Origin: Bacteroidales bacterium
GTDB taxonomy: Bacteria; Bacteroidota; Bacteroidia; Bacteroidales; UBA6680
Reading direction: 5' to 3'
DNA: 64,000 nt
Assembly: GCA_025210735.1 (NCBI GenBank)
Contig: JAOARD010000062.1
Coordinates: forward strand, 62,001 to 126,000
Made by a program: the position numbers and the translations under genes. The notes beneath the pieces are model-generated. The model was not told the DNA's origin. It saw nothing but the letters and a program-made list of their open reading frames with translations, and did no database searches. Shown here in pieces: positions 1-64,000 of this stretch (the stretch's first letter is position 1; each line of letters opens with the position of its first letter).

Positions 1-1
1 T

Positions 2-106
2 ACTCCTATTGCAAAAGGATTACTTGGAAAGAAAGTAGGCGATGTTGTTGAGATTAAGGTTCCATCAGGAGTAATGGAGTTTGAGATAGTTAACATTTCA
101 GTATAA
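2..106 (+). CDS. greA: Transcription elongation factor GreA, C-terminal end (partial)
   Basis: Thirty-four codons and a TAA remain of a gene that starts before the window. The residues include PIAKGLLGKKVGDVVEI and end VMEFEIVNISV. This matches the C-terminal FKBP-like half of GreA, where 'SP.G.AL.G...GD.v.i..P.G...y.I..I' is conserved. GreA stimulates transcript cleavage by backtracked RNA polymerase. A HIT-family gene begins 16 bases downstream, so the two are probably co-transcribed. The assignment rests on this short tail only; GreB cannot be fully excluded, but Bacteroidota usually carry GreA. Confidence 0.8.
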   Translation, partial: TPIAKGLLGKKVGDVVEIKVPSGVMEFEIVNISV

Positions 107-122
107 CCAAATAAACAATATT

Positions 123-518
123 ATGGCATCTATATTTTCTAAAATTGTTAAGGGAGAAATACCCTCATACAAGATTGCAGAAGACGAAAACTTCTATGCT
201 TTTCTGGATATCTTTCCGCTGGGTAAAGGTCATACATTGGTAATACCTAAAAAAGAGACTGACTATATATTTGATATAAACGATGAGGAGTATGCCAACA
301 TGTTTCTTTTTGCAAAACGTGTTGCCAAAGCAATTGAGAAAGTTATAGAATGTAAACGTATTGGTGTTGCTGTATTAGGTCTTGAAGTTCCTCATGCCCA
401 CATACATCTGATTCCGTTAAACGACGAAACAGATATCAACTTCTCTAATCCAAAACTTAAGTTATCAACTGAAGAGTTTAACGAAATTGCAAAAAAGATA
501 TCTTCAGAATTTGAATAA
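123..518 (+). CDS. HIT (histidine triad) family nucleotide hydrolase/transferase
   Basis: A 131-residue cytoplasmic protein whose length is typical of the HINT branch of the HIT superfamily. It opens with SIFSKIVKGEIPSYKI, the usual HIT start, and carries the triad H91-A-H93-I-H95 followed by LIP. The middle histidine forms the nucleotidyl-enzyme intermediate in this family. HINT proteins hydrolyse adenosine phosphoramidates and related nucleotide conjugates; the physiological substrate here is unknown. The ATG lies 16 bases after the greA stop, which suggests an operon. The usual AGQ before the triad reads GLE here, a common drift in the phylum. Confidence 0.9.
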   Translation: MASIFSKIVKGEIPSYKIAEDENFYAFLDIFPLGKGHTLVIPKKETDYIFDINDEEYANMFLFAKRVAKAIEKVIECKRIGVAVLGLEVPHAHIHLIPLNDETDINFSNPKLKLSTEEFNEIAKKISSEFE

Positions 519-552
519 TCACCCATAAAGTATTTATATATCTAGATTTTTG

Positions 553-560
553 TATATTTG
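553..560 (+). promoter_or_regulatory. Candidate -7 element (TATATTTG) for the ferredoxin gene
   Basis: TATATTTG fits the Bacteroidota -7 consensus TAnnTTTG and lies about 28 bases before the ATG at 589. No clear TTTG -33 box is visible 19-21 bases upstream. The placement argues against translation from the upstream TTG at 550, which would lie in the promoter. Confidence 0.5.
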
Positions 561-588
561 CATAAAATCAGGTAATAAAATTGTTTTT

Positions 589-783
589 ATGGGTAAAGTT
601 GCAATTGTAAAGGAACAGTATTGTCCAAAAAATCATGCATGTCCTACACTATCGGCATGTCCAACAGGAGCAATATCACAAAAAGATATATTCTCGGCTC
701 CTACAATCAAAGAAGAAGAGTGTATTGGTTGCGGATTATGCGCAAGATCGTGCAGAGCATATGAAATGGTTCAGATAAAATAA
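589..783 (+). CDS. Small ferredoxin-type 4Fe-4S protein
   Basis: A 64-residue protein starting MGKVAIVKEQYC. Cysteines are at 12, 18, 24 (followed by Pro), 45, 48, 51 and 55. C45-x2-C48-x2-C51 together with the CP cysteine at 24 can ligate one [4Fe-4S] cluster in the standard bacterial-ferredoxin cross pattern. The second site has only C12, C18 and C55, with C-x5-C spacing instead of C-x2-C-x2-C, so it is incomplete. It is therefore probably a one-cluster ferredoxin, or it holds a 3Fe or unusual second centre. I chose ATG 589 because an upstream TTG start would lie inside a -7 box. An electron-carrier role is inferred; no partner enzyme is adjacent. Confidence 0.75.
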   Translation: MGKVAIVKEQYCPKNHACPTLSACPTGAISQKDIFSAPTIKEEECIGCGLCARSCRAYEMVQIK

Positions 784-813
784 AAAAATGCAGTGTAGTC
801 ACTGCATTTTTTT
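783..813. terminator. Bidirectional intrinsic terminator
   Basis: ATGCAGTG (788-795), a four-base loop and CACTGCAT (800-807) form a perfect 8-bp stem flanked by an A-run and a T-run. It can end both the ferredoxin transcript and the minus-strand winged-helix transcript. Confidence 0.85.
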
Positions 814-839
814 ATTCATATTACACGCATCATAATATT

Positions 840-1022
840 TTACGCCTCCTTTACAGAGTAGAAACAGCGTTTAGGCGAATCTATAATGCCTTCTGTTTTT
901 AACACCTTAATTGCCTTATCAACCTCTTTTTTATCAATAGCAGCCACCTCCGCTATTTCACCTGCCTTTAAAGGTTTATCTGCACCTTTTAATACATCAA
1001 GAACTTTCTCTTTAATCTCCAT
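840..1022 (-). CDS. Small winged-helix DNA-binding-like protein
   Basis: A 60-residue protein of the form 'MEIKEKVLDVLKGADKPLK.GEIAE...IDKKEVDKAIKVLKTEGII'. This is the three-helix pattern of a minimal winged helix: helix 1, a loop with 'pLkaGEIAE', a recognition helix 'DKKEVDKAIKVLKTEG' and a short wing ending in FYSV. It resembles stand-alone MarR/TrmB-like wHTH units common in Bacteroidales. It is too short to hold a ligand domain, so it may be a nucleoid-associated or adaptor protein. The target is unknown. It is monocistronic and convergent with the ferredoxin gene across a shared terminator. Confidence 0.7.
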   Translation of the reverse strand: MEIKEKVLDVLKGADKPLKAGEIAEVAAIDKKEVDKAIKVLKTEGIIDSPKRCFYSVKEA

Positions 1023-1120
1023 TTTTAAAAATTTAAATCTTGTTTACACAAACAAGTATATTTTTAGATTGTTCAATCCCATATTTTTAATAAATTTAGA
1101 GATGTATTTAATAGCCTATT

Positions 1121-2596
1121 ATGCAACCATTTTTCTTTTGGAATTTACTGGAGGAGCATAGTTCTGTTATTATACCACTACTATACTACCTGATGGTTTT
1201 TTTAATGTCTGTAACACTTATCAGACAAAACAGAGCTCCTATTAAAACAATAGCCTGGCTAATGGTTATTGTCCTGATTCCTATTGCCGGAATTATTGCA
1301 TATATATTCTTTGGCAGATACCTTAAAAAAGAGAGGCTATTTGATGATAAAAAAGCCATTGATGCTAAACTAATAAAGAAGATGGATCCGCTGTTTGTAC
1401 CTGATCTGAAAAAGATAGAAGGTATTGAGCTGTCTGATACACTGCACAGTAAACTGAATATTATAAAACTGCTTATTAACAACAGTAAATCGCGTTTTAC
1501 ATCAAATAATAGTGTTACAATTCTTCAGAATGGATATAACACATACAAGGAGATATTTGAGCAACTTGCTGAGGCTAAAAAATTCATCCATTTTGAATAC
1601 TATATAATTGAGGAGGGAGATATTGCCGACAGATTAAAGAAGTTATTTATTGCAAAAGCAAGAGAGGGAGTAAAAGTAAGGGTAATATACGACTATGTAG
1701 GCAGTCTTAGTCTTAGTAACAAATATGTTGATGATCTGAAAAACGAAGGTGTTGAGATATACCCGTTCTTACCCGTAAGATTCGGAAAACTAACCAGCAA
1801 GATAAACTACCGTAATCATCGCAAAATAATTGTTATTGATGGTGTTACCGGATTTATGGGCGGTATTAACATTGCCGATAAATATATATACGGTAACGAA
1901 TTAGGACAGTGGCGCGATACACATATGAGAATAGATGGTGAAGCAGTAGACTCACTTAACCTGATATTTATTACTGATTGGTATTATCTTAGCGATGAGA
2001 TACTAAGCGATGAAAAACTATACTTTCCGGAACATAAGAAATCCGGAAATGATATGTTACAGATTATATCAAGTGGGCCTGACTCTGAAAGTGCTTATAT
2101 AATGGATGCATACTTTGCGGCAATTGCAACAGCAAAGAAAAATATATACATATCAACACCATACCTTCTGCCTACACAAAGTATTTTGCAGGCACTTAAA
2201 ACCGCATCGTTAAGTGGTGTTGAGGTAAATATAGTTATTCCGTTTAAAGCAGATTCTCCAATTGTATCGCTCAGTTCAAAATCATATATATCTGAACTAT
2301 TAGACGCTAACATTAATGTTCATCTCTATAAAAATGGTTTTACACATGCAAAGGTTCTTATTGTTGATGAGGTTTTATCAAGTATAGGTACTGCAAATGT
2401 AGATTTCAGAAGCTTTGAACAAAACCTTGAGGTGAATGCAATGATTTACAGCAACAGAATAGCTAAAGAACTTATGATTGAATTTAACAAGGATATAGAT
2501 AACAGCAAAAAACTTACACAACGAAACTGGAGAAGAAGAAGAAAAATTATTAAGGTTCTTGAATCATTCTCACGAATATTTGCCCCTCTTTTATAA
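1121..2596 (+). CDS. cls: Cardiolipin synthase (phospholipase D superfamily)
   Basis: A 491-residue inner-membrane enzyme that condenses phosphatidylglycerol into cardiolipin. Two N-terminal hydrophobic segments (about residues 15-33 and 42-65) precede two phospholipase D domains. The HKD motifs are visible: H233-R-K235-x4-D in the first domain and H409-A-K411-x4-D in the second. Length and domain order match bacterial ClsA. The start MQPFFFWN is the first ATG that keeps both membrane helices. It is monocistronic and divergent from the winged-helix gene. Confidence 0.93.
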   Translation: MQPFFFWNLLEEHSSVIIPLLYYLMVFLMSVTLIRQNRAPIKTIAWLMVIVLIPIAGIIAYIFFGRYLKKERLFDDKKAIDAKLIKKMDPLFVPDLKKIEGIELSDTLHSKLNIIKLLINNSKSRFTSNNSVTILQNGYNTYKEIFEQLAEAKKFIHFEYYIIEEGDIADRLKKLFIAKAREGVKVRVIYDYVGSLSLSNKYVDDLKNEGVEIYPFLPVRFGKLTSKINYRNHRKIIVIDGVTGFMGGINIADKYIYGNELGQWRDTHMRIDGEAVDSLNLIFITDWYYLSDEILSDEKLYFPEHKKSGNDMLQIISSGPDSESAYIMDAYFAAIATAKKNIYISTPYLLPTQSILQALKTASLSGVEVNIVIPFKADSPIVSLSSKSYISELLDANINVHLYKNGFTHAKVLIVDEVLSSIGTANVDFRSFEQNLEVNAMIYSNRIAKELMIEFNKDIDNSKKLTQRNWRRRRKIIKVLESFSRIFAPLL

Positions 2597-2712
2597 TGTA
2601 ATTTTAATACACAAAAAGCCACAAAATACATTATAATATGTAGTAATTTATTGCAAAACTACATATCGCTCAATAAAACACACATTATAACGTGATATTT
2701 AACAAATATTAC

Positions 2713-2720
2713 TATATTTG
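2713..2720 (+). promoter_or_regulatory. Candidate -7 element (TATATTTG) for the decarboxylase
   Basis: This is a perfect TAnnTTTG match 60 bases before the ATG at 2781. No convincing -33 TTTG is visible. It would give a leader of roughly 50 nucleotides. Confidence 0.5.
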
Positions 2721-2780
2721 GTAAAGTTAGAATCACAAACCCTACCGTAACCTATTATTACACACATAAAAGCAAGAATC

Positions 2781-4670
2781 ATGAACACTAACAGAAAAAC
2801 CACAAAAGTAATCCCCGAATCAGGTGACATTGCAGTAAAAGAGTCTGAACATTCAATAACCGGGAACACAGAGTATACTGATCCTGACTTTGGTCCTTCA
2901 GGCAAACTATGGTCTAATCAGGTTCCGGATATTGCTAAAAGCAATAACATAAACAGATACCCAAGCGGGTATATAATTGAACCTCCAACAGACAATCCGG
3001 CTGCAATATATAACAGTCGTAGTAGTGACTATCCTCTACAACAAGAGTTTATACCCGAAAAATATGGCGAACTTCCTCCGAATGGTCAGGGTAATGATCG
3101 GTTAAAATCATTAGAGATAATGAAAGATTATTTTACAAAACAGAAGAATAACTTCATCGGCTATCAATGTGCAGTTCAACAGGATACAAACGATGATATA
3201 TCTGAATTCCTAAACATAAGTTTGAACAACGCAGGCGATCCGTTTAAAAATGGTTACTACACTATTAATGCTAAACAGGCAGAGAGAGGTGTTTTAGATT
3301 TTTTTGCATCGTTATGGCATGCACAATGGCCATCGTTACCAAAACCCAAACGAGATAAAAATATAACCGATACCGAGTATTATGAGTCACATGAATACAA
3401 AAAATACAAAGAGTCGTACTGGGGATATGTATTATCAATGGGATGTACAGAAGGTAATCTGTATGCTGTTCTCTCTGCACGCGATTACCTGTCCGGTTAT
3501 AGTTTAGTTGTTGATGACATTAACGAGAAACCAATTTATACACCAAAAACAGATAAGGATACCAACCCTAACAAATACACCCCTGTTGCATTCTACTCAG
3601 AGGCATCACACTACTCATTTGAGAAGGCTGTTCATGTTATGCAGATGAAAACATTTTATCAAATAGCCCTTGAAAATGGTTGGCAGAGCCCGATAGGTAA
3701 TAAATGGTCTGAAGCCGTTCCTGTTGATAAAAGAGGAAGCATTATTATTGATGATCTCGTTACACTTGTAAAATTCTTTGCCGATAAAGGATATGCCCCA
3801 TTTATATGCTTTAATTACGGTACAACATTCAAAGGAGCATATGATAATGTATCAGAGGCATGTAAGAGATTAAAACCAATATTCGAAGCCAACAATCTTA
3901 TAAACAGAGAGGTTTTAAATATCGACTCTGAAGGTAATATTAAGAAGGATTACCGCAGAGGTTATTGGATACATGTAGATGGTGCTTTGGGTGCCTCGTT
4001 AATGCCTTTTGTTGAGATGGCTGTTGAGAACAATAAATTGGACAGATCTGATCTGGCATCTTGTTTCGATTTCAGGATTGATGAGGTAATGTCGATAGTT
4101 ACAAGTGGTCATAAATGGTTAACTACATCGCCGCCAACAGGAATATACATGTCTAAAAACAGATACAGAATTACACCTGTTGCAACACCCGACTATATAG
4201 GATCGCCAGACACAACATTTGCCGGTTCCAGAAACGGATTATCTACTATGATACTGTGGAACTTAATAGCCAAAATCGGAATCAATGGATTTGCAGAACG
4301 TTCTGTAAAAACAATGCAGATGTGTAAGTATACAGAAGATAAATTGAAGGATCTGCAGAAAAAACTGAATAACTTTAATATCTGGCTTCATCGTGCACCT
4401 AACGGAGGTACATCATTAATATTCAGAAAACCTGTTGACAGAATAATGTTTAAATATTCTATGCCTATTGAGACAGAGATAATAAGAAAAGAAGAGGGGG
4501 TAATAAAACGTACTTATGCACATCTGTTTATTTTATGGGACAGAAGTAAACAGATGATTGATAGTTTGATTAATGATTTAAGTGAAGAGGGAGCCTTTGG
4601 TAAACCCGAAGATACAGAAGTATTTATTCCGTATAATAAAACGGAGTTGTTAAACAGATCTCTAAATTAA
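2781..4670 (+). CDS. PLP-dependent group II amino-acid decarboxylase (histidine-decarboxylase-like)
   Basis: A 629-residue cytoplasmic enzyme of the Pyridoxal_deC fold. HVDGALG supplies the cofactor-ring aspartate (D400) and SGHKW supplies the Schiff-base lysine (K445). The run FDFRIDEVMSIVTSGHKW resembles PLP-type histidine decarboxylases more than glutamate or tyrosine decarboxylases. It is much longer than the roughly 380-residue enterobacterial histidine decarboxylase, with about 170 extra N-terminal residues and insertions around 195-270. The substrate cannot be read from sequence. No amino-acid/amine antiporter lies beside it, unlike acid-resistance decarboxylase operons. It is monocistronic, with its own -7 box and a terminator shared with the GH92 gene. 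Confidence 0.8.
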   Translation: MNTNRKTTKVIPESGDIAVKESEHSITGNTEYTDPDFGPSGKLWSNQVPDIAKSNNINRYPSGYIIEPPTDNPAAIYNSRSSDYPLQQEFIPEKYGELPPNGQGNDRLKSLEIMKDYFTKQKNNFIGYQCAVQQDTNDDISEFLNISLNNAGDPFKNGYYTINAKQAERGVLDFFASLWHAQWPSLPKPKRDKNITDTEYYESHEYKKYKESYWGYVLSMGCTEGNLYAVLSARDYLSGYSLVVDDINEKPIYTPKTDKDTNPNKYTPVAFYSEASHYSFEKAVHVMQMKTFYQIALENGWQSPIGNKWSEAVPVDKRGSIIIDDLVTLVKFFADKGYAPFICFNYGTTFKGAYDNVSEACKRLKPIFEANNLINREVLNIDSEGNIKKDYRRGYWIHVDGALGASLMPFVEMAVENNKLDRSDLASCFDFRIDEVMSIVTSGHKWLTTSPPTGIYMSKNRYRITPVATPDYIGSPDTTFAGSRNGLSTMILWNLIAKIGINGFAERSVKTMQMCKYTEDKLKDLQKKLNNFNIWLHRAPNGGTSLIFRKPVDRIMFKYSMPIETEIIRKEEGVIKRTYAHLFILWDRSKQMIDSLINDLSEEGAFGKPEDTEVFIPYNKTELLNRSLN

Positions 4671-4689
4671 CAGAGATATAAAACAAAAA

Positions 4690-4717
4690 ATCCGAATCGC
4701 ATATGTGTGATTCGGAT
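4690..4717. terminator. Bidirectional intrinsic terminator
   Basis: ATCCGAATC (4690-4698) and GATTCGGAT (4709-4717) form a perfect 9-bp stem, with an A-run before and a T-rich stretch after. It ends the decarboxylase transcript and the minus-strand mannosidase operon. Confidence 0.85.
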
Positions 4718-4740
4718 CTTTCTTTATAAATTATATGATA

Positions 4741-7665
4741 CTATTTAAATGTTATCTCATCGGCAAATATAAATGCACCCAGACCAGCTCCCGGATGCCA
4801 TTCCGGACATATCTCAGGATTCTTTGCAACAACCTTTATTGATTTTGCTCTACGGTATGGGAATCTTGTTTTAAAGGTATATATGCTCACCTCTGTATCA
4901 TCATCGGGAGTAGTATTCATATCTGTAAATATTTTAGTATAATTCTCTCCGTCAGCCGACAGATAAAAATCAACATGCTTAGGCATAAAGATCCACGATC
5001 TGGCATCCTGAATACAGTTTATACTAATCTCACGCAGATACTTAACCTTATCAAATACTATCTCTGCTTCAAGATCTTTTATATAGAACCCTTGCCAATC
5101 GCCAGTTCTGAAATTCGGAGCTCCGGTAATACCATCAATTAATGCTTCATTACCACCCGCCATATATTGTCTGTGCCACTTATTGGTAAGCTTAATATTA
5201 ACATCGGTAGGTGTCTTGTGAAATACAGATGTAAGTTGCTTGCTCCTTCCCTCTTCAGATTCTGAATAGAAGTATAGCGTTGTTTTATCGTAAATAGTAA
5301 ATGGCTCTGTATACTCCTTAAAACTATTTCTTCTATTTGTAAATGAGTAATATATCTTAGTATCTTTATCTATACTTCCCAATGTAACAACAGTGCTGTC
5401 GCGGAATGTTCTTGATGCTCCGTTTACAAAAGGCAGAGGAATAATCTTATGTTCATTTATAACCGACGATGGTCTCTTATCCTTACTTACTCCCCACTCT
5501 TTATATGGTTTATCAACAAGTTTTATTACAAGCAGATCCTCTTCCATTAATTGCTTATGGGTAATATAGTTGTTATTAAACTCTTTTCTGTTAAGTGATG
5601 TAGCCTTAACATATTTACGTTCCTCTGACGGATTACTCCATATCTTAAGACTCTTTCCGTTCTCAAAGTATATTCGTACCCTGTCAAAAATAGGGCTACC
5701 AATAATATATTCACCATTCGACGGGTTTACCGGATACAGTCCCATTGCACTAAATACGTACCATGCCGACATCTGTCCGCAATCTTCGTTACCGCAAAGA
5801 CCATCAGGTTTGTTTGTATACTGTTCGCGCATAATTCGGCGAACCATCTCCTGTGTTTTCCATGGTTGTCCGGCGTAATTATACAGATATGCCATATGAT
5901 GACTTGGCTCGTTTCCATGAGCGTACTGACCTATTAAACCTGTAATATCGGCCTGATGTCTGCCCGATGTTTTTGCGGTAGTTGTAAACATAGAGTCAAG
6001 CATAGCAACAAAACTATCATCGCCACCATGCATATCAATAAGCGAATAGATATCCTGTGGTACATAGAAACTATATTGCCACGAGTTTGCCTCGGTATAG
6101 TTAAAATCAACCTCTGTTGGATCAAAAGGAGCCTTCCATGTCTGATTTAACTTAGGACGCATAAACTTAGATTCAGGATCAAAGATATTCTTATATGATT
6201 GAGCTCTCTTTGTAAATCTCTCATATATATCATTACGTCCCATCTTCTTTGCAACCTGAGCAATACACCAATCGTCAAAAGCATATTCAAGTGTTTTTGA
6301 TACACTCTCTGCATCAGAACTCAACGAAATATAACCATACTCTTTGTAGTGCTCCAATCCAAGATGATCCTGATCTGCACTATGCACCATTGCTGCAAGA
6401 AGTAACGAGTCGTTCTCTGTATATATACCCTTAAGATATGCATCTGCAATTACAGGAATAGCATGATAACCAATCATACATCCTGTATAATTTCCTGCAA
6501 GCTCCCAGATAGGAATAATTCCTCCACTCTGATATTGCGATATAAATGTATTTATAAAGCTCTTTGTGCGCTCCTGCTCCAATATTGTATATAGCGGATG
6601 TGTTGCTCTGTATGTATCCCATAACGAGAATACTGTATATGTATCGTCGTTTTTGTTTGTCATTATAGTTGAGTCCATTGCTCTGTAGCGACCATCAACA
6701 TCGCTAAACAGATTTGGGGCAATCATGGTATGATACAAGGCTGTATAGAAGGTTTCAATATCCTCCTCTTCGCCACCAGACACAATAATCTTGTTAAGCT
6801 GCTTGCTCCACTCAACATTATTTATCTCAAGAATATCATCAAAATCTTTTCCGGCAGCCTCTGTCATATAGTTCTTCTTTGCTCCATCAACATCAACAGC
6901 CGATATTGCAACCTTAACCTGAATCTTATCAACACCATCTGCAAAGGCTATATGAGCTTTTACATTATTACCCTCAATCTTTTTTAGATCATTATATATA
7001 GTATCGTTTTTGCTTACTGTAAATTTTGATACAGGAGCTGATGTTGTTGCAAAAAAGTAGATAACCTGATCCTGTGCCCATGCAGCACTGCGTCGCATAC
7101 CAACTATTGTGGTATCATTAACCATCTCTATATACGACTCTAATACTCTGTCGCGATGTTTAAGGTCTATAATAATACCTGCCCCATTTGCTTTTGAGTA
7201 TCTGTATCTGTGTGCTCCTACCCTTGCCGAAGCTGTAAGTTCTACATCTATCTTATCCTTATTCAGCAATACTGAGTAGTATCCGGCAGATGCATTCTCA
7301 TTCTTTTTAAAGAAATCTGATCTGTATCCTGGTTGTCCATCGGCACCATTATTAAACAGAGGTTCTCCTGATATCGGCATTAACAGTATATCACCATAAT
7401 CAGATACGCCTGTACCACTCAAATGTGTATGCGAAAATCCATATATCAAACTATCAGTATAGTGATAACCAGAACAACCATCCCAGCCATCAAGTCTGGT
7501 ATCCGGACTTAACTGAACCATACCAAAAGGATATGTTGCACCCGGATAGGTATGTCCGTGCCCTCCTGTTCCAATAAACGGATTTACATAATCAATAGGT
7601 TGTTTATCTTTACAACCTAACAGAATTAGAGCTGCTGCTGCAGCTACATATATTATTCTCTTCAT
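4741..7665 (-). CDS. GH92 alpha-mannosidase lipoprotein with chitobiase-C-like and discoidin-like domains
   Basis: A 974-residue exported glycosidase. The N-terminus ends LILLGC, a lipobox with C18, so it should be a surface or periplasmic lipoprotein. The GH92 catalytic region (about 25-730) shows GTGGHGHTYPGATYPFGMVQ, GNEPSHHMAYLYNYAG and GNEDCGQMSAWYVFSAMG, all hallmarks of this calcium-dependent exo-alpha-mannosidase family. Residues of about 740-815 look like the chitobiase C-terminal Ig-like module, and 825-970 look like an F5/8-type-C carbohydrate-binding domain. It is the last gene of an operon with a ROK kinase and a sugar MFS transporter. Linkage specificity (1,2, 1,3 or other) is not readable. 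Confidence 0.93.
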   Translation of the reverse strand: MKRIIYVAAAAALILLGCKDKQPIDYVNPFIGTGGHGHTYPGATYPFGMVQLSPDTRLDGWDGCSGYHYTDSLIYGFSHTHLSGTGVSDYGDILLMPISGEPLFNNGADGQPGYRSDFFKKNENASAGYYSVLLNKDKIDVELTASARVGAHRYRYSKANGAGIIIDLKHRDRVLESYIEMVNDTTIVGMRRSAAWAQDQVIYFFATTSAPVSKFTVSKNDTIYNDLKKIEGNNVKAHIAFADGVDKIQVKVAISAVDVDGAKKNYMTEAAGKDFDDILEINNVEWSKQLNKIIVSGGEEEDIETFYTALYHTMIAPNLFSDVDGRYRAMDSTIMTNKNDDTYTVFSLWDTYRATHPLYTILEQERTKSFINTFISQYQSGGIIPIWELAGNYTGCMIGYHAIPVIADAYLKGIYTENDSLLLAAMVHSADQDHLGLEHYKEYGYISLSSDAESVSKTLEYAFDDWCIAQVAKKMGRNDIYERFTKRAQSYKNIFDPESKFMRPKLNQTWKAPFDPTEVDFNYTEANSWQYSFYVPQDIYSLIDMHGGDDSFVAMLDSMFTTTAKTSGRHQADITGLIGQYAHGNEPSHHMAYLYNYAGQPWKTQEMVRRIMREQYTNKPDGLCGNEDCGQMSAWYVFSAMGLYPVNPSNGEYIIGSPIFDRVRIYFENGKSLKIWSNPSEERKYVKATSLNRKEFNNNYITHKQLMEEDLLVIKLVDKPYKEWGVSKDKRPSSVINEHKIIPLPFVNGASRTFRDSTVVTLGSIDKDTKIYYSFTNRRNSFKEYTEPFTIYDKTTLYFYSESEEGRSKQLTSVFHKTPTDVNIKLTNKWHRQYMAGGNEALIDGITGAPNFRTGDWQGFYIKDLEAEIVFDKVKYLREISINCIQDARSWIFMPKHVDFYLSADGENYTKIFTDMNTTPDDDTEVSIYTFKTRFPYRRAKSIKVVAKNPEICPEWHPGAGLGAFIFADEITFK

Positions 7666-7687
7666 CAGTATAAATTTTTCTTCTTTA

Positions 7688-8644
7688 TCAGCGGTTTAGG
7701 ATATCCCATACTAATGCTGCCGCACCAAGAACTGCCGCCTGATGTTCATCAAGTTCAGATCTTTTTACAACAACCTTATTTCTGAATATATTCAACATAT
7801 TTGCCTCCATATGTCTCTTTACAGGTTCAAGAATCATATCGCCCGCATTTGCTAATCCTCCGAAAAGGAATATTGCTTCGGGACTAAATAGTGCTACTGT
7901 ATTAGCCAGACTTTTACCAAGTATCTCTCCGGTATATTCAAATGCCTTTTGAGCAAGTCTGTTTCCGTTTGATGCCTGAACATATATTGAGTGAGAGGTT
8001 ACCGGTTCAGTACCAAATCTTTTAGCATCATCGCTACTCTCTTGCTCTGCAATAAATTTTCTGGCAGTAGTAACAATTCCTGTTGCCGAGGCATATGTCT
8101 CCAGACATCCCAATCTGCCACAACCACACAATCTGTTGCTATCTTTTACAATGGTGTGTCCCAGCTCTCCGGCAAAACCATCGTGTCCGTACAAAACCTT
8201 ACCATTTACAACAATCCCACTTCCAAGTCCGGTACCAAGGGTAACAACTATAAAATCTTTCATCCCCTTTGCACCGCCAAACAGCATCTCACCAATTGCT
8301 GCGGCATTAGCATCGTTTGTTAGTCGCACCGGAACATCAAATTTATCACTAAACAGCTCTGCTAAAGGCACAACACCTTCCCATTTAAGGTTTGGTGCAA
8401 ACTCAATTGAACCTGTATAGTAGTTTCCGTTTGGTGCTCCAATACCAATACCTGACAGCTTAAGTTCTCTCTTTTCGCACAGCTCTACAATTGCCGATGC
8501 TGCATCGGCAACAAAATCATCAGCAACAGCATAATCTACTGTACTGAGCTTTATCTCTCCAAGAATATCACCTTTTGAACTAACAAACGAGATAATACTA
8601 TTTGTTCCTCCAATATCAATTCCTGCAACAACCCTGTTCTGCAT
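7688..8644 (-). CDS. ROK-family sugar kinase (probable hexokinase for mannose or glucose)
   Basis: A 318-residue cytoplasmic protein starting MQNRVVAGIDIGGTNS, which contains the ATP-phosphate motif DIGGTN. The zinc-binding ROK signature CGCGRLGCLETYA follows GELGHT, which gives the catalytic and substrate-binding block. There is no N-terminal winged helix, so it is a kinase rather than a ROK repressor. I chose the ATG at 8644 because the longer frame begins inside the transporter gene and adds residues unlike the family. It lies between the transporter (23-bp gap) and GH92 (22-bp gap). Phosphorylating mannose released by the mannosidase is a reasonable inference; glucokinase or fructokinase activity is also possible. 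Confidence 0.88.
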   Translation of the reverse strand: MQNRVVAGIDIGGTNSIISFVSSKGDILGEIKLSTVDYAVADDFVADAASAIVELCEKRELKLSGIGIGAPNGNYYTGSIEFAPNLKWEGVVPLAELFSDKFDVPVRLTNDANAAAIGEMLFGGAKGMKDFIVVTLGTGLGSGIVVNGKVLYGHDGFAGELGHTIVKDSNRLCGCGRLGCLETYASATGIVTTARKFIAEQESSDDAKRFGTEPVTSHSIYVQASNGNRLAQKAFEYTGEILGKSLANTVALFSPEAIFLFGGLANAGDMILEPVKRHMEANMLNIFRNKVVVKRSELDEHQAAVLGAAALVWDILNR

Positions 8645-8667
8645 ATTAAATGTTTTATCTCTGTTTC

Positions 8668-10092
8668 TTAGTTTTTTATCTTTACATGATGCCCTTTCCA
8701 TCCGTAATATGCCAGATAAATATAGCATATCATTGGTACAAAGAACGAGTAGTGATATCCGTTAAACATATCAGCCACTGCACCCTGAACTATTGGTATA
8801 ATAGCTCCTCCAAGAATCATCATAACCAATAGAGATGATCCCTGACTTGTATATTTTCCCAGTCCTTTAATTGCAAGTGTAAATATGTTAGACCACATTA
8901 TTGAGTTAAACAGTCCAATACTTAATACACACCATAGTGCCACCTTACCAGTAGTAAGCATTGTTGTAATAAGCATTACAATTACCACTAATGAGAATAT
9001 CATAAGTGTTCTGGACGCTTTTGCAGAACCCAATCTGAACATTAAAAGATTAAGTATAATAAAACCGATATATGGTAAAATCTCATTGAATGTCATTGTA
9101 CGTTCAAGGTTTATTATACCAAATATTGTTAAGAATACTGCCGCTGCAACAAGTGTCATAAGCGCAGCTTTCTTTAATCCCATACGCATCTCACTCAGCG
9201 ATATAGCTCCAAGGAATCTACCAATCATTGCTCCTCCCCAATATAATGCCAGATACGATTTCGCATCCATCTCACTCAAACCTAAAAGCTCACCCATATA
9301 AGAGATAAGCACACTTCCTATACTAACCTCACCACCTACATACATAAATATTGCAACCATTCCAAGTACCAGATGACGGTGCTTAAGTGCACTAAATCCT
9401 TTAACCTCATCCTGACCTTTATGTATCTCAGGTAGTTTAGAGAACCATATTAATACTGCAAGACATAAGAAAAGTGCTGTAAATATCATATATGGTAACT
9501 GTACACCCATAGCCGACATTGTTGTTCCTGCATCAGTAAGTATCTCCGTACCTGCTTTGTTTAAAAGAGGATCACCCATCTTGGCAAAGTAATGAAATAC
9601 AAGATATCCCCCTACAATTGGTGCTATAGTTGTTCCTAATGAGTTAAATCCCTGCGAAAGGTTAAGCCTGCTTGACGATGTCTCTGACGGCCCTAATACC
9701 GCTACATAGGGATTTGCTGATATCTGCAAAAGTGTAAATCCGAGTCCCAATACAAACAGCGCTCCCAAAAACAGTCCGTATAATTTTAATTCAGCTGCAG
9801 GATAGAACAGAAGTGTTCCAAGTGCAGATATAATTAGTCCGGCAATTATTCCGTTCTTATAACCTATTACAGATATAGGGTCTCTCTTTAACGATAACAG
9901 AAAATATATGAGTGATCCTACAAAATAGGCTGTAAAAAAAGCAAATTGTATAAGCATAGACTCTGTTCTGCTCAATTCAAAAACCTTTTTTACATAGGGT
10001 ATCAGAATATCATTCATGCAGGTTATAAATCCCCACATAAAAAATAGTGAAGTCAACACTACCAGCGACTTGGTAAAGTTTTTAGTTTGCAT
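8668..10092 (-). CDS. Sugar MFS transporter, FucP/GluP (fucose-glucose-galactose-mannose:H+) family
   Basis: A 474-residue inner-membrane protein with about twelve hydrophobic segments. The family opening LTSLFFMWGFITCMNDILIP and the segment LLQISANPYVAVLGP are characteristic of the FGHS/FucP subfamily of the major facilitator superfamily. Members import monosaccharides with protons. It is the first gene of the operon that continues with the ROK kinase and the GH92 mannosidase, so mannose is the best guess for its substrate. The ATG at 10092 gives the expected N-terminus. I found no confident promoter in the 880-bp region upstream. Confidence 0.93.
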   Translation of the reverse strand: MQTKNFTKSLVVLTSLFFMWGFITCMNDILIPYVKKVFELSRTESMLIQFAFFTAYFVGSLIYFLLSLKRDPISVIGYKNGIIAGLIISALGTLLFYPAAELKLYGLFLGALFVLGLGFTLLQISANPYVAVLGPSETSSSRLNLSQGFNSLGTTIAPIVGGYLVFHYFAKMGDPLLNKAGTEILTDAGTTMSAMGVQLPYMIFTALFLCLAVLIWFSKLPEIHKGQDEVKGFSALKHRHLVLGMVAIFMYVGGEVSIGSVLISYMGELLGLSEMDAKSYLALYWGGAMIGRFLGAISLSEMRMGLKKAALMTLVAAAVFLTIFGIINLERTMTFNEILPYIGFIILNLLMFRLGSAKASRTLMIFSLVVIVMLITTMLTTGKVALWCVLSIGLFNSIMWSNIFTLAIKGLGKYTSQGSSLLVMMILGGAIIPIVQGAVADMFNGYHYSFFVPMICYIYLAYYGWKGHHVKIKN

Positions 10093-10271
10093 ATCAATAA
10101 TAATTGGTTCAGGATTGAAAAATACAACCGATAAGGTGATTTAACAAAAAAATAGAGGGTTCATTTATATGGTTTTGCAAAAAAACAGAGAATTGTGAAA
10201 TTAACTATAAAGTTGCCATAACATTCTGAAACAACACTATTGTTCTTATCAACATGAAATATTTTAAACGC

Positions 10272-10830
10272 TCATGAAAAACAGTAACTACATCAGCATT
10301 AATCTCAATCTTTCAAGATTAACTCTATCGACACTATGAGTGGCTTGAATCATTCAGAAATAATGAATGCTTGCTACATTATCCTTGTCAGGAGTAAGGC
10401 TGACGACATGGTATAAAGATCCAAATCTTCAGAAGTAATGCTGGCGACATTATCTTTGGGTTCAAATCGTCAGGAATAATGCTGGCGACATTGTCTTTGG
10501 ATTCAAATCGTCAGGAGTAATGCTGACGACATTGTCGGCGAGATCAAGTCGTGAGGAGTGACGCTAGCGACATTATCAGCGAGGTCAAATCGTAAAGAGT
10601 GACGCTGGCGACATTGGCGGCAGCTCCAAGTCGTCAGGAATAATGCTGGCGACATTGGCAACAGCTTCAAATCCTCAGGAGTAATGCTGACGACATTGTA
10701 GAAAGATCCAAATCCTCAGGAGTAACGCTAGCGACATTGTAGAAAGCTTCAAGTCGTCAGGAGTAACGCTGGCGACATTGGTGGCAACCTCAAATCTTCA
10801 GGAGTAACGCTGATGAGGTTGGCAGTAAAT
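10272..10830. repeat. Degenerate 41-bp tandem repeat array (about 14 units) in a non-coding gap
   Basis: This array fills most of the 880-bp gene-free stretch between the sugar transporter and clpX. Taking the first base after the conserved TCA as the phase mark, units occur at 10275, 10316, 10357, 10391, 10432, 10473, 10514, 10555, 10596, 10637, 10678, 10719, 10760 and 10801. Every step is exactly 41 bp except one of 34. The consensus core is roughly TCAAATCGTCAGGAGTAATG followed by CTGACGACATTG, then 10-13 variable bases. Arms TCGTCAG and CTGACGA could form a 7-bp hairpin with an 8-base loop. About five of the eleven best units pair fully when G-T is allowed. The left end is the most decayed. 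No reading frame spans it. I see nothing recognisable in the flanks (10093-10271 and 10831-10940). Confidence 0.9.
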
Positions 10831-10941
10831 AATTGAGCATCGTCTTTTTAAAACAATTATTATCTAATACAGCAAAACACTCTTTGCTCCAAGCAATTGT
10901 GCATATAATCAATCAATTTTAGATTTATAAATTATTATAAG

Positions 10942-10949
10942 TACATTTG
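10942..10949 (+). promoter_or_regulatory. Candidate -7 element (TACATTTG) for clpX
   Basis: This is a perfect TAnnTTTG match ending 23 bases before the clpX ATG, so the leader would be short. No TTTG is present at the -33 position. Confidence 0.5.
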
Positions 10950-10972
10950 TCAGCTGAAAAATAGTATAGTGT

Positions 10973-12187
10973 ATGGATAAATGTTCATTTTGCGGGACAA
11001 CCAGAGAGGAAGCAAATTTACTTCTTGCCGGACAGACAGGATTTATTTGTGATGAGTGTGTTTTCAGAGCACACGATATCCTAAAAGAGGAGTTGAGTGA
11101 TATTGATGGTTTTGACGTTGATAGTGTAGATATTAAAAAGCCTGTTGAGATAAAATCATTTCTTGATGAGTATATCATTGGTCAGGACGAGGCTAAGAAG
11201 TATCTTTCTGTTGCTGTTTACAATCACTATAAGAGAATCCAGAATCAGGATAAAACAGGTGATGTTGAGATTGAGAAGTCAAACATTGTTCTTGTAGGAG
11301 AGACTGGTACAGGAAAAACTCTTTTAGCACGTACAATTGCTAAGTTACTGCATGTTCCGTTTACTATTGTTGATGCTACAGTTCTTACAGAAGCTGGTTA
11401 TGTTGGTGAGGATATTGAGAGTCTTCTTACGCGACTGCTTCAGGCTGCCGACTATAATGTTGAGGCTGCTGAGCGTGGTATTGTTTTTATTGACGAGATT
11501 GATAAGATTGCCAGAAAGGGCGATAACCCAAGTATAACCAGAGATGTATCCGGAGAGGGTGTTCAGCAGGGATTACTTAAATTATTAGAGGGTTCGGTTG
11601 TTAATGTTCCGCCACAAGGAGGAAGAAAGCATCCTGATCAGAAGATGATTCCGGTAAATACTAAGAATATTCTGTTTATTGCAGGTGGTGCATTTGATGG
11701 TATTGATCGTAAAATTGGTCAGCGACTGAACACAAAGGCTGTTGGTTATAGCGCATCTAAAGAATCAGATGCCGTTGACAGAAATAATCTGCTACAGTAT
11801 ATTGCTCCTCAGGATCTTAAATCGTTCGGACTTATTCCTGAGATAATTGGACGTTTACCTGTTCTTACATATCTTAACCCACTGAACAGAGATGTTTTAC
11901 GTATGATTCTTACAGAACCTAAAAACTCTATTATTAAGCAGTATACTAAATTGTTTGAGCTTGATGATATTGAACTTAAGTTTGACAATGATGTTCTTGA
12001 CTACATTGTTGATAAAGCCGTTGAGTTTAAACTTGGTGCCAGAGGTTTAAGATCTATTTGTGAAGCTATTATGATGGATGCAATGTTTGATCTGCCATCA
12101 AAAGATGATAAAGAGTTTGTTGTAACTATTGAGTATGCAACAAAGAAACTTGAGAAGATTAATATGACTCGTTTAAGTGTAGCTTAA
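10973..12187 (+). CDS. clpX: ATP-dependent Clp protease ATP-binding subunit ClpX
   Basis: A 404-residue AAA+ unfoldase that feeds substrates to ClpP. The N-terminal zinc-binding domain is intact (C4, C7, C26, C29). Walker A GETGTGKT is at 109-116 and Walker B is IVFIDEID, followed by the GYVGED pore loop, the sensor-region GLIPEIIGRLP and the C-terminal LGARGLRSICE. The length is normal. No clpP gene precedes it; clpP-clpX is the usual pairing, so here clpX stands alone behind the 41-bp array with its own -7 box. Confidence 0.97.
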   Translation: MDKCSFCGTTREEANLLLAGQTGFICDECVFRAHDILKEELSDIDGFDVDSVDIKKPVEIKSFLDEYIIGQDEAKKYLSVAVYNHYKRIQNQDKTGDVEIEKSNIVLVGETGTGKTLLARTIAKLLHVPFTIVDATVLTEAGYVGEDIESLLTRLLQAADYNVEAAERGIVFIDEIDKIARKGDNPSITRDVSGEGVQQGLLKLLEGSVVNVPPQGGRKHPDQKMIPVNTKNILFIAGGAFDGIDRKIGQRLNTKAVGYSASKESDAVDRNNLLQYIAPQDLKSFGLIPEIIGRLPVLTYLNPLNRDVLRMILTEPKNSIIKQYTKLFELDDIELKFDNDVLDYIVDKAVEFKLGARGLRSICEAIMMDAMFDLPSKDDKEFVVTIEYATKKLEKINMTRLSVA

Positions 12188-12209
12188 CAGAGAATATATG
12201 ATATAATAA

Positions 12210-12242
12210 AATAGCCCGGTGAAATTCATCGGGCTATTTTTT
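12210..12242. terminator. Terminator shared by convergent clpX and galE
   Basis: AATAGCCCG (12210-12218) pairs perfectly with CGGGCTATT (12230-12238), followed by a T-run; upstream A's give a weaker U-tract for the minus strand. Confidence 0.85.
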
Positions 12243-12257
12243 GCAGTTATATATTTG

Positions 12258-13292
12258 TTAATCTTCTGCTCTTATATATTTTTCCCACTCCCATGCCGAT
12301 TTAAGGGCATCTGCAAGTGTTAGTTCAGCCTTCCAGCCAAGATTTTTCTCAGCAAAAGCAGTATCGGCCCATACCTTCTCAATATCTCCGGCACGGCGAT
12401 CTACAATTTTATAGTTTAGTTTCTCTCCGGTAACCTGCTCAAATGTATTTACCACCTCTAACACAGAATTTCCTTTACCTGTACCTACATTAAATACCTC
12501 AAATGTATCGTTATTTTTATTGTCTATCAGTCGTTCTATAGCTGCTACATGCGCTTTTGCAAGATCTGTTACATGTATATAGTCTCTTACGGCTGTACCA
12601 TCTTCTGTGTTGTAGTCATCACCAAAAACACTCAATTGCTCTCTTATGCCATAGGCTGTTTGTGTTACAAATGGTATAAGGTTGTCTGGTACACCTAATG
12701 GCAACTCACCTATAAGCGCAGATTCGTGTGCTCCAATAGGATTAAAGTATCTTAATGCAATAGTTTTTAAGTCATCTTTTGATTTAACAACATCCTTTAT
12801 CATTGTCTCGCACACCTGTTTTGTAAATCCGTAAGGCGATAAAGCCTCTTTAATTGGTGCTGCTTCAGTTACTGGTAACACATCAGGCTGTCCGTATACT
12901 GTACATGACGAAGAGAATACCAGGTTATGGCAGTTATTATTTGTCATAGCCTCAAGTACCGATGCCATTCCGTTCAGATTATTATCATAGTACTTAAGAG
13001 GTTTGTTTACAGATTCTCCTACTGCTTTCCATGCAGCAAAGTGTATAACAGAGTCTATCTCCGGATGATCTTTAAATACTCTGTCCAACTCCTCCTTTTG
13101 TGTAATATCTATCTTATAAAAGTGCGGACGAACAGCAGTAATGCTCTCAATTCCGTCAAGAACCTCAATTCTTGAGTTACCAAGGTTATCAACAATTACA
13201 ACATTATATCCTTTGTTAATAAACTCTACAGCAGTGTGAGATCCAATGTAACCCAGTCCGCCTGTAACAAGTACTGTTCTATTTTCTTTCAT
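12258..13292 (-). CDS. galE: UDP-glucose/UDP-hexosamine 4-epimerase GalE
   Basis: A 344-residue short-chain dehydrogenase/reductase fold enzyme. It has the NAD-binding GGLGYIGSH at 11-19, the catalytic Ser region SSSCTVYG, and the YxxxK pair in SPYGFTK. The full length fits GalE, which interconverts UDP-Glc/UDP-Gal and in some versions UDP-GlcNAc/UDP-GalNAc. It is the last gene of a tight minus-strand operon after a GH20 hexosaminidase, a sugar nucleotidyltransferase and a NahK-like kinase, with a 13-bp gap to the kinase. That context suggests it may act on the N-acetylhexosamine nucleotide. Confidence 0.95.
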   Translation of the reverse strand: MKENRTVLVTGGLGYIGSHTAVEFINKGYNVVIVDNLGNSRIEVLDGIESITAVRPHFYKIDITQKEELDRVFKDHPEIDSVIHFAAWKAVGESVNKPLKYYDNNLNGMASVLEAMTNNNCHNLVFSSSCTVYGQPDVLPVTEAAPIKEALSPYGFTKQVCETMIKDVVKSKDDLKTIALRYFNPIGAHESALIGELPLGVPDNLIPFVTQTAYGIREQLSVFGDDYNTEDGTAVRDYIHVTDLAKAHVAAIERLIDNKNNDTFEVFNVGTGKGNSVLEVVNTFEQVTGEKLNYKIVDRRAGDIEKVWADTAFAEKNLGWKAELTLADALKSAWEWEKYIRAED

Positions 13293-13305
13293 TTATCTTA
13301 ATTTT

Positions 13306-14364
13306 TTAAACGTCTGATTTAATTACAGACTCAATATCTTTTAGCTTTCCTTTTATATCATTAACCAGTGTAAACTGATTTATTGCTCTTACAAGATTGT
13401 GTTCTGCATATGCAGTACTATAATATATATCGTTATTAAGGTAATCGGTCAGAAACCTGAGTCCCATAATAAAGGTAATATATAGCGGTGCATAATACAA
13501 TTTATTCTTCTCTTCAGTAGTTATTGTATCCTTTATCTTATTTAAGTAACCACATGTAAACTGTCTGTACAGATTCATATCAAACTTTATTCTGTCTGTA
13601 CGCTCTTCATCCTCATTTGCCTTAGCTGCAACCGTTCTTAAAGCATCGCCAAAATCTGTTATTATGGTTCCTGCCATAACTGTATCATAATCTATCAAAC
13701 ATATTGCCTCATCGTTATTGTTAAAAAGTATGTTAGATAATTTGGGATCGTTATGAACAATACGCAGAGGTATATTATCTGAAAATATATCATTTGAATA
13801 TACCATTATACTTTCCTCAAAGTCAATAGCATAATCTATAAACACAGAAGCAGATTTAAGTCTCTCCATATTTGCAGATTTAAGTGCATCATGAAATTCA
13901 CGATATCTGCGTTCTGCTGAATGAAACTGTGGCAATATATCTTTAAACATATCAACAGATACATTACCCAGCATATTATGAAACTCGCCAAGTGTTGTAC
14001 CACAACTAAAAGCACGTTTACTGTTACCATTCAGGTTAATATACACTTTGCTATCAGGTACAGATGTTATTGCACGCCAATAATCACCGGAAACTTTAAC
14101 AAATCCATCTCCAGATAGTGTCTTTATATATTTTGGATATTTATCTGTTATATAAGACAACAGATTAAGTACTACTTCAACATTATTTGATAGCCCTTCA
14201 ACATCGTTAAATACATTATTATTTATCTGTTGCAGAATTATGTCGTCGCCCTCAGACATGTGTAACCGATAGGTTCGGTTGATGTGACCGTTACCTATCG
14301 GTTCAACTTCTTTTATTAAATCAATACTGCAAAAATGCTTTGCTATATCAATTACATCATCCAT
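13306..14364 (-). CDS. APH-fold sugar kinase, NahK-like (N-acetylhexosamine 1-kinase candidate)
   Basis: A 352-residue cytoplasmic kinase of the aminoglycoside-phosphotransferase/choline-kinase superfamily. The nucleotide-loop region ends IILQQINNNVFN. The catalytic loop is HNDPKLSN and the metal-binding motif is IDYDTVMAG. Bacterial NahK (LnpB) belongs to this superfamily and makes GlcNAc-1-P or GalNAc-1-P. Here it sits between a sugar-1-phosphate nucleotidyltransferase and galE, with a GH20 hexosaminidase first in the operon. I therefore prefer sugar-1-kinase over antibiotic resistance. Relatives in Bacteroides are sometimes labelled 'mucin desulfatase', which the motifs do not support. Confidence 0.75.
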   Translation of the reverse strand: MDDVIDIAKHFCSIDLIKEVEPIGNGHINRTYRLHMSEGDDIILQQINNNVFNDVEGLSNNVEVVLNLLSYITDKYPKYIKTLSGDGFVKVSGDYWRAITSVPDSKVYINLNGNSKRAFSCGTTLGEFHNMLGNVSVDMFKDILPQFHSAERRYREFHDALKSANMERLKSASVFIDYAIDFEESIMVYSNDIFSDNIPLRIVHNDPKLSNILFNNNDEAICLIDYDTVMAGTIITDFGDALRTVAAKANEDEERTDRIKFDMNLYRQFTCGYLNKIKDTITTEEKNKLYYAPLYITFIMGLRFLTDYLNNDIYYSTAYAEHNLVRAINQFTLVNDIKGKLKDIESVIKSDV

Positions 14365-14406
14365 CCGTCTCTTTTTTATATTAATTCCGCGACGGAACTT
14401 TATTAT

Positions 14407-15318
14407 CTACTCCCACAAGTTAGATGGGTATTGCCCCTCTTTAACAAGAGAATTTATCTGCTCTACCACATCAGGCCTGTCTTCCTGATATGTTACACCA
14501 AACCACTTAGCATCGCTTGATAATACACGCGTTGCCTTGTATTTTGTATCAATAGCTTCTTTAACAACCAATGGTATATAGTACTCTGATTTCAGATTAG
14601 CTGAGTTTTTATCAACAAACTCTTTAAATCCATTCTCAAGTTTATCAAAAACATCAGGTGTAAAACCCCAGAAGTTCATAGATACAGGATCATTCTCTCC
14701 TAGTTTCATCTTACCACCTTCTTCATTCTGATAAATAATATCTCCACTCTCTTCTCTCTGAACCTTTGTACGCTCGTTAATATCAATAAGGTTGTTGTTA
14801 CTATCTACAGCACATACTCCTCTTGATACATAACCATTTTCAGACAGAGTTTTATTCAGCATATAACCAACCATTGAGAAATCTTCTTTACCCTGATTAT
14901 GCTGATCAACCATAAAATCGGCAATTGTTTTAAATGCATCGGCTCCATAGAAGTCGTCAGCATTTATTACAGCAAATGGTTCGCTAATAGCATTTTTTGC
15001 CACAAGTACAGCATGACCTGTTCCCCATGGTTTTGTTCTCTCTTCCGGCACAACAATACCTTCCGGAACAATATCTAATTCCTGAAAAACGTATTCTACT
15101 TTAATCTTATCAGAGAATTTATCTCCCAAAGCTTTCCTGAAATCATCCTCGATATTTCTTCTGATGACAAAAACAACCTTTCCAAATCCTGCTCTTATTG
15201 CATCATATACCGAATATTCTAATATTGTCTCACCAGATGGTCCCAGTTTATCTAACTGCTTTAAACCACCATATCTGCTACCCATTCCGGCAGCTAAAAC
15301 CAATAATGTAGGTTTCAT
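14407..15318 (-). CDS. Sugar-1-phosphate nucleotidyltransferase
   Basis: A 303-residue protein with the nucleotidyltransferase signature LAAGMGSRYGGLKQ at 8-21, the metal/product motif INADDFYG near the centre, and the later block MNFWGFTPDVFD. It resembles the GlmU/RmlA/GalU N-terminal fold without a left-handed beta-helix acetyltransferase tail, so it is not GlmU. It would activate a sugar-1-phosphate to a UDP- or dTDP-sugar. Its place between the GH20 enzyme (17-bp gap) and the NahK-like kinase (42-bp gap) suggests the substrate is GlcNAc-1-P or GalNAc-1-P, but that is inference. Confidence 0.85.
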   Translation of the reverse strand: MKPTLLVLAAGMGSRYGGLKQLDKLGPSGETILEYSVYDAIRAGFGKVVFVIRRNIEDDFRKALGDKFSDKIKVEYVFQELDIVPEGIVVPEERTKPWGTGHAVLVAKNAISEPFAVINADDFYGADAFKTIADFMVDQHNQGKEDFSMVGYMLNKTLSENGYVSRGVCAVDSNNNLIDINERTKVQREESGDIIYQNEEGGKMKLGENDPVSMNFWGFTPDVFDKLENGFKEFVDKNSANLKSEYYIPLVVKEAIDTKYKATRVLSSDAKWFGVTYQEDRPDVVEQINSLVKEGQYPSNLWE

Positions 15319-15335
15319 AACAAATATTTATTTAA

Positions 15336-17594
15336 TTAATCTTTATAATAAAGCATATCTTTTAAATCTAACCAGCTTTCGTTGGTTCCTACCTTTAACT
15401 GTAGTTTCTTTCTGCCATATCCTTGCAGATATTTAACTTTAATAGGATAGTAACCTTCGCTTAATGAGATTACTCCCTGACGTTTACGGAAGGAGTGTTT
15501 ACCATCGTTATCAACAACTTTTATATCTCCTATATATAAAACACTTCCATCATCAGAACCCAGTTCAAAAAGATAGTTATCATCTTTAGAAATACGAATA
15601 TAACCATTAAATATTGCACCAAAAAGATGTTTCGGACCAATATTATCTACATCAAAATCGTTCTGAGTTGTTGATGATATTATATCGCCTTTTACCTGTG
15701 AACATTTATTAAAACTTCCGTTAATAACATCTGCTCTGATACCACGTTTAAGACCACCAATCTTTACTGGTTCTATTTTATCAATTGATCGTGCATTTAT
15801 AACCGTATAAGGAGAGCGTTTGTTTTTGCTTACCCATGTAAAGGCTTTAAGTACATCCCCTTTTTTCATCTTTATTGCACCATTATAAAGAAGCGATTTA
15901 TCTGTTGGTTCTGAATCATCTAATGTATAGTATATCTTTGCAAAATCGTAAGGCAGAGATAATGAAACAGTAACTGTATCTGTAAATAGTATATTAGATA
16001 TTTTTGACTTTGGTACAGGCAAATGATAGTTATAGTCAAGTGCATCAAATCGTTTTATCTGAACCTGTAATCGTTTCATAAAACTGTTCCAGTCATTATC
16101 TCTCTTTCCCCAAAGAACCTCTGCAAGAGCTGTAATACGTGGAATAACCATATACTCTACATGATCTTCTGTTCCCATATATTCTGTCCAAACATTACCT
16201 TGTGCTCCCAGAACATATTTGTGTTTGTCTGCCGGAAGTTTTGCAGGAACAGGTGAGTAGTTAAATACATCTTTTAGTGTTGTGTATCCTCCAATTGCTT
16301 TTGGCTCTGCCTCAGGGATCCACTGATAGTGATCAAAATAGCAAGGTTTATTTGGCGACATTACAACGTAGTGGTTATCATTTGCAGCTTCAATACCTCC
16401 GGCCTCACCACGCCATGACATTACTGTTGCATTTGGCGACAAGCCTCCTTCAAGTATCTCGTCCCAACCTATTAATTTACGTCCTCTCTCTGTAAGAAAT
16501 TTATCTATCTGCTGAATAAACCAACTTTGCAACTCATACTCGTCTTTTAATTTATTATCTCTTATACGTTTCTGACATAACGGACATTTCTTCCATCTCG
16601 CTTTTGGTGCCTCATCACCACCAATATGTATATATTCTGATGGGAATAGCTCCATTACTTCAACCAAAATATCTTTCAGGAACTCTAATGTTTTATCGTT
16701 TCCTGCACAGTATATATCCTCAAATATTCCCCATTGGTTTGTTACAGAGAATCCTTTTTTGGTACATGAATACTCAGGATAAGCAGCAAGTGCAGCTAAC
16801 GAGTGTCCGGGCATTTCTATTTCAGGAACCACGGTTATATGTCTATCCTTTGCATAAGCTACAACTTCTTTTATCTGTTCTTTTGTATAAAACCCACCAT
16901 GCAGTGATCCATCTTTCTCTGTGCGCCACGCACCAACCTCTGTAAGTTTCGGATACTTATCAATCTGTATTCTCCATCCCTGATCTTCTGTAAGGTGCCA
17001 GTGAAAAACATTCATTTTATGCATTGCCAACAGATCAATATATTTTTTAACAAACTCAACAGAGTAAAAATGCCTGCATACATCAAGATGCATTCCTCTC
17101 CACTTAAAATCAGGTTTGTCAAATATTTTTGCAGCAGATACACTTATAGTATTACTATTACTTTTTGCAATCTCCTCAGGAGGCATTAGCTGAAACATTG
17201 TTTGTATTGCATAAAATGCTCCTGCAGCATTGTTGGCTTTTATCTCAATATTTCGTTTCGAAACATTCAGGTTATAACCTTCAGGTGCTATAGAATCAAC
17301 ACTTCCTTTAATTGATATAAAATTTCTCTTTTTATCCTCTCTGGTAATTATTATCAAATCATTTCCGGAGATCTCCTTTATTCTATCCTTCAGATATTCA
17401 GCCACAGCAACAATACCAGAATCATTAGATATAACTATTCTGGTATCTTTATTAATAGTAAAATTACCACTTCTGTATTCTATGTTTTTTGGTACAGGGG
17501 TAATAACATTAACAGCTCTCTTCTCTTTATGAGAACAAGCATATGCAAACAAAATTAAACTAAGGGTAAAGTAAAAAACGACTCTTTTAAACAT
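15336..17594 (-). CDS. GH20 beta-N-acetylhexosaminidase lipoprotein with PA14-like C-terminus
   Basis: A 752-residue exported enzyme. The start MFKRVVFYF at 17594 gives a lipobox ending FAYAC (C20); a longer frame upstream would bury the signal peptide. A GH20b N-terminal domain is followed by the TIM barrel. The catalytic Asp-Glu pair is HIGGDEAP (D327, E328), which drives substrate-assisted hydrolysis of terminal GlcNAc/GalNAc. A chitobiase-C-like module (about 540-600) and a PA14-like carbohydrate-binding module (about 620-750, FELGSDDGSVLYIGD) follow. It is the first gene of the amino-sugar operon. A -7-like TAAATTTG on the minus strand at 17601-17608 is very close to the ATG. Confidence 0.94.
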   Translation of the reverse strand: MFKRVVFYFTLSLILFAYACSHKEKRAVNVITPVPKNIEYRSGNFTINKDTRIVISNDSGIVAVAEYLKDRIKEISGNDLIIITREDKKRNFISIKGSVDSIAPEGYNLNVSKRNIEIKANNAAGAFYAIQTMFQLMPPEEIAKSNSNTISVSAAKIFDKPDFKWRGMHLDVCRHFYSVEFVKKYIDLLAMHKMNVFHWHLTEDQGWRIQIDKYPKLTEVGAWRTEKDGSLHGGFYTKEQIKEVVAYAKDRHITVVPEIEMPGHSLAALAAYPEYSCTKKGFSVTNQWGIFEDIYCAGNDKTLEFLKDILVEVMELFPSEYIHIGGDEAPKARWKKCPLCQKRIRDNKLKDEYELQSWFIQQIDKFLTERGRKLIGWDEILEGGLSPNATVMSWRGEAGGIEAANDNHYVVMSPNKPCYFDHYQWIPEAEPKAIGGYTTLKDVFNYSPVPAKLPADKHKYVLGAQGNVWTEYMGTEDHVEYMVIPRITALAEVLWGKRDNDWNSFMKRLQVQIKRFDALDYNYHLPVPKSKISNILFTDTVTVSLSLPYDFAKIYYTLDDSEPTDKSLLYNGAIKMKKGDVLKAFTWVSKNKRSPYTVINARSIDKIEPVKIGGLKRGIRADVINGSFNKCSQVKGDIISSTTQNDFDVDNIGPKHLFGAIFNGYIRISKDDNYLFELGSDDGSVLYIGDIKVVDNDGKHSFRKRQGVISLSEGYYPIKVKYLQGYGRKKLQLKVGTNESWLDLKDMLYYKD

Positions 17595-17846
17595 CAGTAT
17601 CAAATTTAAAATTTCTAAATAACACACAAGTTTATAGCAGATTATTATTAACTTAAATAGAGTTAAGTAATAAATAATCAACAACTAGAATAATAATTCT
17701 AATCTAATAGATTTTTTGTAGGTTAAAAAATATACTTACTTTATTTTTTATCTTTATTTAATTTCTATTTCTTTACAAAACACACAATTTATTTGCACAT
17801 AACCACGTATTAATTTAAACAGGATTATATTACAAATTCTATAAGT

Positions 17847-18446
17847 ATGAATAGATACATATTAGTGTTAATACTGACTATTGCATTTATTGCCACGTCG
17901 TGTTTTAAGGACAAGTTTAATGAATCACCAAAAACAGAAAATCTTAATCCTGAGTATGCAATACCACTATTGTCTACCAAGATTGTAACCGATAAGTTAT
18001 TTATCTTGTCGGGTTGGAAGTACCCCGGAGTTGCAGGCTCTATCCGAATTAAGGATACCATTCAGTCTATACCGGATATTAGCGATTTTTCCAAATCGGC
18101 AAAGTCGCTAATGATTAATGTTTATACCCAGAATTACACTCCTTTTGACCTTAATACAAGGGTTGTTTTTTTAGATCAGGCAGAGAACGCCATAACAGAC
18201 TTTCTTATAAATGATAATGTTACTATATCGCCTGTTGATACCATAACAGGAAAGGTAGGAGAGAATAAAGCGCTTCTTGTTGTAAACGATAAATATATCA
18301 CAAATCTGGATATAGCTAAGAAGGTAGTTGTTGAGGTAGATATATCAAGTAAGAGTTTATCATCTACTTATGTACCCAAACCGGAATTTCAAAAGATTGA
18401 TGTAAATATCGGAGCAGTTGTTAAATTAAATCCATCTTCACTTTAA
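17847..18446 (+). CDS. Putative lipoprotein of unknown function
   Basis: A 199-residue protein with an N-terminal hydrophobic stretch ending IATSC (lipobox, C19). The mature part is beta-rich and I recognise no family. It ends three bases before the next gene, a DUF5723 outer-membrane protein, so the two are surely co-transcribed and may work together at the outer membrane. The 250 bp upstream are AT-rich and hold only a poor -7 match (TTTATTTG, about 17788). Confidence 0.65.
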   Translation: MNRYILVLILTIAFIATSCFKDKFNESPKTENLNPEYAIPLLSTKIVTDKLFILSGWKYPGVAGSIRIKDTIQSIPDISDFSKSAKSLMINVYTQNYTPFDLNTRVVFLDQAENAITDFLINDNVTISPVDTITGKVGENKALLVVNDKYITNLDIAKKVVVEVDISSKSLSSTYVPKPEFQKIDVNIGAVVKLNPSSL

Positions 18447-18449
18447 GAA

Positions 18450-19850
18450 ATGAAGCAATTTATTTTTACAACAGCTATTCTGCTTTCATTCTCAATTGGA
18501 TTATATTCACAGAACTCTAATACACTGTTTCTGATGAATAAGTCTGTAGAGTCTAATATTGTTAATCCGGCAATAGGTTTGCACTGTAAATATTATGTTG
18601 GCTTTCCTGCATTAACATCGTTGCATTTTAGTGTAGGGAGTACAGGTATGTCTTACAGAACCGTTGTTGACAAAAGCGGAGAGATACGTTTTAGCAATGC
18701 TCTTAAAAGAGCACACTACGTAGATTATATAAATCTGAATCAGCATATAGGTTTGCTGTCATTTGGTTATAAATTAAATGAAGATACAGATCTGTTTTTT
18801 ACTGTAACAGAGAAAGCTTATCAAAGAATTGGATACCCTAAAGATGCTCTTAGATTGGTTATTGAAGGTAATTATAAGAGTCTGGGTGAAACTATGAAAC
18901 TCCGGAACACATCGGTAAGAGCAGCTTTTTACAGGGAGTATGCTCTTGGTATGTCAAAACAGGTTGACGACAGACTCAGGTTAGGAGGTAGAGTAAAACT
19001 ACTATTTGGTAGAGTTGGTATAAAATCAAAAGTAAAAGAGCTTGATCTGACTACTGATGAGAATACTTTTAAGGTAACTATGAAATCGGATTTGCAACTA
19101 CTTGCTTCTGCTCCTATGACTGCTACTTTTGATAACGATGGGTATTTGAACGATATAACGTTTGATAATGATCCCATGAAATATATAATAAACAGGAAAA
19201 ATCCGGGTATTGGTATTGACTTAGGAGGAACATACGATCTTAATGATAAGATTACATTATCTGCCAGTGTTATTGATTTTGGTGTAATACGATGGAATAG
19301 TTCATCGTACAGATTTAACCAGAGTGCCGATTTAAGTTTTGTAGGTGCTACAGATACTGATAACGCCTCATCTGGTGTAAACGGACTGGGAGTAATTGAC
19401 AGTATAGGTAATGCAATGAAATTAAGCAATGGTCAGGGAGGGTTTACAACATGGCTTCCTGCACAAACCTATGTTGCTGCTGAGTATCGTTATAACGATC
19501 AGATATCGTTCTCTTTTCTGAACAGGAATGAATTTCTGTATAATACAGTAATACCTTCATTTACTTTAGGTGCACTATATTCTCCATCATATAAGTTTTC
19601 AACAATCTTATCATGGTCTTATATGCATAATACACCTATGAATGTTGGTGTTGGTATTACTGCCCAGTTGTGGATTTTACGTATGCATCTGATTACAGAT
19701 AATATATTGGTTGCATTCTATCCTGAGTATTCAAGAACTGCAACAATAAGGTTTGGTATGAACTTTATGTTTGGTTGTCCACGTAAAGGCGAAGTAAAAC
19801 ACAGGGTAAGCAGATCGTCATGCCCGGCATACAGATATTATCAAGAATAA
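18450..19850 (+). CDS. DUF5723-type outer-membrane beta-barrel protein
   Basis: A 466-residue protein with a signal peptide ending GLYSQ. Its layout (NPAIGLHCKYYVGFPALTSLHFSVG... and many alternating amphipathic strands ending in IRFGMNFMFG) matches DUF5723 proteins of Bacteroidota, which are predicted barrels distantly related to PorV/OmpP1-type channels. Three bases separate it from the preceding lipoprotein gene. The function is unknown. The C-terminal extension after the last strand (about 20 residues, basic and Cys-containing) is unusual for a barrel. Confidence 0.7.
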   Translation: MKQFIFTTAILLSFSIGLYSQNSNTLFLMNKSVESNIVNPAIGLHCKYYVGFPALTSLHFSVGSTGMSYRTVVDKSGEIRFSNALKRAHYVDYINLNQHIGLLSFGYKLNEDTDLFFTVTEKAYQRIGYPKDALRLVIEGNYKSLGETMKLRNTSVRAAFYREYALGMSKQVDDRLRLGGRVKLLFGRVGIKSKVKELDLTTDENTFKVTMKSDLQLLASAPMTATFDNDGYLNDITFDNDPMKYIINRKNPGIGIDLGGTYDLNDKITLSASVIDFGVIRWNSSSYRFNQSADLSFVGATDTDNASSGVNGLGVIDSIGNAMKLSNGQGGFTTWLPAQTYVAAEYRYNDQISFSFLNRNEFLYNTVIPSFTLGALYSPSYKFSTILSWSYMHNTPMNVGVGITAQLWILRMHLITDNILVAFYPEYSRTATIRFGMNFMFGCPRKGEVKHRVSRSSCPAYRYYQE

Positions 19851-19927
19851 TTATAATTAATATGTAAACTATTAATTGACTATAGATTTAATATTCCTTA
19901 AATTTAGTATAGATTAATAGTTTACAT

Positions 19928-21466
19928 ATGCTTGTAAAAACATATTCAGCCTCAGTATTTGGTGTTGAAGCTATTCCTATTACAGTAGAGGTAAATGCTT
20001 CAAAAGGTTTCAAGTTTTTCATGGTTGGTTTGCCGGATAGTGCTGTTAAGGAGAGTCAGCACAGGGTTGAGTCTGCAATAATGAATACAGGATTCAGGCG
20101 TCCCGGCAAAAGATTAGTTATTAATCTTGCTCCCGCAGATATCAGAAAAGAGGGTTCTTCATTTGATCTTCCCATAGCAATAGGTATTCTTGCTGCCTCA
20201 GGACAGATTAATACAGAGATTCTTGATCTGTATATGATTGCCGGAGAGTTATCGCTTGATGGTGAGATAAAACCAATAAAGGGTGCTTTACCAATAGCTA
20301 TTAAAGCGCGTGAGATGAATTATAAGGGTCTTATTTTACCAAAAGATAATGCTACCGAAGCTGCCGTTGTTAATAATCTTGATATTTTAGGTGTAAACAC
20401 TCTGAAAGAGGTTGCTGATTTTCTGGACTTTGGTGCAGATATAGATAGGGTTGATGTTGATACCAGAAACGAGTTTAACAAGAAAATAAATACATTTCCT
20501 TTTGATTTTTCGGACGTTAAGGGACAACAAAATGTAAAACGGGCACTTGAGATATCTGCCGCAGGAGGTCATAATATTATAATGATAGGACCACCGGGAG
20601 GAGGTAAAACAATGTTGGCAAAACGGCTCCCTTCTGTTCTACCTCCATTAAGTTTGCAAGAGGCTCTTGAGACAACAAAGATTCATTCTGTTGCAGGAAA
20701 GGTAGATAAGAATACATCGTTAATTACACAACGCCCATTCAGATCTCCACATCATACAATATCTGATGTTGCTCTTATTGGCGGTGGTACTTTTCCACAA
20801 CCAGGTGAGGTATCATTAGCACATAATGGTGTTCTGTTTTTAGATGAACTACCTGAGTTTAAGCGTGCTGTTCTTGAGGTGTTGCGTCAACCTCTTGAAG
20901 ATAGAAATATTACTATATCAAGGGCTAAGTTTACAGTTGATTTTCCTGCCGGATGTATGTTGGTTGCATCTATGAACCCTTGTCCTTGCGGGTATTATAA
21001 TCATCCTACAAAGGAATGTGTATGTGGTCATGGCATGGTACAAAGGTATCTTAACAGGATTTCCGGACCACTGCTGGACCGGATAGATATACATGTTGAG
21101 GTAGTTCCGGTAGAGTTTACTGAATTAGCATCGGCTGAGAGTACAGAATCGAGTTCTGATGTCAGAGAGAGGGTTATTGCTGCCAGAAAAATACAGAATG
21201 CAAGGTTTGGAGATCATAAGGAGATACACTCAAACTCACAGATGACACCATCTATGCTCAGAGAATTTTGTAATATAAGCAATGAAGGCAACGTTATGCT
21301 TAAGAATGCAATGGAGAAGATGAATTTATCTGCCAGAGCTTACGACAGAATACTAAAGGTATCCAGAACTATTGCTGATTTATCAAAATCTGACTGTATA
21401 GAGTCTGAACATCTGGCAGAGGCTATACAGTACAGAAGTCTGGATAAGGATAGCTGGGGTACCTGA
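19928..21466 (+). CDS. comM: YifB/ComM family Mg-chelatase-like AAA+ ATPase
   Basis: A 512-residue protein with an N-terminal ChlI-type domain (VEVNASKGFKFFMVGLPDSAVKESQHRV), Walker A GPPGGGKT at 221-228, Walker B VLFLDELPEF and a C-terminal Mg_chelatase_C helix bundle. ComM is a hexameric helicase that promotes branch migration of integrated DNA during natural transformation; many non-competent bacteria also keep it. It is complete. It ends only two bases from the stop of the convergent ArsC/Spx-like gene, with no room for a terminator between. Confidence 0.93.
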   Translation: MLVKTYSASVFGVEAIPITVEVNASKGFKFFMVGLPDSAVKESQHRVESAIMNTGFRRPGKRLVINLAPADIRKEGSSFDLPIAIGILAASGQINTEILDLYMIAGELSLDGEIKPIKGALPIAIKAREMNYKGLILPKDNATEAAVVNNLDILGVNTLKEVADFLDFGADIDRVDVDTRNEFNKKINTFPFDFSDVKGQQNVKRALEISAAGGHNIIMIGPPGGGKTMLAKRLPSVLPPLSLQEALETTKIHSVAGKVDKNTSLITQRPFRSPHHTISDVALIGGGTFPQPGEVSLAHNGVLFLDELPEFKRAVLEVLRQPLEDRNITISRAKFTVDFPAGCMLVASMNPCPCGYYNHPTKECVCGHGMVQRYLNRISGPLLDRIDIHVEVVPVEFTELASAESTESSSDVRERVIAARKIQNARFGDHKEIHSNSQMTPSMLREFCNISNEGNVMLKNAMEKMNLSARAYDRILKVSRTIADLSKSDCIESEHLAEAIQYRSLDKDSWGT

Positions 21467-21468
21467 CT

Positions 21469-21810
21469 CTACAAAATATTATCTATATTCTCAGGTGGTA
21501 TCCCAATAACTGCTTTATCTCCGTTAATTACTATTGGTCGCTGAATTATTTTAGGGTTTGCAGCAAACTCTTTAACCCACTCAGCTTTTGAAAGTGTTTT
21601 TCCTTTTAAACTCTTTTTATAGTAATCTTCCTGTTTTCTAACAATATCAATTGGCTCAATATTCAGCTTATCTATAATATCTTCCATCTCTTCAGCAGAA
21701 AGAGGGTTCTTAAGATACTCTACAATTTCAAAATCATCTGTTTTGCTCTTCAGGTACTCAAGTCCGTTTCTGCTATGTTTACATCTGGTGTTATGGTATA
21801 TCTTAATCAT
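21469..21810 (-). CDS. ArsC/Spx-family thioredoxin-fold protein (arsenate-reductase-like)
   Basis: A 113-residue protein starting MIKIYHNTRCKHSRNG, with the catalytic cysteine C10 in the glutaredoxin-type position. It also has the family pieces EIVEYLKNPLS, the RKQEDYYK region and IIQRPIVINGDKAVIGIPPE. It belongs to the ArsC/YffB/Spx family; true arsenate reduction needs an arginine triad I cannot confirm, and no ars genes are nearby. I chose ATG 21810 over an upstream non-ATG start because the extra residues are unlike the family. It is convergent with comM. Confidence 0.83.
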   Translation of the reverse strand: MIKIYHNTRCKHSRNGLEYLKSKTDDFEIVEYLKNPLSAEEMEDIIDKLNIEPIDIVRKQEDYYKKSLKGKTLSKAEWVKEFAANPKIIQRPIVINGDKAVIGIPPENIDNIL

Positions 21811-21829
21811 AATGTAATTGAATAAAAAA

Positions 21830-21870
21830 CACCAGTTAAACAACAATGTATTACACTATGTTTACTGGTG
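21830..21870 (-). terminator. Terminator of the prfB-Cache operon
   Basis: Read on the minus strand, GTTTACTGGTG at 21860-21870 pairs with CACCAGTTAAAC at 21830-21841, with one bulged base. A T-rich tract (21822-21829) follows. It separates the Cache gene from the ArsC/Spx-like gene. Confidence 0.75.
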
Positions 21871-21892
21871 CGATATATAAATTTAAAGTCTT

Positions 21893-22972
21893 CTATTTTC
21901 TGAACATAGATCGTAACAGAACCAGTATAAATGCACAGACTATAACCCACGCTATAATTCTGATAAAGTTTATAGAACTGTGTAGCTCACTCTCTGGTGT
22001 AATAAGCCCTATCAGCAGATATTTATTTCCTTCCAGATTAAATGGTGTAATCTGCCCCCACCATCCTTCTCCATCAGACTTGTAAGAGAATGGGCTGTAT
22101 ATATCATCGCCATTAGCCGTCCAGTGATCTATTGCTTTGGTAAAATAATCCTTATTAAGTTCTCTGTAATCCTTAAGTAACAACGAGTTTATATCTTTAT
22201 TACTAATTGTTTCTTCTGTCTTAGGCACCCCAAGAAACTGAAGATCTTTTGTAAGGATAAATAGTTTTACATCTCTGTTTTCAGAGAATCCCATTGTAAA
22301 TTTTGTGAGATCACTAAGCAAAACATCAATAGCAATAACCATTACAGGTTGTGTTTTAGTACACTTTACAGATGCTGTTATACCTGGCATTTTCTGCGTA
22401 TGAAATATATAAGGTTCTGACCAGTTTATCTGCTTATATATTGAGTTACATAATGCTGACTGAAACCATGGTCTTTGTCGTGGGTCGTATGTAGTATCCA
22501 TACTATTCCACCCCGATACAACATTTCGTTTACCATCAATTGTCCTTATCCATCTTACCTTATCCTCTCCTTCTTTTCCAGTGCTCAGGCTAACATATGA
22601 AGATAACCAGGTACGTTTCTCTTTTGTAATTGCATACTCATCTCCGTTTGTATCTGCAACAATAAATGTTTTTAGTCTCTTAAAACTATTTAAGAAAGGC
22701 ATTGCTATACGGTCAACATCATCACCTTTAGCCGGAGTAATAACCCTCTGTTCAGCAAAATTTGACGCCATACGCAAGAGTCTCTCTATTGTAATAATCT
22801 CATTTCGCAATTGCCATTTAGCAAGGTTTACCTGATCAACAATATGTTTGACCTCTCTCTTTTTAACCACAGATATCTCCTGATCGGTCTTAACACCAAC
22901 AGCCAGCGTTACAATAATTGCAACAGCCAGAATAATCCTCTTCCCTACTTTACCAATCAATCTTCTTAACAT
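21893..22972 (-). CDS. Cache-domain membrane protein without an output domain
   Basis: A 359-residue protein with an N-terminal membrane helix (about 13-28), a periplasmic double-Cache-like domain and a C-terminal helix (about 335-353), followed by only six residues. Typical dCache features are present: a long first helix (VVKKREVKHIVDQVNLAKWQ), YDPRQRPWFQSA, and WSEPYIF. These domains sense small ligands in histidine kinases and chemoreceptors, but here there is no kinase, HAMP, GGDEF or methyl-accepting region. It lies nine bases after prfB, so it is co-transcribed with it. Its signalling partner is unknown. Confidence 0.75.
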   Translation of the reverse strand: MLRRLIGKVGKRIILAVAIIVTLAVGVKTDQEISVVKKREVKHIVDQVNLAKWQLRNEIITIERLLRMASNFAEQRVITPAKGDDVDRIAMPFLNSFKRLKTFIVADTNGDEYAITKEKRTWLSSYVSLSTGKEGEDKVRWIRTIDGKRNVVSGWNSMDTTYDPRQRPWFQSALCNSIYKQINWSEPYIFHTQKMPGITASVKCTKTQPVMVIAIDVLLSDLTKFTMGFSENRDVKLFILTKDLQFLGVPKTEETISNKDINSLLLKDYRELNKDYFTKAIDHWTANGDDIYSPFSYKSDGEGWWGQITPFNLEGNKYLLIGLITPESELHSSINFIRIIAWVIVCAFILVLLRSMFRK

Positions 22973-22981
22973 TCTATAAAT

Positions 22982-24083
22982 CTACTCATTATTGGTATTG
23001 CTACCAAACTCCATAAGATAAGCTTTAATAAAATCATTCAATTCGCCATCTAATACAGCCTGAACATTAGATGTCTCGTGGTTTGTTCTAACATCCTTAA
23101 TCATTTTATACGGATGGAGTACATAACTTCGTATCTGCGAACCCCACTCAATCTTCATCTTTTGCCCTTCTATCTCAGCTTGTGTCTCCTGACGCTTTCT
23201 CAGCTCAAGTTCATAAAGATGCGATTTCAGGATACGCATTGCATTCTCTTTATTTTTAAGCTGCGAACGTGTCTCTGTATTCTCTACAATTATTCCTGAT
23301 GGTTTATGACGTACTCTAACTCCCGTTTCAACCTTATTAACATTCTGTCCTCCGGCTCCTCCTGAACGGAACGTTTCCCATGTAATATCAGCCGGGTTAA
23401 CCTCTATCTCTATAGTATCGTCAATCATTGGAGTTACAAACACCGACGAAAAAGATGTTTGTCGTTTTCCCTGAGCATTAAACGGCGATATACGAACAAG
23501 TCTGTGGACTCCATTTTCTCCTTTAAGATAACCATATGCAAAATCGCCCTCAAACTCTAGCGAAACTGTTTTTACACCAGCATCATCTCCCGGTTGATAA
23601 TTTATCTCTTTTACTTTGTAGTTATTTTTCTCCCCCCAAAGTATATACATGCGCATCAGCATCTCTGTCCAGTCCTGACTCTCTGTCCCTCCAGCTCCGG
23701 CATTTATCTTAAGTATTGCTCCAAGTTTATCTTCATCTTTCCCAAGCATGTTCTTAAGTTCCAGATCTTCAATGGCTGTTAACGATGTATTATAAACTTC
23801 CTGAACCTCATCTTCTGAGGCCTCTCCCTCTTTTGCAAAATCATACAGTACAACAAGATCTTCGGTTAAAGTATCAACCTTAGCAAAAGATTCTGTCCAT
23901 TGCTTTATTCCTGCAACCTTCTTCATGTGAGCTTCCGCCTCGTCCGGATTGTTCCAGAAATCAGGATCAGCAGTTTTTTGCTCTTGTTCGTCTAACTCTA
24001 TTAATCTGTTATCAATGTCAAAGATGCCTCCTCAACGCATCCCGACGTCTTATAATCTCTCTTAATTGTTCCTGTGTTATCAT
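22982..24083 (-). CDS. prfB: Peptide chain release factor 2, with programmed +1 frameshift
   Basis: RF2 releases proteins at UGA and UAA. The gene is split: a 21-codon zero frame from ATG 24083 stops at UGA (24018-24020), and the remaining 345 codons run in the +1 frame from 24019 to 22982, giving 366 residues. The second part holds the RF2 codon-recognition SPF (RISPFNAQGKR) and the catalytic GGQ (SGGAGGQNVNK). Starting at the internal ATG 23926 would lose the first 52 residues. A Cache-domain gene follows nine bases later. Confidence 0.96.
24017..24032 (-). promoter_or_regulatory. RF2 autoregulatory +1 frameshift site
   Basis: On the minus strand the site reads AGGAGG (24032-24027), CAT, CTT, TGA C. 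An internal Shine-Dalgarno-like hexamer is placed three bases before the slippery CUU UGA C, exactly as in Escherichia coli prfB. When RF2 is scarce, the ribosome pauses at UGA and slips +1 onto GAC. An AGGAGG stimulator is notable because Bacteroidota rarely use Shine-Dalgarno sequences for initiation. Confidence 0.95.
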
Positions 24084-24107
24084 TTACTATATAATTGTTT
24101 ACTACCA

Positions 24108-24115
24108 CAAAAGTA
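24108..24115 (-). promoter_or_regulatory. Candidate -7 element (TACTTTTG) for prfB
   Basis: On the minus strand this reads TACTTTTG, a TAnnTTTG match that ends 24 bases before the prfB ATG. No clear -33 box is visible. The stretch 24116-24313 is AT-rich and otherwise featureless. Confidence 0.5.
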
Positions 24116-24313
24116 TAAAAACATAATTATAAAAGCATTTTAAATACCCCATTATAAACAGTTGATTCTTTAAGATTATATAATATATAAGGTGCTACAT
24201 AACATTATAATTGATACAAAAATTCAATACCTTCGTAATCCTTTTTTTAAAACAAACTATACGCCACTTAACAATTATATGTTTATTAATTGATCTTAAA
24301 GTAAATCAGCTTT

Positions 24314-24544
24314 ATGAGGAATAGATTCATTAATTACTTAATAACCTTTATATTATGGTTGTTATTGGTAAAAACAACGAGTAATATTCTGCCTGCAGAA
24401 TACAGTAATCCGGGAAGTCATATATTCTGGATAGCTTGTGTTTTTTCGTTATTAACCATTGAGCCTATTTATAAAGCTCTTCTTTTAATAAAGAAAAAGC
24501 ATAACAGACACAAAAGTGATCTAACAAAAAAGCCAATCGTTTGA
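24314..24544 (+). CDS. Small two-helix membrane protein of unknown function
   Basis: A 76-residue protein with two hydrophobic segments (about 8-24 and 36-54) and a strongly basic tail (IKKKHNRHKSDLTKKPIV). I recognise no family. It is monocistronic. Its last codons (KPIV-stop) are encoded inside the 5' arm and loop of a strong terminator, so coding and termination signals overlap. This compact arrangement, plus a normal ATG and hydrophobic pattern, supports a real gene, but conservation is untested. Confidence 0.6.
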   Translation: MRNRFINYLITFILWLLLVKTTSNILPAEYSNPGSHIFWIACVFSLLTIEPIYKALLLIKKKHNRHKSDLTKKPIV

Positions 24545-24556
24545 TTGGCTTTTTTT
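24526..24556. terminator. Bidirectional terminator overlapping the 3' end of the small membrane gene
   Basis: GCCAATC (24532-24538) and GATTGGC (24543-24549) form the stem with a four-base loop, with A6 before and T7 after. The TGA stop (24542-24544) straddles the loop and the 3' arm. It also serves the minus-strand DUF3857 gene ending at 24562. Confidence 0.9.
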
Positions 24557-24561
24557 ACTAA

Positions 24562-26466
24562 TTATATCTTTTTCAGGATTATTTGTTGATTATCACAACT
24601 CCTTTTCTTTCTTACATAGTCTACAAAATCATTATACTTTATTGCCGGGTGCTGCCCCTCTTTTGCAATAGTTTTTCTTACATAAACTATTTTATTATCG
24701 TTAATATCTATTGTATACTTATATGCGCCAAACTCATTATCAATATCTTTTGTTCTTGGATCATATTCCATCTTGTATCCTTTAGGTAGTGTAATTGATA
24801 CTGAATCAATATCCTTATAGGCATAAGTAAACTCAAATGGTTTCTTTCTGTTGCTCTTCTTTTTTAACGAGTTCTTGTATTTAAACAAAGAACTTCCTTT
24901 AAGCATCATCTTAGTATCACTAATCTTAACAAGATTATTTACATTAACATCTATTGAGAGTTCCAATGAAGGATCTTCTGATATATTATCTTTAAACGAA
25001 TAGTCTACTATATCAAAATCAAGATGTCCAAACATGTTTAATATGTACTTCTTATGCTTCTTAACACTTCTGTTCATCAGTGATCGTTTATCACTAAACT
25101 GTCTGCCTCTCCATACAATATTTATCTTACCTGTTGCTTTTCCATTTTCATCAACAATAAAATTGGCATTGGTAATTCTTGTGTTATCATTCTCATCGTA
25201 TCTTTTTGTACGAATTAGTTTTCCTCCATTTCTTGTTACCATTAAACCATATCTGTCTTCAGTAAAACCGGCAATAAAGTTTGCAGGATTATTCTGACTT
25301 GTACACTCAAGCCACATGGTATCTTTTTCTAATGGAACTGTTAATATTACATGGTTAAACTGCTGACATGGAAAATCTTTATAGAATTTACGTTTTTCAC
25401 CTCCATATATACGAGTATAATATGATTTTATTCCTACCACCTTTAATAAGGCTAGCGTATAATTTGTCAACGCCTTACAATCGCCATAACCAAGTCTGTC
25501 AACTGTTTCTGCCGGAAAAGGTCTGAATCCTCCAATTCCTTCTTGAATACTTACATACCTTGTTCTGCCTTGCATATATTTATACACAGCTTTCACTTTA
25601 TCTCTGGTATCAGTAATATCTGCAACAATATTTTTCACCTCCTGAGTGGTTTTCTCTGAAACCTTTTGTCTGTCCCAATTTAAAACAGAAGACCATTTCC
25701 CAAAATCATTCCAAGTAGCCAAACTACCATGAAATCCTTCAAAATTAAATTCCCCAACGGCTGTCATTACATATGGAGTTAACTCTACAATTGAAGGTTG
25801 AAAATCTTCATACTTATCGGCTTTTACATTCTCAGATCTCCATGTGTAAACTTTATAATCACTTTTATGTGCAACTGTTTTATATTTATCAGCACCATTC
25901 AGTTCCTTATAGTTAAATACTATTCCTGATTTTACATTCACATCCAATATCGTTTCCTGCGCAGAGATTCTTGAATACATAGGTTTAGCCCATCCTGGTA
26001 TAAAGAAACCTCCATTTACCTTTTTTATACATTCAAACTCTACCGTAAATGGATACTCAGCATACTCAAACGATAAACTTTTACTTCTATTATCGCTAAA
26101 TACTGTATAACCCGATGTTGCAGAAAAATCAATAATATCGGACTTTTTACTCTTCTTAACTTTTTTACCGTTACTATTATATAGCACTCCACTAAACTCT
26201 AAAACCTTAGAATCTTTATCATAACCTACCACCTTTGAAGCAAGTCCTTTACCAGACTCATTCAGGATTGTGACAACAAAATGTTCTTTAATAATAAACT
26301 CCGTCTTCGAGTTCAAAAACACCTCTGTTTTATCAAGTCTGATTACAGCATCTGCTCTTTTTAGAAGTTCTTTTGGAATATCTACAACAGGATAAGTTTC
26401 TTTCTTTTTTGCATATACTGAAGCTATATTCAACAGTATTAATATACACAATATTATATGTCTCAT
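24562..26466 (-). CDS. DUF3857 transglutaminase-like exported protein (intact cysteine)
   Basis: A 634-residue protein with a signal peptide (MRHIILCILILLNIASVYA). It has the Bacteroidota layout of a DUF3857 beta-rich region (about 40-230), a transglutaminase-like core, and a DUF3858-like tail. The papain-fold cysteine is present in LGYGDCKALTNY (C330), and candidate partners are FNHVILT and MWLECTSQ. It probably acts on periplasmic or surface protein or peptide substrates, but no member has a firm role known to me. A 71-bp gap with a hairpin separates it from a paralogue upstream. Confidence 0.85.
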   Translation of the reverse strand: MRHIILCILILLNIASVYAKKKETYPVVDIPKELLKRADAVIRLDKTEVFLNSKTEFIIKEHFVVTILNESGKGLASKVVGYDKDSKVLEFSGVLYNSNGKKVKKSKKSDIIDFSATSGYTVFSDNRSKSLSFEYAEYPFTVEFECIKKVNGGFFIPGWAKPMYSRISAQETILDVNVKSGIVFNYKELNGADKYKTVAHKSDYKVYTWRSENVKADKYEDFQPSIVELTPYVMTAVGEFNFEGFHGSLATWNDFGKWSSVLNWDRQKVSEKTTQEVKNIVADITDTRDKVKAVYKYMQGRTRYVSIQEGIGGFRPFPAETVDRLGYGDCKALTNYTLALLKVVGIKSYYTRIYGGEKRKFYKDFPCQQFNHVILTVPLEKDTMWLECTSQNNPANFIAGFTEDRYGLMVTRNGGKLIRTKRYDENDNTRITNANFIVDENGKATGKINIVWRGRQFSDKRSLMNRSVKKHKKYILNMFGHLDFDIVDYSFKDNISEDPSLELSIDVNVNNLVKISDTKMMLKGSSLFKYKNSLKKKSNRKKPFEFTYAYKDIDSVSITLPKGYKMEYDPRTKDIDNEFGAYKYTIDINDNKIVYVRKTIAKEGQHPAIKYNDFVDYVRKKRSCDNQQIILKKI

Positions 26467-26500
26467 TTGATATACACTTTTTTATTTAGGGTAAAATATT

Positions 26501-26528
26501 AAACCCGTAATATCTTAATCACGGGTTT
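26501..26528 (-). terminator. Hairpin between the two DUF3857 genes
   Basis: AAACCCGT (26501-26508) and ACGGGTTT (26521-26528) form a perfect 8-bp stem. On the minus strand a T-rich stretch (AATATTTTAC) follows. It is probably a partial terminator that lowers expression of the second gene. Confidence 0.6.
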
Positions 26529-26537
26529 AATTATACT

Positions 26538-28499
26538 TTATGCCTGATTAGGTTTAGCTTTAAGTACTATTTTTTCAGCCTCTTTATCAACAATCATCCT
26601 ATAAGCCTCTTTCAGAGCTGGATATTCTTCAACACCAAATTTACGCTTATTGGTTTTAAAACTCATATTAACAACAAGAGTTCCGTTCATATTTAAAACC
26701 TGATATTTATAAACTATCCCCTTTCCAGGTATTGACATTAACATTGGTTTTGGAAGCTCTTCAACCTCGTATCCCTCAGGAATTTTAATCTTAATATAAA
26801 CTCTCTTATTAAGTAGATTAGGATAGTTAACCGGATATTTGCGATCTTTTAATTTAAATGGGTTTTCACTGGTCTTTAGATAAAAAACAGGATCGATAAT
26901 TAATCTGTTTATATTCGCATTCTCTTCAACAGAAGATAGTTTCATCTTTACTACAAGAGGATCATATATACTCTCTCTGTTTTCAATATTTGTTGACTCT
27001 ATATCAAATCCATTTATGTCCTCAGTAAAATCTTCTATAAACTCATCTTCTTCTTTATCAGTATAAGCATTTCTTACATCAAATGCTCCAATATCCTCGA
27101 ATTTAAGACTCACATCTCCATTCATTCTATAGTCTTCGTCAAATGAGAAATTCCCTGCTACTGTTAATTTGTCCAGATTGTTCTGCTCCAAATCAACCTC
27201 TTTCCACATAATTCTATCAATAAGTTGCCCTTTTCCGTTAATACACTCCTCTGGTATTGCTCCAAGTTTTAGAAGTGGATTAGTTGCATCAAGTAAGATT
27301 TCTTTACCGTCAAGTTTTACAAGTGCTATTACATAGTTATATTCAGATAATATAATTTCAGCAGGGTGTGGCAATCCACTAGATCTTGTTTTCAGAATAA
27401 CAGGAAATACATCATAGCCAGCGGTCTTAAGCAATGATATTAATGTAAAGTTTATCTCAGGTGCCGAAGCTAGCTTTTCTTTCCAGACCTTTCTTAATGG
27501 TCTTCTACAATATATACCAATGTAGTCATTACTTTTTAACCTACTATTTACACATTCATATAGCTGTCTTAGTTTTTTCATATCATTATCAGCATTCTTA
27601 ATTGAATCAGGTAACTCTTTATATATAAAATTAGCTTTACCAATTCTTCCTCCAAAATTACTATTGCCCAAAAGGTTCTGTCTGATCTTAGGCCATGTTG
27701 AATTAAAGTCTTTATATACTGATCCAGGAACAGTAATTTTCTTTAACTCAAATTTCACTTTTGATATATAGTTCTCTTCAGAATCCATATAAGAATCTCT
27801 AGAAAAAGGTTTTACATTTGTTGCAGTATATTTAGTTATATAAATGTTATACGCAGTACTGCCAAATGGTACATTTTTCACCTCATTATTAACCATAACA
27901 GGAATATATCCAGACATTAACTTCTTAAACGTCCAATACTCAGGTATCTCAATTGTATATGAAGTATATAATACAGGTTTATTTGACTGAAAGTACCAAT
28001 CATTAAGATTAACAACATAATCAGATTCAATTCTATACTTATACTCAATTACTGATCCTACTTTTGCTTTTGGCATAGTAATAGAGACCTTTCGTATACC
28101 TCTATCTGTTAGTTTCTCTTTAAATATACCCTCTTTTGTTAGTTTTGTCTTCTTAAGTTTTCCTCCATCAATGTTATAGGTATACCCTTTAATATTATGC
28201 ATAGACTCTGCCTTATCATAGTAAAACAGTGTTCTTGTTGCATTCTCAAGACCTTCCTCAGTAAGTATTTTTATACGTATATGATAATCCTTATAAAGCT
28301 TGAATCCCTGTACATCAGTATACATAATTCTATTCTCTCCAATATCAGCCAAAACAATCGCTGAGGCGGTTGTATCAATAGAGTAAACTGATTTTGCAAC
28401 TTCTTCTTTTGTTATTTTACCAAACTTTATCTTTTGGGATTGACCAAAAACAGACAATGTTGTAAACAGAATTACAACAGAGCAGAGTATTTTCCTCAT
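26538..28499 (-). CDS. DUF3857/DUF3858 protein with a transglutaminase core lacking the catalytic cysteine
   Basis: A 653-residue exported protein (signal peptide ending SVFGQ) paralogous in layout to the neighbouring 634-residue protein. At the place where GDCK holds the nucleophile in the neighbour, this protein reads KLASAPEINFTLI (about 343-354). The usual 'L..LLK.AGYD..PV.L.TR.SG' continues after it. The fold is therefore kept but the cysteine is gone, which is a known non-catalytic variant type in Bacteroidota DUF3857 proteins. It may bind rather than cut or crosslink. The 193 bp upstream hold no clear promoter. Confidence 0.85.
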   Translation of the reverse strand: MRKILCSVVILFTTLSVFGQSQKIKFGKITKEEVAKSVYSIDTTASAIVLADIGENRIMYTDVQGFKLYKDYHIRIKILTEEGLENATRTLFYYDKAESMHNIKGYTYNIDGGKLKKTKLTKEGIFKEKLTDRGIRKVSITMPKAKVGSVIEYKYRIESDYVVNLNDWYFQSNKPVLYTSYTIEIPEYWTFKKLMSGYIPVMVNNEVKNVPFGSTAYNIYITKYTATNVKPFSRDSYMDSEENYISKVKFELKKITVPGSVYKDFNSTWPKIRQNLLGNSNFGGRIGKANFIYKELPDSIKNADNDMKKLRQLYECVNSRLKSNDYIGIYCRRPLRKVWKEKLASAPEINFTLISLLKTAGYDVFPVILKTRSSGLPHPAEIILSEYNYVIALVKLDGKEILLDATNPLLKLGAIPEECINGKGQLIDRIMWKEVDLEQNNLDKLTVAGNFSFDEDYRMNGDVSLKFEDIGAFDVRNAYTDKEEDEFIEDFTEDINGFDIESTNIENRESIYDPLVVKMKLSSVEENANINRLIIDPVFYLKTSENPFKLKDRKYPVNYPNLLNKRVYIKIKIPEGYEVEELPKPMLMSIPGKGIVYKYQVLNMNGTLVVNMSFKTNKRKFGVEEYPALKEAYRMIVDKEAEKIVLKAKPNQA

Positions 28500-28692
28500 T
28501 TCTATTTAATTTAAGGTTTAAAATTTTATTCTATGTAATGTTCTCTTCTTAATCTTATGGGTTAAAAAGTGTGCGAATTTAACAGTTATTTAGATAATAA
28601 CAAAGTAAAAAGCTATTAGCCAAAATATCTTAACTTACTATATTTAATAACAGTACTCTTCTAAAATATCTAAACAGTAGAGTTTACAAGAA

Positions 28693-29172
28693 CTACAGTT
28701 CATCAACTCTATATTCAGCCATTGCAGCAAATACCTTATCAGGTTCAAAACCTTTGCGTATTACATGCGCTGCAACTTTATTACGTTCGTTATAATCATC
28801 CGGCAAAGGCATATTTTTAAGTTTTGATCTGAGAATACGCATTACTTTATCACAATACTCTTCATCAGTAATTGAAGAGAGAGCCTCTTCTATATTAGTA
28901 TTAGATATCTTCTTTGTTTTGAGCATGTGTCTGATTTTTACACGCCCCCAATTATTAAATCTGAATTTATGATTAACATATGCTCTGCAGAAACGTGTTT
29001 CATCAATGAATTTCTCTTCAATGAGTTTATCAATTACATTTTCAATATCTGAATTAGACAATCCATACTTTATAAGTTTCTGCTGAATATCATATTCACA
29101 TTTTTCTGACTGAGAACATAACTGCATCATTTTACCAAGAGCCTGTTCTGGGGTGTATTTAGGGATATTCAT
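28693..29172 (-). CDS. recX: RecX-family regulatory protein
   Basis: A 159-residue protein made of three-helix repeats. It includes CSQSEKCEYDIQQKLIKYGLSNSDIENVIDKLIEEKFIDETRFCRAYVNHKFRFNNWGRVKIRHMLK, which are the recognisable RecX first and second repeats (quoted here in family-typical order). RecX inhibits RecA filament growth. It overlaps the prmC stop by four bases (ATGA-type overlap), so it is translationally coupled to prmC. recA is not in the window. Confidence 0.88.
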   Translation of the reverse strand: MNIPKYTPEQALGKMMQLCSQSEKCEYDIQQKLIKYGLSNSDIENVIDKLIEEKFIDETRFCRAYVNHKFRFNNWGRVKIRHMLKTKKISNTNIEEALSSITDEEYCDKVMRILRSKLKNMPLPDDYNERNKVAAHVIRKGFEPDKVFAAMAEYRVDEL

Positions 29173-30023
29173 GGTTTCATGGCTTTAATCATTCTGTCCT
29201 TACCAAACAGATCCTTTCTTAATATACAATCAGTAAAACCTTTTTCAATTAACATGTTACAAGTTTCCTCTCCAAAAGCTTCATTAATTTCCAGATACAA
29301 AACTCCTCCTTTCTTCAGATTTGATATAGCAAAGTCTGCAATTACTTTATAAAAAATAAGCGGATCATTATCGTCTACAAAAAGTGCCAAATGAGGTTCA
29401 TTGTCAAGCACATTATTACTCATCAGCCTTTTCTCTGACTCTCTTATATACGGAGGGTTACTAACAACAATATCTGCTTTTGCTACATCTATATTGGTAT
29501 AACTCAGTATATCCGCATTTACAAACTCAACATTAACATTATTCAGTTTAGCATTTCTGGTTGCTGTTTCTATCGCATCTTCTGAGATATCAATACTCTT
29601 TACATCAGCACTGTTAATATTTTTTGCCAATGAAACAGGAATACAGCCACTACCTGTACCAATATCAATAATTACTGGTTCATCTATTCTATTATCTGTA
29701 ATTATCCAGTGTACCAACTCCTCTGTCTCGGGGCGCGGAATAAGTACATTTTCGTTCACCAAAAACTTAAGTTCATAAAATTCTGTATGCCCTATAATGT
29801 ACTGAATTGGTTTTTCATGTTTCAGATCGTCAACAATTTTATTAATTTGCGCAAACTTATTTTCATCAATCTCGGCTGACATATTGAGATGAATTTCAAC
29901 AGGTGTTAAACCTAATATCTCCTCAGCTGTTATACGGAAAAAACTGTTTATCTCGGTATCCGGATATATGCCGTTAAGCTCCGTGCTGAAAATAGTTTTT
30001 ATATGATGTAATGTAGATCTCAT
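29169..30023 (-). CDS. prmC: Release-factor glutamine methyltransferase PrmC
   Basis: A 284-residue SAM-dependent methyltransferase that methylates the GGQ glutamine of RF1/RF2. The SAM motif is VIDIGTGSGCIPVSLA and the substrate-amide motif is NPPY at 189-192. The N-terminal helical domain typical of HemK/PrmC is present. It is the first gene of the prmC-recX unit, diverging from ribD with only 19 bp between the two start codons. Its substrate prfB is encoded 5 kb away. Confidence 0.95.
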   Translation of the reverse strand: MRSTLHHIKTIFSTELNGIYPDTEINSFFRITAEEILGLTPVEIHLNMSAEIDENKFAQINKIVDDLKHEKPIQYIIGHTEFYELKFLVNENVLIPRPETEELVHWIITDNRIDEPVIIDIGTGSGCIPVSLAKNINSADVKSIDISEDAIETATRNAKLNNVNVEFVNADILSYTNIDVAKADIVVSNPPYIRESEKRLMSNNVLDNEPHLALFVDDNDPLIFYKVIADFAISNLKKGGVLYLEINEAFGEETCNMLIEKGFTDCILRKDLFGKDRMIKAMKP

Positions 30024-30042
30024 TTTGCAAATTTAGAAAAAG

Positions 30043-31149
30043 ATGATTGAAAAGAATAACGACATACAATATATGAGACGATGTATTGAACTTGCCGCTC
30101 AAGGTGAGGGACATACATACCCAAATCCAATGGTTGGATCTGTTATTGTTCATAACAATAAAATAATTGGAGAAGGATTTCACCGCAAATACGGAGAGGT
30201 ACACGCTGAAGTAAATGCGATAAATAGTGTTGAGGATAAATCGCTGTTTAAAGAATCAACTATATATGTAAACCTTGAACCATGTGCTCACCATGGCAAA
30301 ACGCCTCCTTGTGCAGATCTTATTGTTCAACACAAATTTAAGCGTGTTGTAATTGGTTGCAGAGATTCATTTAAAGAAGTTGACGGAAAAGGTATTGAGA
30401 TAATTAAAAATGCCGGTATTGAGGTTACAACAGGGATTCTTGAAGAAGAATCTATCTTCCTGAACAGAAGATTTTTTACTTTCCATAACAATAAAAGACC
30501 ATATATAATTCTTAAATGGGCTCAAACAGCTGATGGGTATATTGATTCTGAAAGAGAAGAGGATAACAACTCTCCTAAATGGATTACTAATGATCTTGCC
30601 AGAGCTCTTGTACACAGATGGAGAAGCGATGAGATGGGTATTATGATTGGCACCAATACTGCTCTTATGGATAATCCGAAATTGAATGTAAGAGAGTGGA
30701 CACCTAATAATCCTACAAGGATAATATTAGACAGAACTCTAAGGTTACCTGTTTCTCTAAATATATTTGATAATAGTCAGCCAACAAGAATATATATTGG
30801 TAATAATGCCAGTGCTAAAAAGAATAAAAAAGAGTTTACAGAAACAGAGAATCTTAAAATTCTAAATATAGATTATGCTAAAGATGTAATATCGCAGGTT
30901 ATGACAGATCTGTATGAGCAAGGCATACAATCTGTAATTGTTGAAGGAGGAACAAAACTTATTGAGAGTTTCTATAAAAACAACTGTTGGGACGAATCAA
31001 GGGTATTTGTTGGCAATACATTCTTTGCCAAAGGTGTTAAAGCTCCTGAGGTTAAAGGCAAACATCTTTCAACAAAACATATAGACAATTGTAATTTATA
31101 CACATATATTAACGATACTTTATCTGCAAATAATGAAGAAGGATTATAG
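30043..31149 (+). CDS. ribD: Bifunctional riboflavin biosynthesis protein RibD
   Basis: A 368-residue enzyme carrying out the deaminase and reductase steps of riboflavin synthesis. The N-terminal deaminase has the zinc site H54-A-E56 and C81...C90 in PCAHHGKTPPC. The C-terminal reductase has WAQTADGYIDS, GTNTALMDNPKLNVR and VEGGTKLIESF. The length is normal. No FMN riboswitch fits in the 19-bp space upstream. It overlaps the next gene (HAD phosphatase) by 17 bp; that partner could be the pathway's otherwise missing pyrimidine phosphatase. Confidence 0.96.
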   Translation: MIEKNNDIQYMRRCIELAAQGEGHTYPNPMVGSVIVHNNKIIGEGFHRKYGEVHAEVNAINSVEDKSLFKESTIYVNLEPCAHHGKTPPCADLIVQHKFKRVVIGCRDSFKEVDGKGIEIIKNAGIEVTTGILEEESIFLNRRFFTFHNNKRPYIILKWAQTADGYIDSEREEDNNSPKWITNDLARALVHRWRSDEMGIMIGTNTALMDNPKLNVREWTPNNPTRIILDRTLRLPVSLNIFDNSQPTRIYIGNNASAKKNKKEFTETENLKILNIDYAKDVISQVMTDLYEQGIQSVIVEGGTKLIESFYKNNCWDESRVFVGNTFFAKGVKAPEVKGKHLSTKHIDNCNLYTYINDTLSANNEEGL

Positions 31150-31834
31150 GGTAATAGGGTTTGATGCAGACGATACATTATGGATTAACGAAACATACTT
31201 CAGAGATACAGAACACGAGTTCAGCAAATTACTTAAAGAGTATATGCCTTCTGAAGATATCATAAACAATCTATTCAATACAGAGATAAAAAACCTTGAT
31301 TTATATGGCTTTGGTATAAAGGGTTTTACTCTATCTATGATAGAAACCGCTATACAAATCAGTGACGGAAAAGTATCGCCGGAGATTATTAACAAGATTA
31401 TAGAGCTTGGCAAAGAGTTACATAACAAACCTGTTGAACTGATTGAGGATATAAAACATGTTCTGAGTACATTGAGAGGCAAAGGTTATAAACTTATTGT
31501 AGCAACAAAAGGCGACTTAATTGATCAGGAGCGTAAACTGCGTAAATCTGAACTAGGAGATATGTTTCATCACTTTGAGGTAATGAGCGATAAAAAAGAG
31601 TCTGATTACAGAAAGCTTCTACAGAATATAAATACATCACCTGATGAATTCCTAATGATTGGGAACTCTTTAAAATCGGATGTTATACCTGTAATAAATA
31701 TTGGAGCACAAGGTGTACATATTCCATTTCATACAACATGGCAACATGAGATGATTACACCAGACAACAATGTAAAAGATAAGGTTATAAAACTTAACAA
31801 GATAACAGAAGTAATAGACTTTCTTACAAACTAA
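31133..31834 (+). CDS. HAD-superfamily hydrolase (phosphatase)
   Basis: A 233-residue protein with HAD motif I FDADDTLW (nucleophile D plus acid D), motif II around LIVATKGD, and motif III/IV KSDVIPVINIGA. It has a helical cap of the haloacid-dehalogenase type I kind. It starts inside the last 17 bases of ribD, so translation is coupled. HAD enzymes are known to dephosphorylate 5-amino-6-ribitylamino-uracil phosphate in other bacteria. The coupling makes that role plausible, but the sequence alone does not prove it. Confidence 0.85.
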   Translation: MKKDYRVIGFDADDTLWINETYFRDTEHEFSKLLKEYMPSEDIINNLFNTEIKNLDLYGFGIKGFTLSMIETAIQISDGKVSPEIINKIIELGKELHNKPVELIEDIKHVLSTLRGKGYKLIVATKGDLIDQERKLRKSELGDMFHHFEVMSDKKESDYRKLLQNINTSPDEFLMIGNSLKSDVIPVINIGAQGVHIPFHTTWQHEMITPDNNVKDKVIKLNKITEVIDFLTN

Positions 31835-31878
31835 TTATCCTGATGCAATTGTATTATATTGCGCAGGTATCATAAAAC

Positions 31879-31916
31879 AGAGCCATTGTTTACTTCTTGT
31901 AACCTCTGGCTCTTTT
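31879..31916 (+). terminator. Terminator after the ribD-HAD pair
   Basis: AGAGCCA pairs with TGGCTCT across a 21-base interval and is followed by TTT. The stem is perfect but the loop is long, so confidence is moderate. Confidence 0.6.
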
Positions 31917-32046
31917 GCAAACTCTACGTCTCTATAAAATCCAGAACATCTGTATAAATTTTCAGAGTTTTAACAGAATCATAAATCAAAGTACTTGTTA
32001 TCTTTAAAATATAGAGTTTAATAAAACTCAGAAACAGTTTCTCAAA

Positions 32047-32658
32047 CTACTCTATATTTATTGTCTGCGGAAAATTCATAAATTCATACTCCAGATCAGC
32101 TATTTTTTCAGTCATCTTTGATGAAAACACAAGTTGCTGACAACGTTTTATTGTAGCTGCAAATCTATTCGTATGTATATGATACATATTACGTATAACA
32201 AGATCTGCATCATCAATAATAAACATCTTCAGATCACCAAGATTAAGTCCGTAATTTGAGTATAACTCATTTAAACGTTTAGCTGTACCAATTACAACAT
32301 CGGCTCCAAAATATATAGCATCTTTCTGATCCTGTATTTTACCCTTATCATATGCACAGTGTACACGTAAGTTTGTGTATTTACCGTATGCATCAAACAT
32401 CTCCTTCATACTTAATGCAGACTCTTTATCAGGTACAATAATAAGAGCTCTTGGAACATCGTTTATTGCTGCTTTAAGCTTCTGTATTACACCCATAACA
32501 ATTACCGAGGTCTTCCCTGTCCCTTCAGCACCAATACCAATAACATCTTTTCCGCTTTTAATTATCGGGAAACATGCCTTCTCCATATCGTTTGGTTGTT
32601 CAAAACCCAACTCTATAATTGCTTTCTCAAGATTCTCATTAATCTTTTTCAGAAACAT
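32047..32658 (-). CDS. Half-length DEAD-box-like protein (single RecA domain)
   Basis: A 203-residue protein equal to only the first RecA-like domain of a DEAD-box RNA helicase. A Q-motif-like start (LGFEQPNDMEKACFPII) is followed by motif I GAEGTGKT (43-50) and the Ib-like region VIGTAKRL. Motif II has drifted from DEAD to DDAD (149-152) and motif III from SAT to SSKM (179-182). The second helicase domain with motifs IV-VI is absent, and the frame closes cleanly, so this is not a simple truncation. Such a unit could bind RNA or ATP but not unwind like a complete helicase. It lies 172 bp after ppx and may be separate from it. Confidence 0.75.
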   Translation of the reverse strand: MFLKKINENLEKAIIELGFEQPNDMEKACFPIIKSGKDVIGIGAEGTGKTSVIVMGVIQKLKAAINDVPRALIIVPDKESALSMKEMFDAYGKYTNLRVHCAYDKGKIQDQKDAIYFGADVVIGTAKRLNELYSNYGLNLGDLKMFIIDDADLVIRNMYHIHTNRFAATIKRCQQLVFSSKMTEKIADLEYEFMNFPQTINIE

Positions 32659-32830
32659 ATCTATATTTTTACAGTTTTATGCAAAATTAACAAAACATGT
32701 TAACTGATAAATCAAAACATATAAATCTATTTTATATAACTTCTGTTTTTATGAAAAAACACCAGAAACTGGAGCTGTTATGCATCAATATCAGATAAAA
32801 ACAAAATCTAAAAACATACTAAAATACAAG

Positions 32831-33718
32831 CTATAACATAGCCTTATACTCCTTATATAGTTGTCTTATTGTTCCATCAGCAAGACCAAAACCGGGAACT
32901 ATAATTTTCTTTGCATCAACCCAACGCATTACCATTGCATATAGTTCAGCAGCAGGTATTATTACATCTGCTCTGTCCGGATTCAACCCCAGTACCTCTA
33001 TACGTTCCTTAACACTATATGCTGATATTTTCTCAATTGCTGTATTTAGCTTTTTATATGATAACACCTGTTTACCCGGTACATACATCTTAGCTATCTT
33101 GTTAATATTACCTCCGGAACCAATCACATTAATATCTGTATACTCTTTACACAAATCGCCTATCCAGTTCTCCATATCAACAAGCGTCTGTTTCTCATAC
33201 ATATCCTGTATAATACGCACAGTACCAATATTAAATGATTTTGACAATACAGCCATCTGCTTACTAAACAGTGTAAATTCTGTACTACCTCCACCTACAT
33301 CAATAAAGAGATAGTTACCATCATCAGAAAGTGTATTTATCTGGTTCTTATAGATTATTTTTGCCTCTTGTTCTCCATCAATAATCTCAATATTCATATC
33401 GGCAAATTCGCGCATTGTGCGTACAATATCCTTTGAGTTCTTAGCATCGCGCATTGCCGAGGTAGCATATATCTTATAACTAACCACATCCTGAAGATAC
33501 AGCAGATGTTTAAACGCTAAAAGAGCATGTAACAGTTTATCTATCTTACGCTGAGGTATAACTCCGGTTGAAAACACTTCTGCTCCTAACCTTATAGGCA
33601 TTCGTATTAACGAAGATTTCTTGAAACTAACCTTGCCTCTGTTCTCAATTACATTAGTAAATAGTAAACGTAATGCATTTGATCCTATATCTATTGCTCC
33701 AAATTTATATACCTTCAT
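32831..33718 (-). CDS. ppx: Ppx/GppA family phosphatase (exopolyphosphatase-like)
   Basis: A 295-residue protein of the ASKHA fold, starting with GAIDIGSNALRLLF and containing the second phosphate motif FIDVGGGSTEFTLF. These are the conserved Ppx/GppA sites. It is short: it has only the two actin-like domains and lacks the C-terminal HD-type region of E. coli Ppx, as is usual for Bacteroidota. It overlaps the end of ppk1 by 14 bp. Degrading polyphosphate or (p)ppGpp are both possible; its position favours polyphosphate. Confidence 0.88.
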   Translation of the reverse strand: MKVYKFGAIDIGSNALRLLFTNVIENRGKVSFKKSSLIRMPIRLGAEVFSTGVIPQRKIDKLLHALLAFKHLLYLQDVVSYKIYATSAMRDAKNSKDIVRTMREFADMNIEIIDGEQEAKIIYKNQINTLSDDGNYLFIDVGGGSTEFTLFSKQMAVLSKSFNIGTVRIIQDMYEKQTLVDMENWIGDLCKEYTDINVIGSGGNINKIAKMYVPGKQVLSYKKLNTAIEKISAYSVKERIEVLGLNPDRADVIIPAAELYAMVMRWVDAKKIIVPGFGLADGTIRQLYKEYKAML

Positions 33719-35780
33719 TATTCTTGCTGTTTAACTGTTTTGCTAAATGCTTATATGTCTCTATCTGCGACCTGAACGCTCTCTTACGTCCTGTTTCTCT
33801 GTAGGTATTACTGTGCTCACTATTAACCTCTCTGGCTTTTACATTATCTTTAAATTGTATTCTGAAAATATTCTTTAGCTCACTTTTAATCTTGTTATCA
33901 TATACCGGACATGTAACCTCTATTCTGTGATCAAGGTTCCTTGTCATCCAATCTGCTGATGAAATAAACAGATCCTCATTACCTCCATTATAGAAATAGA
34001 ATATTCTTGAATGCTCAAGATACTTATCAACAATTGATATAACCTCAATATTCTCGCTCAAGCCGGGAACACCTGGAATCAGCGAACACATACCTCGTAT
34101 TATCATTCGTATCTTAACACCTGCATTACTGGCTCTGTATAACAGGTCAATCATTTTATAATCAACCAGATTATTAATCTTAAGTAGTATTATTGCCTTT
34201 ATCCCCCTTTGAGCATTCTCAATCTCATTCTCAATAAGTATTTCAAAACCACTTCTGGTATCGTATGGCGATACAAAGAGGCTCTTAAAATCAGGTTTTA
34301 TATAGTTAAACTCAAAAAAACTGAACAGCTGATTCATATCAGAGGTGATCTTCTTATTTGCTGTATACAGCTGAATATCTGTATAGACTCGGGCTGTTCC
34401 TTCGTGCAGGTTTCCGGTTCCTATTATACCATAGTCAACCTTCTTACCATCCTCTTTTCTTCTTATAAGCGTTACTTTACTGTGTACTTTTAACCCATGA
34501 ATCCCCAGAATAACATTTGCCCCATACTTCTCAAGTTTGTTTGCCCAGTGAATATTTGATTTCTCATCAAACCGGGCCTGCAACTCTACCAAAACTGTAA
34601 CTTTCTTTCCGTTACGGCAGGCATTTATAAGGGCATTTACAATCTTAGAGTCATATGCAACTCTGTATATTGTAGTTTTAATTTCTGTAACCTGAGGGTC
34701 AATAGCAGCCTCCCTTAGCAACGATATAAAATATGTAAATTTTTGATACGGGTAGTGCACCATTACATCTTGTTGCTTTACCGCATCAAGAATTCTACTC
34801 TTATCTTTTAATAAAGGGTGCTGTAGCGGCGAATCCTTTTTATAAACAAGTCTGCCAGAACCAACTAACGGAAAATTTATAAAATCCTTAAAGTTATGAT
34901 AACGACCTCCGGGTATACATCTGTCTGATTTTTGTACTCCAATACCTTTCATTATAAATTGCAACAGATCCTCGTCTATATCTCTGTCATATACAAAACG
35001 TACAGCCTGACCTCGTTTACGCCCTCTTATGCCTTTATGTATCTTTGCAAGCATACTTTTCGACAGATCGTTATCTATATCCAGCTCTGCATCACGTGTA
35101 ATCTTTACAGAGAATGAGTTATAACTATCGTAGTCAAGAGTACAAAACACTTTATCAAGGTTAAATCTTATAAGATCCTCTAACAGTATAATATAATTAT
35201 TTTTGTTGTCTCCGGGTAGTATTATAAACCTGCTCATATAGTCGGTAGGAATCTCTATCAGAGCAAATGCAATTTTATCTTCCTGATTCTTGTTAAACAG
35301 TTTAGTTGCCAGATATAAATATTTATCTCTCAACTCCGGAAAACTCTTGCTTTCAGATATAATTACAGGTGATAAAACAGACTCAACATGCTTTTCGTAG
35401 TATCTTCGTGCAAATTGCTGTTGAGTACTATTCATAGATTCTTCATCAACAATAAATATATTCTCCTCTCTAAGCTCTTTAATAAGCTGAATATATATAC
35501 TATCAAACTCTGTACGAAGCTCCATCACCTTGTCATGTATTCTATCAAGAATAATATCCGGCGATTTATCGTATTTACTTAGTTTACCCTTTACATCAGC
35601 TATCTTATGTAATCCGGCTACACGTACTTTAAAAAATTCATCAAGATTATTTGAGAAGATACCCAAAAAACGTAGTCGTTCAATAAGAGGAACACTATTA
35701 TCTTTAGCTTCCTGTAATACTCTCTCATTAAACGATAACCAACTTAACTCCCTGTTTATATATTTCTGATCTGATGTCAT
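33705..35780 (-). CDS. ppk1: Polyphosphate kinase 1
   Basis: A 691-residue enzyme that polymerises ATP gamma-phosphate into polyphosphate. It starts with the family opening INRELSWLSFNERVLQEA. The two essential histidines are H433 (KVHSKVTLI), the phospho-acceptor, and H590 (EHSRIFYF), aligning with H435 and H592 of E. coli. It overlaps sixA-like gene 1 upstream by four bases and ppx downstream by 14 bp, forming a coupled set. Confidence 0.97.
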   Translation of the reverse strand: MTSDQKYINRELSWLSFNERVLQEAKDNSVPLIERLRFLGIFSNNLDEFFKVRVAGLHKIADVKGKLSKYDKSPDIILDRIHDKVMELRTEFDSIYIQLIKELREENIFIVDEESMNSTQQQFARRYYEKHVESVLSPVIISESKSFPELRDKYLYLATKLFNKNQEDKIAFALIEIPTDYMSRFIILPGDNKNNYIILLEDLIRFNLDKVFCTLDYDSYNSFSVKITRDAELDIDNDLSKSMLAKIHKGIRGRKRGQAVRFVYDRDIDEDLLQFIMKGIGVQKSDRCIPGGRYHNFKDFINFPLVGSGRLVYKKDSPLQHPLLKDKSRILDAVKQQDVMVHYPYQKFTYFISLLREAAIDPQVTEIKTTIYRVAYDSKIVNALINACRNGKKVTVLVELQARFDEKSNIHWANKLEKYGANVILGIHGLKVHSKVTLIRRKEDGKKVDYGIIGTGNLHEGTARVYTDIQLYTANKKITSDMNQLFSFFEFNYIKPDFKSLFVSPYDTRSGFEILIENEIENAQRGIKAIILLKINNLVDYKMIDLLYRASNAGVKIRMIIRGMCSLIPGVPGLSENIEVISIVDKYLEHSRIFYFYNGGNEDLFISSADWMTRNLDHRIEVTCPVYDNKIKSELKNIFRIQFKDNVKAREVNSEHSNTYRETGRKRAFRSQIETYKHLAKQLNSKNNEGI

Positions 35781-36271
35781 CTATACATTTTTGGATAATC
35801 AAAAGATACCACTTTAGAGTTCTTTTTACAAATATCCGCCCATCTCTCGCAACTGAAACTGATGTTAATTACAGCAGATGTTGGTATCTTACTAAATGAT
35901 TGTCCTGCAAACTCCTCTGCAAAGGTGTGTATATCAGGATTGTGACTAACCAACATTACCGATTTTATATCATCCTTCAAATAACGCGACAGGTCATTAA
36001 AGAACAGTTCTAGGTTAAAATACAATTCCTTAATGATCTTTATTTTACTACAGTGTATATCCATTATTCCGGCATATATTCTTGCCGTATGAAATGCCCT
36101 GATTGCAGGACTTGACACTATTAAATCCGGTTTAATATTCTGATCCAGTAACACCTGACCTATTATCTTGGCATCATTGTATCCACGCTTAGACAAAGGT
36201 CTGTCTATATCGCGTAGATAGGGAAAATCCCAACTGGATTTACTATGCCTGCATAAGAGTAGATTTAACAT
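35777..36271 (-). CDS. SixA-type histidine phosphatase, copy 1
   Basis: A 164-residue protein of the histidine phosphatase superfamily. The phospho-histidine motif reads CRHSKSSW (H9 rather than the usual RHG context), with RDIDRPLSKRG and the second catalytic histidine in LVSHNPDIHTFAEE. SixA proteins remove phosphate from histidine phosphotransfer or PTS proteins. The four-base overlap with ppk1 suggests a role linked to phosphate metabolism. A paralogue of identical length lies immediately upstream. Confidence 0.82.
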   Translation of the reverse strand: MLNLLLCRHSKSSWDFPYLRDIDRPLSKRGYNDAKIIGQVLLDQNIKPDLIVSSPAIRAFHTARIYAGIMDIHCSKIKIIKELYFNLELFFNDLSRYLKDDIKSVMLVSHNPDIHTFAEEFAGQSFSKIPTSAVINISFSCERWADICKKNSKVVSFDYPKMYR

Positions 36272-36342
36272 ATCTTTTTTTTACAAAAAAACAGATCAGA
36301 TGTTAACTAAACCTGAACAAATTACCATCTTATCAATAATAA

Positions 36343-36837
36343 TTACAAACCATCAGGGTACAGGTATTGTTCACTGGTTACTAAACCATTATCAATTGCT
36401 TTCCACGTATCTGATTCAAATTCAAATATCGACATACCAGATGTATCCATCATTGATATACGGTTTGTGAAGAATACATTTGATAACTCTGTTATTGTTG
36501 GGTTATGTCCTATCAGCATTACTGTATTCAACGAATCATCAAGATTATACAAAAGGTTAAGAATATCCATAACCCTGTTTGTATAAATTGTCTCGCTAAT
36601 ACTAACCACATTCAGGGGCAACTTAAGATGTCTTTGATACATCATTGCTGTATGCAGTGCTCTGCTTGCATGACTACAAAGTATCAAATCCGGTTTAATA
36701 CTGCAATCCTTTAAATATTCCGACATATCAATATTCTCCAGAATACCAGTTTCGCTGAGCGTACGGTCAATATCTCTTATCTCAGCCACACCAAAAGGGG
36801 CATCACCATGACGCCCCAGAATTAATCTCTTACTCAT
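36343..36837 (-). CDS. SixA-type histidine phosphatase, copy 2
   Basis: A 164-residue paralogue of the next gene. It has the standard GRHGDAPF (H10), EIRDIDRTLSETG and the second histidine in LIGHNPTITELSN. It begins five bases after the phoH stop and is separated from copy 1 by 72 bp of AT-rich DNA. The two copies have diverged mainly around the active-site loop and C-terminus, so they probably act on different phospho-proteins. Confidence 0.82.
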   Translation of the reverse strand: MSKRLILGRHGDAPFGVAEIRDIDRTLSETGILENIDMSEYLKDCSIKPDLILCSHASRALHTAMMYQRHLKLPLNVVSISETIYTNRVMDILNLLYNLDDSLNTVMLIGHNPTITELSNVFFTNRISMMDTSGMSIFEFESDTWKAIDNGLVTSEQYLYPDGL

Positions 36838-36842
36838 ATTTT

Positions 36843-38168
36843 TTACAATAAATTACTTGCAAGTTCAGCCAGTTCGCTTCGTTCACCTTTTACTAGGTTT
36901 ACATGAGCAAACAGCTTTTGTCCTTTCATTTTGTCGGTAAGATAAGATAATCCATTCGATTTTATATCCAGATAAGGCGAATCTATCTGATGAATATCAC
37001 CTGTAAAAACAACCTTGGTTCCTTCTCCTGCGCGTGTAATTATTGTCTTTATCTCATGTGGTGTAAGGTTTTGTGCCTCATCAATTATAAAGAATGTTTC
37101 TGATAAACTGCGTCCTCTTATATATGCAAGTGGTGCTATTACAAGCTTCTCCTCTTTTATCAGTTCCTCTATACGTATGTACTCTTTTGAGTGCTGTCTG
37201 AACTTATGTTTTATTACAGAAAGATTATCAAACAGTGGTTGAGTATATGGAGCTATCTTATCGTTAACATCGCCCGGCAAAAAACCTATATCCTTATTTG
37301 ATAACGGAACAATTGGACGAGCAAGATATATTTTAGAGAATTGCTCCTCTTGCTGAAGTGCAGCTGCAAGAGCCAAAAGTGTTTTTCCTGTACCCGCTTT
37401 ACCTGTAACGGCTACAAGCTGTATATCGCTGTTCAGAAGTGCACTTAATGTAAATGTCTGTTCTGCATTACGTGGCTCTATGCCATACGCATGATGTTTC
37501 TCAACCCTGAAACATCGTTTCTGATCAGAATTAATGTAGCTTAATGCAGATGAATTTGCTCCTTTAAGTATCGCAAAATCATTATACTCATATTTAACAC
37601 CAAGTTTACTACACTCAATACCATCAGGCGATCTGTAGAGTTCATTTATTACATCATCAGGCACATTTGTTATCTCATTTACATCGCGGGTTAGTGTCTC
37701 AACATCTTTAACATTATCGTTCATATAGTCCTGAGACATTACACCTACCGCCTTTGCTTTCATTCTAAGATTAATATCTTTGGTTATAAGCACAACATTT
37801 GGCACCTCTTTCTCAAAATGTAATTTCTCGGCAACCGACAGTATTCTGTGATCTGGTGTATGTGTTGGAAAGGCTGAGATCATTCGGTCAGAGAAATCTG
37901 TATTTATCTCTATTTTTAAGAATCCGGAACCCTCTCCTATCTTAATACCTCCATTAAACAGAGAGTTTCCGCTCAGTTTATCGAGCATACGGGCAAACTC
38001 TCTTGCATGCAGATTAATAAGCTCGTTACCCTTTTTAAATGTATCAAGTTCCTCAAGAACAACTATTGGTATTACAACATCGTTATCCTCAAAATTATTT
38101 ATACAGTTATAATCATGCAGAATAACATTTGTGTCTAATACAAAGGTTTTTTTAGTCTTATCAGTCAT
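36843..38168 (-). CDS. PhoH family ATPase with N-terminal PIN domain (PhoH2 type)
   Basis: A 441-residue protein. Residues 1-150 are a PIN ribonuclease domain (KTFVLDTNVILHD, and later LITKDINLRMKA, giving acidic metal ligands). Residues 215-441 are a PhoH ATPase with Walker A GKAGTGKT and Walker B TFFIIDEAQN. PIN-PhoH proteins are proposed RNA helicase-RNases. It heads the polyphosphate-phosphatase gene run: phoH, sixA-like 2, sixA-like 1, ppk1, ppx. Linkage to phosphate stress is inferred from this neighbourhood and from the family name only. Confidence 0.92.
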   Translation of the reverse strand: MTDKTKKTFVLDTNVILHDYNCINNFEDNDVVIPIVVLEELDTFKKGNELINLHAREFARMLDKLSGNSLFNGGIKIGEGSGFLKIEINTDFSDRMISAFPTHTPDHRILSVAEKLHFEKEVPNVVLITKDINLRMKAKAVGVMSQDYMNDNVKDVETLTRDVNEITNVPDDVINELYRSPDGIECSKLGVKYEYNDFAILKGANSSALSYINSDQKRCFRVEKHHAYGIEPRNAEQTFTLSALLNSDIQLVAVTGKAGTGKTLLALAAALQQEEQFSKIYLARPIVPLSNKDIGFLPGDVNDKIAPYTQPLFDNLSVIKHKFRQHSKEYIRIEELIKEEKLVIAPLAYIRGRSLSETFFIIDEAQNLTPHEIKTIITRAGEGTKVVFTGDIHQIDSPYLDIKSNGLSYLTDKMKGQKLFAHVNLVKGERSELAELASNLL

Positions 38169-38352
38169 AGTAATCTCTTTATTGGTTTCTTAATTGGTTT
38201 AAAAGAGCTGAATATAATTCTTACTCCCTCTTTAATTGGTTATTCATCTATAAGTTACTCAATTTATGACTGACAGTGCAACTTTTACCTTGGTTTTTTC
38301 ATTTTACATCAATTATAGTTATCCTAAAATGAAAACCTGATTAGGATTATGT

Positions 38353-38530
38353 TAATTTTGCGACAAATGCCTGTGATGAAACTGACATCAGAAAAACTTA
38401 TATCACAGGTGAATGATTTAAGATATTGATGTAGTATTGGGTATAAAGGTTACAATACTTTGTGCAAGCATTCAGATTAATCTGTTTAGTCAATACATCT
38501 GTATAAACCATTAAAGGATAATTAATAGAT
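38353..38530 (+). promoter_or_regulatory. folC promoter and structured 5' leader candidate
   Basis: TAATTTTG (38353-38360) is a -7 match; a start near 38367 would leave a leader of about 165 nucleotides. The leader begins with CCTGTGAT (38370-38377) paired with ATCACAGG (38402-38409). Next comes AGTATTG (38433-38439) paired with CAATACT (38453-38459), then the palindrome CAGATTAATCTG (38473-38484). No known riboswitch consensus is recognisable. The 184 bp upstream, to the phoH start, contain nothing clear. Function is untested. Confidence 0.45.
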
Positions 38531-39820
38531 ATGAGAAGCTATAGCGAGACATTAGATTACCTGTTTAGTCAATTACCAATGTATCAGAGACAGGGTAAAG
38601 CTGCATATAAAGCTAATCTTGATAATACACATGAGTTAGACAGATATTTTGGTCATCCTCACCGAAAGTTTAAGACTATACATATTGCAGGAACAAATGG
38701 TAAAGGTTCTGTTTCGCACATGTTGGCTTCAGTTCTTCAACGTGCCGGATATAAAACCGGACTTTACACCTCTCCTCATCTTGCCGATTTCAGAGAGAGA
38801 ATAAGGATAGATGGCGAGATGATAAGTGAGGAGAATGTGATAAACTTTATTGATAAGCATTCTGAGATTTTCAGCAAGGTAAAACCATCGTTTTTTGAGA
38901 TGACAGTTGCTATGGCTTTTGATTTTTTTGCCAATGAAGAGGTTGATATTGCCGTTATAGAGACTGGTATGGGTGGCAGACTGGACTCAACAAATATTGT
39001 TACCCCGGAGCTATCAATTATTACAAATATAGGGTTAGATCACACCCAGTTTTTAGGAGATACTATTGCTCTTGTAGCAAAAGAGAAGGCTGGCATTATT
39101 AAGAGCGATATTCCTGTTATTATTGGGGAGTGGAATAGTGAGTCGGCATCAGTATTTGAGGAGACGGCAAAAAGTGTTGGAACAACAATACAGTTTGCAG
39201 ACAGGTGTTATAAAGCAATTCACAAGAGCATTGATATGAATCATCAGACTCTTGATATATCTAAGGATAATGACATAATTATTGAAGATCTTAAGCTTGA
39301 TTTAAAGGGTGAATATCAGCAGAAGAATATATTAACCGCATTATCTGCTACAGATGCGCTTATTAATAAGGGTTACGATATATCTGAAGAGCAGATAAGA
39401 GCGGGATTAGCAAATGTAACTGCCAATACCGGACTTAAAGGCAGATGGCAGATTCTTGATCAGGAACCTCTTACTATCTGCGATACCGGGCATAACACAG
39501 AAGGGGTAACATATATTGTTAATCAGCTTAAAAATTACAGTTATAACAAACTACACATGGTTATTGGCATGGTTAATGACAAGAGCATTGCAAATGTGCT
39601 GAATTTACTACCAAAAGATGCCGAATACTATTTCACCAAGGCAAGTATTCCGAGAGCTCTGTGCGAAAAAGAGCTTAAGAAAACAGCAATGCTTTGTGGT
39701 CTTAATGGCAACTCATATGAAAGTGTAGAAAAGGCCGTTTTTGAGGCAAAAAAAAATGCATCTGCTAATGATTTGATTTTCATCGGAGGAAGCACTTTTG
39801 TTGTCGCAGAGATAGTATAA
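38531..39820 (+). CDS. folC: Folylpolyglutamate synthase / dihydrofolate synthase
   Basis: A 429-residue Mur-ligase-family enzyme adding glutamate to folates. HIAGTNGKGSVSHMLAS is the P-loop, followed by GLYTSPHLADFRERI, IETGMGGRLDSTN and the C-terminal domain with DTGHNTEG. The length is normal. It is monocistronic, with an unusually long leader. The tRNA-Val cluster starts 111 bp downstream and an 18-bp palindrome lies in between. Confidence 0.96.
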   Translation: MRSYSETLDYLFSQLPMYQRQGKAAYKANLDNTHELDRYFGHPHRKFKTIHIAGTNGKGSVSHMLASVLQRAGYKTGLYTSPHLADFRERIRIDGEMISEENVINFIDKHSEIFSKVKPSFFEMTVAMAFDFFANEEVDIAVIETGMGGRLDSTNIVTPELSIITNIGLDHTQFLGDTIALVAKEKAGIIKSDIPVIIGEWNSESASVFEETAKSVGTTIQFADRCYKAIHKSIDMNHQTLDISKDNDIIIEDLKLDLKGEYQQKNILTALSATDALINKGYDISEEQIRAGLANVTANTGLKGRWQILDQEPLTICDTGHNTEGVTYIVNQLKNYSYNKLHMVIGMVNDKSIANVLNLLPKDAEYYFTKASIPRALCEKELKKTAMLCGLNGNSYESVEKAVFEAKKNASANDLIFIGGSTFVVAEIV

Positions 39821-39834
39821 TCACGAAAAAAATA

Positions 39835-39852
39835 ATCCAAAATATTTTGGAT
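39835..39852. promoter_or_regulatory. 18-bp perfect palindrome overlapping the tRNA promoter -33 box
   Basis: ATCCAAAATATTTTGGAT is fully self-complementary. It lies 15 bp after the folC stop, and its 3' half contains the -33 TTTG (39846-39849) of the tRNA-Val promoter. This is the position expected of a repressor or activator site. It is not followed by a T-run, so it is a poor terminator for folC. Confidence 0.55.
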
Positions 39853-39876
39853 ATCAAAAAAAGTGGTATACATTTG
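39846..39876 (+). promoter_or_regulatory. Strong Bacteroidota-type promoter for the tRNA-Val cluster
   Basis: TTTG (39846-39849), exactly 19 bases, then TACATTTG (39869-39876). Both boxes and the spacing match the sigma-ABfr consensus. Transcription should start near 39883, about 50 bases before the first tRNA. Confidence 0.85.
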
Positions 39877-39931
39877 CATCGCCTTTGAGAAAAAAGGCTT
39901 GTTCATTTGACGTTTTTAAAACGATGTTTAC

Positions 39932-40006
39932 GGGCGATTAGCTCAGTTGGTTCAGAGCACCTGCCTTACAAGCAGGGGGTCACTGGTTCGAATCCAGTAT
40001 TGCCCA
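39932..40006 (+). tRNA. tRNA-Val (anticodon TAC), copy 1
   Basis: A 75-base cloverleaf. The acceptor stem is GGGCGAT with ATTGCCC (one G-T pair). The anticodon stem CCTGC/GCAGG encloses loop CTTACAA with anticodon TAC. The T arm is CTGGTTCGAATCCAG and the discriminator is A. CCA is not encoded (CTA follows). Confidence 0.97.
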
Positions 40007-40045
40007 CTACCGAAACATCTTAATTTTCGGAATTAAACACATTCC

Positions 40046-40120
40046 GGGCGATTAGCTCAGTTGGTTCAGAGCACCTGCCTTACAAGCAGGGGGTCACTGG
40101 TTCGAATCCAGTATCGCCCA
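40046..40120 (+). tRNA. tRNA-Val (anticodon TAC), copy 2
   Basis: It differs from copies 1 and 3 by one base: the acceptor 3' strand is ATCGCCC, giving a fully Watson-Crick stem. It is followed by CCA in the DNA, which the other copies lack, so its 3' end may be encoded rather than added. Confidence 0.97.
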
Positions 40121-40159
40121 CCACCGAAATATCCTAATTTTCGGAATTAAACACATTCC

Positions 40160-40234
40160 GGGCGATTAGCTCAGTTGGTTCAGAGCACCTGCCTTACAAG
40201 CAGGGGGTCACTGGTTCGAATCCAGTATTGCCCA
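40160..40234 (+). tRNA. tRNA-Val (anticodon TAC), copy 3
   Basis: The sequence is identical to copy 1, with the G-T pair in the acceptor stem. It is followed within a few bases by an intrinsic terminator, so it is the last gene of the transcript. Confidence 0.97.
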
Positions 40235-40237
40235 CAG

Positions 40238-40268
40238 AAAGCTACTCAGTTTATGAGTGGCTTTTTTT
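40238..40268 (+). terminator. Terminator of the tRNA-Val cluster
   Basis: AAAGCTACTCA (40238-40248) pairs with TGAGTGGCTTT (40254-40264), with one T-G pair, followed by a run of T. Confidence 0.88.
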
Positions 40269-40300
40269 GTATATACAGGGTATATATTTCTGTAATTTTA

Positions 40301-40440
40301 TATTCCTCAACACTTTTTTGACCTCCCTCAACTATAAAAATAGTCTCCTCAGTGCCTTTTCAATATTCCTTAAGTACAAATAACATCTCCTCAGAATTTT
40401 TTGTATGCTCCTAAGTTGTTTTACAGTACTCCTAAGAGCT
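40301..40440. repeat. 21-bp-phased degenerate repeat array (7 units)
   Basis: Seven copies of a TCCTnAG-like core recur with the CC at 40305, 40326, 40347, 40368, 40389, 40410 and 40431, always exactly 21 bp apart. The segments between are T-rich and poorly conserved. On the minus strand the core reads CTnAGGAgtan, which resembles the GTCAGGAGTAA core of the 41-bp array at 10.3-10.8 kb. Translated on the minus strand it gives an 'LR' every seven residues with an internal TAG; any 21-bp repeat would give a heptad pattern, so this is not evidence of a gene. It lies downstream of the lipoprotein pair and the tRNA terminator. Confidence 0.8.
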
Positions 40441-40471
40441 TTTATTATTGTTTTTAGGAATCTTAATGCAA

Positions 40472-41068
40472 TTACGTATTGGATTTGGATTCGGCAACCC
40501 TGTTAAAAGATAATTTTGTATTAGAATCGTTATCGTGAAGTATCATTTTATTATCAGATATCTCTATTATCTCAAGATTATACTCCATTTCATCTTTCCA
40601 TAAAACATTAATATTACCATCTGATATTTCAACCCCTTTGCTATGGTGCCAGTTAAATTCATATACCTTCAACATTAATACTCTATTATCACTACACACC
40701 AATCTACTCGCAATTTCACCATTTCGCTCAACAACCAACTTGTTCTCTTCAAAATTCCATACAGAACCTAAAATATACGTTCTGAAGGTTCCGTAATATA
40801 CTTTACAGTCATTATAATATCCTTCATAATCAAACGACTCTCCATTTATATAGCCTGTAACAATATTATTGATACATTTTACAGAATCCGGTTCATAGAA
40901 TAGTGACATTCCGGTCTGCTCAGGGTTCGATGATTTAATACCCCTTATATCATAAAGAGACCACTTATTAACAATTCTGTCACTAACACTTACTTTCTCT
41001 TTTTTACACGACAACACTGTTAGCAAAATTACCACAGAAACTATTGTCAGGTTTATTCTCTTATTCAT
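40472..41068 (-). CDS. Putative lipoprotein, tandem paralogue A
   Basis: A 198-residue protein with a signal sequence ending LTVLSC (lipobox) followed by KKEKVSVSDRIVNKW. The rest is beta-rich (GYINGESFDY, SLWNFEENKL, DNKMILHDNDSNTKLSF), suggesting a small barrel such as the lipocalin-like lipoproteins of Bacteroidota; I cannot name a family. It is paralogous to the gene upstream, sharing length, signal peptide and an almost identical segment just before the ATG. It is probably anchored in the outer membrane or facing the periplasm. No conserved catalytic residues are visible. Confidence 0.72.
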   Translation of the reverse strand: MNKRINLTIVSVVILLTVLSCKKEKVSVSDRIVNKWSLYDIRGIKSSNPEQTGMSLFYEPDSVKCINNIVTGYINGESFDYEGYYNDCKVYYGTFRTYILGSVWNFEENKLVVERNGEIASRLVCSDNRVLMLKVYEFNWHHSKGVEISDGNINVLWKDEMEYNLEIIEISDNKMILHDNDSNTKLSFNRVAESKSNT

Positions 41069-41113
41069 GGGTCTGTCCTTTTCAACTTAAACAATATAGC
41101 TGTCTAACTATTA

Positions 41114-41710
41114 TTAATGATTCTGCTTCTTTTTTCTATCAAAGTAGAGTTCAATATTGGAGTCATTATCACGAAGTATCATATCGTCTTCTGTTATTTC
41201 AATTATCTGAAGAGTGAATTTTTTATTCTTACCATATAAAACAGTAATATTATCATTTGTTATACTAATCTTTCCTATCAGGTATATATGTGCCAAACAT
41301 AAAGAATGCCCCCATTCTGGTTTACCTTCTTCATTGCAACAAACACTAGGCAGTCCACCAGTATTTTTTTGTATACCCAACTCTTTATCATTAAATTTCC
41401 ATAACGAACCAGAATCATATGATTGAAGATCGTAATCAGGCATACTAATATCACTTAAGTATCTATTATAATCAAATGGTTCTCCATTCTTATACCCAAT
41501 CGGAGTTCCATCTATACAAATAACAGAATCTGTACCAGGAAAATTGGGTTTATTCGTTAACCTTGGACACATTGAGTTTATACTCTTTTCATTCACAAGT
41601 ATCCACTCATGCATAATTCTGTCATTAACACTTACTCTCTCCTTTTTACACGACAACACTGTTAGCGCAATTATTACAAGAACTACAATCTGGTTTAACT
41701 TTTTATTCAT
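41114..41710 (-). CDS. Putative lipoprotein, tandem paralogue B
   Basis: A 198-residue protein starting MNKKLNQIVV with lipobox LTVLSC and KKERVSVNDRIMHEW. I chose ATG 41710 because the same GACCC-ATG context precedes paralogue A, and it makes both proteins 198 residues. The longer reading would add nine residues not shared by A. It contains an extra Cys-rich stretch in the middle (VCCNEEGKPEWGHSLCL) that A lacks. A 45-bp gap separates the two genes, which form one transcript from the promoter at 41828-41857. Confidence 0.72.
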   Translation of the reverse strand: MNKKLNQIVVLVIIALTVLSCKKERVSVNDRIMHEWILVNEKSINSMCPRLTNKPNFPGTDSVICIDGTPIGYKNGEPFDYNRYLSDISMPDYDLQSYDSGSLWKFNDKELGIQKNTGGLPSVCCNEEGKPEWGHSLCLAHIYLIGKISITNDNITVLYGKNKKFTLQIIEITEDDMILRDNDSNIELYFDRKKKQNH

Positions 41711-41827
41711 GGGTCTCTCTTTTTCGGAATAGTACAATCGTTTACATCAATAATACATAATAGCTTATGCACTTATATATGATTGTTACAACATTCAGTC
41801 CGGGTTTTATAGTTTTTTTAGTTGCCT

Positions 41828-41857
41828 CAAAAATAATATAAATTATCTCTTCTGCAA
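41828..41857 (-). promoter_or_regulatory. Promoter of the lipoprotein pair
   Basis: On the minus strand, TTG at 41857-41855, 19 bases, then TATTTTTG at 41835-41828, matching the -33/-7 consensus. The transcript would start near 41821, about 110 bases before the ATG. Confidence 0.65.
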
Positions 41858-41862
41858 CAGAC

Positions 41863-41887
41863 TGTTATGTTAATATATAAACATAAC
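41863..41887. promoter_or_regulatory. Palindromic operator candidate upstream of the lipoprotein promoter
   Basis: TGTTATGTT (41863-41871), seven bases, AACATAACA (41879-41887): a perfect 9-7-9 inverted repeat lying directly upstream of the -33 box. A looser one, GTATTAAT (41903-41910) with ATTAATAC (41927-41934), follows. The rest of the gene-free stretch 41711-42104 is AT-rich, with no other signal except the pyrophosphatase terminator. Confidence 0.5.
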
Positions 41888-42064
41888 AAAAGACTATAAT
41901 CCGTATTAATCAATAATGATTGATACATTAATACAATTTAAGCCTGAAGTAATGTTTCACACTGTTATTTTATACAGAAATGGCAGATATTCAGCAATAG
42001 TAATAATTACCTCAATATTGATATGTAAAGTGTTTATTAAAAATAAAGCAAGGGGTAGTATACT

Positions 42065-42096
42065 AAAAAAATGCTCCCGGAAAGTACCGGAAGCAT
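42065..42096 (-). terminator. Terminator of the pyrophosphatase gene
   Basis: On the minus strand ATGCTTCCGG (42096-42087), a six-base loop and CCGGGAGCAT (42080-42071) pair with one T-G, followed by a run of T (42070-42065). Confidence 0.85.
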
Positions 42097-42104
42097 TAAG
42101 CATA

Positions 42105-42776
42105 TTATATAGATAGCATATTCTCAAGATTAAAAAATCGTGACTTATAGTCCTCAAACGAACGCCTGATAACCTCATGCGCCTCCTCAATACCATATAT
42201 GTGTGTTATCTCACAATTTGCTTTATTTCCGGGTAAATCTTTATAGGTAAGAAAATAGTGTTTAAGACGATCAATAACAAGATCCGGACAGTCTGAGATA
42301 TCTTTATAGTCGCCGTATACAGCATCATTATCCAGTACTGCAATAATTTTATCGTCAGCCTCGTTTCCGTCAATCATTCTGAACCCTCCTATAGGACGCG
42401 CCTGAACAAGTATATCGCCATGCGTAATTGCCTTTTCTGTAAGTATACAGATATCAACAGGGTCGCCATCTCCCTTTACACCCTCTTTTCCACTCATCTC
42501 CTGACAGTACTCTGCTACAAGATCGCCAGAGTATGTTTGTGGCAAAAATCCATAAAGAGCAGGTACCACATTTGAGTATTTTTGCGGACGATCAAGTTTA
42601 AGGTATCCTGTTGTTTTATCAACCTCATACTTAACAGTATCTGTAGGTACCATCTCTATAAAACTTGTTACAATTTCAGGTGCTTTATCACCCAACGACA
42701 CCCCATGCCATGGATGAGATTTATATCTCAAACCCATTAGCTTACCAACTATTGGATCCATTATTCTGTTATCCAT
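42105..42776 (-). CDS. ppa: Inorganic pyrophosphatase, family I
   Basis: A 223-residue soluble enzyme hydrolysing pyrophosphate to phosphate. The signature GDGDPVDICIL carries the metal-binding aspartates, and YGFLPQTY and RPIGGFRMIDGNEADDKIIAV are typical of the family. It is longer than the approximately 175-residue E. coli enzyme, with a lengthened N-terminus (residues 1-50) and C-terminal helix, as in other Bacteroidota. It starts ten bases after murF, so it is co-transcribed with murF and lies before its own terminator. Confidence 0.94.
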   Translation of the reverse strand: MDNRIMDPIVGKLMGLRYKSHPWHGVSLGDKAPEIVTSFIEMVPTDTVKYEVDKTTGYLKLDRPQKYSNVVPALYGFLPQTYSGDLVAEYCQEMSGKEGVKGDGDPVDICILTEKAITHGDILVQARPIGGFRMIDGNEADDKIIAVLDNDAVYGDYKDISDCPDLVIDRLKHYFLTYKDLPGNKANCEITHIYGIEEAHEVIRRSFEDYKSRFFNLENMLSI

Positions 42777-42786
42777 ATTATTTTAA

Positions 42787-44070
42787 TTAATCTATTTTAT
42801 CTAATATTTTTTCAAGCTTAATCCCTCTTGATCCCTTTATAAGAATTGTGCAATTCTCAGGTAGTGTAAATCTATCTGAATCTGATAACTGATCAACAGT
42901 ATCAAAGAATTGTAGTTTTACGTTATCTGAATATTTAACAGAACACTTTTTAAACTCATCTCCTACCAAATACACCTTTGTAAACACAGATTTATCTGTT
43001 TTCTCAACTATCCTGTTGTGTTCAATCTCAGATACATTGCCAAGCTCTAGCATATCGCCAAGTATAAGCACCCTGTTATTGGTGTTCATATGCTCTATAT
43101 TATCTATAGCAACATTCATACTCGATGGATTTGCATTATAAGCATCGATAACAATTTTTTTGTTACCCTTTATTAACATCTGAGAGCGATTATTGTTAGG
43201 CACATATCCCTCTATTGCAGATCTTATATCATCATCAGATACTCCCAATTCTGTACCTACTGCAATTGCAGCTCTTATATTATCGGTGTTGTATGCTCCA
43301 ACAAGGTTTGTTGATAATGTATATTCATTCCATTTTACATTTAGAAGAATGTTGCCATCAGAACTGTCCGGCATGCATTCAGGATAGATTATTTTATTAA
43401 GACTATACCTATCTGCATACTCCATAAGGACATTATCAGCACTATTTACAAACGCTTTTCCGTTTGTTGAACCGATATATTGGTACATCTCTGTTTTTGC
43501 CTTTATAACACCCTTATATGATCCAAAGCCCTCTATGTGGGCAGTACCAATGTTTGTTATAAGTCCGTAATCAGGTTTGCCTATATTACATAATTCAGCT
43601 ATTTCGCCAATATGGTTTGCTCCCATCTCTACAATACCTATCTCTGTTTTGTTTGTAAACGAGAGTATTGTAAGTGGTACACCAATATGGTTATTAAGAT
43701 TTCCTTTTGTAGCCGCAACATTATATTTCTTACACAAAACCTCTCTAACAAGCTCTTTTGTTGTTGTTTTTCCGTTTGTTCCTGTAATTGATATTACAGG
43801 TATACCAAGGGTTTTTCTGTGGTGTGTTGCTAATTGCTGTAGAGCCAACAGGGTATTATCAACCAAAATAGTTTTGCTGTTAATTACAGATTCAGGGTTA
43901 TCAACAACCGCATATGCTGCACCTGCCTCAAAAGCTTTATCAACATACATATTACCATCAAAGTTCTCTCCTTTAAGTGCAAAGAACATTCCATTTTGTA
44001 CAATATTACGTGTATCTGTAGTAATGCCTTTGGTTCCTAAAAATATCTTATAAAGCTCTTCTATCAACAT
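42787..44070 (-). CDS. murF: UDP-N-acetylmuramoyl-tripeptide--D-alanyl-D-alanine ligase MurF
   Basis: A 427-residue cytoplasmic ligase of peptidoglycan precursor synthesis. The P-loop is ITGTNGKTTTKELVREVL, with GIVEMGANHIGEI, the YNANPSSM segment of the C-terminal domain, and the end ILIKGSRGIKLEKIL. I chose ATG 44070 (MLIEELYKIF); the frame extends six codons further only through a TTG. It lies after gldJ across a terminator hairpin and ahead of the pyrophosphatase gene. A gldJ-murF neighbourhood is also seen in other T9SS bacteria. Confidence 0.95.
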   Translation of the reverse strand: MLIEELYKIFLGTKGITTDTRNIVQNGMFFALKGENFDGNMYVDKAFEAGAAYAVVDNPESVINSKTILVDNTLLALQQLATHHRKTLGIPVISITGTNGKTTTKELVREVLCKKYNVAATKGNLNNHIGVPLTILSFTNKTEIGIVEMGANHIGEIAELCNIGKPDYGLITNIGTAHIEGFGSYKGVIKAKTEMYQYIGSTNGKAFVNSADNVLMEYADRYSLNKIIYPECMPDSSDGNILLNVKWNEYTLSTNLVGAYNTDNIRAAIAVGTELGVSDDDIRSAIEGYVPNNNRSQMLIKGNKKIVIDAYNANPSSMNVAIDNIEHMNTNNRVLILGDMLELGNVSEIEHNRIVEKTDKSVFTKVYLVGDEFKKCSVKYSDNVKLQFFDTVDQLSDSDRFTLPENCTILIKGSRGIKLEKILDKID

Positions 44071-44085
44071 AAAATTATTTTTATA

Positions 44086-44119
44086 CAAAAATGGCTGTCG
44101 GTATAAAACGGACAGCCAT
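44086..44119 (-). terminator. Terminator between gldJ and murF
   Basis: ATGGCTGTC (44091-44099) and GACAGCCAT (44111-44119) make a perfect 9-bp stem; on the minus strand a short T-run follows (44090-44086). murF expression downstream would need read-through or its own promoter. Confidence 0.75.
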
Positions 44120-44142
44120 TAAATATAATCAAAATATTGTAT

Positions 44143-45585
44143 CTACAGTTTATATCCTTTTGGGCTTCCCACTCTGTTCATTGCACAACGGAAACCAATA
44201 TCGTTAGTCGATTTATTCTCATCAAGGAATCTACGTGTTCCAGGCTGTAACCAGTAAGCTCTGTCTTTCCACGACCCTCCTTTATAAACACGAGTAATAT
44301 CACTTACATTTGTTGTTCCCGGCTTATACATACTTTGTGTTGAAGTCTCTTCATTAACATCAATGTTAGTAAGTTTATCACCATCTCTGAAGTTTCTGTA
44401 ATCTTCAACAACAAATAGCGATGTATCAACTCCGTTACCTTTAAGTCTCTCTATGTAATTATAGGTAAGTCTGGACTTTGGATCTTTTGGTGTAACAAAT
44501 TTGTTACCACGGAATGGTCTGAAATCATCAACATCTGATGGAGAAAGGACACGATAAACATCACGAACCCACTCGTTAACATTTCCTGCCATGTTGTAAA
44601 GACCAAAATCATTTGGAGCATATGAATCAACCGGAAGTGTAATACTACCACCATCGTTAAGACTACCGGCAACTCCCATCATATCTCCTTTTGCTCTCTT
44701 AAAGTTAGCTTGCATCATTCCGCGCACTTTAGGATCAGCATATCTAACATTATGACCATCCCAAGGATAAATCCTGTTACCAGTAATTATCTCTTGTCCG
44801 TCAGGTGAGCTTATACCTCTTGCAGCATACTCCCACTCAGCCTCGGTCGGAAGTCGGTAACGTGGAAGTATAAATCCATCCTCCATAGTTACCCTTTCAT
44901 ATGTTTCAGCTTCTTCCTGCGACTCTGTATCTGATTTTGTTTGAGTAGGAATCTCAAACTTACCAGCAAGATAAGCCGAAGTACTAAAGTCAGTTTTTCC
45001 TATAATTGTATCTGGTAAGAACCCGTTCTGAACCAGAATAAGCTCGTTTACCCTGTCTGTTCTCCACTCACAATAATCATCAGCCTGTAGCCACGATACA
45101 CCAACAACCGGATATGTGTTGTATGATGGGTGACGAAGATAATCCTCTACATAAGGATCGTTATATGACAGTCTGTTCTCTCTCCAAACTAATGTATCTG
45201 GTAAAGCGTTTGTATAAACATCTTTTAAATCAGGGTACACAGTCTTTAGCCAGTGAAGGTAGTATCTGTATTCGTTATTACTAACCTCCATCTCGTCCAT
45301 GTAGAACGTTTCAACAGTAACTCGTCTAGGTGTATTGTTCCATTTGTACAGAACATCATCAGAGGTACGTCCCATTACAAATGTACCACCCTCAATCATT
45401 ATTAATCCAGGACCTGTTTCCTGTTCATAGTCAGGTACCACTTTATAATTACCCATATCGGGATCATTGAAATTCCACCCTGTCTTGCTAGACTTATTGT
45501 TATCAAGGGACGAACCACTTGATCCACAAGCAGACAGGATTAACGCCACAACCAAAATAAATGGAATAAACTTAGCTCTATTCAT
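44143..45585 (-). CDS. gldJ: T9SS/gliding lipoprotein GldJ (FGE-sulfatase-like domain)
   Basis: A 480-residue lipoprotein (MNRAKFIPFILVVALILSAC, C20) built on a formylglycine-generating-enzyme-like fold: GLIMIEGGTFVMGRTSDD, EMEVSNNEYRYYL, PVVGVSWLQADDYCEW, YRLPTEAEWEYAARG, YNMAGNVNEWVRDVY and GFRCAMNR. This fold is used structurally in GldJ and GldK/PorK. I favour GldJ because porU-porV lie nearby and murF is adjacent, whereas GldK is normally followed by gldL, gldM and gldN, which are absent here. ATG 45585 is preferred over a GTG eight codons upstream. It is needed for stability of the secretion machinery in relatives. Confidence 0.8.
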   Translation of the reverse strand: MNRAKFIPFILVVALILSACGSSGSSLDNNKSSKTGWNFNDPDMGNYKVVPDYEQETGPGLIMIEGGTFVMGRTSDDVLYKWNNTPRRVTVETFYMDEMEVSNNEYRYYLHWLKTVYPDLKDVYTNALPDTLVWRENRLSYNDPYVEDYLRHPSYNTYPVVGVSWLQADDYCEWRTDRVNELILVQNGFLPDTIIGKTDFSTSAYLAGKFEIPTQTKSDTESQEEAETYERVTMEDGFILPRYRLPTEAEWEYAARGISSPDGQEIITGNRIYPWDGHNVRYADPKVRGMMQANFKRAKGDMMGVAGSLNDGGSITLPVDSYAPNDFGLYNMAGNVNEWVRDVYRVLSPSDVDDFRPFRGNKFVTPKDPKSRLTYNYIERLKGNGVDTSLFVVEDYRNFRDGDKLTNIDVNEETSTQSMYKPGTTNVSDITRVYKGGSWKDRAYWLQPGTRRFLDENKSTNDIGFRCAMNRVGSPKGYKL

Positions 45586-45652
45586 ATCTTGTTTAAAATT
45601 AAATATCACACCTTAGAACAATTGTTCAAATATATAACTTTTGCAATAATAA

Positions 45653-46627
45653 CTAAAATCTTGGACACTTTATTGCCCTATTCTTTCTATGAACATCTCT
45701 TCCGCCAAAAAGATACTGAACACCAAACTCATGACTTCCCCCCAGATTAATGCCGCCATTGCTTTTAAGTCCAAAATCGTAGCTATAAGCAAATGCCATT
45801 TTTTTATAAAAAAGTTTTGCAACACCTACAACATTTACCCATTCAAACGCAAAATCATTTCTCACAAATAGTCCTGCATAATAGAAGCTCCTTTTATATC
45901 CTACTCCATATAACATAGTGTTATACCCATCCTGACTTGTAACCGATATAAATGGAGTAATAATATAGTGTAGTCGCTTTCTGTTATACACCCCTGTCTG
46001 AAATGAGAGATTTGTTGCCAAATATCCAGTCACCTTAATTTTTACCTTGTTATTTTTATGTAATCCAAACGATGGTTGATTAAGATGATCGCCAGATACA
46101 CCCCACATAAGCTTCCTATATCTACCAGATATACCAACACCTATATCTCCATTAAGTTTATTTTTGTTGATATATTCGTTTGTTAAACTTCCGTTAGCCT
46201 GATCTGGAAATACCAGATTATCAGAGTTTACAGTCTTTAGCAGAGCTCCCACTTTAAGCCCGAATGATATATCAAAATGTCTCTTATCTGTTAAGTTATA
46301 AGAGTATAGCACATTAAATGCTGTATATGTTAAACCAGCACTTCCTTGCTGATCACGAATCATTGATACTCCAATACCAGATTTTAATGCAGGCATATTA
46401 TCCTCATAACTTGCATAATATGTAGCAAATGCATTTCCAAGCGATGTGTATTCATTTCTGTAACCTACAGATATAACAGGCTGATTAAGTCCTCCTACAA
46501 GCGATGGGCTAATAAACAATCTGTTTGTTGCCAGATGAGACGAAACATAGTCCTGAGAATACATTTCAGATACCAACATAAACATAAAAACAGATATCAA
46601 AATACACTTTACACAACCAAACTTCAT
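45653..46627 (-). CDS. PorP/SprF family type IX secretion outer-membrane protein
   Basis: A 324-residue protein with a signal peptide ending SEMYSQ. The family opening follows: 'SPSLVGGLNQPVISVGYRNEYTSLGNAFATYYASYE', and later GIGVSMIRDQQGSAGLT, which is the PorP/SprF barrel pattern (NPA..G......v..yRnQW.....). These barrels bind and assist surface attachment or secretion of particular T9SS substrates. It is upstream of gldJ in the same direction (67-bp gap) and diverges from porU. Many paralogues exist per genome, so the partner substrate is unclear. Confidence 0.82.
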   Translation of the reverse strand: MKFGCVKCILISVFMFMLVSEMYSQDYVSSHLATNRLFISPSLVGGLNQPVISVGYRNEYTSLGNAFATYYASYEDNMPALKSGIGVSMIRDQQGSAGLTYTAFNVLYSYNLTDKRHFDISFGLKVGALLKTVNSDNLVFPDQANGSLTNEYINKNKLNGDIGVGISGRYRKLMWGVSGDHLNQPSFGLHKNNKVKIKVTGYLATNLSFQTGVYNRKRLHYIITPFISVTSQDGYNTMLYGVGYKRSFYYAGLFVRNDFAFEWVNVVGVAKLFYKKMAFAYSYDFGLKSNGGINLGGSHEFGVQYLFGGRDVHRKNRAIKCPRF

Positions 46628-46722
46628 TCCTTTCTCCCCAGATAATTATTCATTATTGATTTAATTACAATAATATTTCACCAAATGTTGTTTATTTTGT
46701 AGATAAAACAAACTAACAAAAG

Positions 46723-49700
46723 ATGCACAGGCTAAAACTATATATTTTTACAATAATAGTATTAATAATATACAACTCAACATTTGCACAAGATATTGTA
46801 CGTACAATAAATTGGTATGAGTCTGATAATACTGATATACCTAAATTTAATAATAGTTACGGTATAAACAAAAAAACAGGGGTGCCTTATTACTATGAGG
46901 CAATACCCATTGGTAATATCAGTAAAGCAAAAATAGATTTAGTTATTGAAAAAACATCGCCATTAAGCACTTTTAATTCTGATATAAGTGGTAATATATC
47001 CAGAAGTTTTGATTTTGAATATGATATAAGCAGAAGTAATAATCAGAATATTCTACAGATAAAGATTAATCCTCTACGAAGAGGAAATTCAGGTTTAGAG
47101 AAACTGGATGCTTTCAGAATAAATATTGCTCCGGCTGTAAACTACTCTAAACGATCAGTTAGTACATCTAACTCTGTACTGGCATCGGGCAAGTGGTATA
47201 AGGTTGCTGTTGAGAAAAATGGTATTTATAAGATAAGTTACGATAAACTTGTTGAGCTCGGTTTTTCCGATCCTTCAAAAATATCGGTATTTGGTAACGG
47301 AGGTAAACAGTTATCGTTTTACTACTCTACTAGTGTAGATAGCGATCTGTCAGAGGTTCCTGTAAGTTTCAATAAGGGGGCTGACAATATATTTAATAGT
47401 GGCGACTTTATATACTTTTATGCTACGGGACCAGTTCACTGGGAATATAATATTACAGATAAGGTATTTGAGAAGGTTAAACACCACTATTCAAACAGAT
47501 CGTACTATTTTATAACTGATAGATTCGGAACTGCAAAGCAGATTACAAAAAAGGTATCGCCTGGGGCTGCAAACAGAACAAGTAACAAACATCTTTGGTA
47601 TGCTTCTCATGAGGTACAGGACACTAACCTGTTAATGTCCGGAAGATCGTGGTATGGTGAGACATTTGATATTGAGACGTCAAAAAACTTTGAGTTTACT
47701 TTTCCTAATAGTATTGCTAGTGAGAATTCTCATGTAAATTTTGCTGCTATGGCACAATCAAAAGCAGCATCGTCATATACTATTACAATAAATGGTACTT
47801 CCAAAAATCTTACCTTAAGAAAAACCGATTTTAGTAATTACGAGAAAGGTGTTGAAGGAAAATCATTATTCACATTTAATCAATCAGGAGATAAGGTCTC
47901 TGTAAATATTACATACAATAAACCTTTTCCTTCGTCAATTGGCTGGTTAGATTATATAGATATTAACAGATGGTGTAGTATATCATATACCGGAACTACG
48001 CTTGAGTTTGCAGATCCAAGCACACTGGGTGCCGGTAATATAACCAGATATACTGTTGCTACAAATTCGTCTGATATTAAAGTATGGGATGTTACAGATA
48101 TTAACAACACCCAGGAGGTTGAGTTAACCACCGGAGCATCTTCTGTTACTTTCTCAGATAATTCCAACTCTTTAAGAAGATATGTTGCGTTCAACATATC
48201 AAATGCATCAGATCCGGTATTTATTGGCGGGATAAATAATCAGAACCTACATGCTGATAGTTCTGCCGAACTCATAATAATTACAACAAATACATTATAT
48301 GGTCAGGCACAGAGGTTAGCTGAGTTTCATAAAAGCAAGGATAATATCTCTTATAAAATATTCACGCCAGAGCCAATATACAATGAGTATTCATCCGGCT
48401 CACCAGATGTTTGTGCAATCAGAAATTTTTTGGGACATATGTATAATCAGCCGGGAAGCAAACTTAAATATCTGCTTTTTATGGGCGACGGTACATACAA
48501 CAATTCGCCAGATTGGGTATCAAAAAACAATGTTCTATTATGCTATCAATCAAAAGAATCTCTTATTGAAACGGGATCGTATGTAAGTGATGATTTCTTT
48601 GGTTTACTTGATGATGGTGAGGGCGAAGGAGAAGGTCTGCTGGATATTGGTATTGGGCGCATTCCTGTAAGAAAAAGTTCTGGTGCTGATATTGTTTACA
48701 ATAAGATTGTGAAGTATTACGAAAACAGAGATTGTGGTATATGGCAAAACAGAATTACGTTTATTGGCGACGATGGTGACAACAATACTCACGTAATAGA
48801 TGCTGAAAAATTAAGCAATCTTGTAAATACAAATCATCCGGATATTATAACAGATAAAATATATCTTGACAGCTATATAATGGAGAAAAAGGATGTTGAG
48901 TTGTATCCTGATGTTAATAAAGCAATAAACAATGCTGTTAAACAGGGCTCGGTAATTCTCAACTACTCGGGGCACGGTAGTCCCAGTCAGCTTGCACATG
49001 AATATGTAATTACACGCGAAGAGATAGACTCTTGGGATAATAAAAATCTTCCGGTGTTTGTAACTGCAACATGTAGTTTCTCTAAGTGGGATAATAACTA
49101 CACATCGGCCGGAGAGTATATACTGTTAAAGAAAGATTTTGGAGGTATTGCTCTGTTCAGTACAACACGCATTGTATATTCAGGTCCAAACTTCACTCTT
49201 AATAATAACTTTTATAAGAACTTTAAGAAAAAAGATACTGATGGAAAATATATAAGAATGGGCGACGTAATAAAGCAGACAAAGATTGCTATGCCAGATG
49301 ATTCCAACAAAAGAAACTTCTCTTTGCTTGGTGATCCACTTCTGCGTCTTGCCCTTCCGGAAAACGATATAACTATTGATGAGGTAACTAAAAATGGTTC
49401 GCTGGTAGCAGATACTCTAAAAGCTTTTGATAAGATTACAATTAAAGGATCTGTTAGAAATGGCAGCGGAATAATGTCTGATTTCTCAGGAGATGTATGG
49501 TGCACTGTTTATGATAAACAGACCAAAGAACGAACACTTGCCAATAAAGGAGGAACTCCATTTGAGTTTGAATCGTGGAAGAATATAATATTTCAGGGAA
49601 AAGCATCGGTATCAAAAGGTATTTTTACCATAGATTTTATTGTACCAAAAGATATATCATATAAGTATGGTCCGGGTAAAATAACAGCATTTGCCTGCAA

Positions 49701-50430
49701 TAACAATACCTCTGCATCTGGTAATAAGGAGATTGTAGTTGGAGGTACCGGAACAAATAAAATATCAGACTCTTATGGTCCAACTATTGACTTGTATATG
49801 AATAATTCGGAATTTGTAGAGGGAGGTATGACAAATGACTCTCCTAAACTTATTGTTGAACTATCAGATGAGAGTGGAATTAATACTATGAATAACTCTG
49901 TAGGGCATGACATTACCGCAACCATTGATAATGACGACAGTAAACCCATTAACCTTAATCAGTTTTATAATAGTAATAGCAATACTTACAAGTCCGGACG
50001 TGCAGAGTATTATCTTGAGAAGCTTGAAAACGGTACACATACTATAAGAGTTAAGGCATGGGATATTGTTAATAACTCAAACGAAGCTGAGATTGAGTTT
50101 GTTGTTGCAAATAGTGAGGAGTTAGCTATTCAGCACCTGCTAAACTATCCAAATCCTTTTACTGAGCGTACAACATTCTATTTTAACCATAACCGCCCAA
50201 ACACATACCTTGAGGCTGTTATACAGGTGTTCACAGTATCTGGTAAGTTGGTAAAGACATTAACAGCCGAATTTGTAACTGATTCATTCCGTTCTGAACC
50301 AATAGAATGGGATGGTTTAGATGATTTTGGAAATAAAATTGGTAGGGGCGTATACATATATAAGCTAAAATTACGTTCTAATTCAGATAAGGCTATTGAA
50401 AAAATTGAAAAATTAGTAATTCTAAAATAA
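46723..50430 (+). CDS. porU: T9SS sortase PorU (gingipain-type C25 peptidase)
   Basis: A 1235-residue surface protein with a signal peptide ending STFAQ. The C25 caspase-like domain carries the catalytic His751 (NYSGHGSP) and Cys784 (VTATCSFSKWD). Before it are beta-rich domains; the C-terminus is itself a T9SS-type beta-domain (LNYPNPF..RTTFYF ... GRGVYIYKLKL). PorU cleaves C-terminal signals of T9SS cargo and links the cargo to A-LPS together with PorV. It is followed 42 bp later by porV. All key residues are intact. Confidence 0.95.
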   Translation: MHRLKLYIFTIIVLIIYNSTFAQDIVRTINWYESDNTDIPKFNNSYGINKKTGVPYYYEAIPIGNISKAKIDLVIEKTSPLSTFNSDISGNISRSFDFEYDISRSNNQNILQIKINPLRRGNSGLEKLDAFRINIAPAVNYSKRSVSTSNSVLASGKWYKVAVEKNGIYKISYDKLVELGFSDPSKISVFGNGGKQLSFYYSTSVDSDLSEVPVSFNKGADNIFNSGDFIYFYATGPVHWEYNITDKVFEKVKHHYSNRSYYFITDRFGTAKQITKKVSPGAANRTSNKHLWYASHEVQDTNLLMSGRSWYGETFDIETSKNFEFTFPNSIASENSHVNFAAMAQSKAASSYTITINGTSKNLTLRKTDFSNYEKGVEGKSLFTFNQSGDKVSVNITYNKPFPSSIGWLDYIDINRWCSISYTGTTLEFADPSTLGAGNITRYTVATNSSDIKVWDVTDINNTQEVELTTGASSVTFSDNSNSLRRYVAFNISNASDPVFIGGINNQNLHADSSAELIIITTNTLYGQAQRLAEFHKSKDNISYKIFTPEPIYNEYSSGSPDVCAIRNFLGHMYNQPGSKLKYLLFMGDGTYNNSPDWVSKNNVLLCYQSKESLIETGSYVSDDFFGLLDDGEGEGEGLLDIGIGRIPVRKSSGADIVYNKIVKYYENRDCGIWQNRITFIGDDGDNNTHVIDAEKLSNLVNTNHPDIITDKIYLDSYIMEKKDVELYPDVNKAINNAVKQGSVILNYSGHGSPSQLAHEYVITREEIDSWDNKNLPVFVTATCSFSKWDNNYTSAGEYILLKKDFGGIALFSTTRIVYSGPNFTLNNNFYKNFKKKDTDGKYIRMGDVIKQTKIAMPDDSNKRNFSLLGDPLLRLALPENDITIDEVTKNGSLVADTLKAFDKITIKGSVRNGSGIMSDFSGDVWCTVYDKQTKERTLANKGGTPFEFESWKNIIFQGKASVSKGIFTIDFIVPKDISYKYGPGKITAFACNNNTSASGNKEIVVGGTGTNKISDSYGPTIDLYMNNSEFVEGGMTNDSPKLIVELSDESGINTMNNSVGHDITATIDNDDSKPINLNQFYNSNSNTYKSGRAEYYLEKLENGTHTIRVKAWDIVNNSNEAEIEFVVANSEELAIQHLLNYPNPFTERTTFYFNHNRPNTYLEAVIQVFTVSGKLVKTLTAEFVTDSFRSEPIEWDGLDDFGNKIGRGVYIYKLKLRSNSDKAIEKIEKLVILK

Positions 50431-50472
50431 AGTTACGTATATTGTATATACATTTATGACAAAGTATCACAC

Positions 50473-51630
50473 ATGAAAAAATTAGTATTATTTGCAGGTA
50501 TTCTGTTAGCAACATTAGCAGGCAGAAATGTTTTTGGGCAGATTGACCCGGGGCAGTTAAACGGAAGGGAAGATAAAACAAATATGATAAGTGCCGCAGT
50601 TCCATTCTTAACTATTGCTCCAGATGCAAGAAGCGCAGGTATGGGAGATGTAGGAGCTGCAACAAGACCGGATGCAAATGCAACACACTGGAATGCATCT
50701 AAATTAGCATTTATGGATAATAATTATGGTCTTTCAGTATCATTTACACCATGGTTAAAGTCGTTAGGAATTGAGGATATGTATATAGGATATCTTAGTG
50801 GTTTTGCAAAATTCTCTGAGAATCAGGCTGTATATGGATCTCTTAAATATTTTACACTAGGTAACGTTGTTTTCAGAACAAGTGCGCAGGATCAGGGGTT
50901 TAGTTTTACTCCAAATGAATTTGCTCTTAGCTTAGGATATGTACAGAAACTTGGTGGTAAGGTATCCGGATCGGTAGGATTTAAATATATATACTCTAAC
51001 CTTACTGGTAGTTATGCAGAGGGTGCAAAAGCGGGTAATGCGTTTGCTGCAGATCTAGGTATATATTATCAGGACGAAGGAACAATAGCAAACACAGATA
51101 TGTTTTATGGTCTTGGTTTAAATATATCAAACCTTGGTAATAAGATATCTTATACAGAGAATAAAAAAGATTTCCTTCCTGCCAACTTAAGACTTGGTGG
51201 ACTTATTGGAGCAAATATTGATGAGTATAATGAGATTAGTCTTGCTATAGATATCAACAAACTATTAGTTCCAACACCAGAGACAACAGTTGATGAGCAA
51301 GGAAAAATTACAACCGATAATAAGGATGATCTTTCAGTAGTTAGTGGTGTATTTAACTCACTTTGGGAAGCTCCCGGAGGATTTAGCGAGAAGATGAATG
51401 AACTTACTTACTCATTTGGTGTAGAGTATTGGTATTCAAGAATATTTGCATTAAGATTCGGATACTTTAATGAGCACAAAGATAAGGGTAACAGAAAGTA
51501 TTTCTCAGTTGGAGGAGGTTTAACATACAATGTTCTTACTCTTGATGTTGCATATCTTATACCAACAGCCGGAAAAAACAATCCGCTTGCAAATACAGTA
51601 AGGTTTTCGTTAAGTTTTAACTTTAAGTAG
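50473..51630 (+). CDS. porV: T9SS outer-membrane shuttle protein PorV (LptO)
   Basis: A 385-residue beta-barrel (FadL-like) with a signal peptide ending RNVFGQ. The PorV signature is clear: SAAVPFLTIAPDARSAGMGDVGAATRPDANATHWNASKLAF and the C-terminal strands ending VRFSLSFNFK. PorV collects cargo from the SprA translocon and carries it to PorU. It forms a two-gene operon with porU and ends at a strong terminator. Confidence 0.95.
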   Translation: MKKLVLFAGILLATLAGRNVFGQIDPGQLNGREDKTNMISAAVPFLTIAPDARSAGMGDVGAATRPDANATHWNASKLAFMDNNYGLSVSFTPWLKSLGIEDMYIGYLSGFAKFSENQAVYGSLKYFTLGNVVFRTSAQDQGFSFTPNEFALSLGYVQKLGGKVSGSVGFKYIYSNLTGSYAEGAKAGNAFAADLGIYYQDEGTIANTDMFYGLGLNISNLGNKISYTENKKDFLPANLRLGGLIGANIDEYNEISLAIDINKLLVPTPETTVDEQGKITTDNKDDLSVVSGVFNSLWEAPGGFSEKMNELTYSFGVEYWYSRIFALRFGYFNEHKDKGNRKYFSVGGGLTYNVLTLDVAYLIPTAGKNNPLANTVRFSLSFNFK

Positions 51631-51656
51631 ACAATATATTTTATTAAATATTAAAG

Positions 51657-51687
51657 AAATACCCACTAAAAAGTGGGTATTTTTTTG
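51657..51687 (+). terminator. Terminator of porU-porV
   Basis: AATACCCAC (51658-51666) pairs with GTGGGTATT (51673-51681), followed by a T-run. Confidence 0.9.
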
Positions 51688-51712
51688 TATATAGCATATA
51701 CTAATAAATAAT

Positions 51713-52201
51713 ATGTTTATGAATCTTAGAATTGGTTACGGTTACGATGTTCACAGATTAGAAGAGAACAATGAGTTATGGATTGGGGGGATAATGGTGC
51801 CACATTACAAAGGTAGCGTAGGTCATTCTGATGGCGATGTGCTGATACACGCTATTTGTGATGCTCTTCTTGGTGCAGCAAATATGAGAGACATAGGATA
51901 CCATTTCCCGGATAATGACCCTTCATTAAAAGGTATTGACTCTAAAATACTTCTTAAAAAGACCAAAAAACTTATTAATGATAAAGGTTTTAAGATATGT
52001 AATATTGACAGCACAATATGTCTGCAAAAGCCTAAGGTTAAAGATTTAATACCCGAAATGCAAAAAACATTGGCTTTTGTAATGGATTTGGAAACTGAGC
52101 TTATATCTGTAAAGGCAACTACAACTGAAAAGCTTGGTGCTGTTGGAGCCGAAGAGGGTATTGCTGCCATGGCAACTGTTCTGCTTAGCAAAGAGCAGTA
52201 A
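51713..52201 (+). CDS. ispF: 2-C-methyl-D-erythritol 2,4-cyclodiphosphate synthase
   Basis: A 160-162-residue enzyme of the non-mevalonate isoprenoid pathway. GYGYDVHRL supplies zinc ligands (Asp, His), GHSDGDVLIHAICDALLGA supplies the third His, and KATTTEKLGAVGAEEGIAAMA is the C-terminal signature. Two ATGs six bases apart (51713, 51719) are both possible starts; the second fits the family N-terminus slightly better. It starts the run ispF, CoA-binding protein, thioredoxin-like protein. Confidence 0.95.
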   Translation: MFMNLRIGYGYDVHRLEENNELWIGGIMVPHYKGSVGHSDGDVLIHAICDALLGAANMRDIGYHFPDNDPSLKGIDSKILLKKTKKLINDKGFKICNIDSTICLQKPKVKDLIPEMQKTLAFVMDLETELISVKATTTEKLGAVGAEEGIAAMATVLLSKEQ

Positions 52202-52323
52202 ACCATATGCACATCTGATTGTTTAATATAAATAGATTTACTTTAAAAGGCCGTTTCTGCTGCCTCTATTAATAATGAGGTTGACAAAAGTGGCATATTT
52301 ATTAAAAAGGAAGATTTAAGCGT

Positions 52324-52683
52324 ATGAAAAAAACTATTGTTTTAGGAGCCAGTACAAATAGCACAAGGTTTTCTAACAAAGCTATTAAGAGTCTGGTAAG
52401 GCATGGGCATGAGGTTGTTGCAATAGGTGCCAAAGAGGGTATGATAGGTGATATAGAGATAAATAAAACGCTGGCTGACACATCTGATATTCACACAATA
52501 AGCGTATATCTGAACAAAGACAATCAGGAGGTATATAAAGATTATATTATAAACTCAGGAGTTAAGAGAGTTATATTTAATCCGGGCGCCGAGAATGATG
52601 AACTTGCCGGTTTAATATCTGAAAATGGTATTGAGGTTGTTAATAACTGTACAATAATTATGCTCAATAACTCTTCATTCTAG
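52324..52683 (+). CDS. CoA-binding domain protein (YccU-like)
   Basis: A 119-residue Rossmann-fold protein: KKTIVLGASTNSTRFSNKAIKSL followed by GHEVVAIGAKEG and VKRVIFNPGAEND, the pattern of the stand-alone CoA_binding_2 family. No catalytic role is known for most members. It lies 122 bp after ispF and five bases before the thioredoxin-like gene, so the latter two are coupled. Confidence 0.85.
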   Translation: MKKTIVLGASTNSTRFSNKAIKSLVRHGHEVVAIGAKEGMIGDIEINKTLADTSDIHTISVYLNKDNQEVYKDYIINSGVKRVIFNPGAENDELAGLISENGIEVVNNCTIIMLNNSSF

Positions 52684-52687
52684 TATA

Positions 52688-53017
52688 ATGATAATGTGGA
52701 ATAATATTAGTAGCCAGGAAACATTTAACGAATGTATTAATCAGGATAAACTAAACCTGTTTCTTTTTTCTCATTCTGACTGCTCTGTATGTGTATCTCT
52801 AAAACCTATGTTAGAGAATATGTTATCAAGATTTGATAATCTGAAACTAAACTATGTAGATGTAAGAAGAACTCCTGAGATATCTGGACAGTTATCAATA
52901 TTCGCTGTGCCAACAGTATCGGTGTATTACGGAGGAAGAGAGTATATTAAAAAAAGCAGGGTTATAAACACACTGCTTCTGGAGGATGATATTTTTAAAC
53001 TTGAACAAAAAATATAA
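52688..53017 (+). CDS. Thioredoxin-like protein
   Basis: A 109-residue cytoplasmic thioredoxin-fold protein with redox motif CSVC in LFSHSDCSVCVSL and the cis-proline in FAVPTVSVYYGGRE. It lacks the WCGPC of classical thioredoxin, so it is probably a specialised reductase or a monothiol-like helper. It is preceded by the CoA-binding gene (4-bp gap) and followed by a terminator. Two ATGs (52688, 52694) are possible starts. Confidence 0.83.
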   Translation: MIMWNNISSQETFNECINQDKLNLFLFSHSDCSVCVSLKPMLENMLSRFDNLKLNYVDVRRTPEISGQLSIFAVPTVSVYYGGREYIKKSRVINTLLLEDDIFKLEQKI

Positions 53018-53046
53018 AAAAGGCGATTTAAACAATCGCCTTTTTT
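53016..53046. terminator. Bidirectional terminator
   Basis: AAAAAGGCGATT and AATCGCCTTTTTT flank a short loop; it serves the thioredoxin-like gene and the convergent zinc-ribbon gene. Confidence 0.9.
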
Positions 53047-53064
53047 ATTATATAAATATTTTGT

Positions 53065-53823
53065 CTATTCTTCGCCCATTTCAGGATCTACAAGGATACG
53101 TCCACAATACTCACATACAATAACTTTCTTTCTCAAACGAATATCAAGTTGTCTCTGTGGTGGAATCTTGTTAAAACATCCTCCGCATGCATCTCTCTCT
53201 ACAGCAACAACAGCTTTTCCGTTACGTGCATTCTTTCTGATACGCTTATAAGCTGTTAATAATCTCTCCTCAATCTTTGCACCAAGAGTTTCCGATTTTT
53301 TCTGAAGTTTCTCCTCATCTTTCTGTGTCTCAGAAGTGATATTCTCCAACTCCGTTCTTTTTGTGTCAAGATCAACATTACGTCCGTCAAGAGCTTGTCT
53401 TGATTCCTCAATAATAGCTCCTTTATCTTTCATTTTAGCAGTAAACTCACGAATACGTTTTTCGCAAAGCTCTATTTCCAGAGTCTGGAACTCTATCTCT
53501 TTTGATAAAGAGTCGTACTCACGATTATTTCTTACATTGTTCTGCTGCTCTTTATATTTAGTTATTAAAGCCTGAGCCTCAATAATCTCATTTTTTTTGT
53601 TAGCAATTTCATGCTCAAGGTTTTTCACCTCATCCTCGTAATTAAATATACGAGTCTCCAAACCAGCAATTTCATCTTCAAGATCCTGAACCTCAAGAGG
53701 TAGTTCACCCCTTAACCTTGCTATTTCATCAACTTGCGAATCAGCTGTTTGTAACTGATACAAAGCAAACAACTTCTCTTCAACAGTCATTGTTGGGGTA
53801 TCTTTTCCTTTATCTGCTGCCAT
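53065..53823 (-). CDS. Coiled-coil protein with C4 zinc ribbon (CT398/DUF-type zf-RING_7)
   Basis: A 252-residue protein. Residues of about 25-190 form a long antiparallel coiled coil rich in Glu and Lys. The C-terminal zinc ribbon has cysteines in CGGCFNKIPPQ and CEYCGRILV. The family (C4-type zinc ribbon, e.g. chlamydial CT398) is widespread, and its role is uncertain; links to sigma-54, type III components or RNA have been proposed in other bacteria. It lies four bases after a Nif3-like gene, so it is part of the MerR-Nif3-zinc ribbon operon. Confidence 0.9.
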   Translation of the reverse strand: MAADKGKDTPTMTVEEKLFALYQLQTADSQVDEIARLRGELPLEVQDLEDEIAGLETRIFNYEDEVKNLEHEIANKKNEIIEAQALITKYKEQQNNVRNNREYDSLSKEIEFQTLEIELCEKRIREFTAKMKDKGAIIEESRQALDGRNVDLDTKRTELENITSETQKDEEKLQKKSETLGAKIEERLLTAYKRIRKNARNGKAVVAVERDACGGCFNKIPPQRQLDIRLRKKVIVCEYCGRILVDPEMGEE

Positions 53824-53827
53824 ATTT

Positions 53828-54928
53828 TTATATGTAATTAATTGGATTTGTATTCACTTCCGATAAATAAGTGGCAAATTTAGTCATTTTTTTTGTAAGC
53901 AATTCATAAAAAATGCTTTTTGCATGTTTTTCGCTCTCATAATGACCTATATCTGCTATAATTATTGACTCTTCAGCATCAAAAAATTGATGATACTTAA
54001 AATCTCCTGATATAAAAATATCAGCTTTTGACCTTATTGCATTGTTTAGCAAGAAGGACCCACTTCCACCGCAAACCGCAACACGTTCAATTGGTTTATC
54101 AAACAATTTGGTATGTTTAATTACATCAAGTCCTAGTCTGCTTTTCAGATTTTTCAGAAAATCAATCTCAGACATGGGTTTTTCTATATTACCAACTATC
54201 CCTAATCCTACACTGCTATTCTCTTGTGTAAGAGCATATATATCATAAGCAACCTCCTCATACGGATGAGCTTTGAGCATTGCTTTTACAACACTACTCT
54301 TTTTATGTTTAGGAAAAATAGTCTCAAAACGAACCTCTTTCTCCTTGTGCAACTCTCCTACTGAACCAACAAAAGGATTTGCATCCTCATTACCTCTGAA
54401 TGTTCCTTGTCCATCGGCAGAGAATCCGCAACAATCGTAGTTCCCAATATTTCCTGCTCCGGCTTCAAATATCTTTGAACTAACATTCTCAAGATGTTTC
54501 TCAGGAATAAAAACAACCAGTTTGTACAGATCGTTATTTACTGGTTGTAATACCTGTTGGCTCTTTAAACCAATAATATCTGCTAAAACACTATTTATAC
54601 CTCCCTTTACACTATCAAGGTTTGTATGAGCTGCATAAATATTTATATCGTTCTTTATAGCTTTAATAACTATTCGTTCAGTATAATTACTGTTATTAAA
54701 TCTCTTTATCCCGGAAAAAACAACAGGATGATGAGATACAATCATATTTACACCTAAACTGATTGCTTCATCAACAACCTCTTCTGTAACATCCAGGCAA
54801 ATAAGAGCACCATTAACACTATTATTATACTGACCTATTAAAAGCCCCGAATTATCATATGACTCCTGATATGATAATGGCGCAACTGATTCTATAACTG
54901 AAACAACATCAGAAACTTTATATTCCAT
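53828..54928 (-). CDS. Nif3-like dinuclear metal centre protein
   Basis: A 366-residue protein of the NIF3/DUF34 family, with metal ligands in MIVSHHPVVFSGIK, AAHTNLDS and later ADIGHYESEKHA. A middle insertion (about 130-230, PII-like with GAGNIGNYDCCGFS) is typical of the long form. It was suggested to be GTP cyclohydrolase I type 2, but that role is disputed. Its start abuts the MerR stop with no gap, and the zinc-ribbon gene follows after four bases; this trio is commonly conserved in Bacteroidota. Confidence 0.92.
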   Translation of the reverse strand: MEYKVSDVVSVIESVAPLSYQESYDNSGLLIGQYNNSVNGALICLDVTEEVVDEAISLGVNMIVSHHPVVFSGIKRFNNSNYTERIVIKAIKNDINIYAAHTNLDSVKGGINSVLADIIGLKSQQVLQPVNNDLYKLVVFIPEKHLENVSSKIFEAGAGNIGNYDCCGFSADGQGTFRGNEDANPFVGSVGELHKEKEVRFETIFPKHKKSSVVKAMLKAHPYEEVAYDIYALTQENSSVGLGIVGNIEKPMSEIDFLKNLKSRLGLDVIKHTKLFDKPIERVAVCGGSGSFLLNNAIRSKADIFISGDFKYHQFFDAEESIIIADIGHYESEKHAKSIFYELLTKKMTKFATYLSEVNTNPINYI

Positions 54929-55264
54929 CTACAGCTCCTCTTTTATCTCATTAAGAAGTTCTTTAACCCCCTCTAACATTTTAATAACTTCATAGTTATT
55001 AATTGTATCTACCTTATTCTCTTTAAGTTTCTTTCTTGCCCCGTCAATTGTAAGTTTCTGCACCTTAACAAGGTGATAAATAAGCTTTAAGTTATCAAGA
55101 TCCTGATTTGTAAACATCCTGTTACCCTTCTTATTCTTTTTGGGTTTAAGTATTGAGAACTCCTTTTCCCAATATCTTATTGTTGATGTATTTACATTCA
55201 ACATCTCAGCAACCTCTCCTATTGAATGAAACAGTTTCTCTACTTTTTTTTCTTTATAAGGCAC
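54929..55264 (-). CDS. MerR-family transcriptional regulator
   Basis: A 111-residue regulator: FHSIGEVAEMLNVNTSTIRYWEKEFSILKPKKN is the winged helix-turn-helix, followed by the MerR second part (LDNLKLIYHLVKVQKLTIDGARKKLKEN). It has a short coiled-coil dimer helix and no cysteine-bearing effector domain, so it is not a metal sensor. It heads an operon with Nif3-like and zinc-ribbon genes and diverges from the propeller gene; the 228-bp gap between could hold its operator. Confidence 0.92.
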   Translation of the reverse strand: MPYKEKKVEKLFHSIGEVAEMLNVNTSTIRYWEKEFSILKPKKNKKGNRMFTNQDLDNLKLIYHLVKVQKLTIDGARKKLKENKVDTINNYEVIKMLEGVKELLNEIKEEL

Positions 55265-55367
55265 TGTATTATTGATTTTTAATGAGTACTATTCAATTTT
55301 GTATGTTATTAAATTTCTTGTTCACAACGCTATATAACAACGTTAACAATCTATGCTCAATTTTGTA

Positions 55368-55375
55368 TATATTTG
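55368..55375 (+). promoter_or_regulatory. Candidate -7 element (TATATTTG) for the propeller gene
   Basis: This is a perfect TAnnTTTG match 118 bases before the ATG at 55493, giving a leader of about 110 bases. No -33 TTTG is seen. Confidence 0.5.
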
Positions 55376-55492
55376 CCATCAAGTTATAAAACAGAATATA
55401 ACGTTATTAAATTACTAAAAACAAGCTAACTATACAAATATGTAAATTACTTACCTATATAAGTATCAAATATAAATAAAATTAAAAAGCAA

Positions 55493-56932
55493 ATGAAGTA
55501 TACTATTAGAGTTATAATGATTCTGTTCATTATCTGTAAATTTAATTATGCTTATACTCAAACCCGAATTATATCCGGAACATTTTTAGGCAACGAGAAG
55601 AGAAATTTTTATGGCACACAAGCACCATCAAAATTAAATGTTAAGTGGAAAAGATATCTAGGTAAAGGAAGAACAGTTATCTCCAGAAGACTAGGTGAAA
55701 GAATATGGGCTGGTGCCGGATGGACTGGTCAGCCATTAGTTGTTTTAGAGGACTCTATTCCTTATCTGATTCAGGGTGCCTATGATCATAACCTAAAGAA
55801 AATAAACGCAAATACTGGGGAAATTATATGGCAATATAAGTTTGATGATGTTATTAAAGGAACCGGTACTATATGGCATAATAAGAAAGCTACAAACAAA
55901 GAGAATGAGTTTATAATATTACAGGGTAGCAGATTAGGTACAGAACACTTTCTTGATGCTAAGATTGTTCCAAGTTACAGAGCTGTATCATATAATACAG
56001 GTAAAGAGTTATGGACAATGAATGTAAAATGGGGAGCCAGCTACAGTAGAGATGTTGATGGATCGGCATTAGTTATTAACGACACAGCTTATATTGGACT
56101 TGAAAATGCACTGTTTACTGTTTTTGATCCAGATCCTAAAAATGCCAAAAAATATCAAGGTCTGAATCAACCTGTAATTTTTGAGGAGCACAAATTATAT
56201 CATAATAATGATAAAAAGAAACACAAAGGAAATCTTGTAACAGAATCATCACCATGTCGTCTTGGTAACAGAATATATGTAGCATCAGGTTCTGGCCATG
56301 TATATGGTTACAATCTTACAACACGAAAAATAGATTGGGATTTCTTTATAGGATCAGATATTGATGGTTCTGCAATTGCAACATTTGATAGCTGTATTCT
56401 TGTATCGATAGAGAAACAATATATTGATGGAAGAGGTGGTATATTAAAACTTGATCCCAAAAAAGATCCAAAAGATGCTGTTGTGTGGTTTCAACCAACA
56501 GCTGATAAAAAATTTGCTAGTTGGGAAGGTGGAATGATTGGTAGTGCAAGTACAAACGACTACTATATACAACCAAACGATTCTGTTCCACATCTGGCTG
56601 CTTTTACAGCCATTGATGGTTATCTATATGTAGTTAATCATGCCGAGGTTACAGATAAAAAAGAGTTAGGCTTCGATAATAAAACGTATTACAATACCCC
56701 AAAAATTGTCTTTAAGAAATACATTGGTCCTTCTATCTCAACAGCTCTTATAGTAGACAATAAGGTTATTGCAGCAGGTTACAACGGTATATATCTGTAT
56801 GAGTTTGATAAAGATATGAACTTTAAATTGCTTGATAAATATCCTACAGGATTTGAATCTACTCCTGTTGTATATAACGGAAGAATTTACGTTGCTTCAA
56901 GAGATGGTAATTTATATTGTTTTGGCGACTAA
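55493..56932 (+). CDS. Exported PQQ-type beta-propeller protein
   Basis: A 479-residue protein with a signal peptide (about 1-22, ending NYAYTQ). It has repeated 'W.Y....G..W' and 'G.IY..S.DG.LYC' blades (NANTGEIIWQYKF, YNTGKELWTMNVKW, GHVYGYNLTTRKIDWDFFIG, NGRIYVASRDGNLYCFGD), the pattern of PQQ/quinoprotein-like propellers. It has no catalytic quinoprotein residues, so it is probably a structural or binding protein. It is monocistronic. An outer-membrane BamB-like role is unlikely because there is no lipobox. Confidence 0.78.
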   Translation: MKYTIRVIMILFIICKFNYAYTQTRIISGTFLGNEKRNFYGTQAPSKLNVKWKRYLGKGRTVISRRLGERIWAGAGWTGQPLVVLEDSIPYLIQGAYDHNLKKINANTGEIIWQYKFDDVIKGTGTIWHNKKATNKENEFIILQGSRLGTEHFLDAKIVPSYRAVSYNTGKELWTMNVKWGASYSRDVDGSALVINDTAYIGLENALFTVFDPDPKNAKKYQGLNQPVIFEEHKLYHNNDKKKHKGNLVTESSPCRLGNRIYVASGSGHVYGYNLTTRKIDWDFFIGSDIDGSAIATFDSCILVSIEKQYIDGRGGILKLDPKKDPKDAVVWFQPTADKKFASWEGGMIGSASTNDYYIQPNDSVPHLAAFTAIDGYLYVVNHAEVTDKKELGFDNKTYYNTPKIVFKKYIGPSISTALIVDNKVIAAGYNGIYLYEFDKDMNFKLLDKYPTGFESTPVVYNGRIYVASRDGNLYCFGD

Positions 56933-56940
56933 GAATATTC

Positions 56941-56961
56941 AGAGTGCCTTTATGGCACTCT
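56941..56961 (+). terminator. Hairpin after the propeller gene
   Basis: AGAGTGCC (56941-56948) and GGCACTCT (56954-56961) form a perfect 8-bp stem, with a partial T-rich tail. It lies between convergent genes. Confidence 0.7.
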
Positions 56962-56967
56962 ACTCTT

Positions 56968-57939
56968 TTAATCAAATGCTTGTCCGCTATTTGCTGCCAG
57001 CTGAATCATCTTATCAAACTGCTCCGGAGTAAGATCATTAAAGTAATAATTTATAGGATCTACTGGTTTGTTTGATATTCTAACCTCGTAATGAAGATGT
57101 GGAGCCATACTCATTCCTGTACTACCAACATAACCAATAACCTGTCCGCGCTTAACTTTTTGCCCTTTACGTACAATAATCTTACTCATATGTGCATATA
57201 GAGTAGAATAGTTATAACCATGATTGATTACCACCTTATTCCCATATCCTCGTTTTGAATGATCTACAGTTTTAATTACCCCATCGCCAGTAGCAAATAT
57301 CTCTGTACCTGATGATGCAGTAAAATCCATTCCGTGATGCTCTTTAGGAACCTTATAAAAAGGGTGTATACGCATACCAAAAGGCGATGCCACCCGCTTA
57401 AGATCTCTGTTTGATATTGGTTGTATTGCAGGAATTGAACGCAACATATCCTCCTTATTCTTAACAAGGCTGATTATCTCGTCAAATGATCTGGACTGAA
57501 CATATAATCTTCGGGCAATATCATCTAATCTGTCTGAAGTGTTTTTAACCAGATCTGAATTAGGAAGTGCATCAAGTTCACTATTTCTAGAAGCCCCACC
57601 AATGCCTGCTACTCTCTTCTCCCACGGAATTGGCTCTGTAGCATAAATACTTCTGTAAATATTATCATCACGTTGTTGAATATCTTTTAACACATTGTCA
57701 ACACGATCAAACTTTTTATTAAGAGTCTGGTAGTACGACGTTAACATCTCGCACTCTCTCTTTAATTCTCTCTCTTTTGGTGTATCAAAAAACGAAGAGT
57801 AGATAATGTAGTAGATAAAAGCTATAAAGATACTGGCAGAAACATATGTTAGCAGTCTAAAAACACGTTTCCACTTAGATACAACAACTTCATCGTAATT
57901 TAATGTATCCTTATTAAACTTATATTTTACCTTACCCAT
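56968..57939 (-). CDS. M23 metallopeptidase, membrane-anchored (copy 2 of tandem pair)
   Basis: A 323-residue envelope protein. An N-terminal cytoplasmic stretch and one membrane helix (about 30-50) precede a coiled-coil linker. The C-terminal LytM/M23 domain has zinc ligands in HHGMDFTASSG and HLHYEVRI. M23 enzymes cut peptidoglycan peptide crosslinks or serve as activators. It follows its paralogue by 46 bp. The pair may organise septal or T9SS-related wall remodelling; that is inference. Confidence 0.9.
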   Translation of the reverse strand: MGKVKYKFNKDTLNYDEVVVSKWKRVFRLLTYVSASIFIAFIYYIIYSSFFDTPKERELKRECEMLTSYYQTLNKKFDRVDNVLKDIQQRDDNIYRSIYATEPIPWEKRVAGIGGASRNSELDALPNSDLVKNTSDRLDDIARRLYVQSRSFDEIISLVKNKEDMLRSIPAIQPISNRDLKRVASPFGMRIHPFYKVPKEHHGMDFTASSGTEIFATGDGVIKTVDHSKRGYGNKVVINHGYNYSTLYAHMSKIIVRKGQKVKRGQVIGYVGSTGMSMAPHLHYEVRISNKPVDPINYYFNDLTPEQFDKMIQLAANSGQAFD

Positions 57940-57985
57940 AGCTACTTTTTTGAATCAGATATGCAATATAGCAATATTACGAGTA

Positions 57986-58939
57986 TTAATTCTGCGTTTC
58001 ACCACTTTTAACAACTTGCTGCAACTCCTCATCAGATATATCTCCTACATATAAAAGAGGATCTTTAGCTATATTTTTGTGGATAACCTCATAATGCAAA
58101 TGGGGTCCTGTTGAGGTACCACTATTTCCCATTTTTCCAATTAATGTACCTCTTGATACTACATCACCTTCTTTAACAAGAATCTTGCTAAGGTGTGCAT
58201 ATCTTGTTTTATATCCAAAGCCATGATCAATTAGTATCTCTCTACCATAGCCACGATTAGAAACTTTTGTAAGCTTAACCACTCCATCTCCTGTGGCATA
58301 TATATCAACACCTATACTTCCGGCAAAATCAACACCTTTATGAGGAATATATCTATGCTTTACCGGATGTAATCTCATTCCAAATCTATCGCTTATTCTA
58401 CGATAATCCTTTGACAGAAGAGGCGGTATTGCAGGCATTGCTGCTATCATTTTCTCTTTCTGGTGAGCCATTTCCTCAACCTTATCATACGATTTAGATT
58501 GCATATAAAGTTGTCTCTCTAACTGATCAAGCGACTTTGTAGTACGTTTTACAATAGCAATATGATCCAGACCAACAACAGGTATCTTTACCTCATTTCC
58601 TCCGGCACCAGCACGCCTTACATCACTTGGTATAGGATCCATCTCAAATACTTGTCTGTATTTCCTATTGTCATTTGTCTGTATCGCGTCAAGATAAGCA
58701 GCAACAATCTTCTGGTTATTTTCTAGTTTTTTGTATTCAGAAAGTATCTGCTCTTTCTGTTTCTGATACTCTTTCTGTTTTGGTGTTTGAAAGAAATAGG
58801 TAAAAATGGTTATATATACAATTGATAAGACAACCGACAGCAAAAAAAACGAGAGGTACTTAATTATAATAGCTCTCCTGCGCTTTGGTGTTTCGTTAAA
58901 TTGTAGATTTTTATGGTCAAATGTAAACTCTTTTTTCAT
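57986..58939 (-). CDS. M23 metallopeptidase, membrane-anchored (copy 1 of tandem pair)
   Basis: A 317-residue paralogue with the same layout: a membrane helix (about 28-50), a helical linker, and an M23 domain with HKGVDFAGSIG, the turn GRYAHL-like TRYAHLSKI and HLHYEVIHK. Both copies keep the zinc ligands, so both should be active. The promoter at 58983-59013 drives the pair and abuts the alaS -7 box. Confidence 0.9.
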   Translation of the reverse strand: MKKEFTFDHKNLQFNETPKRRRAIIIKYLSFFLLSVVLSIVYITIFTYFFQTPKQKEYQKQKEQILSEYKKLENNQKIVAAYLDAIQTNDNRKYRQVFEMDPIPSDVRRAGAGGNEVKIPVVGLDHIAIVKRTTKSLDQLERQLYMQSKSYDKVEEMAHQKEKMIAAMPAIPPLLSKDYRRISDRFGMRLHPVKHRYIPHKGVDFAGSIGVDIYATGDGVVKLTKVSNRGYGREILIDHGFGYKTRYAHLSKILVKEGDVVSRGTLIGKMGNSGTSTGPHLHYEVIHKNIAKDPLLYVGDISDEELQQVVKSGETQN

Positions 58940-58982
58940 TATAAATCAGTGCTCCTGCTAAAATCAACGTAGAAAATAACTA

Positions 58983-59013
58983 CAAATCTAAAAGAAATCA
59001 ATAATTTTGCAAA
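58983..59013 (-). promoter_or_regulatory. Promoter of the M23 pair, overlapping the alaS promoter
   Basis: On the minus strand TTTG (59013-59010), 19 bases, TAGATTTG (58990-58983): both boxes match the consensus exactly. Confidence 0.75.
59002..59009 (+). promoter_or_regulatory. Candidate -7 element (TAATTTTG) for alaS
   Basis: This is a TAnnTTTG match directly abutting the opposite-strand TTTG at 59010-59013. It ends 46 bases before the alaS ATG. Confidence 0.55.
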
Positions 59014-59055
59014 GTTTTTTACTTTGAAATATATAAAACAATAAAATATATAGAG

Positions 59056-61680
59056 ATGGATTCTAAAGAGTTAAGACAATCTTTTTTAGACTTTTTTGCG
59101 TCAAAATCACATAAAATTGTTTCTTCTGCACCAATGGTCATAAAAAATGACCCGACATTAATGTTCACAAATGCAGGTATGAATCAGTTTAAGGATTTGT
59201 TTTTAGGTAACAGCCCTATTCTGAATAAAAGGGTTTCTAACTCGCAAAAATGTCTTAGAGTATCAGGTAAACATAACGACCTTGAAGAGGTAGGACACGA
59301 TACATATCATCACACAATGTTTGAGATGCTTGGTAACTGGTCTTTCGGCGATTATTTCAAAGAAGAAGCTATAGCCTGGGCATGGGAGTACCTTACAGAA
59401 ACACTAAAGATTGATAAAGAATCGCTATATATTACTGTTTTTGAAGGATGCGAAGAGAGTGGTCTTTCACGCGATCAGGAAGCTGCTGATATATGGAAAA
59501 AATATATCTCTGAGGATAGAATTATTAATGGTAATAAAAAAGATAACTTCTGGGAGATGGGCGATCAGGGACCATGCGGACCTTGCTCTGAGATACATAT
59601 TGATATAAGACCAGAAGAGGAGAAAGCCAAGCAGTCAGGTAAAGAACTTGTAAACATGGACCATCCGGAGGTTATTGAAATCTGGAACCTTGTGTTTATG
59701 GAGTTTAACCGTAAAGCAAGTGGCGATCTTGAGAAGCTGCCACACAAACATGTTGATACCGGAATGGGATTTGAGCGTTTGTGTATGGTTATGGAAAAAA
59801 CCAGATCAAATTATGATACATCAGTATTCCAACCTCTTATTCAGAAGATTGCATCGCTTTCTGGTATAAAATATGGAGAAAATGAGGAGAACGATATTGC
59901 TATGAGAGTTATCTCTGACCACTGTCGTGCAGTATCATTTGCAATTGCTGATGGTCAGTTACCTTCTAACAACAAAGCAGGTTATGTAATACGCAGAATT
60001 CTGAGAAGAGCAATCAGATATGGTTACACATACCTTAATTTTAATGAACCATTCATAAACCAATTAGTTCCTATACTAATTGAGAACATGGGTGATACAT
60101 TCACTGAACTTAAGAAACAACAATCGTTAATTGAGAAGGTTATAAAAGAGGAAGAGGTTTCATTCCTTAAAACACTTGCTACTGGAATACGTCTGCTTGA
60201 TCAGATAATTGATGAGACCAAGAAGAAAGATTACAAAACTATTCCCGGTAAGATAGCATTTGAACTATATGATACTTATGGCTTCCCGCTAGACCTTACT
60301 GAACTTATTCTTAAGGAGAAAGATCTCGTTGTAAACCGTCGTGAATTTGAAAAGGAAATGGAGCAACAAAAAGAGAGATCAAGATCGGCAGGTACTGTAG
60401 AGACAGATGACTGGGTTGAGATTCTAGATGACGATAAAGAGGAATTTATAGGTTATGATTTTCTTGATACCGACATCAGAATAACAAGATACAGAACTAT
60501 AAAGCAGAAGAAAAAGACTCTTTATCATCTTGTATTCAACTACACACCATTTTATGCCGAATCAGGTGGTCAGGTAGGTGATTGTGGTATTATATATAAC
60601 GATGATGAAAAAATTAAGATTCTTGATACAAAAAAGGAGCATAATGTAATTATCCACATAACTGATAAGATGCCTAACGATGCAACAAAATCGTTTAAAG
60701 CAAGTGTTAACAAAGACAGCAGACAGTCAACTGCAAATAACCACACTGCTACTCACTTGTTGCACATGGTATTAAGAGATGTTCTTGGGAGCCACGTTGA
60801 GCAGAAAGGTTCGCTTGTTCATCCTGACTATCTGAGATTCGATTTCTCTCACTTTGAGAAGGTAACTGATGAGCAGATGGTTGAGATTGAGAACAAGGTA
60901 AACAAACTTATCAGAAAAAACATTCAGCTTGAAGAGCACCGTGCTATTCCAATGACTAAGGCAACAGAGATGGGTGCAATGGCTCTTTTTGGAGAGAAGT
61001 ATGGTGACCTTGTACGTGTTATTAAGTATGACGATTCTATTGAGCTTTGTGGTGGTACACACGTAAATGCAACTGGTGAAATTGGTCATTTCAGATTACT
61101 GTCTGAGAGCTCTGTGGCTGCAGGAATAAGAAGAATTGAGGCTGTTACGGGTGATAAAGCTGACGAATATATAGTTAACACAATGAATATCTTCAGAGAG
61201 CTTACAACTATTGTAGGTAACCCTAAGAATATCAAGCAGAGTGTTGAAAAGGTACTATTTGAAAACCAACAGCTAAATAAGAAAGTTGATGTATTTATTC
61301 GCGAACAGGTAAAGATTATTAAAAACGATCTTATAAGCGAAGTAAAGAGTATAGATAACTTTAATATAATTGCTAAGAAGATTGAGATTGATTCAGCTGA
61401 TTCTATTAGGGATATTGCTTTCCAGATAAAGGATAGTGTTGATAACCTTGTATTGATACTTGGTGCAGAACTACAAGGGAAAGCAAACCTTACAGTAATG
61501 TTATCAGAAAATCTGGTAAAAGAGAACGGACTAAATGCCGGACAGATAGTAAGAGAAGCTGCTAAAGAAATTCAGGGTGGCGGAGGTGGTCAGCCATTCT
61601 TTGCAACTGCAGGAGGTAAAAAACCAGAAAACCTTGAGATAGCAATAGAAAAAGCTAAAAACATAATATTGAATAAATAG
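59056..61680 (+). CDS. alaS: Alanyl-tRNA synthetase
   Basis: An 874-residue enzyme, standard bacterial length. The class II catalytic core starts [17 protein letters not shown] and includes [17 protein letters not shown]. The editing-domain zinc site has H563-TAT-H567 and C665-GGT-H669. The C-terminal region ends with the Gly-rich [16 protein letters not shown]. It is monocistronic, diverging from the M23 pair; a good terminator follows. Confidence 0.98.
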
Positions 61681-61701
61681 TAGTATTTACATACATAAGA
61701 G

Positions 61702-61730
61702 AAAGCTGCCAATAGGCGGCTTTTTCTTTA
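61702..61730 (+). terminator. Terminator of alaS
   Basis: AAAGCTGCC (61702-61710), a four-base loop and GGCGGCTTT (61715-61723) pair with one T-G, then a T-rich tract. Confidence 0.88.
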
Positions 61731-61817
61731 TTGTTACTTCCCAGAACCAAACTAACGGTCAAATTCAAAAATCTGACCCAAACAAGCTCGTAAAATACAA
61801 ATTCCAAAACAAACCCC

Positions 61818-61893
61818 TGTTTACAAGCAATTTAATTAACGTAAACAACAATTATATCTGGCTTTATCTACCATTATTCATCAGATAAAGCCA
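61818..61893. other. Two adjacent inverted repeats of unknown role
   Basis: TGTTTAC (61818-61824) with GTAAACA (61841-61847), then TGGCTTTATCT (61859-61869) with AGATAAAGCCA (61883-61893), a perfect 11-bp stem with a 13-base loop. Neither is followed by a T-run, and they lie between two proper terminators in a 322-bp gene-free stretch. It could be a small RNA, a binding site or a relic; nothing else is recognisable there. Confidence 0.45.
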
Positions 61894-61945
61894 AATATAA
61901 AGATTCTATTACATCACAATACGTAGGCTTTGGCATAATTTTATA

Positions 61946-61979
61946 AAACAAAAAAAGAGGATACCGAAGCATCCTCTTT
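61946..61979 (-). terminator. Terminator of the TonB-dependent receptor gene
   Basis: On the minus strand AAAGAGGAT (61979-61971), an eight-base loop, ATCCTCTTT (61962-61954), then a run of T (61953-61951). Confidence 0.88.
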
Positions 61980-62002
61980 CTTGAATTTTATCTAAAAATA
62001 TA

Positions 62003-64000
62003 TTAGAAAATATATTTAATACCAATCTGTGCCTGCCAGCGTGAACTGTTAAGACCTGAATCGCTTATAGAATAAGCCTCATCGTTCTTAGGACGTTTAA
62101 ATGAGAATGTTGGTACTGTCTTGTCACCTGTAACAGGGTCAGTAGTCAACTTCTCAAACTTAACAAGACTTACATTTCCGTTTGATGCATAATACATACG
62201 TCCCCAATCTCTGTTTAATAGGTTTCCTAAGTTAAATACATCAAAAGTAAACTGTAGTGTTTGTCTGCGATCTTTAACATTTACAAAAATATCTTGTGAG
62301 AAGTGGAAGTCGAAAATATGAGTAAATGGTAATCTTGCAGCATTACGCTCAGCATACTCACCTCTGTGCTCGCTTAGATAATCATCCTGCTCAATAAACT
62401 CGTTAAGATCTTTCCACTGTTGCGCCTGCTCCTCTGCAGTACCAACAAATATGATATCTGACTGCTTAGCAGGAATATACATAAGTTGTGGGCCTTTGTA
62501 CGCCTCGTTAGTAAAGCTACCTCTATAATCATTATAGATATAAGAGAATGGTCTTCCTGACTGTCCGTTATAGAATAACGATACTGTTGTTTTCAGGTGA
62601 TTAAAGAACTCTTTTGAGTATGATACCATACCTACAATACGATGTCCCATATCGAAACTTGAGATACCTAACTCAGCCTGATTTCTTGGTACCGGACTTG
62701 ATACAAGATAATTCCACTGCGACGAGTTCTGTGAACTTGTACCGTCAAATACAGATTCTGATTTACCATATGTATAGGCTATACTTGTATTAAGCCCCAT
62801 TGCAAAATCTTTACGTAACTGTGCAGTAATATTATAAGAGTAACCCTTATTAGTATTATCTCCTAACATTATCTGTCCATACTCCTTATCAATACCATTC
62901 TTGTATGTCTTATAAAGAGGTCTGTTATCTGGTGTTCCTGTAGCATTACCCCAAGCTGGTTTAATGTTTACATCTTTCCACAATACATTATTAAGTGTTT
63001 TTGTATAGATAAACTCTAACGAACCAATAATTCCGAAAGGAAGTTTCTGATCAACTGCAATATTTCCTCTTAACATTTGAGGGAATTTAAAATCCTTTGC
63101 ATATATATCAATCTGACTTCCTGATGGTGCATCAGAACCACCTTTTGGCTGATTCTTCCAATCCGGATTAAATCCTGTTGGGCTATAATCTTTGTAATCG
63201 CCAATAACCATACCATTGTTTGTGTATGAGCCTGCTGGCCATACAAATGGCACTCTTGATGTAAAGATACCAATACCTCCGCGTAGCTGAGTTGTTTTAT
63301 TATTAAATACATCCCAGTTAAATCCAACACGTGGAGAGAACATCAATTGTGATTTAGGCATTGATCCACTTTTCGCACCTTTAAGATCATAATATTTTTC
63401 TAATTCAGGTATTGTTGTTTCATTAAAACCTGCTCTCTCTACTGGATCTTTAGTAAATACTGGCATATCAAATCTAATACCTGCAGTAAGCTTAAAGTTA
63501 TCTAAGATTTGCCACTCATCCTGAATATAAAATCCTAATTGGAATGCATTAAAATCTGCCGCAGCATTTGATCCATCACCTCTTACATTATCAGTAAGAG
63601 AATAACCAATACGATAGAACGATGGGTTATTACCATAGAAGTCACTTACGTTATCAAACTCATAAGAACCAAAAGCTCTTCTCATAAACAGATTGTAAAT
63701 CCAGTACACCTCGTTATGAGTACCCACTGTAATAGTATGGTTTCCTTTATATATCTCAAAGTTATCTGTAATAGTTAAGATATCCTGATCAAGTTGGTTA
63801 CCAGAAGAGTACACCTCTGAACCGATATTAATAACACCTTCTCCATCTTTAATAGAAACACGTGGGAAATTAGCTCCTAAAGGATCTCTGTCATCACGTA
63901 CTCTTGTATAACCTATCTTAAGGTTATTTGAGAATGTATTATTAAATCTTGAGTTAAGCTCAATAGCTGATGTGTTTGAAGTAGATGGGAAATATATTCC
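62003..64000 (-). CDS. Oar-like TonB-dependent outer-membrane receptor, C-terminal part (partial)
   Basis: The frame is open through the right edge of the window, so at least 665 residues of a longer protein are present. The visible part is beta-barrel: FNNTFSNNLKIGYTRVRDD, FNAFQLGFYIQDEWQILDNFKLTAGIRFD, LMFSPRVGFNWDVF, AQLRKDFAMGLNTSIAYTYGKSESV, and the end SRWQAQIGIKYIF with the terminal aromatic typical of outer-membrane barrels. This resembles the Oar family, whose members have an N-terminal carboxypeptidase-regulatory-like domain and plug (outside the window). No SusD partner follows, so it is not a SusC pair; the ligand is unknown. Confidence 0.88.
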   Translation of the reverse strand, partial: GIYFPSTSNTSAIELNSRFNNTFSNNLKIGYTRVRDDRDPLGANFPRVSIKDGEGVINIGSEVYSSGNQLDQDILTITDNFEIYKGNHTITVGTHNEVYWIYNLFMRRAFGSYEFDNVSDFYGNNPSFYRIGYSLTDNVRGDGSNAAADFNAFQLGFYIQDEWQILDNFKLTAGIRFDMPVFTKDPVERAGFNETTIPELEKYYDLKGAKSGSMPKSQLMFSPRVGFNWDVFNNKTTQLRGGIGIFTSRVPFVWPAGSYTNNGMVIGDYKDYSPTGFNPDWKNQPKGGSDAPSGSQIDIYAKDFKFPQMLRGNIAVDQKLPFGIIGSLEFIYTKTLNNVLWKDVNIKPAWGNATGTPDNRPLYKTYKNGIDKEYGQIMLGDNTNKGYSYNITAQLRKDFAMGLNTSIAYTYGKSESVFDGTSSQNSSQWNYLVSSPVPRNQAELGISSFDMGHRIVGMVSYSKEFFNHLKTTVSLFYNGQSGRPFSYIYNDYRGSFTNEAYKGPQLMYIPAKQSDIIFVGTAEEQAQQWKDLNEFIEQDDYLSEHRGEYAERNAARLPFTHIFDFHFSQDIFVNVKDRRQTLQFTFDVFNLGNLLNRDWGRMYYASNGNVSLVKFEKLTTDPVTGDKTVPTFSFKRPKNDEAYSISDSGLNSSRWQAQIGIKYIF

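Follow-up and report, generated by a model that had tools for sequence, protein, structure and literature searches.

Plasmid iterons and partition centromeres are direct repeats spaced by whole helical turns, and they stand beside the gene (rep or par) of their own binding protein. REP sequences are short palindromic extragenic repeats, dispersed as copies of one consensus, and RAYT transposases partner them. In type III toxin-antitoxin loci, the repeats are 34–36 nt long and keep this length as their sequence diverges, and a Rho-independent terminator lies between the array and the gene (PMC5086642). The BrickBuilt minisatellite/MITE of Porphyromonas gingivalis has units of 23 bp that follow a single consensus, its ends are leader/tail inverted repeats, and promoter activity has been reported for it (PMC4596501).

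The array considered here lies upstream of clpX in a window of 64,000 nucleotides, which is part of contig C21 of G000, a 5.63-Mb Bacteroidales MAG. Judged from its sequence and from its relatives, it is best explained as a solo DNA element of a kind that would normally make up half of a two-part module. Such a module would comprise a helix-phased tandem array, then a promoter, then a gene for a small all-helical protein of the DUF6261 family, with a parallel version for PQLLE family proteins. Similar to iterons and centromeres, DUF6261 modules have direct repeats at whole-helical-turn spacing next to a gene. In contrast to them, they are chromosomal, occur as 14–25 paralogues per genome and encode no recognisable DNA-binding fold, and binding is here a prediction. 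The fixed-unit tandem array directly upstream of a small protein gene resembles the type III systems ToxIN, CptIN, and TenpIN. However, DUF6261 modules lack a terminator and have a promoter-like site between array and gene, their units are longer (41–42 bp), their copies per genome are far more numerous, orphan arrays exist, and no ToxN-like protein was found at them. BrickBuilt is likewise a multicopy intergenic tandem repeat near genes of Bacteroidales, whereas DUF6261 arrays have 41–42 bp units, differ in sequence from locus to locus, and are tied to a single protein family. A BrickBuilt-type MITE was rejected as an identification, as there is no consensus common to all copies and the arrays of paralogues differ. 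The gene-plus-array module is apparently undescribed, and no relevant paper on either DUF6261 or PQLLE was found in the open library searched.

Structure of the array upstream of clpX

TRF detects a period-41 array at 10387–10812 of the window with a score of 349, far above all other non-tRNA repeats there. After re-phasing, and with the unit listing and the relatives taken into account, the main array covers 10387..10837 on the forward strand. It comprises eleven 41-bp units in exact register, with starts at 10387, 10428 and so on to 10797, each step being exactly 41 bp, and with the core GAGTAAYGCTGRCGACNTTG. The decayed left end (10271..10386, forward strand) is recognised by matches to the unit consensus and holds two 41-bp units with starts at 10271 and 10312, which a shortened step of 34 bp separates from the main array at 10387. 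Identity at lag 41 is 0.69 over 10270–10830, and the ten best units have a mean pairwise identity of 0.75. The first-pass annotation had described a tandem array in strict 41-bp register with one 34-bp step, and this description holds for the eleven exact and two decayed units. Its division of the unit into a conserved core and a variable part is also borne out. The relatives of the main array are found at G000:C66, G002:C23, and G002:C9; in the comparison of four related arrays, 24 of the 41 consensus columns are the same in all, and the major-base frequency within arrays is 0.90–0.95 at conserved columns versus 0.74–0.88 elsewhere. Elsewhere in the window, a near-perfect 114-bp repeat (39931–40235) represents three tandem tRNA-Val (TAC) genes.

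No reading frame in the ORF list spans the array, which excludes a coding repeat for period 41, as had been claimed earlier. A CRISPR array, defined by constant repeats with unique spacers of at least 20 bp between them, was rejected as well, since the units are contiguous 41-mers and the ~13-bp variable part is common to them. An Rfam scan of the array region gave nothing above gathering.

The downstream neighbour is clpX (10973..12187, forward strand), identified from the ORF list and by a protein match in relatives. The spacer between array and clpX (10838..10972, forward strand) was compared with the sister-species locus L027. It contains a promoter-like pair on the forward strand, TTTTAG (10917–10922) and TACATTTG (10942–10949), judged by inspection against the Bacteroidota -33/-7 consensus. 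Both elements are unchanged in the sister species, so the array appears to stand upstream of the clpX promoter. On its other side lies a divergent MFS sugar-permease-like gene (8668..10092, reverse strand), taken from the ORF list and named from its sequence appearance. Identity to the sister species is 92.6% for the clpX coding sequence (~7% DNA divergence) and 89% for the permease-like one. None of the DUF6261 hits of G000 falls inside the 64-kb window. With no DUF6261 gene adjoining, and with clpX and the permease-like gene as neighbours, the array is a solo array, and its position is kept in both species (G000 and G002).

Arrays of the same sequence family in other genomes

A DNA search of G000 yields one further array of the clpX family, C66:9754–10204, which is 72% identical, advances in exact 41-bp steps, and stands upstream of a DUF6261 (PF19775) gene. 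In the sister species G002, also of UBA6680, one array occupies the orthologous clpX site, with an assembly gap inside it, and a second one lies where contig C9 ends. G001, the third genome that was available for the genus, has no match to this sequence family, and the neighbourhood upstream of its clpX differs. When 84,980 species genomes were scanned with a two-unit pattern, both G002 loci were recovered, together with two more 41-bp arrays, namely L035 in Bacteroidales Cd354_bin6 (genome G687) and L034 in a Chitinophagales MAG; the L034 match may be partly due to chance, because the scan pattern selects for period 41. With a tight pattern, multiple hits among 393 genomes of the order are confined to G000 and G002, and the viral contigs scanned contain no two-unit match. 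Absence of the consensus from related strains had been named in the first-pass annotation as one mark of a neutral satellite. The consensus instead recurs at a second locus of G000 and twice in the sister species, so this test does not refute the first-pass interpretation.

The units carry marks of the species in which they reside. Bases 40–41 are TC in 20/20 units of G000 (clpX and C66) and CA in 16/17 units of G002 (clpX and C9), the remaining one being TA, and other unit columns cluster by locus. The clpX solo array has species-specific changes in common with the other array of each species, and some exchange or a common trans-acting recogniser links unlinked arrays; the sharing could be gene conversion. 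At the G002 orthologue of the C66 gene, about one unit is left of the array. In one orthologue pair with proteins 85% identical, 10 units in one species face about one in the other.

At the C9 locus of G002 (L026, 9929–10490), the array enters the end of an ORF that is like the short ORFs beside an RHS-type gene at G000:C66. By inspection, this overlap suggests array insertion, recombination, or misassembly.

Association of arrays with DUF6261 genes

The genes just downstream of the C66 and L034 arrays belong to PF19775 (DUF6261) according to Pfam, with 64.8 and 80.1 bits against a gathering cut-off of 27. The family is rare in the phylum (6/296 genomes), and four Bacteroidales MAGs contain 14 (G000), 18 (G001), 15 (G002), and 25 (G687) hits, with paralogues within a genome mostly sharing 20–56% identity. 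At the first loci, TRF finds upstream tandem arrays of 41–43 bp at most DUF6261 genes, the sequence being different at each.

The association was measured in the 800 bp on each side of the gene by recording the lag, between 25 and 180, with the highest local identity. A flank was positive when its best lag fell at a multiple of 41.5 bp, with a tolerance of 1.5 bp that was scaled by the square root of that multiple. Positive flanks amount to 42/51 upstream versus 6/51 downstream, where 14% of lags would qualify by chance, and almost every DUF6261 copy has its own upstream array. Averaged over the upstream flanks, the spectrum has its maxima at 41, 82, 123, and 164. G687, which was fetched afterwards and has many arrays with 93–99% identity, replicates this result with 16/19 upstream versus 4/17 downstream. 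The layout of type III loci, an array upstream of a protein gene, is thus present at 42/51 and 16/19 DUF6261 genes. As controls, 1.25 Mb of G000 supplied 1554 windows, each 800 bp long; 11 of them were positive (0.7%), and five of these 11 lie at DUF6261 or PQLLE genes. Fisher enrichment against the controls is p=1e-11 in G000, 1e-22 in G001, 2e-11 in G002, 7e-9 in other families of the phylum, and 5e-26 in G687, values that are to be read with paralogues and orthologues being non-independent, control windows including coding DNA, and all Bacteroidales genomes being MAGs. The association of array and gene is strong and replicated.

The period is quantised. DUF6261 arrays have periods of 40–43 bp and multiples thereof, a half-period of 20.5 bp is absent within them, and the period is retained where units are just 50–60% identical. 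Period 41–42 recurs in distant Bacteroidota families with unrelated array sequences. Each array diverges one-to-one with its paralogue: resemblance is limited to orthologues or to the clpX/C66/C9 set, and the arrays of paralogues differ. The number of units varies between orthologues, higher-order repeats of 82/123/166 bp reflect repeated amplification, and some DUF6261 genes have decayed or absent arrays.

Several further features were seen around DUF6261 genes. In two genomes (L110 in G404 and L111 in G667), a gene like an XRE-type regulator, by inspection, lies directly upstream of the array and the DUF6261 gene. A 45-bp array (TGCGTGCAACGTCGCCACAG...) occurs in two species (G000:C56:30796–31036; L065, 2869–2999) near the same DUF6261 gene, the distance being greater in G000. 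A dispersed repeat of ~90 bp, ATGAAACGAAGCATGAG...CATATGACC, is present in short arrays of G000 (C31:109468, C36:108511, C36:230019, C40:117855, C65:112933), and some DUF6261 genes have similar sequence just upstream of them. At L201 (G000:C65, 15171–15701), and likewise at G002:C13, a protein of 177 aa with the motif MPNHVHGI is encoded directly downstream of a DUF6261 module; it is like REP-associated tyrosine transposases and has no Pfam match at E<=0.001. This neighbour in two species and the palindromic extragenic repeats are the points of likeness to REP/RAYT systems, whereas DUF6261 arrays have a fixed period and are private to each locus. In the search for phage carriage, DUF6261 gave a single hit, at 25% identity, in a 6-kb faecal record that has a phage label and no annotation, looks bacterial, and holds about two repeat units. 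No DUF6261 was found in plasmids, and no PQLLE in phage or plasmids.

The PQLLE family and other arrays

The array at C56:85562, at first seemingly solitary, precedes a 217-aa gene of a second multicopy family with 10 hits in G000, 19 in G002, and 3 in G001. The aligned members (34/34) match NCBIfam NF052641, 'PQLLE family protein'. Strong arrays upstream of PQLLE genes (n=18) have periods of 21, 42, 62–63, 84–85, 104–106, or 170 bp, all 18 of them no more than 2 bp from a multiple of 21, and some PQLLE arrays lie downstream of the gene. Several of these periods are not multiples of 3, so the arrays are not coding repeats. Unrelated DUF6261 arrays at 41–42 bp and PQLLE arrays at multiples of 21 bp strengthen the earlier proposal that the spacing of about four helical turns counts for more than the sequence.

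Other arrays in 1.25 Mb of G000 have varied periods such as 66, 88–92, 114, 138, and 185, which shows that 21 and 41–42 are not simply a local slippage preference. About five arrays in the same 1.25 Mb adjoin unrelated genes (Fic, cobI-like, and others), and an adjacent DUF6261 gene is therefore not required. A weak 41-bp array with identity 0.62 lies at L155 (G000:C36), at about 5334–5700, immediately upstream of a Fic/DOC-domain gene (4263–5333).

Predicted structures of the proteins

The AF2 model of DUF6261 is a confident one and shows an all-helical bundle (pLDDT 92.8). The PQLLE model is also confident and all-helical (pLDDT 93.5), with two copies of a short helix, a short helix, and a 56-residue helix. 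Foldseek finds no significant match for either model, VIA-align returns only generic helical bundles for both, and the PDB sequence search gives coiled-coil noise. The relationship between the two families is weak at the profile level (hhalign probability 5.7, pairwise E 0.0066), and together with the similar helix order of the models it suggests that they may be related. DUF6261 proteins are mildly acidic, with a median pI of 5.7 and a net charge of -4. This acidity, and a helical bundle with no significant fold match, do not suggest direct DNA binding by the DUF6261 protein. Pfam assigns these proteins to DUF6261 alone, with no ToxN, CptN, or TenpN assignment, and PADLOC gives no match of note.

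DNA-level and RNA-level readings

Inverted repeats inside units exceed chance in a subset of arrays (9/34 with p<0.05, Fisher 1.7e-6). Mismatches in array hairpins are 33 G-U and 37 A-C, with 31.3 G-U expected. Near-equal numbers fit double-stranded DNA and not a selected RNA strand, and an RNA role by G-U bias is not supported. A conserved RNA hairpin in the clpX/C66/C9 unit was rejected too: 58% of cells are paired, covariation shows no excess, and RNAalifold predicts zero pairs, which justifies the doubt about a hairpin voiced in the first-pass annotation. Terminator-like sites occur in 1/35 array-gene gaps (0.5 expected). Bacteroidota-type promoter-like sites occur in 16/35 gaps (7.5 expected), mostly 59–90 bp before the ATG, so the arrays apparently stand mostly upstream of promoters. 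Periods of whole DNA-turn pairs, strand-symmetric hairpin mismatches, and gaps that in many cases hold a promoter-like site but no terminator favour an array that acts at the DNA level, on one face of the helix, over an RNA antitoxin array.

Proposed mechanism and alternative explanations

In the proposed mechanism, each unit is a candidate site for binding on double-stranded DNA, and a length of four turns (41–42 bp) or two turns (21 bp) would keep the sites on one face of the helix at any copy number. The cognate DUF6261 protein, or a partner of it, would be the binder, and a stacked nucleoprotein platform would result ahead of the promoter. This platform would control the cognate gene, and a solo array upstream of another promoter, for example that of clpX, would recruit that gene. 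For units acting as phased binding sites on one helix face, as a platform upstream of a promoter, we estimate a probability of roughly 0.4. The wider proposal is more tentative, namely that each genome encodes dozens of small helical paralogues, each with a private helix-phased array recognised by the paralogue or a partner, that these make up many protein-DNA pairs independent of one another, and that solo arrays place clpX and other housekeeping genes under the same control.

An RNA module, in which the array has a promoter of its own and yields a repeat RNA that the downstream protein binds or cleaves in the manner of type III toxin-antitoxins, is unlikely. In its favour are the same layout of near-constant-length tandem units upstream of a small protein gene, the fast divergence of the multicopy paralogues, the excess of inverted repeats in a subset of arrays, and the length-keeping of type III repeats (PMC5086642). 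It is opposed by hairpins with no G-U excess, by promoter-like sites in gaps where type III loci have a terminator, by the lack of a nuclease-like fold in the AF2 model, and by the clpX/C66/C9 family doing without the hairpin. A rather unlikely explanation requires no cognate protein at all and takes the arrays as copy-number-variable promoter elements, that is, tunable spacers or curved DNA. Whole-turn units would persist because the gain or loss of a unit leaves the upstream region unrotated relative to the promoter, which agrees with quantised periods, positions upstream of promoters, unit numbers differing between orthologues, and solo arrays near other genes. However, it leaves unexplained the strong preference for two protein families and the species-specific bases common to unlinked arrays.

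Also improbable are selfish or neutral satellites that originate by slippage at a preferred length, spread by recombination, and happen to persist near DUF6261 genes because these lie in poorly constrained regions. Arrays do expand, contract, and decay, higher-order repeats record repeated amplification, and solo arrays exist. In contrast, satellites do not account for an enrichment seen on the upstream side of these genes and not on the downstream side, for one period in distant families with unrelated sequences, for a core conserved more than the remainder between species, or for a period that is kept at 50–60% identity between units. The interpretation in the first-pass annotation is partly supported: the emphasis on spacing is strengthened, and the neutral, decaying satellite is weakened. 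The main fact, the link to DUF6261 genes, was not visible from the sequence of the window. The platform of phased binding sites upstream of a promoter is the reading that we prefer.

Significance

The module provides a first functional handle on two uncharacterised and strongly expanded protein families. Many seemingly unrelated minisatellites in these genomes fall into a single class, and what defines it is period and gene context, not sequence. Should the arrays be cognate binding sites, these genomes would hold tens of independent recognition pairs, which could be used for studies of specificity diversification and as orthogonal DNA parts.
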